Positions 1-64,000 of a stretch of 64,000 bases of DNA are shown here, in pieces. Source of the DNA: Oceaniglobus ichthyenteri. GTDB taxonomy: Bacteria > Pseudomonadota > Alphaproteobacteria > Rhodobacterales > Rhodobacteraceae. Numbering within the stretch: the first letter of the stretch is position 1; every line of letters begins with the position of its first letter. The notes under the pieces are model-generated. The model made no database searches, was not told the DNA's origin, and worked only from the letters and a program-made list of their open reading frames with translations. The DNA is taken from positions 186,001-250,000 of the forward strand of contig NZ_QAGK01000001.1 of assembly GCF_003057885.1 (NCBI RefSeq), in the 5' to 3' direction. Made by a program: the position numbers and the translations under genes.

Positions 1-3429
<3,429 letters not shown>

Positions 3430-3433
<4 letters not shown>

Positions 3434-5517
3434 TGGGCAGGTTCCAACACCAAAACCGCGACGCTGTGATCGGCCACGGATATCGTGCCGTCCGCACACG
3501 GGCCATCCGTGCCCGCGACCGCCGTGTTGATCTGACAACACCACACCTGACCGTTGGGTGGATCGGGCAGCGTCACGCAAACCGCTGCGCCTGCGTTAAA
3601 TACGGCAAACACCGCTGTTTCTGTGGCGGCATAAAACGGCGTCGCCGAGGCGGTGCGCATTTCAAGACAGATGCATTGCAATCCCGGATCCTGCCAGGCC
3701 TCGTCCGAAATCGGCGTCCCGTCTGCCAGGCTCCAGAATAAATCGGGGCGGCCATCAACGGCGCGTTCCTGCGCATGCAAAAACAGCTTTTGGCGCAGGA
3801 TCGGGTGCTTTTTGCGAAATGCGATCATCTTTTTGGTGAAGGCGTGAAAATCACTGTCGGCCTCGGCCCAGTCGATCCAACTGATGCCATTGTCCTGACA
3901 ATAGGCGTTGTTGTTGCCCCCTTGGGTGTTGCCCAATTCATCACCGGCAAGCAACATTGGCGTGCCTTGGGATAAAAACAGCGTCGCCATCATATTGCGT
4001 TTACGCCGCGCACGGGCCGCAATCACCGCCAGTTTCTGGGTCGGCCCTTCGACGCCCATATTGTCGGAGTAGTTTTCACCATGCCCGTCATTGCCATCTT
4101 CGCCATTTGCCATGTTGTGTTTTTCATTATAGGAAACAACATCTTGCAAGGTGAACCCATCATGGGCCGTCAACAGGTTGACCGATGATGTGGCCGGCCG
4201 GCCCGAATGATCAAACTGTAACGATGATCCGGTCAGCCGGTCGGCCAGCCCAGGTGCCATGCCCGGATCGTGGCGCCAGAACTGGCGCACCGTATCGCGG
4301 TATTTATCGTTCCATTCCATGAACGGCGGCGGGAACGCACCCAATTGATACCCCCCCGGCCCGATATCCCATGGTTCGGCAATCAATTTCACACCGGTCA
4401 AAACCGGGTCCTGGCGGATCGCATCAAAGAACGCTGCGCCCCGGTCAAACCCGGTGTCGGTGCGCCCCAGGGTCGAACACAGATCAAACCGAAACCCGTC
4501 AACATGCATCACTTCGACCCAATAACGCAATGAATCCATCACCATACGCAAAACCATCGGGTGATCGACATTCACCGTGTTCCCGGTGCCGGTGTCATTG
4601 ATAAAGTGGCGCGGATTATCGGCCAGCCGATAATAGCTGGCATTATCCAAGCCCCGAAACGAAAGAGTCGGGCCCAGTTCGCTCCCTTCACAGGTGTGGT
4701 TATAAACCACGTCAAGCAACACCTCGATGCCCGCGGAATGGAACCGCGCCACCATCTGTTGAAACTCGGCAATTTCGCCCCGGTGCATATAACGCGGTTC
4801 GGGCGCAAAAAACCCAAGGGTCTGATAGCCCCAATAGTTGGTGAGGTTTTTTTCAACCAGAAACCGGTCGTTCAAAAACGCCTGCGGTGGCAGCAGCTCA
4901 ATCGCGGTGATGCCCAGATCGGTGAGGTATTCCAACATCGGATCACTGGCCATGCCCAGAAACGTGCCCGGCAAATCCACGCTGGGATGCAGCGCGGTCA
5001 ACCCTTTGACATGGGCCTCATAGATCACGGTATCCTGAATCGGGGTGGCAGGCGGCGCATCGCGGCCCCATGAAAACGCCGGATCTTCGACCACGCAGCG
5101 CGGCATGTACGGCGCACTGTCGCGTTTATCAAAGCTGAGGTCCAGATCATGCGCCCCGACGGTATAGCCCATCAAGGCATCGTGCCATTTCGGATGCCCG
5201 GTCAGCCGTTTGGCATAGGGATCAAGCAGCAGTTTGTTGTGGTTGAACCGGTGCCCTTCTTCGGGGGCATAGCGGCCATAGGCGCGCAAACCGTATTTCT
5301 GGCCCGGGCGCATCCCCGACACATAGCCATGCCAGACATCGCCATCCCGTTCGGGCAGATCCAGCCGCGCAACCTCGTGTTTACCATCTTCGGAAAACAG
5401 ACACAGGACCATTCGGTCGGCATGTTCGGAAAAGACGGCGAAATTTACCCCGTCGCCAACAAACGTCGCACCAAGAGGGGCGGCGCGCCCGGCGGTCATC
5501 ACAAAGGGACTGGTCAT
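3430..5517 (-). CDS. glgX: Glycogen debranching enzyme GlgX (GH13_11, isoamylase type)
   Basis: Hydrolyses the alpha-1,6 branch stubs left after phosphorylase has trimmed glycogen. 695 residues: an N-terminal CBM48-like domain (GATFVGDGVNFAVFSEHAD, residues 16-35), then the TIM barrel with VYNHTCEGSE, the nucleophile in DGFRFDLCSTLGR, the acid/base in AEPWDIGPGGYQLG and NLLTAHDGFTL, and a short C-terminal beta domain. Length matches the family. The start lies three bases after the glgA stop; the 3' end overlaps malQ by ATGA. Its pairing with GlgP and MalQ fits the degradation half of the operon. Confidence 0.96.
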
Positions 5518-5520
5518 ATT

Positions 5521-6942
5521 TTATATAATTGCCTGATAGAGCTGTGCATATTGTTTGGCGGATTCACCCCAACCCACGGGGTGGGCCATGGCGTTGCGCT
5601 GGATGTGTTGCCACAGATCGGGCTGGGCATACAGCGCACATAGCTGATCCAGCGCCCCTGACAATGCCTGCGCCGTGATTGGCGCAAATTGCAGACCAGT
5701 TGCCACACCGATCTTGCGCGCGGCATCATTGGCGGCGATCACCGTATCGGCCAACCCCCCGGTCAATGCCACCACCGGAACCGTGCCATAGCGGAGCCCA
5801 TACATTTGGGTCAGGCCACAGGGCTCAAACCGCGATGGCACCAGAATTGCATCGCCCCCTGCCATCATCCGATGGCTCAGCGCCTCATCATATCCGATGC
5901 GCACCGCTATGTTCGGGTGATGATCGGCCAGGGCGCGAAACGTATCTTCCAACCCTTTATCGCCACTGCCCAGCAGGGCCAAACGGCCCCCCTTGGCCAA
6001 AAATCCCGGCAGGGCGTCGATCAGCAGATCCAGCCCCTTTTGTTCGCTCAGCCGCGAAATCAGCACGGCCAGCGGGCCAGCGCCAGGGGGCAGATCAAAT
6101 TCATTGATCAGACGGGTCTTGTTTTCGGCCTTGTCGGCTGGCGTGGCATAGGGCGCGATATTGGGATCGGTCGCGGGGTTCCACACATCGAGATCGATAC
6201 CGTTCAAAATGCCCGATAAATCCGCCGAACGCGCCCGCAGCACGCCATCCAGCCCCATGCCAAATTCTGGCGTCAGCAATTCGCGGGCATAGGTGGGGCT
6301 GACCGTGGTAAGTTTGTCGGCATAGACCAAACCGGCCTTGAGCGCCGAAATCTGGCCATAAAATTCAAGACCATCAGGGGTAAACATCCAATGGGGCAGA
6401 CGTAATGTATCCAGCTTTGACGCGGGTGCGAGGCCGTGAAAGGCAACATTATGAATAGTCACGATCGCACGCACATTGTGTATCCCAAGCGCGCGCAGAT
6501 ACGCAGGGGCCAGCCCCGCCTGCCAGTCATGACAATGCAGGATCTGAGGCCGCCACTCCCCCACCCCCTCGCGCGCGAGGCGCGCCGCCATCCACGACAG
6601 CGCGGCAAAGCGTTCCGGATTATCGCTCCAATCCTGACCGGCGGTGTTCAGGTAAATCGATCCGCCCCGCTCGTATAAATGGGGGGCGCGCAGGATCAAA
6701 AGTTTCAGGTCGGCAATCTGCGCCTGTACCACCTCACCGCGCCCACCGAACAAATCCTCTTCGGACAGCACAACGTCGCCCAATTCCAGCTGGTCTAAAA
6801 CCGCCGGATACCCGGGCAGCAGCGTGCGCATATCGGCCCCCTGCCCGGCCATTGCGCCGGGCAACGCGCCCACAACATCGGCCAGACCGCCGGTTTTCAC
6901 CAGCGGCGCGCATTCCGATGCAACGGACAAAGCCCGTATCAC
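5521..6942 (-). CDS. glgA: Glycogen synthase (ADP-glucose, GT5)
   Basis: Elongates alpha-1,4-glucan from ADP-glucose. 473 residues when started at GTG 6942, which gives [19 protein letters not shown]; the ADP-glucose-binding [13 protein letters not shown] is at residues 15-27. The C-terminal Rossmann half has [17 protein letters not shown] and [19 protein letters not shown], with the catalytic Glu of the GT5 EPCGLTQ motif. The GTG overlaps the glgC stop (GTGA), a coupled junction; a longer in-frame ATG reading inside glgC has no family-like sequence and is rejected. Family length is about 475. Confidence 0.96.
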
Positions 6943-8204
6943 AGCGCTTTTGCCCGTGCGTCCAACATGCCCTTGGTGATCAGGGTCACGCCGCCTTCGG
7001 ACACGCGGAACCATTTGGCATCTTCGACCGGATCATAACCCACAACCAACCCTTCGGGAATGTGCACACCACGGTCGATCACGACCTTCTTCAGCTTTGC
7101 CTTGCGCCCGATATTGGCATAGGGCAGCACCACCGCCTGTTCCAGACAGGCGAACGAATTGGTGTGCACCTGTGTAAACAGCAGGCTTTCCCGGATTTCA
7201 GTGCCCGAAATCACACAGCCCCCCGCCACCAATGACGAAATCGCGATGCCGCGACGGTCAGGTGAATCATGCACGAATTTTGCAGGCGGGACAGATTCAG
7301 AATAAGTCCAGATTGGCCATTTTGTATCCCACAGATCAAGATCGGGGGTGAAATCGGTCAGATCAATATTGGCTTTCCAAAATGCATCAACCGTGCCCAC
7401 GTCACGCCAATAGGCCGGTGCGTCGGGGTCATGTTTGACACAGGACTCTTCGAACCGATGCGCCACGGCTTTCCCGTTTTTCACGATGTCAGGAATGATA
7501 TCACTGCCAAAATCGTGGCTGGAATTCGGGTTGGCGGCATCGGCCATCAAACGTTCACGCAACTGCGACCATTTGAATACGTAAATGCCCATTGATGCCA
7601 GGGTCACGTTGGGATCATCGGGCGTGCCCGGCGGATCGGCAGGTTTTTCCAAAAAGCTCGTGATGCGGTCATTTTCGTCAATCGCCATCACGCCAAATGC
7701 GCTTGCCTCTTGCCGGGGTACGGTCAGGCACCCGATGGTGACATCGGCACCGGATTCAACATGCTGTTGCAACATCACTTCGTAATCCATCTTGTAGATG
7801 TGATCACCGGCCAGGATCAGAACATATTCAATCCCATAACTGTCAATGATATCAATGTTCTGGGTCACCGCATCGGCCGTTCCCAGATACCATTTGTTTT
7901 CTGCCACCCGCTGAGATGCAGGCAGGATGTCAAGGTATTCGTTGCGTTCCGCCCGAAAAAACGACCAGCCCCGCTGGCAATGGCGGATCAGTGAATGCGC
8001 CTTGTATTGGGTGGCGATGGCCATCTTGCGGATGCCCGAATTCAATGCGTTGGAAAGAGCGAAATCAATGATCCGGGTCTTGCCGCCGAAATAAACCGCA
8101 GGTTTGGCACGACTATCGGTCAGTTCCTGTAATCGCGACCCGCGCCCACCGGCCAGCACAAATGCCATACTTCTGCTCGACAATCTCGCATTCGGGGTCG
8201 CCAT
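6939..8204 (-). CDS. glgC: Glucose-1-phosphate adenylyltransferase (ADP-glucose pyrophosphorylase)
   Basis: Makes ADP-glucose from ATP and glucose-1-P, the committed and usually allosterically controlled step of glycogen synthesis. 421 residues. The nucleotidyltransferase motif [20 protein letters not shown] begins at about residue 14 and is followed by [18 protein letters not shown]; the glucose-1-P region [10 protein letters not shown] and a left-handed beta-helix C-terminus are visible. ATG 8204 is chosen over a longer reading because GGAGGAGA sits 8 bases upstream and [11 protein letters not shown] matches family N-termini. glgA overlaps its stop. Confidence 0.97.
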
Positions 8205-8305
8205 AGTGTCTCCTCCACATCTGGACTCATCGGTACGGTTGAATTCGATGGTTTGCCCACCGTGGTATTGGCTGCACATGTTGATCGACACAGATCAGAT
8301 ATGCG

Positions 8306-8336
8306 CCGGGCGGCCTGTGAATTGCAAACCGCCCGG
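8306..8336. other. Hairpin between glgB and glgC
   Basis: CCGGGCGG (8306-8313) pairs perfectly with CCGCCCGG (8329-8336) around a 15-base loop, just after the glgB stop codon. There is no T-run, so it is more likely an mRNA-stabilising or partly attenuating element in the 136-base glgB-glgC spacer than a true terminator. The rest of the spacer holds only the strong glgC ribosome binding site. Confidence 0.4.
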
Positions 8337-8340
8337 TTGG

Positions 8341-10632
8341 TTAATCATCCTTAACAAAAATCATTGTCGAAAGCGGCGGCAGCACCAGATTGGCACTGGC
8401 CGGTTGCCCCTGATGGGGGTCGTCGCGGGCGACAATGCCGCCCATGTTGCCGCGATTGCCGCCACCATACACCTTGGCGTCGCTGTTTATCACTTCGCGC
8501 CAGCGGCCCGATTTTGGCAGACCCATGTGATAATCGGTACGCTCGACCGGGGTGAAATTGCAGACCACAACAATTTCCGCATCATCGTGATTTCCCCGCC
8601 GGATCCATGATAGGATCGAGTTTTCGGCATCGTTCACCTCGATCCACTGAAATCCGTCGGGCTCGCAATCCTTGACATGCAGCGCCGGCTGGGTGCGGTA
8701 CAACACGTTCAAATCCCGCACGAGGGTTTGAATGCCCTTATGCGCCGGGTCTTCCAGCACGTCCCATGTCAGCTGTGCGTCGTGGTTCCATTCACCGGGC
8801 TGGGCAAATTCCTGACCCATGAACAGCAATTTTTTGCCCGGATGCGCCCACATGAACCCGTAATAGGCGCGAAGATTGGCGAATTTTTCCCAGGTGTTGC
8901 CCGGCATTTTATCCAGCATTGATCCTTTGCCATGCACCACTTCGTCATGGGAAATCGGCAGGATAAAGTTTTCGCTGAATGCGTAATGAATGCCGAAGGT
9001 CATCTGGTGGTGGTGATGCTGGCGATAAATCGGGTCTTTTTCCATGTATGACAGGGTGTCGTTCATCCACCCCATGTTCCATTTGAACCCAAAGCCCAAT
9101 CCGCCCGCATCCACCGGCTGTGACACACCGGGAAATGATGTGCTTTCCTCGGCCACGGTCATGATGCCGGGCTGTTGGCCATAGACGATGGTGTTGGTGT
9201 TTTGCAGCATGGCGATGGCTTCGTAGTTTTCGCGCCCGCCGTCCTTGTTGGGCACCCATTCGCCGTGTTTACGGGAATAATCGCGATATAGCATCGAGGC
9301 CACAGCATCCACACGCAGCCCATCAACGTGATATTCCTCAAGCCAATACAGGGCGTTGGACACCAGAAAATTCGCCACCTCGGTGCGGCCATAGTTATAA
9401 ATCAGGGTGTTCCAATCCTGATGAAACCCTTCACGGGGATCGGCATGTTCATAAAGTGGTGTGCCGTCGAATTTACCCAACCCGTGGGCATCGGTGGGGA
9501 AATGGCCGGGCACCCAATCCAGGATCACGCCAATGCCGCGCCCATGCGCCGCCTCGACCAGATTGCGAAATTCATGGGGCGGGCCATGGCGCACGGTGGG
9601 TGCAAACAGACCCACGGGCTGATACCCCCACGATCCGTCAAACGGGTATTCCGAAATCGGCATCAGCTCGATATGGGTAAATCCCATCTCGGAAACGTAA
9701 TCAATCAACTGCTCCGCCGCCTCGACATAGCTGAGCGGGCGGTTGTTGTCATTAACGTGCCGCCGCCACGACCCCAGATGCACCTCATACACCGAAATCG
9801 GCGCGCTGCGATCATTGCGCCCGGCGCGGGCATTCATCCATTCGCCGTCTTGCCAACCGTATCCGCGAATATCGCGCACCATGCTGGCATTTTCCGGCGG
9901 ATGCTGGCTGCCAAATCCGACCGGATCGGCCTTGAGCGGTTGCAACGTGCCATCGGGGCCAATGATTTCGTATTTGTAAATTTCCTTGTCGGCGACACCG
10001 GGAATAAAGATTTCCCAAATTCCGGTTGCGCCACGACGCCGCATCAGGTGCCGCCGCCCATCCCAGTTGTTGAACCCGCCCACGACGCTGACGCGCTGTG
10101 CATTCGGGGCCCAAACCGCGAAATGCGTGCCTTGCGCGCCTTCGTGTTCCATCACATGCGCCCCAAGCACGGTCCAGATACGTTGATGGGTGCCTTCGCC
10201 CAACAGATATTCATCCATCTCGCCAATGACAGGGCCATGGCGGTACGGGTCTTGCATTGTCCAGTTGTCCGTATCGTTGGAACCGGCCAGAACATAGGCC
10301 TTGTTCGCCGGGATTTTGCCCGCAAACACATGCAAATCGTCAAATACACGTTCCAATGGGTAATCTTTGCCGCCAATCTGTGCCGACATCGCGGTGGCGC
10401 CGTGATCAACCGCCGTTAACCATGTTGCGCGCCCCCGTTTATGGGGGCCCAACACCGAAAACGGGTCGGCGTGCCGCCCGTTGTTCAACGCCTCGGCCAC
10501 ATCGCGCGATATTCCGTGCGCCGGGGGCTTGTCAACAGCGGGTTTTTTCACCGCTGCACGCTTTGCTGGTGCCGCTTTTGGTTTTGCGGCAGACTTGGCG
10601 GGAGCTTTCTCGCTTGGTTTAGGTGTTTTCAT
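8341..10632 (-). CDS. glgB: 1,4-alpha-glucan branching enzyme (GH13_9) with Lys/Ala/Pro-rich N-terminal tail
   Basis: Introduces alpha-1,6 branches into glycogen. 763 residues from ATG 10632 (GGGA 5 bases upstream; an in-frame GTG at 10641 has a poorer site). Residues 1 to about 38 are a basic low-complexity tail built of KPSEKAPAKSAAKPKAAPAK-like sequence, absent from ordinary GlgB of about 730 residues. Then come the N-domain (DPFSVLGPHKRG), a CBM48 (THFAVWAPNAQRVSVVGGFN), the barrel with VDGLRVDAVASMLYRDYSR (nucleophile Asp), TVAEESTSFPGVS (acid/base Glu) and SHDEVVHGKGS, and the C-terminal beta domain. Second gene of the operon, about 70 bases after glgP. Confidence 0.96.
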   Translation of the reverse strand: MKTPKPSEKAPAKSAAKPKAAPAKRAAVKKPAVDKPPAHGISRDVAEALNNGRHADPFSVLGPHKRGRATWLTAVDHGATAMSAQIGGKDYPLERVFDDLHVFAGKIPANKAYVLAGSNDTDNWTMQDPYRHGPVIGEMDEYLLGEGTHQRIWTVLGAHVMEHEGAQGTHFAVWAPNAQRVSVVGGFNNWDGRRHLMRRRGATGIWEIFIPGVADKEIYKYEIIGPDGTLQPLKADPVGFGSQHPPENASMVRDIRGYGWQDGEWMNARAGRNDRSAPISVYEVHLGSWRRHVNDNNRPLSYVEAAEQLIDYVSEMGFTHIELMPISEYPFDGSWGYQPVGLFAPTVRHGPPHEFRNLVEAAHGRGIGVILDWVPGHFPTDAHGLGKFDGTPLYEHADPREGFHQDWNTLIYNYGRTEVANFLVSNALYWLEEYHVDGLRVDAVASMLYRDYSRKHGEWVPNKDGGRENYEAIAMLQNTNTIVYGQQPGIMTVAEESTSFPGVSQPVDAGGLGFGFKWNMGWMNDTLSYMEKDPIYRQHHHHQMTFGIHYAFSENFILPISHDEVVHGKGSMLDKMPGNTWEKFANLRAYYGFMWAHPGKKLLFMGQEFAQPGEWNHDAQLTWDVLEDPAHKGIQTLVRDLNVLYRTQPALHVKDCEPDGFQWIEVNDAENSILSWIRRGNHDDAEIVVVCNFTPVERTDYHMGLPKSGRWREVINSDAKVYGGGNRGNMGGIVARDDPHQGQPASANLVLPPLSTMIFVKDD

Positions 10633-10702
10633 TTTTCCCACGGTAAGTCATTTTTACGTTCTAACAACCCCACATTGGCACGGGGGGTTCCCTGACCGGG
10701 GT

Positions 10703-13084
10703 TTACGCCCCGGCTTTGACGGCTTTTGCATCCCAGACATCCGCCATATAGCCGCGAATGGTGCGATCCGATGAAAACCAGCCCGAGCGCGCAGTGTTCA
10801 ACAGCGCCATACGGTTCCAATGATCCGGCTTGGCATAGGCCTGATCCACCTCGCGTTGGGCGCGCCAATAATCAGTGAAATCAGACGCCACCAGGAAATA
10901 GTCAGGCCCGGCCAGATTATCGGTAATGGCATGGAACAGCGTCGGATCATCCTTGCTGAACACCCCATCGGAAATCGCCTTGGCGGCGCGGGCCAGACGC
11001 GGATCGGCGGCGATGGCCTGTGCCGCGTGGCCGTCGATTTCGCGCCGCGCGACCACCTCGGCGGCGGTCATGCCGAACAAGAAGAAATTCTCGGCACCGA
11101 CATGGTCACGGATTTCGACGTTTGCGCCATCCAACGTGCCAACCGTCAGCGCACCGTTCAGGGCGAATTTCATGTTGCCTGTGCCGCTGGCCTCTTTGCC
11201 GGCGGTGCTGATCTGTTCTGACAGGTCAGACGCGGGAATCAACCGTTCGGCCAATGTGACGTTATAGTTGGGCGGATACACAACCTTGAGAAATTTAGAG
11301 GTCACTGGGTCAGCATTAAGAACATCGCCCACCGCGTTAATAAGATGGATGATTTTCTTGGCAAACACATAGCCGGGCGCCGCCTTGCCGCCAAAGATTT
11401 TCACCCGCGGCGTCCAATCACCATTGGGGTTGTCGCGAATTTCCTGCCACAGGGCGATGGTTTCAAGGATGTTCAGATGTTGGCGTTTGTATTCGTGAAT
11501 ACGCTTGATCTGCACATCAAACATGGCGTCGGGGTCCAACGCCACGCCTTGGGTTTCCCCAAACCAATTTGACAGCTCTTCCTTGTTGGCGCGTTTTGTC
11601 GCCGCATAATCAGCCAGAAAAGCGGCATCATCCACCCGGCTTTCCAGCTTTTGCAACCGCTCCAGATCATCAACCCAGCCTGTGCCGATCGCATCGGTGA
11701 TCAGGGATGACAACCGCGGATTGGCCGCCAGAACCCAGCGGCGCGGGGTCACGCCGTTGGTTTGGTTCACGATCCGGTGAGGGTGCAATTCGTGCAATTC
11801 CTTGAACACGGTTTCTTTCATCAACCCGGTATGCAGCGCCGAAACGCCATTTACCTTGTGCGCCATGATGAACGACAGTTCGCCCATCTTCACATCGCCA
11901 TCGTCCAGAATTGACAGATTGCGCTGTGGCTTTGCCTTGGCGTGGGATGCATCGATCTGTTCAATCAATTGCATGTGACGGGGCAACAGATCGGTCATCA
12001 ATTCTTCGCTCCACCGCTCCAACGCTTCGGGCAAAAGAGTGTGGTTGGTGTAGGAAAGACAGCCGCTCGCGGTTTCTATGGCGGCGTCAATCTCCATGCC
12101 TTTTTCGTCGTGCAGGATACGCACCAATTCCGGCCCGGCAATCGCTGGGTGGGTATCATTCAGCTGAATTGCCACCTTGCCGGGCAGCAGGGTCAGATCA
12201 TTATATTCACTGTCAAACCGGCGCAAAATATCGCGCAGGGATGCGGCGGTGAAAAAGAATTCCTGCTTCAGGCGCAAACGCTTACCCTCAGGCGTCGTAT
12301 CATCGGGGTACAGAACCCGCGAAATCGTGCGCGCCAAAGCCTCGGGTTCGGCCGCTCCGTAATAATCACCAGCGTTGAACCGATCCAGATCGAACAGCTT
12401 GGTTGGCAATGCCTCCCACAGGCGCAATGTATTGGCCCACCGTCCCTGCCAACCGATGACCGGTGTGTCATACGCCTTGGCGATGACGGATTCATCTGGT
12501 TCCCACCCCTGCTTTCCGACATTGCCACCAAACCCGATGGTGTAACAGGATTCCGGGCGCTCAAATTCCCACACATGGGGCTGCTGCAACCAATCCTCGG
12601 GGGCCTCTTTTTGCACACCATTTTCAAAGCTTTGCTTGAACAACCCGTGTTCGTAACGGATGCCATACCCATAGGCCGGGCAGCCCAGCGTTGATAGGGA
12701 TTCAAGGAAACATGCCGCCAACCGGCCCAAACCCCCATTGCCAAGGGCGGCGTCGGGTTCATCGGCCAACACCGTCGGCAGATCAATACCATGCGCCCGC
12801 AACGCGCCATCGGCGGTGTCCATCAGGCCCAGATTGACAACCGCATCTTCCAACAACCGTCCGATCAAAAACTCCATCGACAGGTAATACACCCGCTTGT
12901 GTTGTCCGGCATAGGTGGCGCGCGTGCTGGCAAACCACGGATCCACAATCCGGTCACGCACAGTCAACGACAGGGCAATGCGCCAATCGGTAATCTGCGC
13001 ATGCTGTGGATCTTTGCCCAAGGAATAGGTCAGGTGCCGCGCGATGGCTTCGGCAAAATCGGCGGATTGGTCTTTGGCGGACAT
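10703..13084 (-). CDS. glgP: Glycogen phosphorylase (GT35, PLP-dependent)
   Basis: Releases glucose-1-phosphate from the non-reducing ends of glycogen. 793 residues, within the usual 790-830. Seen: VYYLSMEFLIGR near residue 66, ALGNGGLGRLAACFLES, GFGGNVGKQGW, and the PLP site EASGTGNMKFALNGALTVGTL with the PLP lysine at about 639. AAGGG lies 8 bases before ATG 13084. It is the first gene of the seven-gene glg operon, so the degradative enzyme is transcribed ahead of the synthetic ones. Operator-like palindromes lie just upstream. Confidence 0.97.
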   Translation of the reverse strand: MSAKDQSADFAEAIARHLTYSLGKDPQHAQITDWRIALSLTVRDRIVDPWFASTRATYAGQHKRVYYLSMEFLIGRLLEDAVVNLGLMDTADGALRAHGIDLPTVLADEPDAALGNGGLGRLAACFLESLSTLGCPAYGYGIRYEHGLFKQSFENGVQKEAPEDWLQQPHVWEFERPESCYTIGFGGNVGKQGWEPDESVIAKAYDTPVIGWQGRWANTLRLWEALPTKLFDLDRFNAGDYYGAAEPEALARTISRVLYPDDTTPEGKRLRLKQEFFFTAASLRDILRRFDSEYNDLTLLPGKVAIQLNDTHPAIAGPELVRILHDEKGMEIDAAIETASGCLSYTNHTLLPEALERWSEELMTDLLPRHMQLIEQIDASHAKAKPQRNLSILDDGDVKMGELSFIMAHKVNGVSALHTGLMKETVFKELHELHPHRIVNQTNGVTPRRWVLAANPRLSSLITDAIGTGWVDDLERLQKLESRVDDAAFLADYAATKRANKEELSNWFGETQGVALDPDAMFDVQIKRIHEYKRQHLNILETIALWQEIRDNPNGDWTPRVKIFGGKAAPGYVFAKKIIHLINAVGDVLNADPVTSKFLKVVYPPNYNVTLAERLIPASDLSEQISTAGKEASGTGNMKFALNGALTVGTLDGANVEIRDHVGAENFFLFGMTAAEVVARREIDGHAAQAIAADPRLARAAKAISDGVFSKDDPTLFHAITDNLAGPDYFLVASDFTDYWRAQREVDQAYAKPDHWNRMALLNTARSGWFSSDRTIRGYMADVWDAKAVKAGA

Positions 13085-13118
13085 GATAATCCCTTCAAGG
13101 CTCAGAATTTAGAACGGT

Positions 13119-13178
13119 GTTAGCGTTAACTTATCTGCAAGTGATAAGGCATGACTGTGGCGTTGCAAGCGCTTTAAA
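13119..13178 (-). promoter_or_regulatory. Two LacI-family operator-like palindromes ahead of the glg operon
   Basis: The 179-base gap between the reductase gene and glgP contains GTTAGCGTTAAC (13119-13130), a near-perfect palindrome, and TTGCAAGCGCTTTAAA (13163-13178), which has the AAGCGCTT core of LacI/GalR-type operators. Their centres are 46 bases apart and the nearer lies 35 bases before the glgP start, the position expected of a promoter-blocking operator. A -35-like TTGCAA overlaps the distal one on the minus strand. No regulator gene is present in the window. The sequences are seen; the regulator family is inferred. Confidence 0.45.
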
Positions 13179-13263
13179 GGATGCTTTACACTGTTTTCTG
13201 GCGAAATGGCAAGAATTGCTGCGCCGCAGCAACAGTTGAGCCAAGGAAAAGCAGCGCCCGCGT

Positions 13264-14289
13264 TTACGGCGTTGGCGCATCTTCGCGCAACAGGCCCTGC
13301 GCCTTGAGATCACGCCACAAATCCTCAGGAATCAGCGCTTGCGCCGCCTGCACGTTAGATTGGGTTTCGCTGACACCCTGCCCGCCCGGCACAACCGAAA
13401 CAGTGGCCGGATGCAGCAACGAAAACCGGAACGCCGCATCGACAAGCCGGGTATCATGGGCGGCGCATACCGCCTCAATCCGGGTCACGCGATCCAACAC
13501 ATCTTGCGGCGCGGGGTCGTAATTGTAATACGCCCCCGGCTTAGCGCCCGTGGCCAGAATGCCCGAATTATAGGCCCCGCCGGTGACAATGCCTATGCCG
13601 CGTTGTTGTGCCAGCGGCAGAAAACTATCCAGCGCGGTTTGTTCAAGCAAAGTATAACGCCCGGCGAGAAGAAACAGATCGAAATCGCCCCGTTCGGTCA
13701 GCCATTCACAGGTTTCCCATTCATTGACGCCGGCCCCGAAGGCCTTGATCACGCCCTGATCGCGCATGTTAAGCAAAGCCTTGTATCCGCCCGCCATGAA
13801 TTCATCCAGCGCGGCATCCAAAACGCCGCGATCTCCGCGCGAAAACATATCCAGATCATGGGCATAGAGGATATCAACCCGATCCAACCCCAGACGTTCG
13901 AACGAAAACTCAAGGCTGCGCATGACGCCATCATATGTGTAATCAAACACCTCATTGCGATTGGGAACGTCAAACCATTTGTCCTGACCATCGCGCTGTT
14001 GCGGCGGGCAAGGGCGCATCAGCCGCCCCACTTTGGTCGACAGAACATATTCATCGCGGGGTTTGTCACGCAGAAACCGGTTCAGCCGCGTTTCCGACAG
14101 GCCCAGCCCATACAACGGCGCGGTGTCGTAATACCGCACCCCGGCATCCCATGCGGCCTGCAACGTGTCATGGGCCGCCTGATCGGAAATCGCGCGGTAC
14201 AAATTGCCCAAAGGCGCTGTGCCCATGCCCAATTCGGTAAAGTCGATCTTGTTTCCGATACGGTCGAACGTGCGGGTGGCAAGGGTCAT
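13264..14289 (-). CDS. Aldo/keto reductase, probable D-threo-aldose/L-fucose dehydrogenase type
   Basis: NAD(P)-dependent oxidoreductase of the aldo/keto reductase superfamily. 341 residues. GLGMGTAPLGNLY-like start (ELGMGTAPLGNLYRAISD near 19), WDAGVRYYDTAPLYGLGLSE with the catalytic Asp and Tyr, VLSTKVGRL with the catalytic Lys, DILYAHDLD with the His, and C-terminal SVVPGGQGVSETQSN for cofactor binding. The set resembles the D-threo-aldose 1-dehydrogenase/pyridoxal dehydrogenase branch; the substrate is not decided by sequence. AGGAG lies before ATG 14289. It starts 10 bases after the transporter ATPase gene, so it is probably the last gene of the transport operon. Confidence 0.85.
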   Translation of the reverse strand: MTLATRTFDRIGNKIDFTELGMGTAPLGNLYRAISDQAAHDTLQAAWDAGVRYYDTAPLYGLGLSETRLNRFLRDKPRDEYVLSTKVGRLMRPCPPQQRDGQDKWFDVPNRNEVFDYTYDGVMRSLEFSFERLGLDRVDILYAHDLDMFSRGDRGVLDAALDEFMAGGYKALLNMRDQGVIKAFGAGVNEWETCEWLTERGDFDLFLLAGRYTLLEQTALDSFLPLAQQRGIGIVTGGAYNSGILATGAKPGAYYNYDPAPQDVLDRVTRIEAVCAAHDTRLVDAAFRFSLLHPATVSVVPGGQGVSETQSNVQAAQALIPEDLWRDLKAQGLLREDAPTP

Positions 14290-14299
14290 GTCTGCTCCT

Positions 14300-15268
14300 T
14301 CAGGTCATTTCACCGGCGCGAAAACACGCCACCCGGCCTTTGCCCTTGGTGGCAAGCGGTGGGCGTTCGGCGCTGCATCGCGCAATCGCAATCGGGCAGC
14401 GCGGATGATAGGCGCAGCCGGTGGGTGGATTGATCGGATCGGGAATTTCACCTTGGGGCGGCGTAACTTCGCGGCCATAGCCATCCATCTTCGGCGCTGC
14501 CTCGATCAGCATTTTTGTATAAGGGTGCTGTGGATTGCTGAACAATTCATCGGGCGTCGCCTCTTCGACCAGGCGGCCCAGATACAGCACGCCGATCCGG
14601 TCGGCCATGTGTTGTACCACCGTCAGATCGTGGGAAATAAACAGATAGGTCAGACCAAATTCATCACGCAGATCGCTCATCAGATTCAGCACTTGCGCCT
14701 GCACCGACACATCCAGCGCGCTGGTGGGCTCATCGCAGACAATCAGCCGTGGTTCCGAGGCCAAGGCACGGGCAACACAAATCCGCTGGCGTTGGCCACC
14801 GCTGAATTCATGGGGAAATTTGCCCGCATCCTGCGCCGACAGGCCAACTTGTTCCAACAGCTTTTCTGCCAGACCTTTGGTATCGCCACCGCGTGCCGCC
14901 ACCGGTTCGGTGATGATATTGCGCACTTTCCAGCGGGGATTGAGCGACGCAAACGGATCTTGAAAAATCATCTGAATATCGCTGCGAATGCGATCAATCT
15001 CGCTGCCGCTGGCCTTCATCAGGTCGGTGCCGTCAATTTCAACGGTGCCTTCCGTGGGCTTCAGCAGACCCACGACCATTTTGCCAATGGTCGATTTGCC
15101 ACTGCCCGATTCCCCGACCAGGGCATAAACGCTGCGTTCTTCAATATCGAAACTCACGTCCGAAACGGCGGTCAGCATTCGTTTGGGCAGGCGTTCGATC
15201 ACCCGGTTCAGCCAAGGTTTTGACACATCGAAAACGCGGGTCAGATTTTTGATGGAAACCAGGGTCAT
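14300..15268 (-). CDS. Peptide/nickel-type ABC transporter ATP-binding protein (DppF/OppF-like)
   Basis: Second nucleotide-binding subunit of the importer; 322 residues. Walker A GESGSGKST near residue 48, Q-loop in IQMIFQDPFASLNPRW, signature FSGGQRQRICVARALA, Walker B LIVCDEPTSALD and H-loop FISHDLTVV. The C-terminal oligopeptide/dipeptide transporter extension (NPPTGCAYHPRCPIAIARC) is present. ATG 15268 overlaps the stop of the preceding ATPase gene by ATGA; an upstream extension in that gene is not family-like. Works in the inner membrane complex with the neighbouring permeases. Confidence 0.93.
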   Translation of the reverse strand: MTLVSIKNLTRVFDVSKPWLNRVIERLPKRMLTAVSDVSFDIEERSVYALVGESGSGKSTIGKMVVGLLKPTEGTVEIDGTDLMKASGSEIDRIRSDIQMIFQDPFASLNPRWKVRNIITEPVAARGGDTKGLAEKLLEQVGLSAQDAGKFPHEFSGGQRQRICVARALASEPRLIVCDEPTSALDVSVQAQVLNLMSDLRDEFGLTYLFISHDLTVVQHMADRIGVLYLGRLVEEATPDELFSNPQHPYTKMLIEAAPKMDGYGREVTPPQGEIPDPINPPTGCAYHPRCPIAIARCSAERPPLATKGKGRVACFRAGEMT

Positions 15269-16236
15269 GCGTCCTCCATCGGGAACCAGCAGGCGGCGCG
15301 CCCTGCCCCGTCTTGCACGGTTGGGCGCGGGTCGGATTTGCACTTATCCTGCGCTTTGGGGCAGCGCGGGTGAAAGGCGCAGCCATTGGGCAATGCACCC
15401 AAACGCGGCATCGCGCCGGGGATTTGCGCCAGGCGTTTGCGCCCCTTGCTGGCCAAGGGCGTCGCGCCCATCAACCCGTGGGTATAGGGATGGCGCGGCG
15501 CACCGAGCACTTGCGCCACCGGCCCGATTTCGGCCAAACGGCCCGCATACATCACCGCGACCCGATCGGCGGTTTCGGCAATCACGCCCATATCATGGGT
15601 GATCAGCATCACCGCCGCCCCCCGTTCGCGGCAAATGCGTTTCAACAGGGCGATGACTTGCGCCTGCACGGAAACATCCAATGCGGTTGTCGGCTCATCC
15701 GCGATGATCAATGATGGTTCGGCGCACAACGCCAAGGCAATCACCACCCGTTGCCGCATTCCACCTGAAAATTCAAACGGATAACTGTCAATCCTGTCTT
15801 TCGCAGCGGGAATGCCGACTTCGTCCAATGCGGCGATGGCGCGTTTACGCGCCTCGGTCCGGCCCACGGCAAGATGGGTTTCAATCGTTTCACTCAACTG
15901 ATCCCCGATGGTCAACAGCGGGTTGAGCGAGGTCAGAGGATCCTGAAACACCATGCCAATCTGTTTGCCGCGCACCTTGCGCATTTGCGCGGGCGTCAGA
16001 TTGTCAATCCGCGTACCGTTCAGGCGCACCTGCCCACCCGAAATCCGCGCCGGACGATCCAAAAGCCCGATCACCGCATTGCCGGTCATCGATTTCCCGG
16101 CGCCCGATTCCCCGACCACGCCCAGGATTTCACCCTTGGCAATATCCCATGACACTTGATCCACAGGTTTCAACAGCCCATGGCGCGTGGGAATTTCGAC
16201 GCTGAGCGCATCAACAGATAATACAGGAGTGTTCAC
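15265..16236 (-). CDS. Peptide/nickel-type ABC transporter ATP-binding protein (DppD/OppD-like)
   Basis: First nucleotide-binding subunit; 323 residues from GTG 16236, which overlaps the permease stop (GTGA) and starts VNTPVLSVDALSVEIPTRHG. Walker A GESGAGKSM near residue 40, FQDPLTSLNPLLTIGDQL, signature FSGGMRQRVVIALAL, Walker B LIIADEPTTALD, H-loop LITHDMGVI, and C-terminal ALPNGCAFHPRCPKAQDKC typical of the Opp/Dpp family. A much longer in-frame reading to 16620 runs through the permease gene in the wrong frame and is not real. Confidence 0.93.
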   Translation of the reverse strand: MNTPVLSVDALSVEIPTRHGLLKPVDQVSWDIAKGEILGVVGESGAGKSMTGNAVIGLLDRPARISGGQVRLNGTRIDNLTPAQMRKVRGKQIGMVFQDPLTSLNPLLTIGDQLSETIETHLAVGRTEARKRAIAALDEVGIPAAKDRIDSYPFEFSGGMRQRVVIALALCAEPSLIIADEPTTALDVSVQAQVIALLKRICRERGAAVMLITHDMGVIAETADRVAVMYAGRLAEIGPVAQVLGAPRHPYTHGLMGATPLASKGRKRLAQIPGAMPRLGALPNGCAFHPRCPKAQDKCKSDPRPTVQDGAGRAACWFPMEDA

Positions 16237-17192
16237 TTGAGCCTCGGGTTCAATGCATCGCGCAGCCAGTCGCCCATCAGGTTTACCGCCAGGGCCAAGG
16301 CCAACAGGGTGATCGACGGGAACAGCAAAATCCACCATTCGCCCGAGAACAAAAACCCCTGACCGATGCGGATCAACGTGCCCAGACTGGGCTGTGTGGG
16401 GGGCGCGCCAACGCCCAGAAACGACAGCGTCGCCTCGGCAATAATCGCTAGCGCCAGCGATATGGTGGCAATCACCAGCACCGGCGACAGCACGTTGGGC
16501 AGAATGTGGCGCAGCATGATCGCCGGACCGGTGCGCCCGATCAGGCGCGCGGCCTGCACGTATTCCTTGTTTTTTTCCACCAATGTCGCGCCGCGCACGA
16601 CCCGGGCGAATTGCACCCAATCCGACAGGCCGATGGCGATGATCAACACCCAGATTGCCATTTGATTGCGGTATTCCGGCGGTGTAATCCCCTTGGCCAC
16701 GCCAAAAATCAACATCGCCACAAGGATCGCTGGAAAGGTCAATTGCACATCGGCCACGCGCATGATGATGGTTTCGGCCCAGCCCCCGGCATAGCCCGCG
16801 ATCAACCCCAATGTGACCCCGATGATCAGCGCCAACAAAACCGCAGAAAACCCCACGAACAGCGAAATCCGCAGCCCATACAGGATGGTGGAAAACACAT
16901 CGCGGCCCTGATCGTCGGTACCCAACCAGAATGTATCACCCGTAAACGCGTTGGGCGTGCCGGGCGGGGTGAAGCCGTTCATCAGGTTCAATGTGGCCGG
17001 GTTGAACGGATCATGGGGCGCGATCAATGGCGCAAATATTGCCGCCAGCACCAAAACAAGGACCACCGCCGTTGCGCCGATGGCAACGGGCGAACGGCGA
17101 AAGGCATAGGCGAAATCGCTGGCCCAAAGCCGCGACATGCGGCCGGGATCTTGCGCCTGTTTCACAGCATCCGGTTGAGGAAAATCCGTCAT
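16233..17192 (-). CDS. Peptide-type ABC transporter permease (DppC/OppC-like)
   Basis: Inner-membrane permease subunit, 319 residues. An N-terminal cytoplasmic tail is followed by a first span (VAIGATAVVLVLVLAAIFAP near residue 38) and the OppC N-terminal segment APLIAPHDPFNP, then FLGTDDQGRD-like WLGTDDQGRDVFSTILYGLR, and the EAA-type loop VRGATLVEKNKEYVQAARL contacting the ATPases. ATG 17192 is one base after the preceding permease stop. Six predicted spans in all, normal for the family. Confidence 0.92.
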   Translation of the reverse strand: MTDFPQPDAVKQAQDPGRMSRLWASDFAYAFRRSPVAIGATAVVLVLVLAAIFAPLIAPHDPFNPATLNLMNGFTPPGTPNAFTGDTFWLGTDDQGRDVFSTILYGLRISLFVGFSAVLLALIIGVTLGLIAGYAGGWAETIIMRVADVQLTFPAILVAMLIFGVAKGITPPEYRNQMAIWVLIIAIGLSDWVQFARVVRGATLVEKNKEYVQAARLIGRTGPAIMLRHILPNVLSPVLVIATISLALAIIAEATLSFLGVGAPPTQPSLGTLIRIGQGFLFSGEWWILLFPSITLLALALAVNLMGDWLRDALNPRLK

Positions 17193-17193
17193 A

Positions 17194-18168
17194 TCAATGC
17201 CTTCCGTCGATGCGCAGCCGGGGATCAATGGCGAAATACAACAGATCGACAATCAGGTTGATCGCCACAAACATCACCGAAATCAGCATGAGATATGCTG
17301 CCATCACCGGAATATCGACAAACTGAATGGCGTTGATAAACAACAGCCCGACGCCCGGCCACTGAAATACCGTTTCGGTGATGATGGCAAAGGCGATGAT
17401 GCTGCCCACTTGCAACCCGGTCACGGTAATCACCGGCACCAGCGTGTTTTTCAAAGCATGGCGAAAATTCACCACCCGTTCGGGCAATCCGCGCGCGCGG
17501 GCAAAGCGGATATAATCCTGGCGCAACACTTCCAACATTTCAGAGCGCACCAGACGCATGATCAAAGTCATCTGATACAGGCCCAAGGTGATGCTGGGCA
17601 AAATCAACGCCAACAGGCCCGATTTGGTCAGGAATCCGGTCGACCAACCGCCCACCATCACGGTATCACCCCGCCCGAAACTGGGCAGCAAATCCAATTC
17701 GACCGAAAACAGGTAGATCAGCAATATCCCGATCAGAAATGTCGGCAGGGAAACCCCCACCAGACTGAGCGACATGATCACATTCGAGGCTACGCCATTT
17801 CGTCGAATCGCCGTAAACACGCCCATCCCGATCCCGACCAGAACCGCCAGGGTTCCGGAAACGGCCGCCAGTTCCAGCGTCGCAGGGGCGCGTTCGGCCA
17901 GAATTGTCGCCACGGGCCGCCCCTGACGATAGCTGACACCAAAATTCCCTTGGGCCGCGTTGCCCAGAAATTTCAGATATTGCACGATAAATGGCTGATC
18001 CAGCCCCAGTTGCGTGCGCAACCGGTCAACATCGGCCTGCGTGCGTTCCTGACCCAGCATGTTTTCGATCGGATCACCGACAAAGCGAAACATCGAAAAC
18101 GCCACCAGCCCCACAATCAGCAGGACGATGACAGACTGAAACACACGGCGAAGGATAAAAGCAATCAT
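17194..18168 (-). CDS. Peptide-type ABC transporter permease (DppB/OppB-like)
   Basis: First permease subunit, 324 residues. It has the DppB N-terminus (MIAFILRRVFQSVIVLLIVG), the FRFVGDPIENMLGQERTQAD loop, LGLDQPFIVQYLKFL, and the EAA-like cytoplasmic loop VLRQDYIRFARARGLPERVV. Ends DPRLRIDGRH, the usual DPRLR terminus. Follows the binding-protein gene after a 93-base gap with a hairpin, which suggests the permease is translated at a lower level than the binding proteins. Confidence 0.93.
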   Translation of the reverse strand: MIAFILRRVFQSVIVLLIVGLVAFSMFRFVGDPIENMLGQERTQADVDRLRTQLGLDQPFIVQYLKFLGNAAQGNFGVSYRQGRPVATILAERAPATLELAAVSGTLAVLVGIGMGVFTAIRRNGVASNVIMSLSLVGVSLPTFLIGILLIYLFSVELDLLPSFGRGDTVMVGGWSTGFLTKSGLLALILPSITLGLYQMTLIMRLVRSEMLEVLRQDYIRFARARGLPERVVNFRHALKNTLVPVITVTGLQVGSIIAFAIITETVFQWPGVGLLFINAIQFVDIPVMAAYLMLISVMFVAINLIVDLLYFAIDPRLRIDGRH

Positions 18169-18206
18169 GAGTCACTTGGGCCATGAACCGCCCCGAGCGT
18201 CAAGAC

Positions 18207-18232
18207 CGACAGGCGCTTAAAACGCGCTGTCG
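18207..18232. other. Intercistronic hairpin between binding-protein and permease genes
   Basis: CGACAG (18207-18212) pairs with CTGTCG (18227-18232), with GC-rich inner sequence and an AT loop TTAAAA. It lies 30-55 bases after the binding-protein stop. Such hairpins commonly protect binding-protein mRNA and reduce read-through to permease genes; no T-run follows. Confidence 0.35.
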
Positions 18233-18261
18233 ATCCTGCTGACTTTGCGGCAATCTGACGT

Positions 18262-19827
18262 TTATTCAATACGGATCCAACGCAGGATCAGAAAATCGTC
18301 TGGCCGCTGGGTCAGGGAAACGGTATCGCGCGCACCCCAGATCAGGGGTTGCACATACAGCGGCACATAGGCGACTTCGTCTTGATAGATCCGGGTGACC
18401 TCCTCCAGCATTTCCATACGTTTGGTATCGTCGATCTCCGATTGGATCTGCGGCAGCAGTTCGTCAATCCGGGCACTGGAATATCCGCCGAAATTCCAAC
18501 TTCCCAGCTTTTTCTCGGGATTGTCGGTGGCGACGATGAACCGGATCGGGTGTTCGGCATCAAACGTGCCGGGCGACCAGCCCAAAAGGAACATATCCAT
18601 GTTGTTGCTGCGCAGTTCGGGCCAGTAATTGCGCACTGGCATCGCGTCAAGTTCGGCCGTCAGACCGATTTGCGCCAGCATCGAAACCACAGCCTGACAT
18701 ACGGATTCATCGTTCAGATACCGATCATTGGTACACTTCAGACCAAACGAAAAGCCGTTTTCATACCCCGCCTCGGCCAACAGATCCTTGGCCATTTGCA
18801 CATCATAGGCGGGGCGTTCCTCCAAATTATCGATATAGCCACGCATCGGCGCGCTGACCAATTGCCACGCTGGTTCGGCATTACCGCGCATGATCGTTTG
18901 CAAAATCGCCGGTACGTTGACCGCATGGGCAACTGCCTGTCGTACGCGCACATCCAGAAACGGATTTGGCTGCCCGGCCTGCGCGGTGTATTTCAGCGTT
19001 TCGGCGGCGTGGGGAAAGCCCAGCATGATCACCCGCGCCTCAATGCCTTGAATGACCTGCACACCGTCGCTTTGGGCCAGACGTGCGGCATCCTGAATTG
19101 GCACCGGGTTAATCAGATCGACATCGCCTGACAACAGGGCCGCTACCGCCGTGGCGGGGTTTTGAATCGGGGTAAATTCGGCGGATGTGATGTTATGCTC
19201 GGCCTCACCCCACCAATCATCATGGGGGGTCAGGGTGGTTTTCAGGCCCGGCTGACGCTGTGCCAACACGAACGCACCGGTGCCGTTGGCGTTCAGCGTG
19301 GCAAAATTCTCGGCCTCTTTTGCCGGAAGTTTGGCGCCGTTTGCCGCCGCCCAATCGGAATCCATGATCATCCAGTTGGCAATGCTGTCGGGGAAAATCG
19401 GGTTTGGGTCGGTGGTCATGAAATCAACGGTGTATTCATCCACCTTGATGACTTCGGAAACCGGCGCAAACCAGGACGCCACATCGGATGCATCGCTGCT
19501 GGCGCGCTCGTAGGAAAAAATCACATCATCAGCGTTGAATGTCGCGCCATCGTGAAACACCACGCCTTGGCGCAGGGTAAAACGCCAGCCTTCGCCATTG
19601 CCTATCGGCGCCCATTCCGTGGCAAGGGCCGGTTCAACCGACATATCCTTGCCGCGCCGCACCAGCCCCTCATAGACATTGTTGAGAAAGCTCAGCACCG
19701 GAGTGCTGCTGACGGCGTGGGGGTCCATGCTTTGGGGGTCGGTCGTGCTGGCCCAGCGAAAGGTTTCGCCATGTGCCGCAGCACCGATGGACAGCGCGAT
19801 CGCGCTGGCAATTGAAAGTCTGAACAT
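18262..19827 (-). CDS. Periplasmic substrate-binding protein, SBP_5/DppA family (copy 1)
   Basis: Delivers substrate, probably peptides or similar compounds, to the permeases. 521 residues. The first 20 or so residues (MFRLSIASAIALSIGAAAHG) form a Sec signal peptide. Mature start ETFRWASTTDPQSMDPHA is the classic family 5 opening. Family features: LRQGVVFHDGATFNADDVIFS and the LNANGTGAFVL region. ATG 19827 has GGAGAGAG 5 bases upstream; a longer reading would destroy the signal peptide. It is a clear paralogue of the next upstream gene. The specific ligand cannot be read from sequence. Confidence 0.9.
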   Translation of the reverse strand: MFRLSIASAIALSIGAAAHGETFRWASTTDPQSMDPHAVSSTPVLSFLNNVYEGLVRRGKDMSVEPALATEWAPIGNGEGWRFTLRQGVVFHDGATFNADDVIFSYERASSDASDVASWFAPVSEVIKVDEYTVDFMTTDPNPIFPDSIANWMIMDSDWAAANGAKLPAKEAENFATLNANGTGAFVLAQRQPGLKTTLTPHDDWWGEAEHNITSAEFTPIQNPATAVAALLSGDVDLINPVPIQDAARLAQSDGVQVIQGIEARVIMLGFPHAAETLKYTAQAGQPNPFLDVRVRQAVAHAVNVPAILQTIMRGNAEPAWQLVSAPMRGYIDNLEERPAYDVQMAKDLLAEAGYENGFSFGLKCTNDRYLNDESVCQAVVSMLAQIGLTAELDAMPVRNYWPELRSNNMDMFLLGWSPGTFDAEHPIRFIVATDNPEKKLGSWNFGGYSSARIDELLPQIQSEIDDTKRMEMLEEVTRIYQDEVAYVPLYVQPLIWGARDTVSLTQRPDDFLILRWIRIE

Positions 19828-19854
19828 ATCTCTCTCCGCTAAAGGGACCGCGCG

Positions 19855-19907
19855 CCACATGGCCAGGGGCGGGCCGCGGCGCATCGCCCTGCCCGCCCCT
19901 CGTGTGG
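19855..19907. other. Long GC-rich hairpin between the two binding-protein genes
   Basis: AGGGGCGGGC (19865-19874) pairs perfectly with GCCCGCCCCT (19891-19900); outer arms CCACA (19855-19859) and TGTGG (19903-19907) extend it. It begins two bases after the stop of the upstream binding-protein gene. No T-run, so it probably stabilises the upstream message rather than ending it. Confidence 0.5.
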
Positions 19908-19908
19908 T

Positions 19909-21492
19909 TTAGTTCACTTCGAAATATTTGATCTTGGGCGTGTCTTCTGCCGAGACGGGTACGTTGATATTATCGGCAAATCCCCAGTTCAAAACCTGAT
20001 GGTGCAGCGGAATATACAGGGTTTCATCCTGAACGGTGGCCCAGATGTCGGCGATGCTTGCATTGCGCGCTTCCAGATCGGTTTCGCTGGCGAGGGCCTG
20101 AATCTTCATGTCAAGATCGGGGTTGGAATACCCGGTCGCATTCCACGAGCCGTATTTTTCACCGCTCGTATGCACCAGAAAGTTAAAGATATATTCGCTG
20201 TCCTGGGTTGGCACGCCCCAACCCAACATGAAGAAATCGGTGGACCGATTGGCGATCAGCGGGAAATGTTGCGCCTTGGGTTTGGCATCCAGATTAACGG
20301 TGATTCCGACCTGGGCCAACATGCCCACAGTGGCCTGACAGATCGCCTCGTCATTCACATACCGGTCGTTCGGGCAATCCAATTGGATGCTGAACCCATC
20401 GCCATATCCGGCCTCGCTCAACAGGGCCTTGGCGCCATCGATATCGGTCGCGGCGGCGGCGTCCAACTCTTCGGTCCAGCCGTTGACGAAGGGCGGCGCG
20501 ATCATGCCCGCGGGTTGGGATTGCCCGCGCATCACCACCTGTTTGATGGCTTCGCGGTTGATCGCCATGTTCATCGCCTTGCGCACCCGCTTATCGGCCA
20601 GGGGGTTTTTACCTTCGACATTGTCATTGGTCAGATCGTCAGCACCCACATTCAGACCAAAGAAAATCACCCGGTTCTGCGGTGCTGTTTCCACCTTGAG
20701 GCCATCAGCCGCCGAAACGCGCATCAAATCCTGTACCGGCACATCCTGAATGAAATCCAATTCACCCGACAGCATGGCCGCCACGCGGGTCGAGGCGTTC
20801 TGGATGGGCGTGTAGATGATTTCGGTCACGTCCAGCGGAAATTCATCGGCACCCCAGTAATTTTCATTCAGGGTCAGCACGGTTTTCACGTCCGGTTCGC
20901 GGCTGACCAATTTATAGGCGCCGGTGCCATTGGCGTTCTTGGCCGCGAACGTGTCTTCGCCGCCCTCATAATCCTGTACTTTGGTGGCGCCGTTTGCTTC
21001 GGCCCAATCCTTGTCCATGATCATCATGTTGGTCAGATTGGCGGGCATGATCGGGTTTGGCCCGTCGGTGACGATTTCAACCACATAATCAGACGGCGCG
21101 CGCACTTCCTTGACCGAGGCCAACAGCTCTTTGTAATCGGAACTATCGCTCATGGCGCGGTCGAGCGAAAATTTGACATCCTCACTGGTGAAATCGGCGC
21201 CATCGTGAAATTTCACCCCCTGGCGCAGGTTGAAAACCCACACATTGGCATCATCGGGCGACACGGCCCAATCGGTGGCCAGGGCCGGCACCTGTTTGTT
21301 GTTCATATCAAGCAACAACAGCGGTTCCATGATCTGATGGTTGATGGTGATTGTCGGGCCTTCGTTCTGGGCATGGGGATCCAGGGTCAGGGCATCGCCC
21401 GCCCGCGCCCACCGCAGGGTTTCGGCATTGGCGGCAGTCATGGAGGTGCTGGCCATAAGGGCCAGGGCGAGAGCAGTGGTGGCAGTGCGCAT
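19909..21492 (-). CDS. Periplasmic substrate-binding protein, SBP_5/DppA family (copy 2)
   Basis: 527 residues with a signal peptide MRTATTALALALMASTSMTA ending near ANA-ETLRW. The mature protein matches copy 1 block by block: PALATDWAVS, LRQGVKFHDGADFTSEDVKF, MIMDKDWAEANGA, NANGTGAYKLVSREPDVKT, and the TPIQNAST(R)VAAMLSGELDFI segment. AAGGA precedes ATG 21492. It is the first gene of the transport operon. Having two binding proteins for one permease pair suggests two ligand ranges served by one channel; the ligands are unknown. Confidence 0.9.
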   Translation of the reverse strand: MRTATTALALALMASTSMTAANAETLRWARAGDALTLDPHAQNEGPTITINHQIMEPLLLLDMNNKQVPALATDWAVSPDDANVWVFNLRQGVKFHDGADFTSEDVKFSLDRAMSDSSDYKELLASVKEVRAPSDYVVEIVTDGPNPIMPANLTNMMIMDKDWAEANGATKVQDYEGGEDTFAAKNANGTGAYKLVSREPDVKTVLTLNENYWGADEFPLDVTEIIYTPIQNASTRVAAMLSGELDFIQDVPVQDLMRVSAADGLKVETAPQNRVIFFGLNVGADDLTNDNVEGKNPLADKRVRKAMNMAINREAIKQVVMRGQSQPAGMIAPPFVNGWTEELDAAAATDIDGAKALLSEAGYGDGFSIQLDCPNDRYVNDEAICQATVGMLAQVGITVNLDAKPKAQHFPLIANRSTDFFMLGWGVPTQDSEYIFNFLVHTSGEKYGSWNATGYSNPDLDMKIQALASETDLEARNASIADIWATVQDETLYIPLHHQVLNWGFADNINVPVSAEDTPKIKYFEVN

Positions 21493-21625
21493 TGCGGTCG
21501 TCCTTTCGACATTGATTTCGCGGTCAGTGTTGCGGGGCCGCGCACAGATTGCAAGGGCCTGCCACCGGGTGGCCCACAATCAATGCGCTTTGCCCCGCGC
21601 CGCAATCAAACCTTGACCGCCCTCG

Positions 21626-22513
21626 TCACCCTTGGGATTTGCGCGTATCTGGATGAAGCGAGTTCGCCAGAATATGATCGGCATTCTGCACGATGTTTTC
21701 CGCCTGATGCACGATTTTCGGATCGGGCATTTGCACCACTTCCATATCCTTGTCGGGATATTCGAATTGCGACAGAAAATGCCGCATGCAATTCAGTCTC
21801 GCACGTTTCTTGTCATTTGACCGGATCACGGTCCACGGGGCATCGGCGGTATCGGTGTAAAAGAACATCGCCTCTTTTGCCTCGGTGTACTCGTCCCATT
21901 TATCAAGGCTGGCGCGATCCACCGGCGACAGTTTCCAGCGTTTCAGCGGATCGGTTTCCCGGCTGGTAAAGCGGGCGCGCTGTTCTTCCTGGGTGACGGA
22001 AAACCAATATTTGAACAGATGTATGCCACTGCGCGTCAGCATCCGTTCAAATTCGGGGGTCTGGCGAATAAATTCCAGATACTCGTTGGGGGTGCAAAAC
22101 CCCATCACCCGCTCCACTCCGGCGCGGTTGTACCACGACCGATCATACAAAACCATTTCACCTGCCGTGGGCAGATGTTTGATATAGCGTTGAAAAAACC
22201 ACTGACCGCGCTCTCGTTCGGTGGGTTTGTTCAATGCGATCACGTGCGCTGTGCGCGGATTAAGATGTTCGGTAAACCGTTTGATCGTGCCGCCCTTGCC
22301 TGCCGCATCGCGCCCCTCGAACAACATCACAACCTTTTGGCCGGTTTCCTGAATCCAATGCTGCACCTTGAGCAATTCAACCTGCAGCGCGGCCTTGTCG
22401 GCCTCGTATTCGGCGCGACCCAGTTTTTTGGCATAGGGGTATTTCCCCTGTTCAAACCCCGAAATCTGCGCGGTGGCTTGTGTCTGATCGTGTTGGGATG
22501 TGTCGTTGGTCAT
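21626..22513 (-). CDS. ppk2: Polyphosphate kinase 2, class I
   Basis: Phosphorylates a nucleoside diphosphate using inorganic polyphosphate (or runs in reverse). 295 residues, one PPK2 domain, hence class I or III size; N-terminal 25 residues are polar and variable. Walker A GRDAAGKGG at 67-75, lid segment NKPTERERGQWFFQRY, Walker B-like VLYDRSWYNRAGVE at about 121-134, and KLSPVDRASLDKWDEYTEAK. ATG 22513 is preferred for CAGGAG 8 bases upstream. Divergent from the MATE gene and 133 bases downstream of the transporter operon start. Preferred nucleotide not determinable here. Confidence 0.93.
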   Translation of the reverse strand: MTNDTSQHDQTQATAQISGFEQGKYPYAKKLGRAEYEADKAALQVELLKVQHWIQETGQKVVMLFEGRDAAGKGGTIKRFTEHLNPRTAHVIALNKPTERERGQWFFQRYIKHLPTAGEMVLYDRSWYNRAGVERVMGFCTPNEYLEFIRQTPEFERMLTRSGIHLFKYWFSVTQEEQRARFTSRETDPLKRWKLSPVDRASLDKWDEYTEAKEAMFFYTDTADAPWTVIRSNDKKRARLNCMRHFLSQFEYPDKDMEVVQMPDPKIVHQAENIVQNADHILANSLHPDTRKSQG

Positions 22514-22654
22514 CGGCGCGCTCCTGTATTGGTTGGCATATTTTAATTTTCTCGACACGGGGCAGTCTTTGATTTCCATCAATCCTCAGCTGAATGGCCC
22601 CTATTCTTTTGCCCTTGCCGCGCTAAGGTCACCGTCAATCATACAGAGGTTTTC

Positions 22655-24025
22655 ATGGCACGGCGCGATCTTACCAAAGGCTCCATTCCGGCGCATTTTC
22701 GCGCGCTGGCAATTCCAACAGCGATCGGCATGGTGTTCACCACGCTATATAACGTCGTTGATGTCTATTTCGCGGGAATGATCAGCACCGATGCCCAGGC
22801 CGGGCTGGCGATATCTTTTCAGGTGTTCTTTGTTCTCATTGCCCTTGGGTTTGGCCTGTCCACGGCCATGGGCGCATTGGTTGGCAATGCCTTGGGGGAA
22901 ACTTCGGGAAAGGAATCGGTGATTGCCTCTCAGGGCTTGAGTTTTGCAGTGATCGTTTCGGTTTTGGGCGTGATCCTGGGCTGGTTTTTGTCGCCCGCCC
23001 TGATTTCGGTCATTTCCGAGCCGGGCGATTACCGCGATGCCGCCAATCAATACCTTGACCTGTTGGTGTTCGCCGCGCCTGCGTTTCTGATTGCCTTTGG
23101 CGCCAACGGAATTTTAACCGCGCAGGGCGACACCAAATCCATGCTTTACGCCAATATCGGGGCGTTCTTTGGCAATATCATCCTGAATCCGGTATTCATT
23201 TTCGGCATTGGCCCGTGGGATGGAATCGGGTTCAACGGCATCGCCCTGAGCACGCTGATCAGCCAAAGTGGGGTGATGGTATTTATCCTGTGGCGGGTGT
23301 TCGGATCGGACGCAATGCAGGGCAAACGTGTGTACAAACCCCGGTTGGCCGTGATGACAGAGATCACGGCACAGGCGCTTCCGGCCAGTTTTGCGATGAT
23401 CGTGATGATGGTGGCCGGGTTTGTCGTACAATATTTTCTGAAAGGGTTCGGCGGATCGGCGGTGGCGGCATATGGCGTGGCTTTGCGGATTGAGCAATTG
23501 CTGTTGTTGCCCGCCTTTGGTCTAACGGGCGCGTTGCTCCCGATTGCATCGCAAAACTTCGGCGCACGGCATTATGACCGCGTGCGCGAGGCGGCGATGT
23601 TCTGTTTCAAGGCGGGCGTGATCCTGATGTTGGGCGCGGCCTGTGTCTTGTGGTTTGCGGCCGGCCCGGCCCTGGCCATCTTTACCGACGACGCGGATGT
23701 TATCGAAATCGGCAAAAGCTATTTGCACGTCGATGGCTTTATCCTGCCGGTTTATGTGATGCTGTTTGCCATCAATTCGCTGCTGCAAGCGTTCAAAAAA
23801 CCGATCTACACACTTTGGGTCGGGATATACCGCCAAGGCATCGGCGTGGCACTGTTTGCCTGGCTGTTCGTGGTGGTTTTGGATCTGGGATATTGGGGCG
23901 TCTGGATCGGGATCGCCACGGCGGTCACGACCGGACTGGTCCTGTCGTTGATCCTGGTTGAACTGTTGGCGCGGCGATTGATCGGTGGACTGTTCCTTGT
24001 GAAATCCGCTCCGGTAACAATCTGA
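22655..24025 (+). CDS. MATE family multidrug/sodium antiporter
   Basis: Inner-membrane cation-coupled efflux pump. 456 residues with about twelve hydrophobic segments in two six-helix halves. The N-half has IPTAIGMVFTTLYNVVDVYF, GFGLSTAMGALVGNALG and NGILTAQGDTKSMLYANIGA; the C-half repeats the pattern with LLPAFGLTGALLPIASQNFG and SLLQAFKKP. AGAGG precedes ATG 22655. Transcribed alone; a strong bidirectional terminator follows. The substrate (drug, metabolite, Na+ or H+ coupling) cannot be assigned. Confidence 0.9.
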   Translation: MARRDLTKGSIPAHFRALAIPTAIGMVFTTLYNVVDVYFAGMISTDAQAGLAISFQVFFVLIALGFGLSTAMGALVGNALGETSGKESVIASQGLSFAVIVSVLGVILGWFLSPALISVISEPGDYRDAANQYLDLLVFAAPAFLIAFGANGILTAQGDTKSMLYANIGAFFGNIILNPVFIFGIGPWDGIGFNGIALSTLISQSGVMVFILWRVFGSDAMQGKRVYKPRLAVMTEITAQALPASFAMIVMMVAGFVVQYFLKGFGGSAVAAYGVALRIEQLLLLPAFGLTGALLPIASQNFGARHYDRVREAAMFCFKAGVILMLGAACVLWFAAGPALAIFTDDADVIEIGKSYLHVDGFILPVYVMLFAINSLLQAFKKPIYTLWVGIYRQGIGVALFAWLFVVVLDLGYWGVWIGIATAVTTGLVLSLILVELLARRLIGGLFLVKSAPVTI

Positions 24026-24050
24026 CAGGCGTACCCGGCAGGCGGGGCGA

Positions 24051-24088
24051 AAAAAACGGCCCCGGTGAACAAACACCGGGGCCGTTTT
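24051..24088. terminator. Bidirectional rho-independent terminator
   Basis: AAAACGGCCCCGGTG (24053-24067) and its exact complement (24074-24088) form a 15-base-pair stem with a six-base loop, flanked by an A-run on the left and ending in TTTT on the right. It separates the convergent MATE gene (stop 24025) and pntB (stop 24116) and can end transcription from both sides. Confidence 0.92.
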
Positions 24089-24115
24089 AGTCTGTGCTGA
24101 TTGAAACGCGTCGTC

Positions 24116-25561
24116 TCAATCGATTTTTGTCAGAAGCTCATCCAAAGATTTCTTGGCATCACCATAAAACATCCGTGTGTTTTCCTTGAAAAACAACGGG
24201 TTTTCGATGCCCGAATATCCGGTGCCCTGACCACGTTTACTTACGAACACCTGTTTGGCTTTCCAGACTTCCAGAACCGGCATCCCGGCAATCGGGCTGT
24301 TTGGGTCGTCTTGGGCGGCGGGGTTCACGATGTCGTTTGACCCAATCACGATGGCCACGTCGGTTGTCGGGAAATCATCGTTGATTTCATCCATTTCCAA
24401 CACGATGTCGTAAGGCACGCGCGCCTCGGCCAACAGCACGTTCATGTGGCCCGGCAAACGCCCGGCAACCGGGTGAATGGCAAAGCGCACGGTTTTGCCT
24501 TTGGCGCGCAACCGCTTGGTCAGCTCGCTCACCGACTGTTGGGCCTGGGCCACGGCCATGCCGTATCCGGGGATGATCACGATGCTGTCGGCATCGTCCA
24601 GCGCGCTGGCCACACCATCGGCATCGATGGCGATTTGTTCGCCCTCAACCTGCATTTGTGGCCCCGACGTGCCGCCAAAGCCGCCCAAAATCACCGACAC
24701 AAACTTGCGGTTCATCGCCTTGCACATGATGTACGAAAGGATCGCGCCCGATGACCCAACCAATGCCCCGGTTACGATCAAAAGATCGTTGCCCAAGGTA
24801 AAGCCGATCGCCGCCGCCGCCCAGCCCGAATAACTGTTGAGCATGGAAACAACCACGGGCATATCCGCGCCGCCAATCCCCATGATCAGATGCCAGCCGA
24901 TGAATCCGGCTATTATGGTGACCAAAACCATGGTCCAGATGCCCGCGCCATTGAAATACATGATCCCCAGGATCACACAGATGGCCAACGCCGCCGCGTT
25001 CAACATATGCCCACCGGGCAACTGTTTGGGCGACCCTGACACCTTGCCCGCCAGTTTGCCAAAGGCAATGACCGACCCGGTAAAGGTGACAGCACCGATA
25101 AAGATGCCCAAAAACACCTCAACCTTGAGAATGGCGATTTCAACCGCATCCTTGGCCCACAAACGTTCGCCAAAACCGGTCAAATCAGCCTCGGCCAGAT
25201 TGACGCCGCTGTCACGCAACGCCGTGACCGACCCCAGCATGATATCGGCATTCAGCCCGATAAATACCGCCGCCAAACCAACAAAGCTGTGCAAGGCTGC
25301 CACAAGTTGCGGCATGTCGGTCATTTGCACCTTGCCCGCGATGTAAACACCGGCAAACGATCCGGCCGCAATTGCGACAAGGATCAGCGCGATATTCTGC
25401 ACGCCCGGCCCGAAAACCGTGGCGATCACGGCCAAGGCCATGCCGACAATGCCATAATAGATCGCGCGCTTGGCGCTTTCCTGATTTTTCAGACCGCCCA
25501 GCGACAGAATGAACAGTACCGATGCGGCGATATAGGCCGCGGATTGGATTCCTACTCCCAT
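24116..25561 (-). CDS. pntB: Proton-translocating NAD(P) transhydrogenase subunit beta
   Basis: Carries the NADP(H)-binding domain III and most of the membrane domain of the enzyme that uses proton motive force to make NADPH from NADH. 481 residues. The N-terminal two thirds is a bundle of hydrophobic helices; domain III has [40 protein letters not shown] and [21 protein letters not shown], all characteristic. Starts at [10 protein letters not shown] with GAGGAGG 6 bases ahead, 11 bases after pntA. Confidence 0.97.
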
Positions 25562-25571
25562 GATCGCCTCC

Positions 25572-27146
25572 TCAGGATTTCTGGAACATGGCAAGCATCC
25601 GGCGCGTCACCAGAAAACCACCCACGATATTGATTGATGCAATCAGCACGGAAACCAGGCTCAGCAGCACAACCAGCATGTTGCCCGACCCGATTTGCAG
25701 CAATGCGCCGACGATCACGATGCCCGAAATGGCGTTTGTGATTGCCATCAGCGGTGTGTGCAAACTGTGTGCGACACCCCAGATCACCTGGAAACCGATG
25801 AAACAGGCCAAGGCAAACACGATGAAATGCTGCATGAAACTGGCCGGAGCAAAGGCACCGATGATCGCCATGATCACACCACCGATCACCAACAGACCGA
25901 CCTGCGATTTGGTCGCCGCCTTGAAATCGGCCACTTCTTTGGCCTTCTTTTCCTCGGCAGTCAGTTCTTTTGGTTTGTCTTTTTTCGGCGCCGCCGCAAT
26001 CGCCGCCACCTTGGGCGGGGGTGGTGGATAGGTGATTTCACCCTGGTGCGTAACGGTTGCACCGCGGATCACGTCATCTTCCATGTTGTGATTGATCTTG
26101 CCGTCCTTGTCGGGCGTCAGATCGGTCAGCATGTGGCGGATGTTGGTGGAATACAGCGTGCTGGCCTGGGCCGCCATGCGCGATGGAAAATCGGTATATC
26201 CCACAATGGTCACACCATTGTCGGTGACAATCTTTTCATCGGGCACGGTCAGTTTACAGTTGCCGCCCTTTTCCGCCGCGAGATCCACGATTACAGACCC
26301 CGGTTTCATCATCGCAACCATGTCGGGCGTCCACAATTCGGGCGCTTCGCGGTTGGGAATCAGGGCGGTTGCGATGACAATGTCGATTTCGGGTGCCATT
26401 TCGCGGAATTTCGCCAATTGCTTTTCACGAAATTCGGGGCTGGAGGGGGCGGCATACCCGCCGGTTGCGGCCGAGTCCTGGCTCGATTCTTCGAAATCCA
26501 GGAATACAAACTCGGCCCCCATGGATTCGATCTGTTCGGCCACTTCGGGGCGTACATCAAATGCATAGGTGATCGCACCCAGCGATGTTGCCGTGCCGAT
26601 GGCGGCCAGACCGGCCACACCGGCGCCAATCACCAACACTTTCGCGGGGGGTACTTTGCCCGCTGCGGTCACCTGACCGGTGAAGAACCGGCCAAAGTTA
26701 TTGCCCGCCTCGATCACGGCGCGATACCCGGCGATATTGGCCATCGAGGACAGCGCATCCATCTTTTGCGCCCGCGAAATACGCGGCACCATTTCCATGG
26801 CGATCACCGATGCGCCCTGTTCTTTGGCCTGTTCCATCAAGTCGGCATTGCCCGCCGGATTGAAGAACGAAATCAAGGTCTGGCCGCTGCGCATTTGCGC
26901 GACTTCGCTTTCGCTGGGTGGGCGCACCTTGGCCACCACGTCGGCCTTTGACCAGACGACGCCGGCGTTTTTAACCACCTCTACGCCAGCCTCGGCATAG
27001 GCGGCGTCGGAAAATCCGGCTGCCGCTCCCGCGCCACTTTCGATTAAGGCGCTGTGGCCCAGTTTTGCCAGCGCCTTGGCGCTGTCCGGCGTCAACGCAA
27101 CGCGGCGTTCGCCTTCAAACTGCTCTTTCGGTGTCCCGATCAGCAT
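25572..27146 (-). CDS. pntA: Proton-translocating NAD(P) transhydrogenase subunit alpha (domain I fused to membrane part)
   Basis: Binds NAD(H). 524 residues: domain I ([20 protein letters not shown] at 1-20; nucleotide motif [17 protein letters not shown]), a Pro/Lys-rich linker ([10 protein letters not shown] ... [11 protein letters not shown]), then four hydrophobic helices from about 425. It is the fused, E. coli-like single PntA; Rhodospirillum-type enzymes split this into PntAA and PntAB. ATG 27146 has GGGGGA upstream; an earlier in-frame start lacks homology. pntB follows at once. Confidence 0.96.
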
Positions 27147-27169
27147 GTATGTCCCCCAAAGGTTAGAAG

Positions 27170-27187
27170 CCACGCCCGAAGGCGTGG
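27170..27187 (-). other. UUCG-loop hairpin in the phasin-pntA gap
   Basis: CCACGCC/GGCGTGG stem (27170-27176 with 27181-27187) reads on the minus strand with a TTCG tetraloop, a very stable RNA fold. It lies 55 bases after the phasin stop and 24 before pntA. The following CTTCTAACCTTT is only weakly T-rich, so it may be a partial terminator or an mRNA end that separates pnt expression from the PDH genes. Confidence 0.45.
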
Positions 27188-27242
27188 TGATTTATTCCGA
27201 TAGACGGTATGGCCGCGCAACAATCTTGCGTCAAGAAGCCGA

Positions 27243-27707
27243 TTACTTTTTCTTTTTGATTTCTTCAACCGCGTCTGCAACCTGGCCCTTTACCTGCTCA
27301 TAGGCCTTCTCATTCGCCTCGCGGGTTGCATCGGCCAGTTTCTTCATCATCACCAAAGCCTCTTCCACGGCTTCGTTCATCGCTTCCTGCTTGGCCTTCA
27401 ACGTATCGGCACCGGCGTTGTCTTCGGCCCACTGGTATTGCTCGCGCACATGTTTGGTCATGGTGCCGAACACTTCCATCTGCTTGTCCAACATATCCTT
27501 ATAGGTGGCGGCAGCGGCCTGATTGGCCTCTTGCAAGGCTTCGAAATTACGCTGATTGGCCTTGATCATGCCTTCCATATCAAACATTTGCGGCTGTTGG
27601 GGTGGTTGAAACATGGCAAACATGTTTTGCGGCTGAAACGCTTTTTGCATCTCGGCCGGATCGAAAGCCTTGAACATCTCGGTCATATCGAATGGGTTCT
27701 TGGTCAT
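27243..27707 (-). CDS. Phasin family protein (polyhydroxyalkanoate granule associated)
   Basis: 154 residues. After a Met/Phe/Gln/Pro-rich N-terminus (DMTEMFKAFDPAEMQKAFQP, PQQPQMFDMEGM) comes a long amphipathic helix with EALQEANQAAAATYKDMLDKQ and KLADATREANEKAYEQVKGQ, and a basic tail IKKKK. This composition and the helix pattern match Phasin_2-type proteins that coat polyhydroxybutyrate granules. No phaC or phaZ gene is nearby. It sits 12 bases after lpd, in the PDH operon and before pntAB, linking a storage-granule protein to acetyl-CoA and NADPH supply. A general coiled-coil protein is the alternative. Confidence 0.75.
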   Translation of the reverse strand: MTKNPFDMTEMFKAFDPAEMQKAFQPQNMFAMFQPPQQPQMFDMEGMIKANQRNFEALQEANQAAAATYKDMLDKQMEVFGTMTKHVREQYQWAEDNAGADTLKAKQEAMNEAVEEALVMMKKLADATREANEKAYEQVKGQVADAVEEIKKKK

Positions 27708-27719
27708 GAATTCAATCCT

Positions 27720-29453
27720 TTAATGGCGTTTCTTCGGTGGCATCAGATCGGTTATCGTACCTTCGTACATTTCTGCGGCAAAGTTAACGGTTTCCGACAA
27801 CGTGGGGTGCGGGTGGATGGTATGGCCCAAGTCCACCGCATCTGCCCCCATTTCGATGGCCAAGGCAACCTCTGAGATCAGATCACCGGCGTTTGTGCCA
27901 ACGATTGCGGCGCCGATCACCCGGTCATCGGACGGATCGAACAACAGTTTGGTAATGCCCTCGCTGCGCCCATTGGCCAGGCTGCGCCCCGACGCGGCCC
28001 AGGGAAACACGCCCTTGGCATATTTGATGCCTTTCGCCTTCGCCTCGGTTTCGGTCAGGCCAACCCAGGCCACTTCGGGGTCGGTATAGGCAACCGATGG
28101 AATCACCTTGGCATCAAAGGCGCGCTTGTGGCCTGCGGCCACTTCGGCGGCGACCTTGCCTTCGTGAACGGCCTTGTGCGCCAACATCGGTTGGCCCACC
28201 ACATCGCCGATGGCGAAAATATGCGCCACACCGGTGCGCATTTGGTGATCAGTGGCGATAAACCCGCGATCATCCACCGCGACACCGGCCTTTTCGGCAT
28301 CAATCAGTTTGCCATTGGGGCTGCGCCCCACGGCCACCAATACCCGGTCAAACGTATCAGTCGAGGTTTTGCCCTTGTCATCCTCAAACGTGACTTTCAG
28401 CCCCTTCTTTTGGGCCTCAACGGCGGTAACCTTGGTTTTCAGCAGAATGCCATCCAACCGCTTTTCCATACGCTTTTGCAAGGGCTTGATGATGTCCTTG
28501 TCACAGCCCGGAATGATCTGATCCATCAATTCCACCACGGTCACGTCCGACCCCAGCGCGTCATACACCGTGGCCATTTCAAACCCGATGATGCCACCGC
28601 CCAGAACCAACAGTTTTTCGGGAATATCGCGCAATTCCAGCGCGCCGGTGCTGTCGATCACCCGCTTGTCATCATGGGGGATGAATGGCAGTTTCACCGC
28701 CTCTGACCCGGCAGCGATGATGCATTGATCAAAGCTGATGGTTTTGGTGCCTTCCTCGCCTTCAACCTCAATCATGTTCGGGCCGGTGAATTTGCCGTAT
28801 CCCTGCACCGTGGTCACCTTGCGCGCCTTGGCCAATCCGGCCAAGCCGCCGGTCAATTGCGACACAACCGAGTTTTTCCAATCGCGCAGCTTGTCCAGCT
28901 TGATCTTGGGTTTGGAAAAATCGATGCCGTGATCGTCCATTTCCTCGGCCTCGGTAATCACCTTGGCCGCGTGCAGCAATGCCTTGGACGGAATACAGCC
29001 GACGTTCAAACACACGCCGCCCAGGGTGGGGTATTTTTCGATCAAAATCACCTTTTTGCCCAGATCCGCTGCCCGGAACGCGGCGGTATATCCCCCCGGC
29101 CCAGACCCCAGAACAACGACTTCGGCGTGCATGTCACCCGGCCCCGTGGCGCTGCCGGTGGCGGCAACGGTTTTGGGGGCGTCCGGCGCGGCGGGCGCTT
29201 CGGTCTTGGGTTGATCTGCCGCTTCGGCGCCCTCAAACACCATGATCACGGTGCCTTGCGAAACCTTGTCGCCCTCTTTCACCTTGATTTCCTTGACCAC
29301 CCCGCCCGAGGGCGACGGCACCTCAAGCGTGGCCTTGTCGGATTCCAGTTCAATCAACGGGTCTTCGGGCGCGATGGTATCGCCGACCTCAACCAAGATC
29401 GAAATAACGGGAACGTCGGAAAAATCGCCAATGTCGGGTACTTTGATATCCAT
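27720..29453 (-). CDS. lpd: Dihydrolipoyl dehydrogenase (E3) with N-terminal lipoyl domain
   Basis: Reoxidises the dihydrolipoyl groups of the pyruvate dehydrogenase complex. 577 residues: a lipoyl domain (1-75, ESDKATLEV with lipoyl Lys40), an Ala/Pro/Thr linker (78-106), then the flavoprotein: FAD site VVVLGSGPGGYTAAFRAADL from 112, redox disulfide GGVCLNVGCIPSK with Cys148 and Cys153, NAD site LVLGGGIIGFEMATVYDALG, and the dimer-interface active site HTIHPHPTLSE. The lipoyl domain is nearly identical to the one on AceF. Most stand-alone E3 proteins lack it and are about 470 residues. Confidence 0.96.
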   Translation of the reverse strand: MDIKVPDIGDFSDVPVISILVEVGDTIAPEDPLIELESDKATLEVPSPSGGVVKEIKVKEGDKVSQGTVIMVFEGAEAADQPKTEAPAAPDAPKTVAATGSATGPGDMHAEVVVLGSGPGGYTAAFRAADLGKKVILIEKYPTLGGVCLNVGCIPSKALLHAAKVITEAEEMDDHGIDFSKPKIKLDKLRDWKNSVVSQLTGGLAGLAKARKVTTVQGYGKFTGPNMIEVEGEEGTKTISFDQCIIAAGSEAVKLPFIPHDDKRVIDSTGALELRDIPEKLLVLGGGIIGFEMATVYDALGSDVTVVELMDQIIPGCDKDIIKPLQKRMEKRLDGILLKTKVTAVEAQKKGLKVTFEDDKGKTSTDTFDRVLVAVGRSPNGKLIDAEKAGVAVDDRGFIATDHQMRTGVAHIFAIGDVVGQPMLAHKAVHEGKVAAEVAAGHKRAFDAKVIPSVAYTDPEVAWVGLTETEAKAKGIKYAKGVFPWAASGRSLANGRSEGITKLLFDPSDDRVIGAAIVGTNAGDLISEVALAIEMGADAVDLGHTIHPHPTLSETVNFAAEMYEGTITDLMPPKKRH

Positions 29454-29465
29454 GTCAGCGCCCCC

Positions 29466-30737
29466 TTACAGCATCAACCGACGGGCATCGCCCATCAGAT
29501 ATTTCAGATGCGCGCAGAACCGCGCGGCCAAGGCCCCGTCAACGGCGCGGTGATCATAGGACAGTGACATCGGCAGCATGTTGCGCGGCACGAATTGTTC
29601 GCCATTCCAAACCGGCGCCATTTTGCTGCGCGTCAGGCCCAAAATCGCCACTTCGGGGGCGTTGACGATGGGGGTAAACGAAGTGCCGCCAATTCCGCCC
29701 AGCGATGAGATGGTGAATGTCGCGCCCTGCATATCGGCCGGTTTCAACTTGCCCTCGCGCGCGGCGGCCGACAATTCCATCAACTCTTTGCTGATTTCGA
29801 CAATGCCTTTGCGATCGGCATCCTTGATCACCGGAACCATCAAACCATTCGGCGTATCGGCGGCAAAGCCGATGTTATAGAACGATTTTTTGATCAGCTT
29901 GTCGCCATCGGGGTGGATGGATGAGTTAAACTCCCAGTACTTTTTCAACGCTGAAACGCTGGCCTTGACCACAAAGCTCAACAGCGTCACGCGATAGCCG
30001 TCAGATTTGGCTTCGGTGTCCAGTTCCTTGCGGTATTTGTCCAACTCGGTGATGTCGGCCTCTTCGTTGTGGGTGACATGGGGAATGTTCAACCACGACC
30101 GGTGCAGCGCGGGGCCGGACAGCTTTTTGATCCGCGACATTTCCACATCTTCGACCGGGCCGAATTTTGAGAAATCGACCGCCGGGATCGGCGGAATGCC
30201 CATGCCGCCCGACACAGCCCCGCCCGCAGCCGCCGGCGCGGCGCTGCCTTTGAATGCGGCGGTGATATCTTCGCGCAGGATTCGGCCCTTGCGTCCCGAT
30301 CCATTCACTTTGGTCAGATCGACGCCAAGGTTGCGCGCGAACGCCCGCACCGAAGGCGAAGCGTGCGCCTTGGAAAACCCGCTGTCGGTGACACTTGGCG
30401 CGGGCGCGGCGGCGGGGGCCTCTTTGGTGGGCGCTTCGGCTTTTGGTTCTTCTTTGGGGGCTTCTTCCTTGGGCGCTTCTTTGGCGGGCGCATCGCCCGT
30501 CTCTTCGCCCTCAAGGATCAAAATCAGCGCGCCTTGCGATACTTTATCGCCTTCCGACACCTTGATTTCTTTCACCACACCGGCGGCGGATGAGGGCACT
30601 TCCAGTGTCGCCTTGTCTGATTCCAGCTCGATCAGTGGGTCTTCCTTGGCCACGGTATCGCCCACCGATACCAGAATGGATATCACCGGAACGTCGGAAA
30701 AATCACCGATATCAGGTACTTGTACTTCAATGCTCAT
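29466..30737 (-). CDS. aceF: Dihydrolipoyllysine acetyltransferase (PDH E2)
   Basis: Core of the pyruvate dehydrogenase complex; moves the acetyl group to CoA. 423 residues: a single lipoyl domain (1-76, Lys42 in ESDKATLEV), a Glu/Ala/Pro/Lys linker, the E3/E1-binding domain (HASPSVRAFARNLGVDLTKV, about 130-165) and the catalytic domain ending SLSYDHRAVDGALAARFCAH with the active His and Asp. ATG 30737 (GGAGAA upstream) begins MSIEVQVPDIGD; the longer open frame upstream lies in the aceE 3' end. E. coli AceF has three lipoyl domains; here one sits on E2 and one on E3. Confidence 0.96.
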   Translation of the reverse strand: MSIEVQVPDIGDFSDVPVISILVSVGDTVAKEDPLIELESDKATLEVPSSAAGVVKEIKVSEGDKVSQGALILILEGEETGDAPAKEAPKEEAPKEEPKAEAPTKEAPAAAPAPSVTDSGFSKAHASPSVRAFARNLGVDLTKVNGSGRKGRILREDITAAFKGSAAPAAAGGAVSGGMGIPPIPAVDFSKFGPVEDVEMSRIKKLSGPALHRSWLNIPHVTHNEEADITELDKYRKELDTEAKSDGYRVTLLSFVVKASVSALKKYWEFNSSIHPDGDKLIKKSFYNIGFAADTPNGLMVPVIKDADRKGIVEISKELMELSAAAREGKLKPADMQGATFTISSLGGIGGTSFTPIVNAPEVAILGLTRSKMAPVWNGEQFVPRNMLPMSLSYDHRAVDGALAARFCAHLKYLMGDARRLML

Positions 30738-30759
30738 ATTTTTCTCCAATATCTTCGGC

Positions 30760-33414
30760 TTACACCAAGCGGGGGTTCGGCTTGTCGCCGTCGATGTCGT
30801 ATTTCTTAAGCGCCTTTTCCAAATCGGCCTTGCTGATCGCGTCAAGCTTGTACAACTCAACCATGGCAGCCGCGGCAATGTGGTTTGGATCAACCTCAAA
30901 GAACCGGCGCAGATTCACCCGGCTGTCGGATCGCCCAAACCCATCGGTGCCCAAAATCGACACTGGCTGTTCAATGAACGCGCGCACCTGTTCGCCGTAG
31001 TTTTTCATGTAATCTGTGGCGATGATCATCGGGCCTTTGGCGTCTTTCAACGTTTGGGTGATGAACGGCACCTTGGGGTCTGACAGCGGGTTCAGACGGT
31101 TCCACCGGGCGCAATCCTGCCCATCGCGGGCCAGTTCGTTGAAACTCGTCGCGCTCCAGATATCCGAGGTTACGCCGAAATCTTCCTTCAGCATTTTCGC
31201 CGCTTCCATGGCTTGCACCAGGATCGTGCCAGACCCCATCAAATTCACATGCTTTTTGCCAGGTTTCTTTTCCCGCTCAACAGCATACAGCCCTTTGATG
31301 ATCCCTTCTTCCGCGCCCATCGGCATGGCGGGGTGGTGGTAATTTTCGTTCATCAAGGTGATGTAGAAATACACATCTTCCTGATCGCCATACATCCGCT
31401 GCATCCCGTGCTGCACGATCACCGCAACTTCATAACTGAAGGTCGGATCGTAGGTGATGCAATTGGGAATGGTGCTGGCCAAAACGTGGCTGTGCCCATC
31501 CTGGTGCTGCAACCCTTCGCCGTTCAGGGTGGTGCGCCCGGCCGTTCCGCCCAGCATGAAACCCCGCGCGCGCGAATCCCCGGCGGCCCAGGCCAGATCA
31601 CCAACCCGTTGGAACCCGAACATCGAATAATAGATGTAAAACGGAATCATCGGCACGCCGTGGTTGGAATATGACGTGGCCGCCGCGATCCAATCGGCCA
31701 TGGCGCCGGCCTCGTTGATACCTTCCTGAAGAACCTGACCGCTGGTGGATTCCTTGTAAAACATCATCTGATCGGCATCTTCGGGCGTATAATTCTGGCC
31801 CAGCGGATTATAAATGCCGACAGATCGAAACAGCCCTTCCATGCCGAATGTCCGACTTTCATCGGGCACGATCGGCACGATCTGCTTGCCGATTTTCTTG
31901 TCGCGCAACAGCGTGGTCAGAATGCGCACAAACGCCATCGTAGTGGAAATTTCACGATCACCGCTTGATTCCAACTGGCCTTTGAATTTTTCCAGCTCGG
32001 GAATTTCCAACGCGGGCGCACCGGTGAACCGTTTTGGAAACTCACCGCCCAGTGCCTTGCGTTTGTCGGCCAGATACGCCTTTTGCGCATTGTTCAGCTT
32101 GATAAACGGCGCTTTTGGCAAATCCTCGTCCGAGACCGGAATTTCAAACCTGTCGCGCATCGCGCGCAACTGATCCTCGTTCACCTTTTTCTGTTGGTGA
32201 CTGGTATTCTGGCCTTCACCAGCCTTGCCCATGCCATAGCCTTTGACGGTTTTCACCAACAGGCAGGTCGGCTGGCCCTTCACTTCGGTCGCGCGTTTGA
32301 ACGCGGTGTACACCTTTTGCGGGTCATGCCCGCCCCGGCGCAAGGCCCAGATCTGATCATCGGTCCAATCTTCGACAAGGGCGGCGGTTTCGGGATATTT
32401 TCCGAAGAAATGCTTGCGAATGAACGCGCCATCCTTGGATTTGAACGTTTGGTAATCGCCATCGACGGTTTCATCCATCAACTGACGCAACCGCCCGGTC
32501 GTGTCCATCTCAAGCAGGTCGTCCCAGCCTTTGCCCCACAATACCTTGAGAACTTCCCAACCGGCGCCGCGAAATTCACCCTCAAGCTCTTGCACGATCT
32601 TGCCGTTGCCCCGCACCGGCCCATCCAGACGTTGCAGGTTGCAGTTGACCACGAAAATCAGGTTGTCCAGCTTTTCACGCGCCGCCAATGCAATCGCGCC
32701 AAGCGATTCAGGCTCGTCCATCTCGCCATCGCCCAGAAACACCCACACCTTGCGGTCGGCCATGTCGATATGGCCCCGGTTGTGCATGTATTTCATGAAC
32801 CGCGCCTGATAGATCGCCATCAGCGGCCCCAACCCCATGGACACAGTCGGAAACTGCCAATAGTCGGGCATCAGCCAGGGGTGCGGATAAGACGACAGGC
32901 CGCCGCCATTCACCTCTGATCGAAAATTTTCCATCTGCTCTTCGGTGAAACGCCCCTCCATAAACGAGCGTGCGTAAATGCCGGGCACCACATGGCCCTG
33001 AAAAAACACCAGATCGCCACCGTGAATCGCCGATTTCGCCCGCCAGAAGTGATTCAGCCCGATATCATACATGCAGGCCGACGATGCGAATGACGCGATA
33101 TGCCCACCGTATTCCGATGATTCCTTGTTGCGCCGTACGACCGTGGCCATGGCGTTCCAACGGGTGATCCGGCGAATCCGTTTTTCCATTTCCATATCGC
33201 CGGGAACGTCCAACAGATCATCGGCGGGAATGGTGTTTTGATACGGCGTCGTGGCCGAAAACGGCAGCGTTGCACCGGCGGCGCGGGCCTGCTGCACGGC
33301 TTTGTCCAACAGAAAATGCGCGCGGTCCGCCCCGTCACGGGCGATAACATCTTCAATCGCTTCTTGCCATTCCTGGCTTTCTACGGGGTCGATATCGGGT
33401 GTTCCGTCTTTCAT
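30760..33414 (-). CDS. aceE: Pyruvate dehydrogenase E1 component, homodimeric type
   Basis: Thiamin-diphosphate-dependent decarboxylation of pyruvate and acetylation of lipoyl groups. 884 residues against 887 in E. coli. Seen: N-terminal DVIARDGADRAHFLLDKAV, substrate region SFMEGRFTEEQMENFRSEVN, ThDP motif VFLGDGEMDEPESLGAI, LTTLLRDKKIGKQIVPIVPD and the C-terminal domain with TSDIWSATSFNELARDG. First large gene of aceE-aceF-lpd-phasin-pntA-pntB. The unsplit AceE form, rather than pdhA-pdhB, is usual in beta- and gammaproteobacteria and occurs only in part of the Alphaproteobacteria. Confidence 0.97.
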   Translation of the reverse strand: MKDGTPDIDPVESQEWQEAIEDVIARDGADRAHFLLDKAVQQARAAGATLPFSATTPYQNTIPADDLLDVPGDMEMEKRIRRITRWNAMATVVRRNKESSEYGGHIASFASSACMYDIGLNHFWRAKSAIHGGDLVFFQGHVVPGIYARSFMEGRFTEEQMENFRSEVNGGGLSSYPHPWLMPDYWQFPTVSMGLGPLMAIYQARFMKYMHNRGHIDMADRKVWVFLGDGEMDEPESLGAIALAAREKLDNLIFVVNCNLQRLDGPVRGNGKIVQELEGEFRGAGWEVLKVLWGKGWDDLLEMDTTGRLRQLMDETVDGDYQTFKSKDGAFIRKHFFGKYPETAALVEDWTDDQIWALRRGGHDPQKVYTAFKRATEVKGQPTCLLVKTVKGYGMGKAGEGQNTSHQQKKVNEDQLRAMRDRFEIPVSDEDLPKAPFIKLNNAQKAYLADKRKALGGEFPKRFTGAPALEIPELEKFKGQLESSGDREISTTMAFVRILTTLLRDKKIGKQIVPIVPDESRTFGMEGLFRSVGIYNPLGQNYTPEDADQMMFYKESTSGQVLQEGINEAGAMADWIAAATSYSNHGVPMIPFYIYYSMFGFQRVGDLAWAAGDSRARGFMLGGTAGRTTLNGEGLQHQDGHSHVLASTIPNCITYDPTFSYEVAVIVQHGMQRMYGDQEDVYFYITLMNENYHHPAMPMGAEEGIIKGLYAVEREKKPGKKHVNLMGSGTILVQAMEAAKMLKEDFGVTSDIWSATSFNELARDGQDCARWNRLNPLSDPKVPFITQTLKDAKGPMIIATDYMKNYGEQVRAFIEQPVSILGTDGFGRSDSRVNLRRFFEVDPNHIAAAAMVELYKLDAISKADLEKALKKYDIDGDKPNPRLV

Positions 33415-33489
33415 TTACGTCTCCTTTTGAGGCGCTTTATATCAATAAGAGTGCAGCAGATTATCAAATTTTATACGAAGAACTCTGCG

Positions 33490-33603
33490 TCATTTGTGCC
33501 CAGTGCGCCACATGGAATTTGCGACCTTGGCATCTGCGGATTGTTTTTGTCCAATGAAAGGCGCCGCGCGGATATTTCCGGTTACATAGGCAACCTGTCT
33601 CAT
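33490..33603 (-). CDS. Possible 37-residue protein or leader peptide upstream of aceE
   Basis: Unrecognised. ATG 33603 is preceded by GGAGGAAC at ideal spacing, one of the strongest ribosome binding sites in the window. The product starts MRQVAYVTGNIRAAPFIGQK, is basic, has no membrane segment, and ends 75 bases before the aceE start. It could be a translated leader controlling aceE, a small protein, or a decayed gene start. Codon use alone cannot settle so short a frame. No similar sequence known to me. Confidence 0.35.
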   Translation of the reverse strand: MRQVAYVTGNIRAAPFIGQKQSADAKVANSMWRTGHK

Positions 33604-33676
33604 AATGTTCCTCCACATATGCGGCCCCGCCGGGCTTGGACACGGCGCTTGAAACGTCAAAAACGTTGCACCCTGC

Positions 33677-33731
33677 GTTTGCGTAATACGGTATGCAATC
33701 ATTCCCATGTCATACGCAAACATTCCCGTGT
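33677..33731 (-). promoter_or_regulatory. Repeat array upstream of the aceE operon / hisB
   Basis: Two imperfect direct repeats, 33692-33710 and 33713-33731, match at 16 of 19 positions with a 21-base period (two helical turns); on the minus strand each reads GGGAATG followed by TTGC and A/G-TA. A further 9-base element GTTTGCGTA (33677-33685) is the exact reverse complement of TACGCAAAC (33713-33721). The array lies in the 446-base aceE-hisB gap, 90-130 bases before the small ORF and 130-185 before hisB. Spacing and symmetry suggest binding of a dimeric regulator to one DNA face. Its identity is unknown. Confidence 0.45.
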
Positions 33732-33860
33732 ACAAATAGTTTTTTCGGCCTTTCCACACTGGAACATGCCAGATTGCGCCGCGCAACCCCATGGCACTGC
33801 CCCCTTTTCACCACGCTCACCGCGGCGTATAGGCATCACATCACAACCCGGAGCCTGCAC

Positions 33861-34448
33861 ATGCGCACTGCGATGATCACCCGCACCACCGCCGAAACCG
33901 ACATTTCGGTCGAAGTCAATCTGGACGGCACCGGCCAATACGATTGTGACACCGGCATCGGATTTTTCGATCACATGCTCGATCAGCTCAGCCGCCATGC
34001 GATGATTGACATAAAAGTGCGTGCCACCGGTGATTTGCACATCGATGATCACCACACCGTCGAGGACACCGGCATCGCCCTTGGCCAGGCCCTGACGCGG
34101 GCATTGGGCGATAAACGCGGGATACGCCGCTATGGGTCGTGCCAATTGGCCATGGATGATGCGCAAATCGCAACCGCGCTCGATCTGTCGGGTCGTGCAT
34201 TTTTCATCTGGAACGTTGATCTGCCCGCCGCCAAAATCGGCACGTTCGACACCGAACTGGTGCGCGAATTCTTTCAAGCCCTCGCCACCCATGGCGCGAT
34301 CACCCTGCATATCGACAAAATTCACGGGTTAAACAGCCACCACATCGCCGAGGCGACATTCAAATCCGTCGCCCGCGCCCTGCGTATGGCCGTCGAACCC
34401 GATCCGCGCATGGGCGATACCCTGCCCTCGACCAAAGGCGCGCTGTGA
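33861..34448 (+). CDS. hisB: Imidazoleglycerol-phosphate dehydratase
   Basis: Sixth step of histidine synthesis. 195 residues, the stand-alone dehydratase without the phosphatase domain of E. coli HisB. Motifs: [21 protein letters not shown] with metal-binding His, [20 protein letters not shown], and [23 protein letters not shown] 33861 has CGGAG 8 bases upstream. hisH starts in the next base after its stop codon. First gene of hisBHAFE. Confidence 0.96.
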
Positions 34449-35090
34449 ATGCTGACTGTTATCATCGACTATGACAGCGGCAATTTGCACTCGGCCGAAA
34501 AGGCGTTTCAACGGATGGCCCGCGAAACCGATGCCGGTCAGGTGATCGTATCCTCGCGCCCCGAAGACGTGGCGCGCGCCGATCGTGTGGTTCTCCCGGG
34601 GGATGGGGCATTCCCGGCCTGCCGCGCCGCCCTCGCCCAAGGCCACGCCGCATTATACGAGGCATTAATCGAAGCCGTCGAAACCAAGGCCCGCCCGTTT
34701 TTGGGCATTTGCGTCGGAATGCAACTGATGGCCCGCATGGGCCATGAATATGACCCCACCCCCGGCCTGAACTGGATCGCGGGCGAAGTGCGCAGGATCA
34801 CGCCATCCGATCCAACTTTGAAAGTGCCGCACATGGGCTGGAATGATCTGGTGATCGACAGACCCCACCCCGTGCTCAACGGCATAAAAACCGGCGAACA
34901 CGCATACTTCGTCCACTCCTATCAGATGGAGATGGACGACCCGACCCAACGCCTGGCACATTGCGAATACGGCGGAAAAATCACCGCAATCGTCGGCACG
35001 GAAAACCGGATCGGAATGCAGTTTCACCCCGAAAAGTCCCAATCCACAGGCATGCACCTGATCGCAAACTTCCTGTCCTGGGCCCCCTGA
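34449..35090 (+). CDS. hisH: Imidazole glycerol phosphate synthase, glutaminase subunit
   Basis: Supplies ammonia from glutamine to HisF. 213 residues. Class I amidotransferase features: IDYDSGNLHSAEKAF at the start, the oxyanion strand VLPGDGAFPAC, nucleophile Cys in FLGICVGMQLM, and the His-Glu pair in MQFHPEKSQ. It begins directly after the hisB stop. A 215-base gap then separates it from hisA. Confidence 0.96.
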   Translation: MLTVIIDYDSGNLHSAEKAFQRMARETDAGQVIVSSRPEDVARADRVVLPGDGAFPACRAALAQGHAALYEALIEAVETKARPFLGICVGMQLMARMGHEYDPTPGLNWIAGEVRRITPSDPTLKVPHMGWNDLVIDRPHPVLNGIKTGEHAYFVHSYQMEMDDPTQRLAHCEYGGKITAIVGTENRIGMQFHPEKSQSTGMHLIANFLSWAP

Positions 35091-35305
35091 TTTCCGTTTC
35101 ACAAATATCCTCGCCGAAGGCATCCAACCTGTCCACATCCACACCGTTAAAAGTCCAGACACAGACCCACCCCCAAGCGCCAAACAAAATATAAAATGGC
35201 GCGTCAGCGCCTCCGCGCGCTCAGTCTTGCTCACAAAACCTGCGATGCGGCTTGAACTGCCATATCGCGCCATGTCAAAATCCCGTTTTATGTAAAGGCC
35301 CCGCC
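35091..35305. other. Intergenic gap hisH-hisA, nothing recognised
   Basis: 215 bases unusually C-rich on the plus strand at 35120-35180. I see no convincing promoter, terminator hairpin, small gene with a ribosome binding site, or repeat. It interrupts an otherwise tightly packed his block, so a secondary promoter for hisAFE is possible but not visible. Confidence 0.4.
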
Positions 35306-36022
35306 ATGATCCTCTATCCCGCGATTGATTTGAAAGACGGCCAATGTGTGCGCCTGCTCAAGGGCGACATGGACAAGGCGACCGTGTTTGGCGACGATCC
35401 CGCAGCACAGGCGCTGGCGTTTCAGGATGCGGGCTGTGAATGGTTGCATCTGGTTGATCTGAACGGCGCCTTTGCCGGGGCACCGGTGAATGCCGCCGCG
35501 GTCGAGGCGATTCTTGCCGCCATCACCGTACCCGCACAATTGGGTGGTGGCATCCGCGACATGGCCACGATCGAGGGCTGGCTTTCAAAAGGTCTGGCGC
35601 GGGTTATTCTTGGCACTGTGGCTGTCGAAAACCCCGATCTGGTGCGTCAAGCCGCGCGCGCCTTTCCCGGTCAGGTGGCCGTGGGCATTGATGCCCGCAA
35701 GGGGCGCGTCGCCACCAAAGGCTGGGCAACGGAAACCGATGTGATGGTGACCGATCTGGCACGCCAATTCGAAGACGCAGGCGTTGCCGCGATCATCTAT
35801 ACCGACATTGACCGCGATGGCGCCATGCAAGGGCCCAACATCACCGCCACCGCCGACCTGGCCCGCGCCACTGAAATTCCGGTCATCGCCAGCGGCGGTG
35901 TGGCGTCAATGGCCGATCTGCATGCATTGAAAGACACCGGTGTAATTTCCGGCGCAATTTCGGGCCGCGCATTGTATGACGGTGCGATCGATTTAACCCA
36001 GGCACTCAAGGCGTTGAAGTAA
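35306..36022 (+). CDS. hisA: Phosphoribosylformimino-AICAR ribotide isomerase (ProFAR isomerase)
   Basis: Amadori isomerisation in histidine synthesis. 238 residues, one TIM barrel. Catalytic Asp in [17 protein letters not shown] (Asp8) and in [14 protein letters not shown]; phosphate loops LGGGIRD and IASGGVAS. The ATG at 35306 is chosen over one 18 codons earlier, which adds non-homologous sequence. Its TAA stop overlaps the hisF ATG (TAATG). Confidence 0.96.
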
Positions 36023-36783
36023 TGTTGAAAATCCGGATTATCCCCTGCCTTGATGTGGCCGAGGGGCGCGTTGTCAAAGGCGTGAATTTTGTCGATCTTG
36101 TTGATGCGGGTGACCCTGTTGAGGCGGCCATTGCCTATGATGCCGCTGGCGCGGACGAGCTGTGTTTTCTTGATATCATGGCCACCGAAGACAATCGCGA
36201 CACCATGTTTGATCTGGTCACCCGCACCGCCGAACACTGTTTCATGCCGCTGACCGTGGGCGGTGGCGTGCGCACGCCCGAGGATGTGCGCAAATTGCTG
36301 CTGGCCGGTGCCGATAAGGTCAGCTTCAACTCGGCTGCCGTGGCCAACCCCGATGTCGTCGCGCAATCGGCCGACAGGTTCGGCAGTCAGTGTATCGTTG
36401 TCGCCATTGACGCCAAAACCGTATCGCCCGGAAAATGGGAGATTTTCACCCATGGCGGCCGCCGCCCAACCGGCATTGATGCGGTCGAATTTGCCAAAAC
36501 CGTCGCCGCCAAGGGCGCGGGTGAAATCCTTTTGACGTCAATGGATCGCGATGGCACGCGCGCGGGTTTCAATCTGCCCTTGACCCGCGCGATATCTGAT
36601 GCGGTGTCAATCCCTGTTATCGCCTCGGGCGGCGTCGGCACGCTGGATCACCTGGTCGAAGGCGTCACCTTGGGCGGCGCCAGCGCGGTTCTGGCGGCGT
36701 CGATCTTTCACTTTGGCGATTTCACCATCGCCGAGGCCAAGGCACACATGGCCGCCGCCGGCATTCCGGTACGTCAGACATGA
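36022..36783 (+). CDS. hisF: Imidazole glycerol phosphate synthase, cyclase subunit
   Basis: Partner of HisH; makes imidazole glycerol phosphate and AICAR. 253 residues. Start [20 protein letters not shown] with catalytic Asp11, second catalytic Asp in [17 protein letters not shown], phosphate sites [12 protein letters not shown] and [12 protein letters not shown]. Overlaps hisA by one base and hisE by four. Confidence 0.97.
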
Positions 36784-37091
36784 GTGCGCTGAACCGTCTT
36801 GCCGCAACCATCGCCACCCGCAAATCCGCCGACCCCGACAGCAGTTGGACAGCCAAACTGCTGTCAAAAGGCCCGGAAAAATGCGCCGAGAAGTTTGGCG
36901 AAGAGGCAATCGAAGCGATCATCGAAGCCATCAAAGGTGACCGCGCCCGCCTTACATCAGAAGCGGCCGATGTCATGTATCACCTGCTGGTGATGCTTGC
37001 CGCCCATGATCTGACCTTGGCCGATGTCGAGGCCGAGTTGGCAAACCGTGAAGGCACCAGCGGCATTGCCGAAAAGGCCACGCGCGGCTGA
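36780..37091 (+). CDS. hisE: Phosphoribosyl-ATP pyrophosphatase
   Basis: Hydrolyses phosphoribosyl-ATP to phosphoribosyl-AMP. 103 residues, all-alpha NTP pyrophosphohydrolase; key acidic segment [20 protein letters not shown] and [17 protein letters not shown] overlaps the hisF stop (ATGA). The next-step enzyme HisI is encoded separately at 43867-44226 rather than fused, as in many Alphaproteobacteria. Confidence 0.95.
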
Positions 37092-37218
37092 ACCCTTTTG
37101 ATCCGCGTGCAAGGTTCCGGGCGGGCACCATTTTTGATGTCCGCGGGTGGCCTGTATTCACACAACCGAAATTCACCGCCCTCGCCGCATTGCATCTTTA
37201 CCAAAACGCGTCTCGCAT

Positions 37219-37246
37219 GAAAAAGGGCCACCAAACGGCGGCCCTT
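37219..37246 (-). terminator. Rho-independent terminator of rplM-rpsI
   Basis: On the minus strand AAGGGCCGCC pairs with GGTGGCCCTT (9 of 10 pairs, 4-base loop) and runs into TTTTT. It begins 22 bases after the rpsI stop codon. It lies in the convergent gap with hisE, whose own terminator is not evident. Confidence 0.88.
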
Positions 37247-37268
37247 ACATGGTTTCTGCGGTACTGAC

Positions 37269-37763
37269 TTAGCGCTTGGAGAACTGGAAGCTCTTACGCG
37301 CCTTGGCCTTACCGTATTTCTTACGCTCTACAACGCGGCTGTCACGGGTCAGGAAACCTGCTGCCTTCAATGCGCCACGCAAGGATGGGTCATAGAACTG
37401 CAGAGCTTTCGAAATGCCGTGCTTGACCGCACCGGCCTGGCCCGACAAACCGCCGCCCTTGACCGTTGCAACAACGTCAAACTGGCCTTCGACACCGGCC
37501 ACCTGAAACGGCTGGCGCAGGATCATCTGCAAAACCGGACGGGCGAAATAAACCGATTGATCACGGCCATTTACCACAACCTTGCCCGATCCGGGCTTGA
37601 TCCATACACGGGCGATTGCGTCTTTGCGTTTGCCCGTGGCATAGGACCGGCCCAGCTCATCGCGCACTTGCTCATGGACGGGGCCAACATTGACGTCGGA
37701 TGCCAGATCGCTGCCGGCAACGGCGGCGTTCAGCTCATCCAAGGATTTGATTTCATCGGCCAT
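37269..37763 (-). CDS. rpsI: 30S ribosomal protein S9
   Basis: Small-subunit protein whose C-terminal tail reaches the P-site tRNA. 164 residues; the core ([59 protein letters not shown]) and the obligatory terminal SKR are present. A 35-residue acidic N-terminal extension, common in Alphaproteobacteria, precedes the core. Two bases after rplM. Confidence 0.98.
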
Positions 37764-37765
37764 GC

Positions 37766-38227
37766 TTATGCGCTCCGCGTGTTTTTCTTGTTCATGGATT
37801 TGACATCCAGAACGGTGGGGTTTTGCGCCTCGTGCGGGTGATCGGCACTTGCGTAAACGCGCAGATTGGTCATTTGCTGACGGCTCAACTTGCCGCCGGG
37901 CAGCATCCGCTTGACGGCCATGGTGACGACGCGCTCGGGGAATTTCCCCTCAAGGATCTGACCTGTGGTGCGCGATTTGATGCCACCTGGGTAACCGGTG
38001 TGCCAGTAATTCGGCTTGTCGCGCTTGTTGCCCGTCAGCTGAACTTTGTCGGCGTTGATGATGATGACGTTATCACCCATATCCATGTTTGGCGTGAAGC
38101 TCGGCTTGTGTTTGCCGCGCAGACGCATGGCGATGATCGAAGCAAGACGGCCCAGAACAACGCCTTCGGCGTCGATCAGGATCCACTGCTTGTCGATATC
38201 CGCCGGAGTCGCGGTAAAGGTTTTCAT
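37766..38227 (-). CDS. rplM: 50S ribosomal protein L13
   Basis: Early-assembly large-subunit protein. 153 residues from ATG 38227 ([20 protein letters not shown]). Motifs [46 protein letters not shown] and [20 protein letters not shown] longer in-frame reading to 38257 lacks homology. Forms the conserved rplM-rpsI pair. Confidence 0.98.
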
Positions 38228-38282
38228 ATCGATTCCTGTCGAGAAATTGCGTGGCACACCTGCGCCACCTCGGGATGGCGTG

Positions 38283-38310
38283 TTTTTACGGTTTTATGCG
38301 GTACAGTCAA
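38283..38310 (-). promoter_or_regulatory. Likely sigma70 promoter of rplM-rpsI
   Basis: On the minus strand TTGACT (38310-38305) and TAAAAA (38288-38283) are 16 bases apart, about 56 bases before the rplM start, in an AT-rich stretch. The -35 fits the consensus at five of six positions, the -10 at four of six. Confidence 0.45.
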
Positions 38311-38358
38311 TCGCGTAAGGGTAAATAAAATTACTATCTTTCAATGGGTTATAATTAA

Positions 38359-38372
38359 GGTATTTAAATACC
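38359..38372. promoter_or_regulatory. Perfect 14-base palindrome in the usg-rplM gap
   Basis: GGTATTTAAATACC is an exact palindrome in a very AT-rich segment about 130 bases before rplM and 60 after the usg stop. A short TTATAATTAA precedes it. It could be a repressor operator or an upstream promoter element; it is too short on its side arms to be a terminator. Confidence 0.35.
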
Positions 38373-38431
38373 CCATAAATTTGTGCCTGCAAGGGCATGC
38401 GCCTTCCCTGGCCCGTTCACTGCACGCCCCG

Positions 38432-38701
38432 CTAGTGCAACGTAAACTCACCCTGCACATTCCGCCACGCGCCCGGCGCGATCATCTTGCGATGGGTAAA
38501 ACGAACCGAATGCAACGGGCCATCGATTTCATCGCGCCAAAATTCGATGAATTTGAACAGTCGCGGATGGTCGGGCGCAAGATCGTAATCTTGCCACACA
38601 AAGGTATTCAGAACACTTGTATAATCCGGCATCCGATAGAACATTTCTGCAGTCGTCAACCCATACCCCTTAAGCATCATTTCTGTTTCAGACATCTTCA
38701 T
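38432..38701 (-). CDS. Usg family protein
   Basis: Small conserved alphaproteobacterial protein of unknown function. 89 residues; the whole length matches the Usg pattern: LKGYGLTTAEMFYRMPDY, WQDYDLAPDHPRLFKFIEFW, and HSVRFTHRKMIAPGAWR. Rich in aromatic residues, no signal peptide or membrane span. Start at ATG 38701 is preferred because GAGG lies six bases upstream; a second ATG follows two codons later. Monocistronic between gyrA and rplM, divergent from gyrA. Confidence 0.85.
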   Translation of the reverse strand: MKMSETEMMLKGYGLTTAEMFYRMPDYTSVLNTFVWQDYDLAPDHPRLFKFIEFWRDEIDGPLHSVRFTHRKMIAPGAWRNVQGEFTLH

Positions 38702-38818
38702 CGGACACCTCTTTTGATTGCCTGTTTTCAAATCATCGCATGAAATAATTACTTTTCAATGAAAACAGTATGTTATCACTCTGCGCCGATGGCTGCTTGA
38801 CGAAAGTCCCACCAGCCA

Positions 38819-38848
38819 TTGCACGCTAGATGCAGCTTGGGATATAGT
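38819..38848 (+). promoter_or_regulatory. Likely sigma70 promoter of gyrA
   Basis: TTGCAC (38819-38824) and TATAGT (38843-38848) with an 18-base spacer, predicting a start of transcription about 38 bases before the gyrA ATG. A second TATAG at 38860 is an alternative -10. Confidence 0.4.
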
Positions 38849-38892
38849 CGCGCCAACTAGATATAGAACAGCCAAAGGGCGCAGCGGTAAAC

Positions 38893-41634
38893 ATGAACGA
38901 TACCCCAGAAACCCCTGAAAACGATGATGAAAATGGCCCCGAACGCCCGGTTTACACTGGCGAGGTGATTTCGATCGCCGAAGAGATGAAGACCTCATTT
39001 CTTGATTATGCCATGTCGGTTATTGTTTCGCGTGCCATCCCCGATCTGCGTGACGGTCTGAAACCCGTGCATCGGCGGATTTTGTATGCGATGCATGAAA
39101 CCGGCAACACCCACGATAAATCCTATCGTAAATCGGCGCGGCCGGTCGGCGATGTGATGGGTAAATATCACCCCCACGGCGACAGCGCGATCTACGAGGC
39201 CCTCGTGCGAATGGCGCAAGACTTTTCAATGTCGTTGCCGCTGCTGGATGGACAGGGCAACTTTGGCTCGATGGATGGCGATAACGCCGCCGCCATGCGT
39301 TACACCGAAGTGCGGATGGACAAGCCTGCCGCGTTCTTGTTGGCCGATATTGAAAAAGAAACGGTTAATTTTCAGGATAACTACGACGGAAAAGACCGCG
39401 AACCGACAGTATTGCCGGCCCGGTTTCCGAACATGTTGGTTAATGGTGCGGGCGGAATTGCGGTTGGCATGGCCACCAATATCCCGCCCCACAACTTGGG
39501 CGAAGTGGTCGATGCAACGCTGGCCCTGATCGAAAATCCTGACCTGTCATCAGAAGAATTGATGCAGATCGTCCCTGCTCCGGATTTTCCGACCGGCGGG
39601 CTGATCCTGGGGCGTTCTGGCGCGCGCAAGGCGTATACCGAAGGGCGCGGCAGCGTGGTCATTCGCGCCAAGACCCGGATCGAAGAGATCAGGAAAGACC
39701 GCTATGCCATTGTTCTGGATGAAATTCCTTATCAGGTGAACAAGGCATCGATGATCGAAAAGATTGCCGAACTGGTGCGCGACAAACGCTTGGAAGGTAT
39801 CTCAAGCGTTCAGGATGAGTCTGATCGCGTTGGCGTGCGCGTGGTGATTGAGCTGAAACGCGATGCAACGCCCGAAGTCGTGTTGAACCAGCTGTTCCGC
39901 TTTACCCAGATGCAAACATCGTTCGGCTGCAACATGCTGGCGCTGAACGGCGGGCGCCCCGAACAGTTGACGCTTCGCGATTTTCTCACATATTTCATCA
40001 GCTTCCGCGAAGAAGTTGTAGCGCGCCGCACTGCGTTCGATCTGCGCAAGGCCCGCGAGCGCAGTCATATCCTGTGTGGTCTGGCGGTTGCCGTTTCCAA
40101 CGTCGATGAGGTCGTCGCCACGATACGCGCATCCATGGATGCGGCCGAAGCACGGCAAAAACTGATGGAGCGCCCCTGGCCCGCTGCCGAGATCGCGCCG
40201 TTCATCCGGCTGATCGATGATCCGAGCCATACAATCAACGATGATGGCACCTACAACCTGTCGGAAATACAGGCCCGCGCGATTTTGGAACTGCGCCTGC
40301 AACGTCTGACCCAACTTGGCGTCAAGGAAGTGACGGATGAGTTGGAAGAATTGGCCGCGAAAATAAAGGATTACCTCGACATCTTAAGGTCGCGCGACCG
40401 GATCATGGAAATCATTTCAAACGAACTGCAAGAGGTGAAAGACCAGTTTGCAGTGCCCCGGCGGACGGAAATCGTCGATTGGTCGGGCGACATGGAAGAC
40501 GAAGATCTGATCGAACGAGAAGACATGGTCGTGACGATTACCCAGACCGGCTATATCAAACGAACGCCTTTGGCAGAATTTCGCAGTCAACGCCGCGGCG
40601 GCAAGGGCCTGTCGGGCATGTCGACCAAGGATGAAGACGTCGTCACCACCCTGTTTGTGGCCAACACCCATACGCAGCTGTTGTTTTTCACCACAGATGG
40701 CATGGCTTACAAGTTGAAAACATGGCGTTTGCCGCTGGGTGGGCGCACGTCCAAAGGCAAGGCGATCGTGAATATCCTGCCGATTCCGACAGGCGTTTCC
40801 ATCGCGGCCATCATGCCGGTAGATCGCGACGAAAAAGAATGGGACGAGTTGCAGGCGGTGTTCTGCACCTCGGCGGGCACAGTGCGGCGCAACCGGTTGT
40901 CGGATTTCACCAATGTAATGCGCAACGGCAAGATCGCCATGAAGTTCGAAGGCGAAGATGCTGATATCAAACTGATAAACGTGCGCATTGCCGCCCCTGA
41001 CGACAACGTGATGCTGGTCACAAAATTGGGCCGTGCAATCCGATTCCGGGCCGAAGAAGTGCGGATTTTCAACTCGCGTTCCTCGATCGGCGTGCGCGGT
41101 ATCCGCCTGGCCAAGGGCGATGAGGTGGTTTCAATGGCCGTCATCCGCCATTTCGAAGCGACGCCGGAAGAGCGCACAACCTATCTGAAAATGCGCCGTG
41201 CGATGGCTGGGTTGACCGACGATGCCGAAACCGATGATGAAGATGCAGCCGCCGAAGATCAGAACTTCACGCAAGAGCGGTACGCCGAAATGTCAGCCGC
41301 CGAAGATCTGATCCTGACCATTACATCGAAAGGGTCTGGCAAGCTGTCTTCGTCCCATGATTACCCGCTTCGGGGGCGTGGTGGCCAGGGCGTGATGGCA
41401 ATGGACAAGGCCCGGCGTGGCGGCAATCTGGTGGCGTCATTCCCGGTGGAGCTGGACGATCAGATCATGCTGGCAACGTCAAAAGGCCAATCCATCCGCG
41501 TTCCGGTTGAGGGCATTTCTTTCCGCTCGCGCGGTGCGGGCGGGGTCAAGGTGTTTGACACAGGCGCCGGCGAAGAAGTGGTCAGCGTTGCCTGGATCGC
41601 CGATCAGGGTGATGAAGAAGCGATAGAAGAATAG
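38893..41634 (+). CDS. gyrA: DNA gyrase subunit A
   Basis: Breakage-reunion subunit that introduces negative supercoils with GyrB. 913 residues. Catalytic Tyr in [11 protein letters not shown] near 139; quinolone region [19 protein letters not shown] keeps Ser at the E. coli 83 position and has Glu where E. coli has Asp87; GyrA box QRRGGKG near 566-572, needed for DNA wrapping. The C-terminal beta-pinwheel carries an acidic insert ([18 protein letters not shown]) near 775-795. Ribosome binding site is weak. trmFO follows after five bases. Confidence 0.98.
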
Positions 41635-41639
41635 CATTC

Positions 41640-42992
41640 ATGAACAAGACTTTGAACATCATCGGCGGAGGCATGGCCGGATCCGAGGCGGCGTGGCAGG
41701 CCGCCCAGGCCGGGATCGATGTTGTGCTGCACGAAATGCGCCCCAACGTCGCCACCTTTGCCCATCGCACCGGACATCTGGCCGAAATGGTGTGTTCAAA
41801 TTCGTTTCGCTCGGATGACAATGAACAGAATGCCGTGGGGCTTTTGCATTGGGAAATGCGCGCGGCTGGTGGCATCATCATGGCGATGGCCGAACAGCAC
41901 CGCCTGCCTGCGGGTGGGGCTTTGGCTGTTGATCGTGATCCGTTCGCGGCGGCGGTCACTGCAAAGCTCATGCAACATGACAAGATCACCGTTCAACATG
42001 ATGAAATTGTTGAACTTCCTGAAGATGGACATTGGATTATCGCCACCGGCCCGCTGACCTCGGGCAATCTGGCCGAGGCTATTCGCACCGAAACCGGGGC
42101 CGATGCCTTGGCGTTTTTCGATGCGATTGCGCCCATCGTCCATGCCGACAGCATCGATATGTCCAAGGCATGGATGCAATCACGCTATGACAAGGGCGAC
42201 ACCGAGGAAGAGCGCACCGCGTACGTCAATTGCCCCATGGACAAGACAACATATGAGGCCTTTATCGACGCGCTTTTGGCCGCTGACAAAACCGAATTCA
42301 AAGAAGGCGAAACAGCCGGATATTTCGATGGCTGCCTGCCGATCGAAGTGATGGCGGAACGGGGCCGCGAAACATTGCGGTTTGGCCCGATGAAGCCCAT
42401 TGGCCTGACCAACCCCCATCATCCCGATGTGAAACCCTATGCCGTGGTGCAGTTGCGCCGCGACAATAAACTGGGCACGCTTTATAATATTGTCGGCTTT
42501 CAAACCAAGATGAAGTATGGCGCGCAAACCAATGTTTTAAGGATGATTCCGGGATTACAGGACGCGCGATTTGCGCGCCTTGGCGGCATTCATCGCAACA
42601 CTTTCATCAACTCTCCGACATTGCTGGATGATCAGATGCGTTTGAAGTCCCGGCCGAATATTCGCTTTGCCGGGCAGATCACCGGCGTCGAAGGGTACGT
42701 TGAATCCGCCGCCATGGGTCTGCTTGCGGCGCGGTTGGCCGTGGCAGAAATCACCGGTGCGTCGTTGCCACCCGTGCCCGCCACCACCGCCATGGGCGCG
42801 TTGGTCAGCCATATCACCGGTGGCGCCGATGCAAAGACGTTTCAACCAATGAATGTGAATTTTGGCCTGTTTCCCCCTGTTGACGGTCTGAAATCGGGGC
42901 GGCGCGGACGCAAAGACCGATACAAGGCTTATACCGACCGGGCCAAGGCAGATTGGCAGGCATGGTTGGCGGCAGTCCCCGCATTGGCCTGA
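41640..42992 (+). CDS. trmFO: Methylenetetrahydrofolate--tRNA-(uracil-5-)-methyltransferase
   Basis: FAD- and folate-dependent enzyme making m5U54 in the tRNA T-loop. 450 residues. N-terminal FAD motif [25 protein letters not shown], the family-specific [12 protein letters not shown] near 49, [24 protein letters not shown], and [16 protein letters not shown]. GluQRS begins one base after its stop. Presence of TrmFO (not SAM-dependent TrmA) is usual in this class. Confidence 0.97.
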
Positions 42993-42993
42993 C

Positions 42994-43881
42994 ATGTTCG
43001 TTACCCGATTTGCGCCGTCGCCCACGGGGCCGCTGCATTTGGGCCATGCCTATTCGGCGCTTTTGGCGCATGATATGGCGATGGCAGCGGGTGGAATATT
43101 TCTGCTGCGTATTGAGGACATTGATCAGGAGCGCGCCCGCCCCGAATGGGAGGCGCAGATTTACGACGATCTGCATTGGCTTGGTCTGGATTGGGCGCAT
43201 CCACCAATGCGCCAATCCCAGCGGCAATCGGCCTATGTCGCTGCTTTGGATGACCTGTGGGATCGTCACCTTTTATTTCCATGTGCCTGCAGCCGACGCG
43301 ATCTGCTCCTCTCTGGTCAGGCTCCGCAAGAGGGGGCCGAGGCCGTACATGATGCCTGTCATCGCAAATGCACCCCACAGCCGGGCGGCGTTCCCTATCC
43401 GCCTCGGGTGCAAGGGCAACACCTGCGGCTTGATATGCGGAACGCTTTGGCCCTATGCAAACATCACAATGTTGCGGGAATTGACGATCAGCATGGCCTA
43501 AGCTTTCAAGAAACCGGGCCGACGCACCGTGGCACCGTATTCACAGCGCGCAGTGCATATGCCACCGACATCGCCGACGTCGTGATCGCGCGCCGCGATA
43601 TCGCGACATCCTATCACCTGTCGGTCGTTGTTGACGATGCCGCGCAGGGGATTACCCATGTTGTGCGCGGCGAAGATTTGTTTGAAGCGACGCGCATACA
43701 CGTTCTGTTACAGAAACTGCTCCATCTTCCGACCCCGATTTACCACCATCATCGGTTGATCCGCGATGAGGCTGGCAAACGTCTTGCCAAACGCGATGAT
43801 GCGCGGGCGCTGGCAAAATACCGGGCCGAAGGCGCGACCCCAACCGATATTCGCCGCCTTGTGGGGCTAGACCATGGGTGA
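42994..43881 (+). CDS. gluQRS: Glutamyl-Q tRNA(Asp) synthetase
   Basis: Truncated glutamyl-tRNA synthetase that glutamylates queuosine 34 of tRNA(Asp). 295 residues; it has the catalytic domain but no anticodon-binding domain. [20 protein letters not shown] holds the HIGH motif (HLGH at 15-18), [15 protein letters not shown] follows, and the KMSKS-like loop is KRLAKRDD. Zinc ligands are likely in PCACSR and ACHRKC. Its last 15 bases overlap the convergent hisI gene. Confidence 0.94.
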
Positions 43882-44226
43882 CGACAGTTCAATTTCGGCG
43901 CCGTCACGCAGCGCGGTATAAAAACACGACCGCCGGTTGGTATGACAGGCCGGGCCGATCTGGCGCACCTGGGCCAGCAGACAATCGCGATCACAATCCA
44001 GACGCAGTTCAACCAGATGTTGCACATGGCCACTGGTTTCGCCCTTGATCCAAAATGCCTGCCGCGAGCGTGACCAGTAGGTAACACGCCCGGTTTCCAG
44101 GGTTTTCGCAACCGCCGCGGCATTCATCCAGGCCATCATCAGAACTTCGCCAGATTCAGCATCTTGCGCAATACACGGGATCAGGCCAGCGGCGTCGTAA
44201 CGCAGGCTGTTGGGGTCAAACGACAT
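43867..44226 (-). CDS. hisI: Phosphoribosyl-AMP cyclohydrolase
   Basis: Third step of histidine synthesis. 119 residues, the stand-alone HisI. Metal and active-site motifs: [38 protein letters not shown], and [20 protein letters not shown] with its three conserved Cys. Located about 7 kb from hisBHAFE and opposite in direction; its 3' end overlaps gluQRS tail to tail. Confidence 0.96.
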
Positions 44227-44298
44227 GGGGCCACCTTTTCTTTGGGTCTTTCCAACGCTATCTAAGGCAGAGGTTCAAGAAACGAAAGCGTAAGCCCG

Positions 44299-44748
44299 AT
44301 GTCTGACAGCGATATGATCAAGCTTTATTCCGGGCGAATCCTGGCTCTGGCGGCGGATATGCCATTCACCGCTCCGCTTGCCAATCCCGATGCCACGGCA
44401 CGGCGGCGCTCGCCTTTGTGCGGATCGACCGTGACGGTCTCTTTAACCCTCAGCGATGGTAAAATCGCGCAGTATGCCCAAGAGGTGAAAGCCTGCGCAC
44501 TGGGCCAAGCGGCGGCATCGGTTGTCGGGGCCAACATCATCGGCCGGACCCGCGCCGAAGTTGAAATGGCGCGCGATCAACTGAAAGCCATGCTGAAATC
44601 GGACGGCCCCGTGCCTGACGCGCCCTTTGACGGCCTTGGCGTGCTGCAACCTGCGAAAGATTACAAGAACCGCCATGCATCAATCATGCTGTCGCTGGAG
44701 GCAACGGTTGAAGCCCTTGAAAGTGCTGCGCAATCCGCTTGCGCCTGA
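44299..44748 (+). CDS. IscU/NifU-N-like iron-sulfur scaffold family protein with reduced ligand set
   Basis: 149 residues of the NifU N-terminal fold. PLCGSTVTVSL (Cys41) and VKACALGQAAASVVG (Cys66) match the first two cluster-binding cysteines of IscU. The third IscU Cys, in an HCS motif, is Ala127 here (NRHASIML), and the conserved Asp after the first Cys is Ser. It therefore probably does not bind a cluster as IscU does and may be a partner or regulator, or use Cys148. Conserved in related genomes as an annotated scaffold protein, to my knowledge. No isc or suf genes nearby; divergent from hisI. Confidence 0.75.
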   Translation: MSDSDMIKLYSGRILALAADMPFTAPLANPDATARRRSPLCGSTVTVSLTLSDGKIAQYAQEVKACALGQAAASVVGANIIGRTRAEVEMARDQLKAMLKSDGPVPDAPFDGLGVLQPAKDYKNRHASIMLSLEATVEALESAAQSACA

Positions 44749-44755
44749 GGCATCT

Positions 44756-44793
44756 AAAAAAACGCCGCGCATTCCTGTGGGGAATGGCGGCGC
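44756..44793 (-). terminator. Rho-independent terminator of the 38-residue membrane protein gene
   Basis: On the minus strand a GC-rich hairpin (CGCCGCCATTCC pairing with GGAATG-CGCGGCG, one bulge, 5-7 base loop) runs directly into seven T residues (44762-44756). It lies about 140 bases after the stop of the small gene at 44935 and faces that gene. For the convergent plus-strand scaffold gene it lacks a T-run. Confidence 0.82.
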
Positions 44794-44934
44794 AAGTGGC
44801 AAATCCGATCAACGCACCCGTTGATCCGGCGTTAACCCGGATCAGGGACAGTGAGGCAGTGCATCTGAGTTGGGGACAGGGATGCATTTGCGGGTGCAAC
44901 GGATTGCAGGGCAGTCAAGTAACCTGAGGCAACA

Positions 44935-45051
44935 TCACAGACCGGGAAGGTAAAGCCCGACCATCAGCAAAACAACCAAGGCAAAGGCACCTGCGAAATC
45001 CTGAAGCAACGTATCAGTGCGGCTAAAAACCGTTTTGATCTGTTTCAGCAT
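44935..45051 (-). CDS. Small single-span membrane protein, predicted SOS-induced
   Basis: 38 residues, too short for ordinary gene calling. The N-terminus MLKQIKTVFSRTDTLLQD is basic and amphipathic; residues 20-36 are hydrophobic (AGAFALVVLLMVGLYLPG), so it should insert with its N-terminus inside. GAAAGGG lies 7 bases before ATG 45051. Its only upstream sequence contains overlapping LexA boxes, and it has its own terminator downstream, so it looks like a real monocistronic gene downstream of recG. By size, topology and control it resembles SOS division inhibitors such as Caulobacter SidA or toxins such as TisB, but I see no sequence similarity and assign no function. Confidence 0.65.
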   Translation of the reverse strand: MLKQIKTVFSRTDTLLQDFAGAFALVVLLMVGLYLPGL

Positions 45052-45107
45052 CGTAAGCCCTTTCTTTGTATGCTCTGCTTTGTTGCCTCTTTGTTCCATA
45101 TCAAGTC

Positions 45108-45143
45108 GAACCTGTAAAGAACTTTATGAGAACATATGCGAAC
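45108..45143 (-). promoter_or_regulatory. Overlapping LexA (SOS) boxes
   Basis: GAAC occurs at 45108, 45119, 45130 and 45140. The first three are spaced exactly as GAAC-N7-GAAC-N7-GAAC, giving two overlapping perfect copies of the alphaproteobacterial LexA site (GTTC-N7-GTTC on the minus strand); the fourth follows after N6. The array spans 57-92 bases before the start of the 38-residue gene and ends seven bases short of the recG stop codon. No other gene start lies within reach on either strand. Confidence 0.75.
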
Positions 45144-45150
45144 AAAATGC

Positions 45151-49424
<4,274 letters not shown>

Positions 49425-49446
49425 TTATTTCAATGCCGCCAGCTGT

Positions 49447-50160
49447 TCAGGCGCTGGCGGCGACGGGCAACTCGTTCTCTTTCGGATCAGGATCGCGCAG
49501 AACATATCCGCGCCCCCATACCGTTTCGATGTAATTGTCGCCATCGGTCGCCTGCGACAGTTTCTTGCGCAGCTTGCAAATGAAAACATCGATGATTTTC
49601 AGTTCGGGTTCATCCATTCCGCCGTACAGGTGGTTCAGAAACATCTCTTTGGTCAGGGTCGTTCCTTTGCGCAAGGAAAGCAGTTCGAGCATCTGATATT
49701 CTTTGCCGGTAAGATGTACGGTTTTTCCACTGACACTAACCGTCTTGGCGTCCAGGTTCACCGAAATCTTGCCGGTGTTGATCACCGATTGGGCATGCCC
49801 TTTTGAACGACGAATGATCGCATGAATACGCGCAACCAATTCTTCCCGGTGGAACGGTTTGGTCAGATAATCATCGGCCCCAAATCCGAAACCCTTAATT
49901 TTGTTTTCGGTATCATCGGCCCCGGACAGGATCAAAATCGGTGTATCGATCCGCGCCAGACGCACCTGGCGCAACACTTCGTGCCCATTCATATCCGGCA
50001 GATTAAGATCCAGCAAAATGAGATCGTAATCATAGAGTTTGGCCAGATCGACGCCTTCTTCCCCCATGTCTGTGCAATACACGTTCAGGTTAGCATGGGT
50101 CAGCATCAATTCGATGCTGCGCGATGTGGTAGGGTCGTCTTCGACAAGTAGTATACGCAT
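49447..50160 (-). CDS. ctrA: Cell-cycle response regulator CtrA
   Basis: OmpR-type transcription factor controlling division, motility and related functions. 237 residues. Receiver: [20 protein letters not shown], phospho-acceptor Asp51 in [14 protein letters not shown], and Lys in [10 protein letters not shown]. Winged helix: [40 protein letters not shown] and [12 protein letters not shown] are nearly invariant in CtrA. ATG 50160 gives the standard start. Lies 89 bases after sciP, the gene for its antagonist; CtrA-like half sites lie in between. The essential CckA/ChpT genes are not in the window. Confidence 0.97.
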
Positions 50161-50208
50161 TGAAATCTCCGCCAGTTCCTGGATTGACCCCACCCTGATC
50201 GCTAAAGG

Positions 50209-50239
50209 TTAATGTCCCGTTACTCTTAATCCGGATTAA
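50209..50239 (-). promoter_or_regulatory. CtrA-like motif and perfect palindrome upstream of ctrA
   Basis: TTAA-N7-TTAC at 50209-50223 is one base away from the CtrA consensus TTAA-N7-TTAA. Next to it TTAATCCGGATTAA (50226-50239) is a perfect 14-base palindrome that also contains TTAA-N6-TTAA. Both lie 49-79 bases before the ctrA start, where autoregulation by CtrA would be expected. Confidence 0.45.
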
Positions 50240-50249
50240 CACGTTCTCC

Positions 50250-50528
50250 TTAAAGTTGTCTATATTTTTGAAGTCGTGTGGTTTTCAAGGCAGCCTCTCC
50301 ATGAAGATTCACGGCTTTTGACCATGATTCCAACTCTTCTGCGGTTAACCTGTAGGTTGCCATTGCCTCTTCTTCGCTGATCAGTCCGCCAATAACGGCG
50401 CGTACGACCGCCGCTTTTCGGCTGGCGACCCATCGTTTTGTCATCGGATCCGGTAAATCAGCGCGCGTCATCATTTGGCCCCCCGGCAGCTTTACGGCGC
50501 GTGGGCCGTCAACTTTCTTTAAAAACAT
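50250..50528 (-). CDS. sciP: CtrA inhibitor SciP (DUF1153)
   Basis: Small DNA-binding protein that blocks CtrA from recruiting RNA polymerase. 92 residues. The DUF1153 core is complete: KLPGGQMMTRADLPDPMTKR, WVASRKAAVVRAVIGGLISEEEA and a helix-turn-helix YRLTAEELESWSKAVNLHGE, ending LKTTRLQKYRQL. ATG 50528 is preferred for AAGGGG six bases upstream; a longer reading into the mnmA promoter lacks homology. It is immediately upstream of ctrA and divergent from mnmA. Confidence 0.92.
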   Translation of the reverse strand: MFLKKVDGPRAVKLPGGQMMTRADLPDPMTKRWVASRKAAVVRAVIGGLISEEEAMATYRLTAEELESWSKAVNLHGEAALKTTRLQKYRQL

Positions 50529-50650
50529 GGTTTCACCCCTTTCATGCCCCCACAACAAATCGTAGACCGCACCACTTAATGGGGAATGAAACCAACCCTT
50601 GAGAGTGTTTCCAATTTTCCTATATTCTTTCGATATATAAGGAGATAGCG

Positions 50651-51793
50651 ATGCCGCTTGATTCAAATCACCCGCTCAATTCGCTGGGTTTTGCAAAACC
50701 GCCCGCACAGACCCGTGTGGTGGTGGCGATGTCGGGCGGCGTCGACAGTTCGGTTGTTGCCGCCGAATTGGCCAGCCAGGGATATGATGTGGTGGGCGTG
50801 ACATTGCAGCTGTATGACCACGGTGCCGCCTTGGCGAAAAAGGGGGCCTGTTGCGCGGGGCGCGATATTCATGATGCCCGCCGGGTCGCCGAAACCATGG
50901 GTTTTCCCCATTATGTGCTGGATTATGAAAATAAATTCCGCGCAGCGGTGATTGACGAATTTGCCGACAGCTATCTGGCCGGGGCCACACCCGTGCCCTG
51001 TATCCGCTGTAACGAGCGGGTGAAATTCAAGGATTTGTTGGAAACCGCGCGCGATCTAGATGCCGATTGCATGGCGACCGGCCATTACATTCAGCGCAAG
51101 ATGGGCCCGCAAAAGGCCGAACTGCACGCCGCCGCCGATGCCGCCCGGGATCAAAGCTATTTCCTGTTTTCCACCACCCAGGATCAGTTGAATTTTCTGC
51201 GTTTTCCGTTGGGCCACCTGCCCAGCAAGGATGACACCCGCGCTTTGGCCGCAAAATACGGACTGAGCGTAGCCGATAAGCCCGACAGCCAGGATATTTG
51301 TTTCGTTCCAAACGGAAATTATGCCGCCGTTATCGAAAAATTGCGCCCCGGCGCGGCTGATCCCGGCCGCATCGTGGATGTGGACGGTACGGATTTGGGC
51401 GAACATCGCGGTGTGATTCATTATACGATCGGGCAACGTCGGGGCCTTGGGATTGGCGGTTTGGAAGACCCGCTTTATGTGGTGCGCCTGGATGTGGACC
51501 GCAAAGAGGTGGTTGTCGGGCCGAAATCCATGCTTTCGACCCGTATCGTGCCGCTGCGCGAAATCAACTGGTTGGGGGATGTGGCGATCACCGATCAGGC
51601 CGAGTGGCACGTGATGGTAAAGGTGCGATCAACCCGCCCACCCCGCGCCGCCATTCTGCGCCCGATCAGCGAAACCGAAGCAACGGTTGAATTGCTGACC
51701 CCGGAAGAGGGCGTGTCACCCGGCCAAGCCTGTGTGTTTTACGACCCCGATAGCACCCGAATTTTGGGCGGCGGATGGATCTGGAGGGGATAG
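50651..51793 (+). CDS. mnmA: tRNA-specific 2-thiouridylase MnmA
   Basis: Introduces 2-thiouridine at wobble U34. 380 residues. PP-loop SGGVDSS at 28-34; catalytic cysteines in [10 protein letters not shown] (Cys120) and DSQDICFVP (near 217); GATGHY-like [11 protein letters not shown] and the beta-barrel region [19 protein letters not shown] lies 7 bases before ATG 50651. Divergent from sciP and convergent with lpxB (37-base gap). The N-terminal 20 residues precede the usual core start by some ten residues. Confidence 0.97.
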
Positions 51794-51830
51794 GTTGTAA
51801 GCGTGCAACTTGGACTGTGCCCGGCATTGG

Positions 51831-53003
51831 TTAAGACCCTGTGCCGTTCAGCCCTTCCAAGACCGCCATCGCGGCACGCCGCCCGGGCGCAATGCCGCCT
51901 TTACCCAATCGCATCATGGTCAGGGACAACGCCTGTGCCTGTTCTTCATGTGCGTTCAGCACCGAAAGCAAAGCGTCGGCAATTGGGCCCGGTTGACAAG
52001 CAGGGCCCAAAAACTCTGGAATGATGCGCGTTTCTGACACCAGATTCACTAATGTGACTGTGTCGATCAGCGCAGCGCGTGACATGATTTGCCAGGATAA
52101 CCAGCTCATATCATAGGCCACAACCATCGGCGTGCCCGCCGCCGCCAATTCCAACGACACCGTGCCAGATGCCGCCAATGCGACGTTGGCCGCACCGAAT
52201 GCCGCCGCCTTTTGGTGCTGCGCCGCATCCCCGGACTGGCCGCGCATGTCCAGAACGACCGGCCGACCGGCCCAGTCGCGCACACCGTCGCGCACGCTGT
52301 CATGCACCCCCGGCGCCGCCGGCACCACCACCCGCAGATCCGGGCGCGCTGCGTGCAGCTTCGCCACCACTTGCGCGAATATTGGCAGCAATCGCGCCAC
52401 CTCCGATCCGCGCGATCCGGGCAAAACCAATAACACAGGCGCATCGCCCAGATTATGGGTCTGACGAAATGCGGCAATTTCGGCGGCGTCAGCCTGCGGT
52501 TCGGCCACAACCGGGTGCCCGACAAAATCACAGCGCATTCCGGCGGCTTCCATATAGGGCGGTTCGAACGGCAAGAGCGCCAGCACCTGATCGACATGGC
52601 GCGCCATTTTGGCCGCCCGCCCCGGGCGCCAGGCCCAAACCGAAGGCGCGACATAATGCACCGTGCGGATAGTTCGGTTTTGCGCCCGCACCCGCGCCGC
52701 AACCCGAAGGCCGAAATCAGGTGAATCGATGGTGATCAATACATCAGGCTGGGCCGTCAGAACCGCATCAGCGGTTTCAATCATCCGGCGGCGCAGATGC
52801 CGATATTTTGGCAGAACCTCGGCGATTCCCATCACGCTTAGCTCTTGCATCGCAAACAGGCTGTGCAACCCTTGTTCAGCCATCAAGGGGCCGCCCACCC
52901 CGGCCCATTCCACCGGCTTTGGCGCGCAGGATTTCAGCCCGGCCATCAGCGCCGCGCCCAACCGGTCACCCGATGCCTCGCCTGCGACCAGAAATACCTT
53001 CAT
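51831..53003 (-). CDS. lpxB: Lipid-A-disaccharide synthase
   Basis: GT19 enzyme that joins UDP-diacylglucosamine and lipid X. 390 residues. MKVFLVAGEASGDRLGAALM at the start, GVGGPLMAEQGLHSLF, FGLRVAARVRA, APSVWAWRPGRAAKMA, LLVLPGSRGSEVARLLP, and ALAASGTVSLELAAAGTPMV. ATG 53003 overlaps the lpxI stop (ATGA). Last gene of the envelope block. Confidence 0.97.
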   Translation of the reverse strand: MKVFLVAGEASGDRLGAALMAGLKSCAPKPVEWAGVGGPLMAEQGLHSLFAMQELSVMGIAEVLPKYRHLRRRMIETADAVLTAQPDVLITIDSPDFGLRVAARVRAQNRTIRTVHYVAPSVWAWRPGRAAKMARHVDQVLALLPFEPPYMEAAGMRCDFVGHPVVAEPQADAAEIAAFRQTHNLGDAPVLLVLPGSRGSEVARLLPIFAQVVAKLHAARPDLRVVVPAAPGVHDSVRDGVRDWAGRPVVLDMRGQSGDAAQHQKAAAFGAANVALAASGTVSLELAAAGTPMVVAYDMSWLSWQIMSRAALIDTVTLVNLVSETRIIPEFLGPACQPGPIADALLSVLNAHEEQAQALSLTMMRLGKGGIAPGRRAAMAVLEGLNGTGS

Positions 53004-53842
53004 TCCGGTTGCCGCACCCAAAGAAACAGACCCAGTTTATCGGCCAGATCAATTACCGTTTCGCGGTCGATCACCATCACGCCGCCCGCCTCGATCACAA
53101 TACCTGACAGGCCCGCCGCCGCCGCGCCACGCACGGTTTTCGGCCCAATCGCGGGCAGATCAATCCGCCGATCCTGACCCGGTTTCGGGGCCTTGTAAAA
53201 AATACCGCCCGCCGGAACACCGGGCATCTCCAACGACCCGGCCTTTTTTCCGCGCAATTGCGCCACACTGGCCAATGTCCAATCCGTACCTGGCCACGCC
53301 TCAATCGCCAATGCCTGCCCCTGGGCCACAACACAGGATTGCCCCACATCGGCCCGGCCCATGGCGGCCAGAATCGCCTGCCCGCGCTGCGCATCGCGCC
53401 GGGCGGTTTCATCGGGTTGTGCCTGTGTGGCAATGCCTGGCGATGGCATCAGGCCGGGCAAAACATCATGGGCGGCAACCACCGCAAGACCCGCTTCTTC
53501 AAATAACGCCAAAACAATGCGCAAAGCCGCGTCATCGCCCTGTTGCAACGCCTGCATTACCCGCGGCACCATTGGCATAGTGGCCCGATCAACCAATGCG
53601 GGGTCCAGCGGCGGGCGGCGGATCAAACCCGCAAAGCAAACCCGATCCACACCCTGATCCCGCAGCGTTGCAATAAAGCTGCCCAAGGTTTCGATCCGAA
53701 ACCGGATCACCGGGCGCGTGCCCCGATCCTCCATCTTAAAGCCCGAAAGCTCGGCCAAAACCGGCGGTTCACCCACTGCTTCAAGCCGTTCAATCAGCAG
53801 TGCTGGCAAACGGCCCTGCCCCGCGATCACACACAAGGTCAT
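53000..53842 (-). CDS. lpxI: UDP-2,3-diacylglucosamine pyrophosphatase LpxI
   Basis: Makes 2,3-diacylglucosamine-1-phosphate (lipid X), replacing LpxH of gammaproteobacteria. 280 residues; LpxI features: N-terminal CVIAGQGRLPALLIERL, GLIRRPPLDPAL, a catalytic-domain segment VGQSCVVAQGQALAIEAWPG, and DLPAIGPKTVRGAAAAGLSG followed by VIEAGGVMVIDRE. Position between lpxA and lpxB, overlapping both by ATGA, is the standard place for lpxI. Confidence 0.95.
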   Translation of the reverse strand: MTLCVIAGQGRLPALLIERLEAVGEPPVLAELSGFKMEDRGTRPVIRFRIETLGSFIATLRDQGVDRVCFAGLIRRPPLDPALVDRATMPMVPRVMQALQQGDDAALRIVLALFEEAGLAVVAAHDVLPGLMPSPGIATQAQPDETARRDAQRGQAILAAMGRADVGQSCVVAQGQALAIEAWPGTDWTLASVAQLRGKKAGSLEMPGVPAGGIFYKAPKPGQDRRIDLPAIGPKTVRGAAAAGLSGIVIEAGGVMVIDRETVIDLADKLGLFLWVRQPE

Positions 53843-54636
53843 GACGGCGTGAGAAAGCCGCGATCACTGTCGGCAAGAATAAAATCAACCATTTTTCGCA
53901 CATAGGCACTGTCGGTTTCATCGCTAAGCCGACGCGCGCGGTCTTGAAACGCGCCTTCGCCTTGCTTCAGCATCTGAAATGCGGCGCGCAGGGCTGTGAT
54001 ATCGGCCCGGCTGACCCCCTTGCGTTTCAGCCCCACCAGGTTCAGCCCATCCAATTCGCCGCGCGGTGCCTGTACCAAAGCGTGGGGGATTACATCATGG
54101 GTGACCATGGTGACCGCGCCAATGATCGCGCCCTCCCCGATCCGTACAAATTGATGGATGCCAGACAAACCGCCGATAATCACGTCATCTTCGATAATGC
54201 AGTGGCCCGCCACCGCCGAACTGTTGACGATGATCACCCGGTTGCCCACCTGTGCATCATGGGCCACATGTGCACCGGCCATGATCAGACAATCATCGCC
54301 CACGCGGGTCACACCGCCACCCCCATCGGTGCCGGTGTTGATTGTTACATGTTCGCGAATCCGACAGCGTGCGCCGATGATCAATTGCGTTTCTTCGCCC
54401 GCGAATTTCAGATCCTGAGGAATTTCACCGATGCTGGCGAACGGAAAAATCACGCTGTCCAGCCCGATCTCGGTACGCCCGGAAATCACAACATGGCTTT
54501 TGACAGTCACGCCGTCGCCCAATGAAACCTGTGGCCCGATCACAGAGAACGGCCCGATCACGACATTGGCGCCAATCACGGCCCCATCTTCCACGATGGC
54601 CGAGGCGTGGATTCGGGCAGAGGCGGCGATGCTCAC
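53839..54636 (-). CDS. lpxA: UDP-N-acetylglucosamine acyltransferase
   Basis: First step of lipid A synthesis, adding 3-hydroxyacyl from ACP. 265 residues of left-handed beta-helix hexapeptide repeats ([20 protein letters not shown] and onwards), catalytic His in [13 protein letters not shown] near 126, and the C-terminal helical part [19 protein letters not shown]. Starts with GTG 54636, which overlaps the fabZ stop (GTGA). Confidence 0.97.
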
Positions 54637-55085
54637 TTGGGCAGATCCATCATCGCGGTGAATTCCGCCTCACAGGCCAATTCGCCCTCAACCTCGGCGC
54701 GGCCATGAAATTTCCAAACCTTGCCACCGCCCCGCTTGGTAGTGACGTGCAGTTCCAACACATCGCCCGGAACCACCTTGCGCCGGAACTTGGCGCTGTC
54801 GATGGCCATGAAATAAACCAGAAAATCCTTGTCGGCCAGATCTTTGGCGACCCCAACCATCACGGCGGCGGTTTGTGCCATCGCTTCCACGATTGTGACG
54901 CCTGGCATGATCGGGGTGCCGGGAAAGTGGCCCTGAAAATGCGGCTCGTTCATGGTGACGTTTTTGATGCCAACCGCACTTTGCGCATCGACAATATCGC
55001 GTACCTTATCCACCAACAAAAACGGATACCGATGCGGGATGATCCGCTGAATCAACTGAATATCGGCGCTGGTTTTATCGCTCAT
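54633..55085 (-). CDS. fabZ: 3-hydroxyacyl-ACP dehydratase FabZ
   Basis: Dehydrates beta-hydroxyacyl-ACP, competing with LpxA for substrate. 150 residues; hot-dog fold with [17 protein letters not shown], catalytic His in [20 protein letters not shown] and Glu in the same segment, and [20 protein letters not shown] 55085 preferred; the reading to 55127 adds non-homologous residues. Coupled to lpxA. Where E. coli has lpxD between skp and fabZ, there is only a 63-base gap here. Confidence 0.96.
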
Positions 55086-55148
55086 CTGCAGGCATCCTTT
55101 GGCTTTTGGTCTGACTAACAATTGCACGCCAATGCCGCAAGCGGGCGG

Positions 55149-55676
55149 TTAAGGTTGTTGCCCGGTTCCATCGCCGATGGCGGCATCAATCCGCGCGATG
55201 GCCAGATCCGTGATGTCAATCGAGTCGACCGACAAGAACACCATCCTTTCATCCAAAATGGCCAAGGCGCCGCGTTCTTGCATGATTGTCAGCAGCACAG
55301 TTGCAACGCGTGAAAAAAACACCTGTTGCGCTTCGTCGTTCTTACGACCGATGGCCCGGCCCTTGGCGTCTTGTTCTGTGCGGATCGATGTGACCTTTTC
55401 ATCAAAGGCCTGCGCCTTTTCGCGAAACTCATCAACGGGCAGATTGGCGCGTTCGGCCGTCAGCGCTTGCTCTTCTGCCATCAGGGCTGCTTCGATCTCA
55501 CGGTTTTCCGCGGCCAGCTCTGCCGACGACGCGGCGATATCTGACCGGATCCGTTGGCCAAACTGGGATTGCAGGAACAGTTCTTCCTGATTCAAGGTCA
55601 AGACAGGTGTGACGTTTTGCGCCCCGACCGGTCCGGTCAGGGCGACAAAGATAACAAGCGCAAGCGCGCGCCACAT
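55149..55676 (-). CDS. OmpH/Skp family periplasmic chaperone
   Basis: Predicted to hold unfolded outer-membrane proteins between the Sec pore and BamA. 175 residues; signal peptide (MWRALALVIFVALTGPVGAQ, cleavage near 19-20) and a long charged alpha-helical middle rich in Glu, Ala and Arg (SSAELAAENREIEAALMAEE, FREKAQAFDEKVTSIRTEQD), typical of Skp tentacles. Starts two bases after bamA. Sequence conservation of this family is low, so identification rests on pattern and position. Confidence 0.88.
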   Translation of the reverse strand: MWRALALVIFVALTGPVGAQNVTPVLTLNQEELFLQSQFGQRIRSDIAASSAELAAENREIEAALMAEEQALTAERANLPVDEFREKAQAFDEKVTSIRTEQDAKGRAIGRKNDEAQQVFFSRVATVLLTIMQERGALAILDERMVFLSVDSIDITDLAIARIDAAIGDGTGQQP

Positions 55677-55678
55677 TC

Positions 55679-58018
55679 TTAAAACTCGGTCGAAATCGTC
55701 AGGTTGAAGTTCTGCTCAAGATCATAGTCTTCTTTCTTGAGCGGTTTGGAGAAGTTGAACCGCAACGGACCGATTGGCGTATCCCAAAACAGCGAAACAC
55801 CGATTGAGGCGCGCAACGCGGCGCTGTCATCGACAATACCGCCCGCACCGGCCGTGTCATCCAGGCCCCAGAGCGACCCGACATCAACAAACGCACCGCC
55901 CGAAATTCCGTATTCTTCGGGCAAACCCAAGGGAAATTCAGCCTCAAACCGGGCGACGGCAAACATGTTACCGCCCAAGGCATCCCGATTTACGGCCCCC
56001 AGATCACGCGGGCCGATCCCCTTGGATTCAAACCCGCGCAAAAGGTTGGGACCAAGGAAATAGCGGTCGGTCAGGCGGGAGGTCGACCCGCCAAAAGAGT
56101 TGATAGCGCCACCTTCGAATGTGGCCCGCAAGGTGACTTCTTCATTCATCACCTTAGTCTGACCAATCGCCTTGGCGCTGGTTTTGACGTATTTCGTGTC
56201 ACCGCCAAAGCCGGCAAAATCCTGACCGAAAGACAGCAACACACCCGCGTTCGGGTTCAACCCGGTCACCCGGGTGTCATAGGTAAAGGTATAACCAAAG
56301 GCGCTGGTATATTTCGAACCGACCTCACCCTTAAGGATTGGCGAACTTTCTTTGCTAATATTCGACACGGTGTCTTTTGATACGGAATAACGGGTCTGAA
56401 GGCGGCCATTCTCGGAGATTGGAAAGGTCAGCGAAGGTGAAATGCCGACAACCCGCGTGTCGTAAAACGAATCGTCCTGCTCTGACACGGAATAGAAGGC
56501 GTTGAACGTGAACGACAAATCGCGCCCCAACAAGGCCGGTTCCGTAAACGACAGGTTCGAACTCGCCGAATCGGTGCCGCTTGCCACGACAAATCTCAGG
56601 GTCTGCCCCCGGCCCAAAAAGTTACGCTCGGAAAATGAAATGTTAACGCCCGGGCCGGTATCGGCGGAATAGCTGGCGCCGAATGACAGGTTGCCAGTGG
56701 GCTGTTCTTCGACGTCGACATCAACAACCACCTGATCACCTGCGCTGCCTTCGCTGGTGTTCACATCGGCATTGGCGAAATAACCCAAGGCGCGAATCCG
56801 CTCGGCGGCCTGGCGAATTTCGCGCGGGTTGAACGGATCACCCTCAACGGTTTTAAATTGGCGCCGGATCACCCGATCCAATGTCGTGGCGTTGCCTTCG
56901 ATGTCGATCCGTTCGACAAAAATGCGCGGACCCCGTTCAATGACGTAATCAACGTTCAAGATCAGATTGCGTTGATCGCGGGTGATTTCGGGATTCACAC
57001 GGATAAACGCCAAACCTTTTTGCGTCGCCAAACGCTCCATCCGGTTGATATCATTTTCCAAAGCGCCGGGCGAATAGGTTTGGCCAGCACGGGTTTTGGT
57101 AACGGCCAGAAATTCCTGCGCATCCACATTGGGCAAATCCGAAGATGCCGTGACACCGCCAAACTTGTAAGGCTGGCCTTCCTGGATGGTGAAGGTGATG
57201 AAGAATGCATTCCGCTCGCGGGAAAACTCGCTGTTCACGCTGAGGATCTGAAAATCGATATAGCCGCGCGCGGTGTAAAAATCGCTCAGAAGCCGTTTGT
57301 CAAATTCGATACGGTCGGCAACAAATGTGTCACGCTGAATGATCTGACGCAGAAAACCGGCCTGTTTGGTGTCCAGAACGCGGCGCAGGCGGCGGTCTGA
57401 AAAACTGCGATTGCCGACAAATGACAAACGTTCGATTTCAACAACTTTGCCCTCGACAACCTCGAATACCAGATCAACGCGGTTGTTTGCACGGCGGATG
57501 ATTTTCGGCGAAACACTGGCGGCCAGACGACCGCGCGCCTCGTACAATTCAACCATTGATGCGGCGTCTTGTTCGGCGACGGTCGGGTTATAAACCCGAC
57601 GCACCTGTGATTGCACCAAAGGCAGCAACTGATCATCCTTTAGACGCACGTTGCCTTCAATGTTGATACGGTTGATTGTCGGCCATTCCTGAACCCGGAT
57701 GACCAGGGTTGAACCGCTGGGCACCAATTCGACCGTTTCAAACAGGCCGGAATTGACGATCCGTTGGTAGGCATCGTTCAACGCGCCGGGCGATACGGCC
57801 TCGCCCCGCCCGATTCCCGCGTATGACAGGATCGTGCCCTGTTCGACCCGCTGATTGCCTTCAATCGATACGGTGTTGAAACTGTAGGATTGCGCCTGGG
57901 CGTGGGACGCGGAAAAAGCGGCAAACACCCCAAAACAAAGGATTAAAGCCACACTGCGCAGGCGTACCCACGCGGTTTCAACTGCACGGCGTTGATCGCC
58001 TGTTGTTTTGATACTCAT
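55679..58018 (-). CDS. bamA: Outer membrane protein assembly factor BamA
   Basis: Inserts beta-barrel proteins into the outer membrane. 779 residues: a signal region ending SHAQAQ near 43, five POTRA domains (first VSIEGNQRVEQGTILSYAGI; later INIEGNVRLKDDQLLPLVQS, IDIEGNATTLDRVIRRQFKT), then a 16-strand barrel with GNLSFGASYSADTGPGVNIS, the conserved L6 motif as LRGFESKGIGPRD, and a terminal Phe (LTISTEF). The signal peptide has a long basic N-region. Lies between the small membrane protein gene and ompH. Confidence 0.97.
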   Translation of the reverse strand: MSIKTTGDQRRAVETAWVRLRSVALILCFGVFAAFSASHAQAQSYSFNTVSIEGNQRVEQGTILSYAGIGRGEAVSPGALNDAYQRIVNSGLFETVELVPSGSTLVIRVQEWPTINRINIEGNVRLKDDQLLPLVQSQVRRVYNPTVAEQDAASMVELYEARGRLAASVSPKIIRRANNRVDLVFEVVEGKVVEIERLSFVGNRSFSDRRLRRVLDTKQAGFLRQIIQRDTFVADRIEFDKRLLSDFYTARGYIDFQILSVNSEFSRERNAFFITFTIQEGQPYKFGGVTASSDLPNVDAQEFLAVTKTRAGQTYSPGALENDINRMERLATQKGLAFIRVNPEITRDQRNLILNVDYVIERGPRIFVERIDIEGNATTLDRVIRRQFKTVEGDPFNPREIRQAAERIRALGYFANADVNTSEGSAGDQVVVDVDVEEQPTGNLSFGASYSADTGPGVNISFSERNFLGRGQTLRFVVASGTDSASSNLSFTEPALLGRDLSFTFNAFYSVSEQDDSFYDTRVVGISPSLTFPISENGRLQTRYSVSKDTVSNISKESSPILKGEVGSKYTSAFGYTFTYDTRVTGLNPNAGVLLSFGQDFAGFGGDTKYVKTSAKAIGQTKVMNEEVTLRATFEGGAINSFGGSTSRLTDRYFLGPNLLRGFESKGIGPRDLGAVNRDALGGNMFAVARFEAEFPLGLPEEYGISGGAFVDVGSLWGLDDTAGAGGIVDDSAALRASIGVSLFWDTPIGPLRFNFSKPLKKEDYDLEQNFNLTISTEF

Positions 58019-58155
58019 GTGCCCCAGTTCCGATGCCGACTTCGTGTAAGACTTAGCTATCGAGATTGGCAGGACTTGTCAAAACACAGACGACTCAAAA
58101 ACCGCTTATTTATCCGCTGTTTTCGAATATGACCTAAATGTAGGGGCAACCCCGA

Positions 58156-58281
58156 TCAGAACGTGCCGATATAAGCACCAACCATCAAGGCAGCGAGGAT
58201 CGTTGCAAAATAGATGATCCGGTCAACATTGAGATCGACCAACAATGATATGCTGCGCGCGCCGGCTTCGATATGTTGCAT
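58156..58281 (-). CDS. Small single-span membrane protein between rseP and bamA
   Basis: 41 residues, below usual gene-calling length. N-terminus MQHIEAGARSISLLVDLNVD, then a hydrophobic span IIYFATILAALMVGAYIG (22-39). GAGGG lies 8 bases before ATG 58281 and the frame is closed by TGA at 58156. It sits in the 356-base gap of the rseP-bamA part of the envelope operon, on the same strand. Unrecognised; a role in envelope assembly or stress is only suggested by position. The rest of the gap (58019-58155) shows nothing clear. Confidence 0.6.
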   Translation of the reverse strand: MQHIEAGARSISLLVDLNVDRIIYFATILAALMVGAYIGTF

Positions 58282-58374
58282 CGCTTCGCCCTCTTTCCCG
58301 GTGTACCTTTGACTTCACCAAGGGTTAGCGCGCGAATGTGGCGTGATTTTGGCGTTGGCGCAGTTTTTCACCCC

Positions 58375-59721
58375 CTAGGGGCAGAACAAATCGTTGGTGA
58401 TGGCAAAAATCATCAGCGTTGCCAACAGTGACAGGCCGATAATCATCAGCACCCGCAACGCGCCGTCGCTGGGCGGCTTGCCGGTAACCGCCTCATAGGC
58501 GTGAAACACCAGGTGCCCGCCATCCAGAACCGGAATCGGAAACAGGTTCAACAACCCCACCGCCGTTGACAGCACCGCGATGAACCAGATGAACGTCAGC
58601 CCCCCCTGCGAGGCCGCAGCGCCGCTGGTTTGGGCAATGCCGATCGGCCCTTGCAAGCCACAGCTGGAAATCGCGCCCACCGCCATGTGATACAGGCCCG
58701 AAACCGAGGATTGCGCGATGAAATAGGTTTGTTGCACCGCCTGACCAAGGGCGCTGAACACTCCCGGCGTTTCAGTTTGCGGGGTAAAGAACAGCCCACC
58801 CGATATCCCGATCAGCCAGCGGGTTTCAAACCCACCTTCGGCGCGGGGCAAATCCACCGGACGCGGCGACAGGGTGATATCCAACGTCTCACCGCCGCTG
58901 ATCGTGCTGCGCCAGACCGTCAGGTTCAGTGATTTGCCTTCGGCCGCGGCCACCAATTCGGGCAATTCGTCAAACACCGAAATGCTTTGCCCATCAACGG
59001 CGGTGATCACATCGCCCACTTTCAGGCCCGCATCCATCGCCGCGGATTGCAGATTAACGCCATTGACCAACGGCGGATAAGGGTGCGGCCCCTGCACCGT
59101 GATCGTATCTCCATTGCGCAAAACCGTATAATCCAGGATCGGAGCGACAGGCAGCTGTTTGATATATTGATCCAACTGCGCCAGGGCCGGGGTTTTCAAC
59201 CCGGCAATCGACAGCAGTTCGTCACCCGCGCGCAATTCCTGTACCGGCGCGGGCAGTGGCATGATTTCATCCACCGTCAACGGATCGCTGGCCACGCCGC
59301 GAAACATCATCACCGTTGCAAAGATGGCGATGGAAAAGACAAAATTGAACCCCGGCCCCGCCGCAACCGTGGCGGCCCGTGCCCACAACGGGGCGCCCGC
59401 CATGGTGCGGCGTTTTTCAGCCGCGCTCAGGGTGGACACATCGGTCGCTTCAACGCTGGCAGCATCCGCATCACCGGCAAATTTCACATATCCGCCGAAC
59501 GGCAATGCCGCGACCTGCCACTGTGTGCCCCGTTTATCGATCCGCGAATACAGGATCGGCCCAAAGCCCAAGGAAAACACATCGGCATGAATGCCCGACC
59601 ACCGGCCAACAATGTAATGGCCATACTCATGCACCGCCACAATGATCGACAACGCGACGATAAACGCCAGAATGGAATAGAAAAAACTACCGAAACTCGG
59701 GATCAGGCCGATCAGGTCCAT
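58375..59721 (-). CDS. rseP: Site-2 intramembrane zinc metalloprotease RseP
   Basis: Cuts transmembrane segments, classically anti-sigma factors and signal-peptide remnants. 448 residues. HEYGH (31-35) is the zinc site; PDZ domains in the centre (GDVITAVDGQSISVFDELPE); second ligand motif PIPVLDGGHLVFHAYEAVTG near 395; other hydrophobic spans at about 105, 375 and 425. The first part FGPILYSRIDKRGTQWQVAALPFGGYVKF is family-typical. Start has an AAGGA unusually far upstream (13 bases). dxr ends 15 bases before it. Confidence 0.96.
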   Translation of the reverse strand: MDLIGLIPSFGSFFYSILAFIVALSIIVAVHEYGHYIVGRWSGIHADVFSLGFGPILYSRIDKRGTQWQVAALPFGGYVKFAGDADAASVEATDVSTLSAAEKRRTMAGAPLWARAATVAAGPGFNFVFSIAIFATVMMFRGVASDPLTVDEIMPLPAPVQELRAGDELLSIAGLKTPALAQLDQYIKQLPVAPILDYTVLRNGDTITVQGPHPYPPLVNGVNLQSAAMDAGLKVGDVITAVDGQSISVFDELPELVAAAEGKSLNLTVWRSTISGGETLDITLSPRPVDLPRAEGGFETRWLIGISGGLFFTPQTETPGVFSALGQAVQQTYFIAQSSVSGLYHMAVGAISSCGLQGPIGIAQTSGAAASQGGLTFIWFIAVLSTAVGLLNLFPIPVLDGGHLVFHAYEAVTGKPPSDGALRVLMIIGLSLLATLMIFAITNDLFCP

Positions 59722-59736
59722 GGGCTGTGATTATCC

Positions 59737-60909
59737 TTATGAGGGGCGCGCGGCAATCGCCTCGGCCGCACGTATCCGAGCCATATGGTCGGTCTGCGCC
59801 ACATTATCTAGGGTCATTGCGGCATGGACAAGGCCATCTGCGGCCATTTTACCCAGGGTGTCTTCCACAATGGCGGCCATATCCAGAAATCGGATCTGTC
59901 CGTCGATGAACGCATCCAGCGCGCGTTCCTTGGCCCCGTTGAACACCGCACCCGTCAGCCCGCCCGCCTGCATCACCTCGCGGGCGAGGCGCAAGGCGGG
60001 GTAACGCGCGGGGTCTGGCGCGCGAAACGTGAACTGTCCCAGTTTGGCGAAATCCAGACGCGCCACCGGCAACGGGCGGCGGATGGGCCAATGCAGGGCA
60101 AACCCGACGGCGTGGCGCATATCGGGTGGGCCGACATGGGTCATCAACCCGCCATCGACAAACCCGACCATGGCATGCACCAATGATTCCGGGTGCACCA
60201 ACGCCTCGATCTTGTCCGGGGAAACGCCGAAAAACTCATGGGTTTCAATCAGTTCCAGTGCCTTGTTGAACATGCTGGCACTGTCGATCGTAATGCGCTG
60301 TCCCATCGCCCAATTGGGATGTGCCGACGCATCGGCAAGCGTGGCTTGTGCCATTTTTTCAAGGGGCCAATCACGGAATGCGCCACCGCTGGCGGTGATG
60401 ATGATGCGCTCGACCGTTGTGATATCTTCGCCAATCAGCGCCTGAAACACAGCCGAATGTTCACTGTCCACCGGCAGGATCACCGCGCCATGATCGCGCG
60501 CGGTTTGCATCAGCAAAGGCCCTGCCGTCACCAAGGATTCCTTGTTGGCCAAGGCCAGGGTCGCGCCCTGTTTCAACGCCGCCATACCCGGTGCAAGACC
60601 GGCGTGACCGACGATGGCCGACATCACCCAATCGGCCGGGCGCGCTGCCGCCTCGGTGATTGCCCCTGCCCCGGCGGCACATGCGATGCCAGTTCCGGCA
60701 AGCGCCGCGCGCAAGGCAGGCAAGTGATCTTCATAGGCGGTCACGGCAATTTCGGCGTCAAACTGGCGCGCCATCTGCGCCAACCGATCGATATTGCGCC
60801 CCCCGGTCAGGGCAACCACATCATAGGCTGCCGGATCACGCCCGATCAGATCCAATGTCGTGCCGCCAATTGACCCGGTTGCGCCGAAAATAGAAATTCG
60901 TCGTGTCAT
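59737..60909 (-). CDS. dxr: 1-deoxy-D-xylulose 5-phosphate reductoisomerase
   Basis: Second step of the MEP pathway to isoprenoids. 390 residues. NADPH motif ISIFGATGSIGGTTLDLIGR, LALANKESLVTAGPLL, metal site PVDSEHSAVFQAL, ITASGGAFRDWPLEKM, and PNWAMGQRITIDSASMFNKALELIE. ATG 60909 overlaps the cdsA stop. Supplies isoprenoid units for UppS encoded two genes upstream. Confidence 0.97.
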   Translation of the reverse strand: MTRRISIFGATGSIGGTTLDLIGRDPAAYDVVALTGGRNIDRLAQMARQFDAEIAVTAYEDHLPALRAALAGTGIACAAGAGAITEAAARPADWVMSAIVGHAGLAPGMAALKQGATLALANKESLVTAGPLLMQTARDHGAVILPVDSEHSAVFQALIGEDITTVERIIITASGGAFRDWPLEKMAQATLADASAHPNWAMGQRITIDSASMFNKALELIETHEFFGVSPDKIEALVHPESLVHAMVGFVDGGLMTHVGPPDMRHAVGFALHWPIRRPLPVARLDFAKLGQFTFRAPDPARYPALRLAREVMQAGGLTGAVFNGAKERALDAFIDGQIRFLDMAAIVEDTLGKMAADGLVHAAMTLDNVAQTDHMARIRAAEAIAARPS

Positions 60910-61694
60910 AAAACGCCCGGTGGGAAATCCACCAACTGCTCCACCAATAGCAAAAACACCGATGCGCCCAGCATTCCGTCAAACCGATCAAACAGCCCGC
61001 CATGTCCGGGCAAAAGTGACGAACTGTCTTTCACGCCAGCGCGGCGTTTTACGGCGCTTTCGGCGACATCGCCCATCTGGCTGGCCATCGAAACCGCGAT
61101 GGAAATGCCAATGATCTGTAAACCGACATCGGTTTGAAGCACATAAATCCAACCCACCACGGCGGCCGCGATCCAGCCCGCAACCGTGCCCGACCAGGTT
61201 TTTTTGGGGCTGACGCGCGGCCAGAATTTTGGCCCGCCGATAAACCGCCCGGCAAAATATCCGGCGATATCGGTGACAATCACCACCAGGGCCAGCCACA
61301 ACATCCAGACAAAGCCAAAATCGTTGCGCAGGATAAGAAGGCCAAACCCGGCCAACAGGATCATCACCGAGAAAATGGCGAAGGTCGCCCGGCGTTGGCG
61401 CAGTTGCCCAAACCCCACGAACGCCGGCGCCAACAAAAGCGGCAGCGCAAAGCCCGGCGGCAACAGATCCGCCACCAAAAGCGCGCCCCCCGCAATTGCG
61501 GCAATCACCAGGGCCGGCGCCTGATCGTCAAGCATGCGGGTAAGTTCCCACACCATCACGGCAGAAACCACGACAGTCAGCGCCAGAAAGAACCAACCTC
61601 CCAACCAGACACAGCCGATCCCAACCACGGCAATTACCGCGCTTGATGCGACACGAACGATCAGATCGTCCCATTGTCCGGGCTTGGACGTCAT
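60906..61694 (-). CDS. cdsA: Phosphatidate cytidylyltransferase
   Basis: Makes CDP-diacylglycerol for all phospholipids. 262 residues with about seven hydrophobic spans; the C-terminal signature SQMGDVAESAVKRRAGVKDS followed by LLPGHGGLFDRFDGML is complete. ATG 61694 overlaps the uppS stop and its own stop overlaps dxr, so uppS-cdsA-dxr are translationally linked. Confidence 0.97.
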   Translation of the reverse strand: MTSKPGQWDDLIVRVASSAVIAVVGIGCVWLGGWFFLALTVVVSAVMVWELTRMLDDQAPALVIAAIAGGALLVADLLPPGFALPLLLAPAFVGFGQLRQRRATFAIFSVMILLAGFGLLILRNDFGFVWMLWLALVVIVTDIAGYFAGRFIGGPKFWPRVSPKKTWSGTVAGWIAAAVVGWIYVLQTDVGLQIIGISIAVSMASQMGDVAESAVKRRAGVKDSSSLLPGHGGLFDRFDGMLGASVFLLLVEQLVDFPPGVL

Positions 61695-62416
61695 GCAGGC
61701 ACAGCGCCAAATCGGCGTTCGCGTTTGCCATAACTGGTTAAAACGGTGGCAAATTCAGCGGCCGAAAAGTCGGGCCACAGGGTATTGACGAATTCATATT
61801 CCGAATAGGCGGCCTGCCACAAAAGGAAATTTGAAATCCGCGCCTCGCCCGACGTGCGGATCACCAGATCCGGATCGGGCAGAAAACAGGTATCAAGAAA
61901 CCGGGCCAGAGTGGTTTCATCCACTGTTTCGGGGTCGATCCGGCCAGCCGATACCTCACGCGCCAATCTTTTGGTGGCGCGGCCCAATTCATCGCGCCCG
62001 CCGTAATTCAACGCAATCGTCAGATGCACCCGGTCATTGCCGCTGGTCAACAGCTCGATCTCGTCCATCAGTCTGCACAGTTTCGCGTCCAGTTTCACCC
62101 GGTCGCCGATGAAACGCACCCGCACACCTTCGGCCAGCAAATCACGCGCTTCCGAGGCAATATAGCGGCGAAACAGTTTCATCAGGCCGGAAACCTCGGT
62201 CTGGGTGCGTTTCCAGTTTTCAGTGCTGAAGGCAAAGATCGTCAGATATTTGACATCATGATCCGGGCAGGCGCGCACGATTTCCTTCACGCGCTTTGCG
62301 CCCGCGTGGTGCCCGAACAGGCGGGGCTTGCCGCGCGATTGTGCCCATCGCCCGTTGCCATCCATGATGACTGCGACGTGATTGGGGCCATTTTTGATCG
62401 TGGTCGTGCCGGTCAT
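61691..62416 (-). CDS. uppS: Undecaprenyl diphosphate synthase (cis-prenyltransferase)
   Basis: Builds the C55 carrier lipid for peptidoglycan and O-antigen. 241 residues. HVAVIMDGNGRWAQSRGKPR with catalytic Asp near 20, GHHAGAKRVKEIVRACPDHD, LTIFAFSTENWKRT, LNYGGRDEL, and DLVIRTSGEARISNFLLWQA. ATG 62416 preferred for GGAGAGG six bases upstream; the longer open frame reaches into the frr gap. Confidence 0.97.
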   Translation of the reverse strand: MTGTTTIKNGPNHVAVIMDGNGRWAQSRGKPRLFGHHAGAKRVKEIVRACPDHDVKYLTIFAFSTENWKRTQTEVSGLMKLFRRYIASEARDLLAEGVRVRFIGDRVKLDAKLCRLMDEIELLTSGNDRVHLTIALNYGGRDELGRATKRLAREVSAGRIDPETVDETTLARFLDTCFLPDPDLVIRTSGEARISNFLLWQAAYSEYEFVNTLWPDFSAAEFATVLTSYGKRERRFGAVPA

Positions 62417-62468
62417 GCGTGCCTCTCCTTTTGGGTGGCATCCTGAAAATCGCGGGGCGCAGAGCGGT

Positions 62469-63035
62469 TTAGACCTGCATGATCTCTTCTTGCTTGTTCG
62501 CCAGTACCTTGTCGATATTCTCAATCGCGGCGTCGGTCAGGTCTTGCACTTCGGCACTCCAGACCTTGTGATCGTCTTCGGACATGCCGTTGGCCTTGGC
62601 CTTTTTCAGTTGGTCCATGCCATCGCGGCGCACGTTGCGAATGGCGACGCGGGCATCTTCGGCCCTTTGGCCGGCAACCTTGGTCAACTGAATGCGCCGC
62701 TCTTCGTTCAGCTCGGGGATCGGCAGACGGATGGTCATGCCGTCAATCACCGGGTTGATGCCCAGACCAGATTCGCGAATCGCCTTTTCGGTCTTGCCCA
62801 TCAGGGTCTTGTCCCACACCGTGACGGTGACCATGCGGGGTTCGGGCACGTTGATCGTGCCCACCTGGTTGATCGGCGTCAGCTGTCCATAGGCGTCAAC
62901 CATGATCGGTTCCACCATCGAGGCAGAGGCCCGCCCGGTGCGCAAAGATGCAAATTCGTGGCGCAAGGCCTCCATCGCGCCGTCCATCCGGCGCTTCAGA
63001 TCATTTACATCCAGTTCGAATTCTTCGTCAGCCAT
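62469..63035 (-). CDS. frr: Ribosome recycling factor
   Basis: Splits post-termination ribosomes with EF-G. 188 residues. Begins [60 protein letters not shown] and [20 protein letters not shown] are characteristic, and the end [13 protein letters not shown] matches family. Between pyrH and uppS, the usual order; no rpsB-tsf precede pyrH here. Confidence 0.98.
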
Positions 63036-63090
63036 AGGTCACCTTATACCGTAAGACGCGCTCAGCGCACCGCTTTTTGCGCTTATAGCG

Positions 63091-63828
63091 TTATCCATGC
63101 ACGATTGTATAGGTGCCTTGCCCCGCCAAAATACCCCGAAATCCGCCGGGTTCATCCAATGAGAACACAACGATGGGCAATTTATTGTCACGTGCCAGGG
63201 CAATCGCGCTGGCATCCATGACTTTCAGGTTCTTGCGCAACACCTCGTCATAACTCACCCGGTCGTAACGTTTCGCCTCGGGGTGTTTGACCGGGTCCAT
63301 GTCGTAAATCCCGTCTACCTTGGTGCCTTTGAAAATCGCCTCACAGGTCATTTCATTGGCGCGCAGGGTCGCCGCCGTGTCGGTGGTGAAATAGGGGTTG
63401 CCCGTGCCCGCAGCAAAGATCACGACGCGCTTTTTCTCAAGATGGCGCACGGCGCGGCGGCGGATATAGGGTTCGCAGACCTGATCCATCGGGATCGCGC
63501 TGATCACCCGGGTGTGAATGCCCAATTCTTCCAGCGCGCTTTGCATGGCAAGGGCGTTCATTACCGTCGCCAACATGCCCATATAATCGGCGGTTGTCCG
63601 CTCCATCCCTTGGGCGCTGCCTTGAAGCCCACGGAAAATGTTGCCCCCGCCGATCACCATGGCAATTTCAACGCCCAGATCATGGACCGATTTCACCTCT
63701 TGCGCGATCCGCTGTACCGTGGGCGGATGCAGGCCAAAGCCCAGATCACCCATCAGCGCCTCGCCGGAAATTTTTAACAACACACGTTTATAGGTCACCT
63801 TGTTGGTCTGTGTCTGAGCCTCGGTCAT
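63091..63828 (-). CDS. pyrH: Uridylate kinase
   Basis: Phosphorylates UMP to UDP. 245 residues, amino-acid-kinase fold: [20 protein letters not shown] near 14, [54 protein letters not shown]. Divergent from miaA. rpsB and tsf, often upstream of pyrH, are not on this side. First gene of the envelope block. Confidence 0.98.
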
Positions 63829-63912
63829 CGGATTTGCCCCATTTTGTGCTGCTGTGATTGTGCTGGCCGCCTAAATGTCGCAAAAGCGGGCGGGTTTCAA
63901 CGGGGCATTGGC

Positions 63913-64000
63913 GTGGACGTTAACAGTATTATCGCGCAAGCCGGGCGTGACAGGCCGGTGTTGATTGCCGGACCGACAGCGTCGGGCAAATCGGCGCTGG
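63913..64000 (+). CDS. miaA: tRNA dimethylallyltransferase, N-terminal fragment (cut by window edge)
   Basis: Makes i6A37 in tRNAs reading codons that start with U. Only about 29 codons are inside the window: DRPVLIAGPTASGKSAL holds the MiaA P-loop (GPTASGKS). GTG 63913 is proposed as start, with GGGG 7 bases upstream; no better ATG exists in this frame. The P-loop alone fits other P-loop kinases too, but the GPTASGKSAL form is characteristic of MiaA. Confidence 0.78.
   Translation, partial: MDVNSIIAQAGRDRPVLIAGPTASGKSAL

Follow-up and report, generated by a model that had tools for sequence, protein, structure and literature searches.

Which gene lies behind the GTTC repeats found just downstream of recG, what switches it on, and what might its product do in the cell? 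These questions are raised by a locus in the window, by which we mean the whole 64,000-nucleotide stretch of the Oceaniglobus ichthyenteri genome that was analysed. The features of the locus, in the order of transcription, are the following.

45151 to 47265, minus strand: recG, a listed frame, the same-strand upstream neighbour of the micropeptide gene
45140 to 45143, minus strand: extra GTTC half-site, N6 upstream of operator A (in 111 of 120 loci)
45119 to 45133, minus strand: LexA-like operator A, GTTCTCATAAAGTTC (GTTC-N7-GTTC), with conserved half-sites and a LexA-matrix score of 16.7
45113 to 45118, minus strand: TTTACA, probable -35 immediately 3' of operator A, matching a conserved TTTAC
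45108 to 45122, minus strand: second GTTC-N7-GTTC box of the preliminary description, an exact match, rare in relatives (score 7.5)
45082 to 45096, minus strand: LexA-like operator B, GAACAAAGAGGCAAC (GAAC-N7-CAAC), with CAAC in 120 of 120 aligned loci and a score of 13.0
45058 to 45066, minus strand: AAGAAAGGG, probable ribosome binding site, from the sequence
44935 to 45051, minus strand: gene of the 38-residue predicted membrane micropeptide, stop included (frame, family, selection, hydropathy)
44794 to 44934, minus strand: structured 3'UTR RNA, predicted from the window's fold and the covariation in relatives
within 44896-44910 and 44798-44810, minus strand: arms of the closing stem of this RNA (predicted fold)
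44861 to 44885, minus strand: CUGUCCC hairpin of this RNA (predicted fold)
44756 to 44793, minus strand: GC-rich intrinsic terminator with T7, whose stem covaries across 54 aligned loci

The preliminary description of this locus had placed here a LexA-repressed gene for a 38-residue membrane peptide, and its basic readings held: GAAC stands at 45108, 45119, 45130 and 45140 with both GAAC-N7-GAAC matches exact, that is, as minus-strand GTTC half-sites at 45143-45140, 45133-45130, 45122-45119 and 45111-45108, and the 38-codon frame was found on the minus strand at 45051-44935. The ribosome binding site AAGAAAGGG does lie upstream of the frame but is only modest, not good as had been stated; the terminator with T7 exists as well (44793-44756) but 141 bases past the stop codon, outside the interval then described. 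Operator B (45082-45096) and the structured 3' RNA were absent from that description. A longer in-frame start at 45099, giving 54 residues, was rejected, the matching upstream start motif lying in differing frames in relatives.

With the single peptide as query, matches at E≤0.1 came from 141 genomes out of 198 in the family, nearly one per genus. In an order-wide sample a profile built from 30 members (E≤0.01) matched 261 of 292 genomes, belonging to 107 of the 112 genera; the 281 rows listed all came from the window's own family, with one profile match per listed genome except in G117, G275 and G359. The class-wide profile search of 289 genomes returned six matches, four of them in the same family and two marginal (E 0.008-0.009) inside open frames of 237 and 330 residues, and thus detected no convincing relative outside the family. 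In a search of named genomes 294 relatives were confirmed and 80 kept, including Ruegeria, Phaeobacter, Sulfitobacter, Tritonibacter, Cognatishimia and uncultured Rhodobacteraceae, with two named Alphaproteobacteria only; because of these named relatives the family is taken as Rhodobacteraceae.

The C-terminus of recG precedes the peptide frame, on the same strand, at every one of the 58 loci checked, a set that includes a few genomes twice; the gap between the two is 96-623 bases (median 115, 54 loci measured), and the neighbours other than recG vary. When 16 of the 31 profile-negative genomes were examined downstream of recG, 14 were found to keep the promoter and a diverged peptide; with seven weak-match genomes added, both were present in 21 of 23, and in L234 and L250 neither promoter nor peptide was found downstream of recG. 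Ten further recG loci, among them the already seen L237, gave the cassette in eight cases, and no cassette in G008 (82% complete) and G167. These comparisons describe a micropeptide gene spread through many Rhodobacteraceae and predicted to be induced by DNA damage.

Across 121 loci the peptide is 38-42 residues long with a single predicted membrane span. Its best 17-residue hydropathy is 2.49 in the window and 2.33 in the median of the 121, and the first 14 residues are net positive in 111 of them, so that the basic N-terminus and single hydrophobic span already proposed for the window are predicted for the relatives too. The common plan is a basic N-terminus, an acidic-x-x-glycine motif opening the span and a short C-terminus ending near LP. 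In alignment A1, whose 30 sequences were picked by similarity alone, the columns holding T, D, G, L and P do not vary; the presence of D-x-x-G and LP in all 121 is by construction, because the later finder demanded both motifs. Diverged peptides retain an acidic residue followed by a small residue two residues on, and at locus L262 (genome G045) the promoter is accompanied by a 47-residue variant whose N-terminus is longer.

Substitutions were counted in the same frame. pN was lower than pS in 279 of 279 pairs and in 34 of 34 disjoint pairs, with a pooled pN/pS of 0.196 and a ratio of disjoint means of 0.155, and the changes at codon positions 1, 2 and 3 numbered 138, 65 and 403. By this measure the frame is evolving as protein-coding. 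A pN/pS far from one, together with the keeping of the frame and of GTTC-N7-GTTC beside recG in relatives, is what the preliminary description had proposed to look for, and its central claim, a LexA-repressed membrane micropeptide beside recG, agrees with the conservation of frame, synteny, promoter and purifying selection alike.

To judge from its conserved acidic-x-x-G and LP motifs, the peptide may have a defined interface, and many small single-span proteins serve as subunits or regulators. It is therefore possible, if doubtful, that the peptide regulates during the SOS response a membrane protein that has nothing to do with division, such as a transporter, a protease or a respiratory or cell-envelope complex. 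Against this reading, the locus offers no operon partner that would name such a target, recG being the neighbour in 58 of 58 loci and the others varying.

The promoter was compared in a set of 141 loci, reduced to 121 after four were missed by the finder (L023, L142, L143, L148) and duplicates were removed. GTTC-N7-GTTC was present in 119 of the 121, GTTC-N6-GTTC-N7-GTTC in 113 and GAAC-N7-[C/G]AAC in 120. For an alignment by offset, anchored on the last element, 120 rows were used, the window included and L025 dropped; the GAAC of operator B is invariant there by construction, because of the anchoring, and its second half reads CAAC in 120 of 120. GTTC occupies offsets -38, -27 and -48 from the downstream element in 116, 118 and 111 loci, the first two being the half-sites of operator A and the third the extra half-site seen in the window at 45140-45143. 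The consensus can be written TTTGTTC-rCAAAT-GTTC-tCaAAAA-GTTC-TTTAC-(15 bases)-TGAGAACAAA-nnnn-CAACAAA, from which the window departs by a spacing one base shorter. The distance from promoter to start codon is variable (68 to 107) and the -10 is poor. No promoter was detected on either strand in a sigma-70 scan of 44700-45250, a simple scan that also missed the T7 terminator. The promoter is a rigid composite of two LexA-like operators, one on each side of a probable -35.

Further cassettes after recG, 28 without counting the window's own, carry an exact GTTC-N7-GTTC in all cases and a GAAC element 36-39 bases downstream in 27, L240 being the one without the pattern. In the divergent L232 operator B is replaced by GAAC-N7-GAAC, L252 has an additional GAAC preceding the GAAC element, and the -35 is TTGAC in the divergent loci L232, L240, L253, L266 and L268. 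At operator A the second GTTC is mostly preceded by A, the matrix from recA and lexA boxes preferring T, and a T is found there in L238, L240, L251-L253 and L266. The box at 45108-45122 had been taken for an operator in the preliminary description; it scores poorly (7.5), and its 45108 half-site is outside the consensus. Among the 121 promoters the window alone has another N7 box overlapping on that side, as does L237 among the 28 further cassettes, and L051 has one on the opposite side. Overlapping boxes are thus rare, and the tight repression that had been read from them is not the general arrangement.

By number the motif is close to chance: 1.84 matches to GTTC-N7-GTTC are expected in the window, and two or more turn up in 54 of 100 shuffles; the whole genome holds 105 sites versus 93 for a reversed-pattern control. 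The count being uninformative alone, the case rests on the comparison, and conservation at fixed offsets lifts the motif above chance. A LexA matrix was trained on 34 recA and lexA boxes of relatives and on nothing else. On the 121 promoters it gave scores of 11.4-18.6 (median 15.4), and on 605 control windows from the same loci 4.5 (95%), 8.7 (99%) and 13.0 (maximum), so that every promoter scored above 95% of control windows. The best match was the downstream element in 69 promoters and the upstream element at its usual spacing in 48. In the window operator A scored 16.7 and operator B 13.0; boxes at the genome's own uvrD-, uvrA- and umuD-like genes, named by eye, scored 10.4, 15.4 and 12.1. 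LexA control of the micropeptide promoter is, on this comparison, very likely. What counts against it is that operator B ends in CAAC, never in GAAC, throughout the main set; given this and the A-preceded GTTC of operator A, another regulator could share the promoter.

A stronger version of the latter idea is that a regulator other than LexA, also recognising GTTC repeats spaced by 11 bp, mainly controls the promoter, which would be compatible with any of the functions considered here. The composite element does exceed in length and rigidity what a LexA site requires (38-bp spacing, invariant CAAC), and the cassette is retained in some genomes without a lexA match. However, the independently trained LexA matrix scores high on all 121 promoters, and the GAAC-N7-GAAC at operator B of L232 and the T-preceded GTTC of L238, L240, L251-L253 and L266 are LexA-like variants of the same elements, which makes this version very improbable. 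A DriD-type activator, considered from PMC12340889, was also set aside, the promoter elements scoring as LexA boxes. A lexA match was obtained in 194 of 199 genomes. G069, G158 and G160, all fragmented assemblies, have no lexA match and keep the cassette, as does G150 with a weak best lexA match, whereas G167 and G008 (82% complete) have neither lexA match nor cassette; the pattern of co-loss is mixed, and the cassettes kept without a lexA match count against LexA control.

Downstream of the stop codon, the stretch up to the terminator is conserved in relatives. Folded without the terminator and compared with shuffles, the relatives' 3'UTRs gave a median z of -2.65 with 73 of 103 below -2, against -0.60 and 14 of 103 for recG coding controls, 7 of 110 stretches having been excluded for length. 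In a MAFFT alignment of 54 3'UTRs covariation backed the terminator alone, and close subgroups and a covariance model were therefore used. The model, from 20 sequences of one subgroup, matched 54 of 90 sources at E≤0.1, 53 of these being outside the model; all 54 matches lie on the peptide's strand 0-79 bases past the stop (median 10), with no other match in the 466 kb searched. All 18 modelled pairs show two-sided changes over the 54 matches, with 120 doubly changed cells versus 22.6 ± 5.8 in shuffles and 11-29 when slid, and 92.3% of cells pair, in an alignment that was fitted to the covariance model and is hence biased in its favour. The model matched none of 23 divergent recG loci and misses the window copy even with filters off (best score 7.1 bits, opposite strand), and Rfam gave no match at E≤5 for 44600-45300 of the window. 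The window copy folds with a z of -4.03 for 44755-44934, terminator included, into a closing stem GCAAUCCG/CGGAUUUGC and a GCAUC-CCUGUCCCCAACUCA-GAUGC hairpin, and we read this fold as having the same plan as the relatives' RNA.

The motif CTG[CT]C (CUGYC in RNA) recurs in these transcripts, at 4.04 copies per 3'UTR versus 0.84 in shuffles for the 115 3'UTRs left after six of the 121 without a recognised terminator were removed, and is 66% unpaired in the predicted folds versus 41% of all positions; 26 divergent UTRs have 1-4 copies. The RNA may be an SOS-induced, 3'UTR-derived regulatory RNA or, equally possibly, an element setting the stability or translation of its own mRNA. A precedent for the former is DinR of Klebsiella, a small RNA from the 3' end of the LexA-controlled dinI which represses ftsZ (PMC10907235, in extract). 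Here too the 3' end of an SOS-type mRNA could be released as a regulatory RNA, from a different host gene in a different organism. One may go further and suppose that the RNA itself is the principal product, with the peptide gene as its carrier; it would then be an SOS small RNA repressing mRNAs through CUGCCUG/CUGUCCC loops, and this could hold alongside the other functions discussed. The covarying multi-branched fold and the enriched, mostly unpaired CTG[CT]C favour this idea, but strong purifying selection acts on the peptide, which is kept even where the RNA looks reduced or cannot be seen by eye (L262) and where the model gives no match (23 divergent loci), and we regard the idea as quite improbable.

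As to the peptide, no convincing relative was found in Pfam and NCBIfam (best E 0.066, in 1 of 30 members) or in PDB (best E 0.51), and none of 76 pattern matches in viral contigs was a relative by tblastn; the best PHROGs match (E 0.0029, 1 of 30 members, a nameless family) was not counted as one. Our literature search, which most subscription journals lay beyond, recognised no description of the peptide or the RNA, and the portion available of an in silico list of LexA targets in Dinoroseobacter shibae names no gene after recG (PMC6473078).

SidA of Caulobacter, of 29 residues, is an SOS division inhibitor acting at FtsW (PMC4211646, in extract), and deletion of sidA relieves the filamentation of a lexA-null strain (PMC12700426, in extract). 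The present product shares with SidA a very small size, a predicted place in the inner membrane, LexA-type control and the bacterial class, and differs in its 38-42 residues and conserved 3' RNA, the comparison being one of descriptions. DidA, also of Caulobacter (71 residues, FtsN, SOS-independent), is likewise a small single-span DNA-damage protein, induced by DriD and not by LexA (PMC4211646, in extract); unlike it, the promoter here scores as LexA-controlled and its LexA-like operators are conserved. Because SidA, an alphaproteobacterial SOS peptide of like build, stops division at FtsW and its deletion relieves filamentation, our best guess, held at about an even chance, is a LexA-repressed SOS transcript whose peptide works like SidA as a brake on the divisome. 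In this scheme RecA-stimulated cleavage of LexA upon damage would switch on the transcript, the peptide would enter the inner membrane N-in/C-out, and its conserved span residues would bind and restrain one membrane partner, most probably of the late divisome (FtsW/FtsI/FtsN), so that division would be delayed until repair is complete. Counting against it, no homology of the peptide to any division inhibitor was detected.

A membrane toxin would be another outcome of an SOS-type single-span peptide. TisB/IstR of E. coli is a LexA-controlled type I toxin system. DinQ, also of E. coli, has 27 residues, is LexA-controlled and depolarises the membrane (PMC3567139, in extract). The peptide here resembles TisB and DinQ in its single span and SOS-type control, and its promoter resembles that of DinQ in having two operators near the core promoter (as far as described in the same extract, PMC3567139); unlike in TisB/IstR and DinQ/AgrB, specific span residues are conserved and a simple scan shows no antisense promoter. 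A toxin of this kind would lower the proton motive force and slow growth or favour persistence, its translation being restrained by an antisense RNA or by the structured 3'UTR, as a type I toxin-antitoxin system. The comparable size, the overlap of the DinQ operators with the DinQ promoter (PMC3567139, in extract) and the strongly structured mRNA end in relatives would suit it. We nevertheless think it unlikely, since the invariance of T, D, G, L and P in 30 sequences and a span lacking any repeated charged face suggest a specific partner; no antisense promoter came out of the sigma-70 scan, a weak test. Moreover, the gene is widely conserved, mostly in single copy and at one site, which to our knowledge most type I systems are not. 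We therefore place the divisome brake ahead of another membrane target, and that ahead of a depolarising toxin. The action on division or membrane energy state that had been proposed from the window is plausible.

Tentatively, the two parts of the locus may be joined: one LexA-controlled transcript would give two products, a membrane micropeptide blocking the divisome and a processed multi-loop 3' RNA repressing further mRNAs through its CUGCCUG/CUGUCCC loops. If so, it would constitute a two-output SOS checkpoint across Rhodobacteraceae, filling the role of SulA or SidA. An SOS-controlled single-span micropeptide is in itself a known kind; what would be new, as judged from the libraries and papers searched, is the family, the two-operator promoter and the attached RNA. 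We know of no damage checkpoint described in Rhodobacteraceae, and an SOS-type gene in 107 of 112 sampled genera of this abundant family is a candidate for a family-wide one. The gene, small and usually single-copy, is directly testable in Ruegeria, Phaeobacter and Sulfitobacter, and the linked conserved RNA makes a case for the coupling of micropeptide and RNA in the SOS response.

Some LexA-related observations were made beside the cassette. Several recA promoters of the family (e.g. L085, L093, L094) have, upstream of their GAAC-N7-GAAC, a further LexA-like box in degenerate form (TGTTCTC...TTTGGTC), an arrangement similar to the two operators of the micropeptide promoter. Two genomes of the family, G029 and G059, seem to be without recG, their only matches being at about E 1e-107, as for other helicases; lexA was not matched in G029 and was matched weakly in G059. 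In the window's own genome, LexA-type boxes were seen at three other places: GTTCATAATATGTTC at L216 1517-1531 (C33), just ahead of an unnamed 413-residue frame (ORF 1560-2801); GTTCATTTTTTGTTC at L214 1507-1521 (C23), at the start of a gene which we take to resemble a ligase-associated phosphoesterase/helicase pair; and GAACAAAATAAGAAC at L230 1162-1176 (C8), at the promoter of a umuDC-like pair, named by eye, the first gene of which is a partial LexA-family match.
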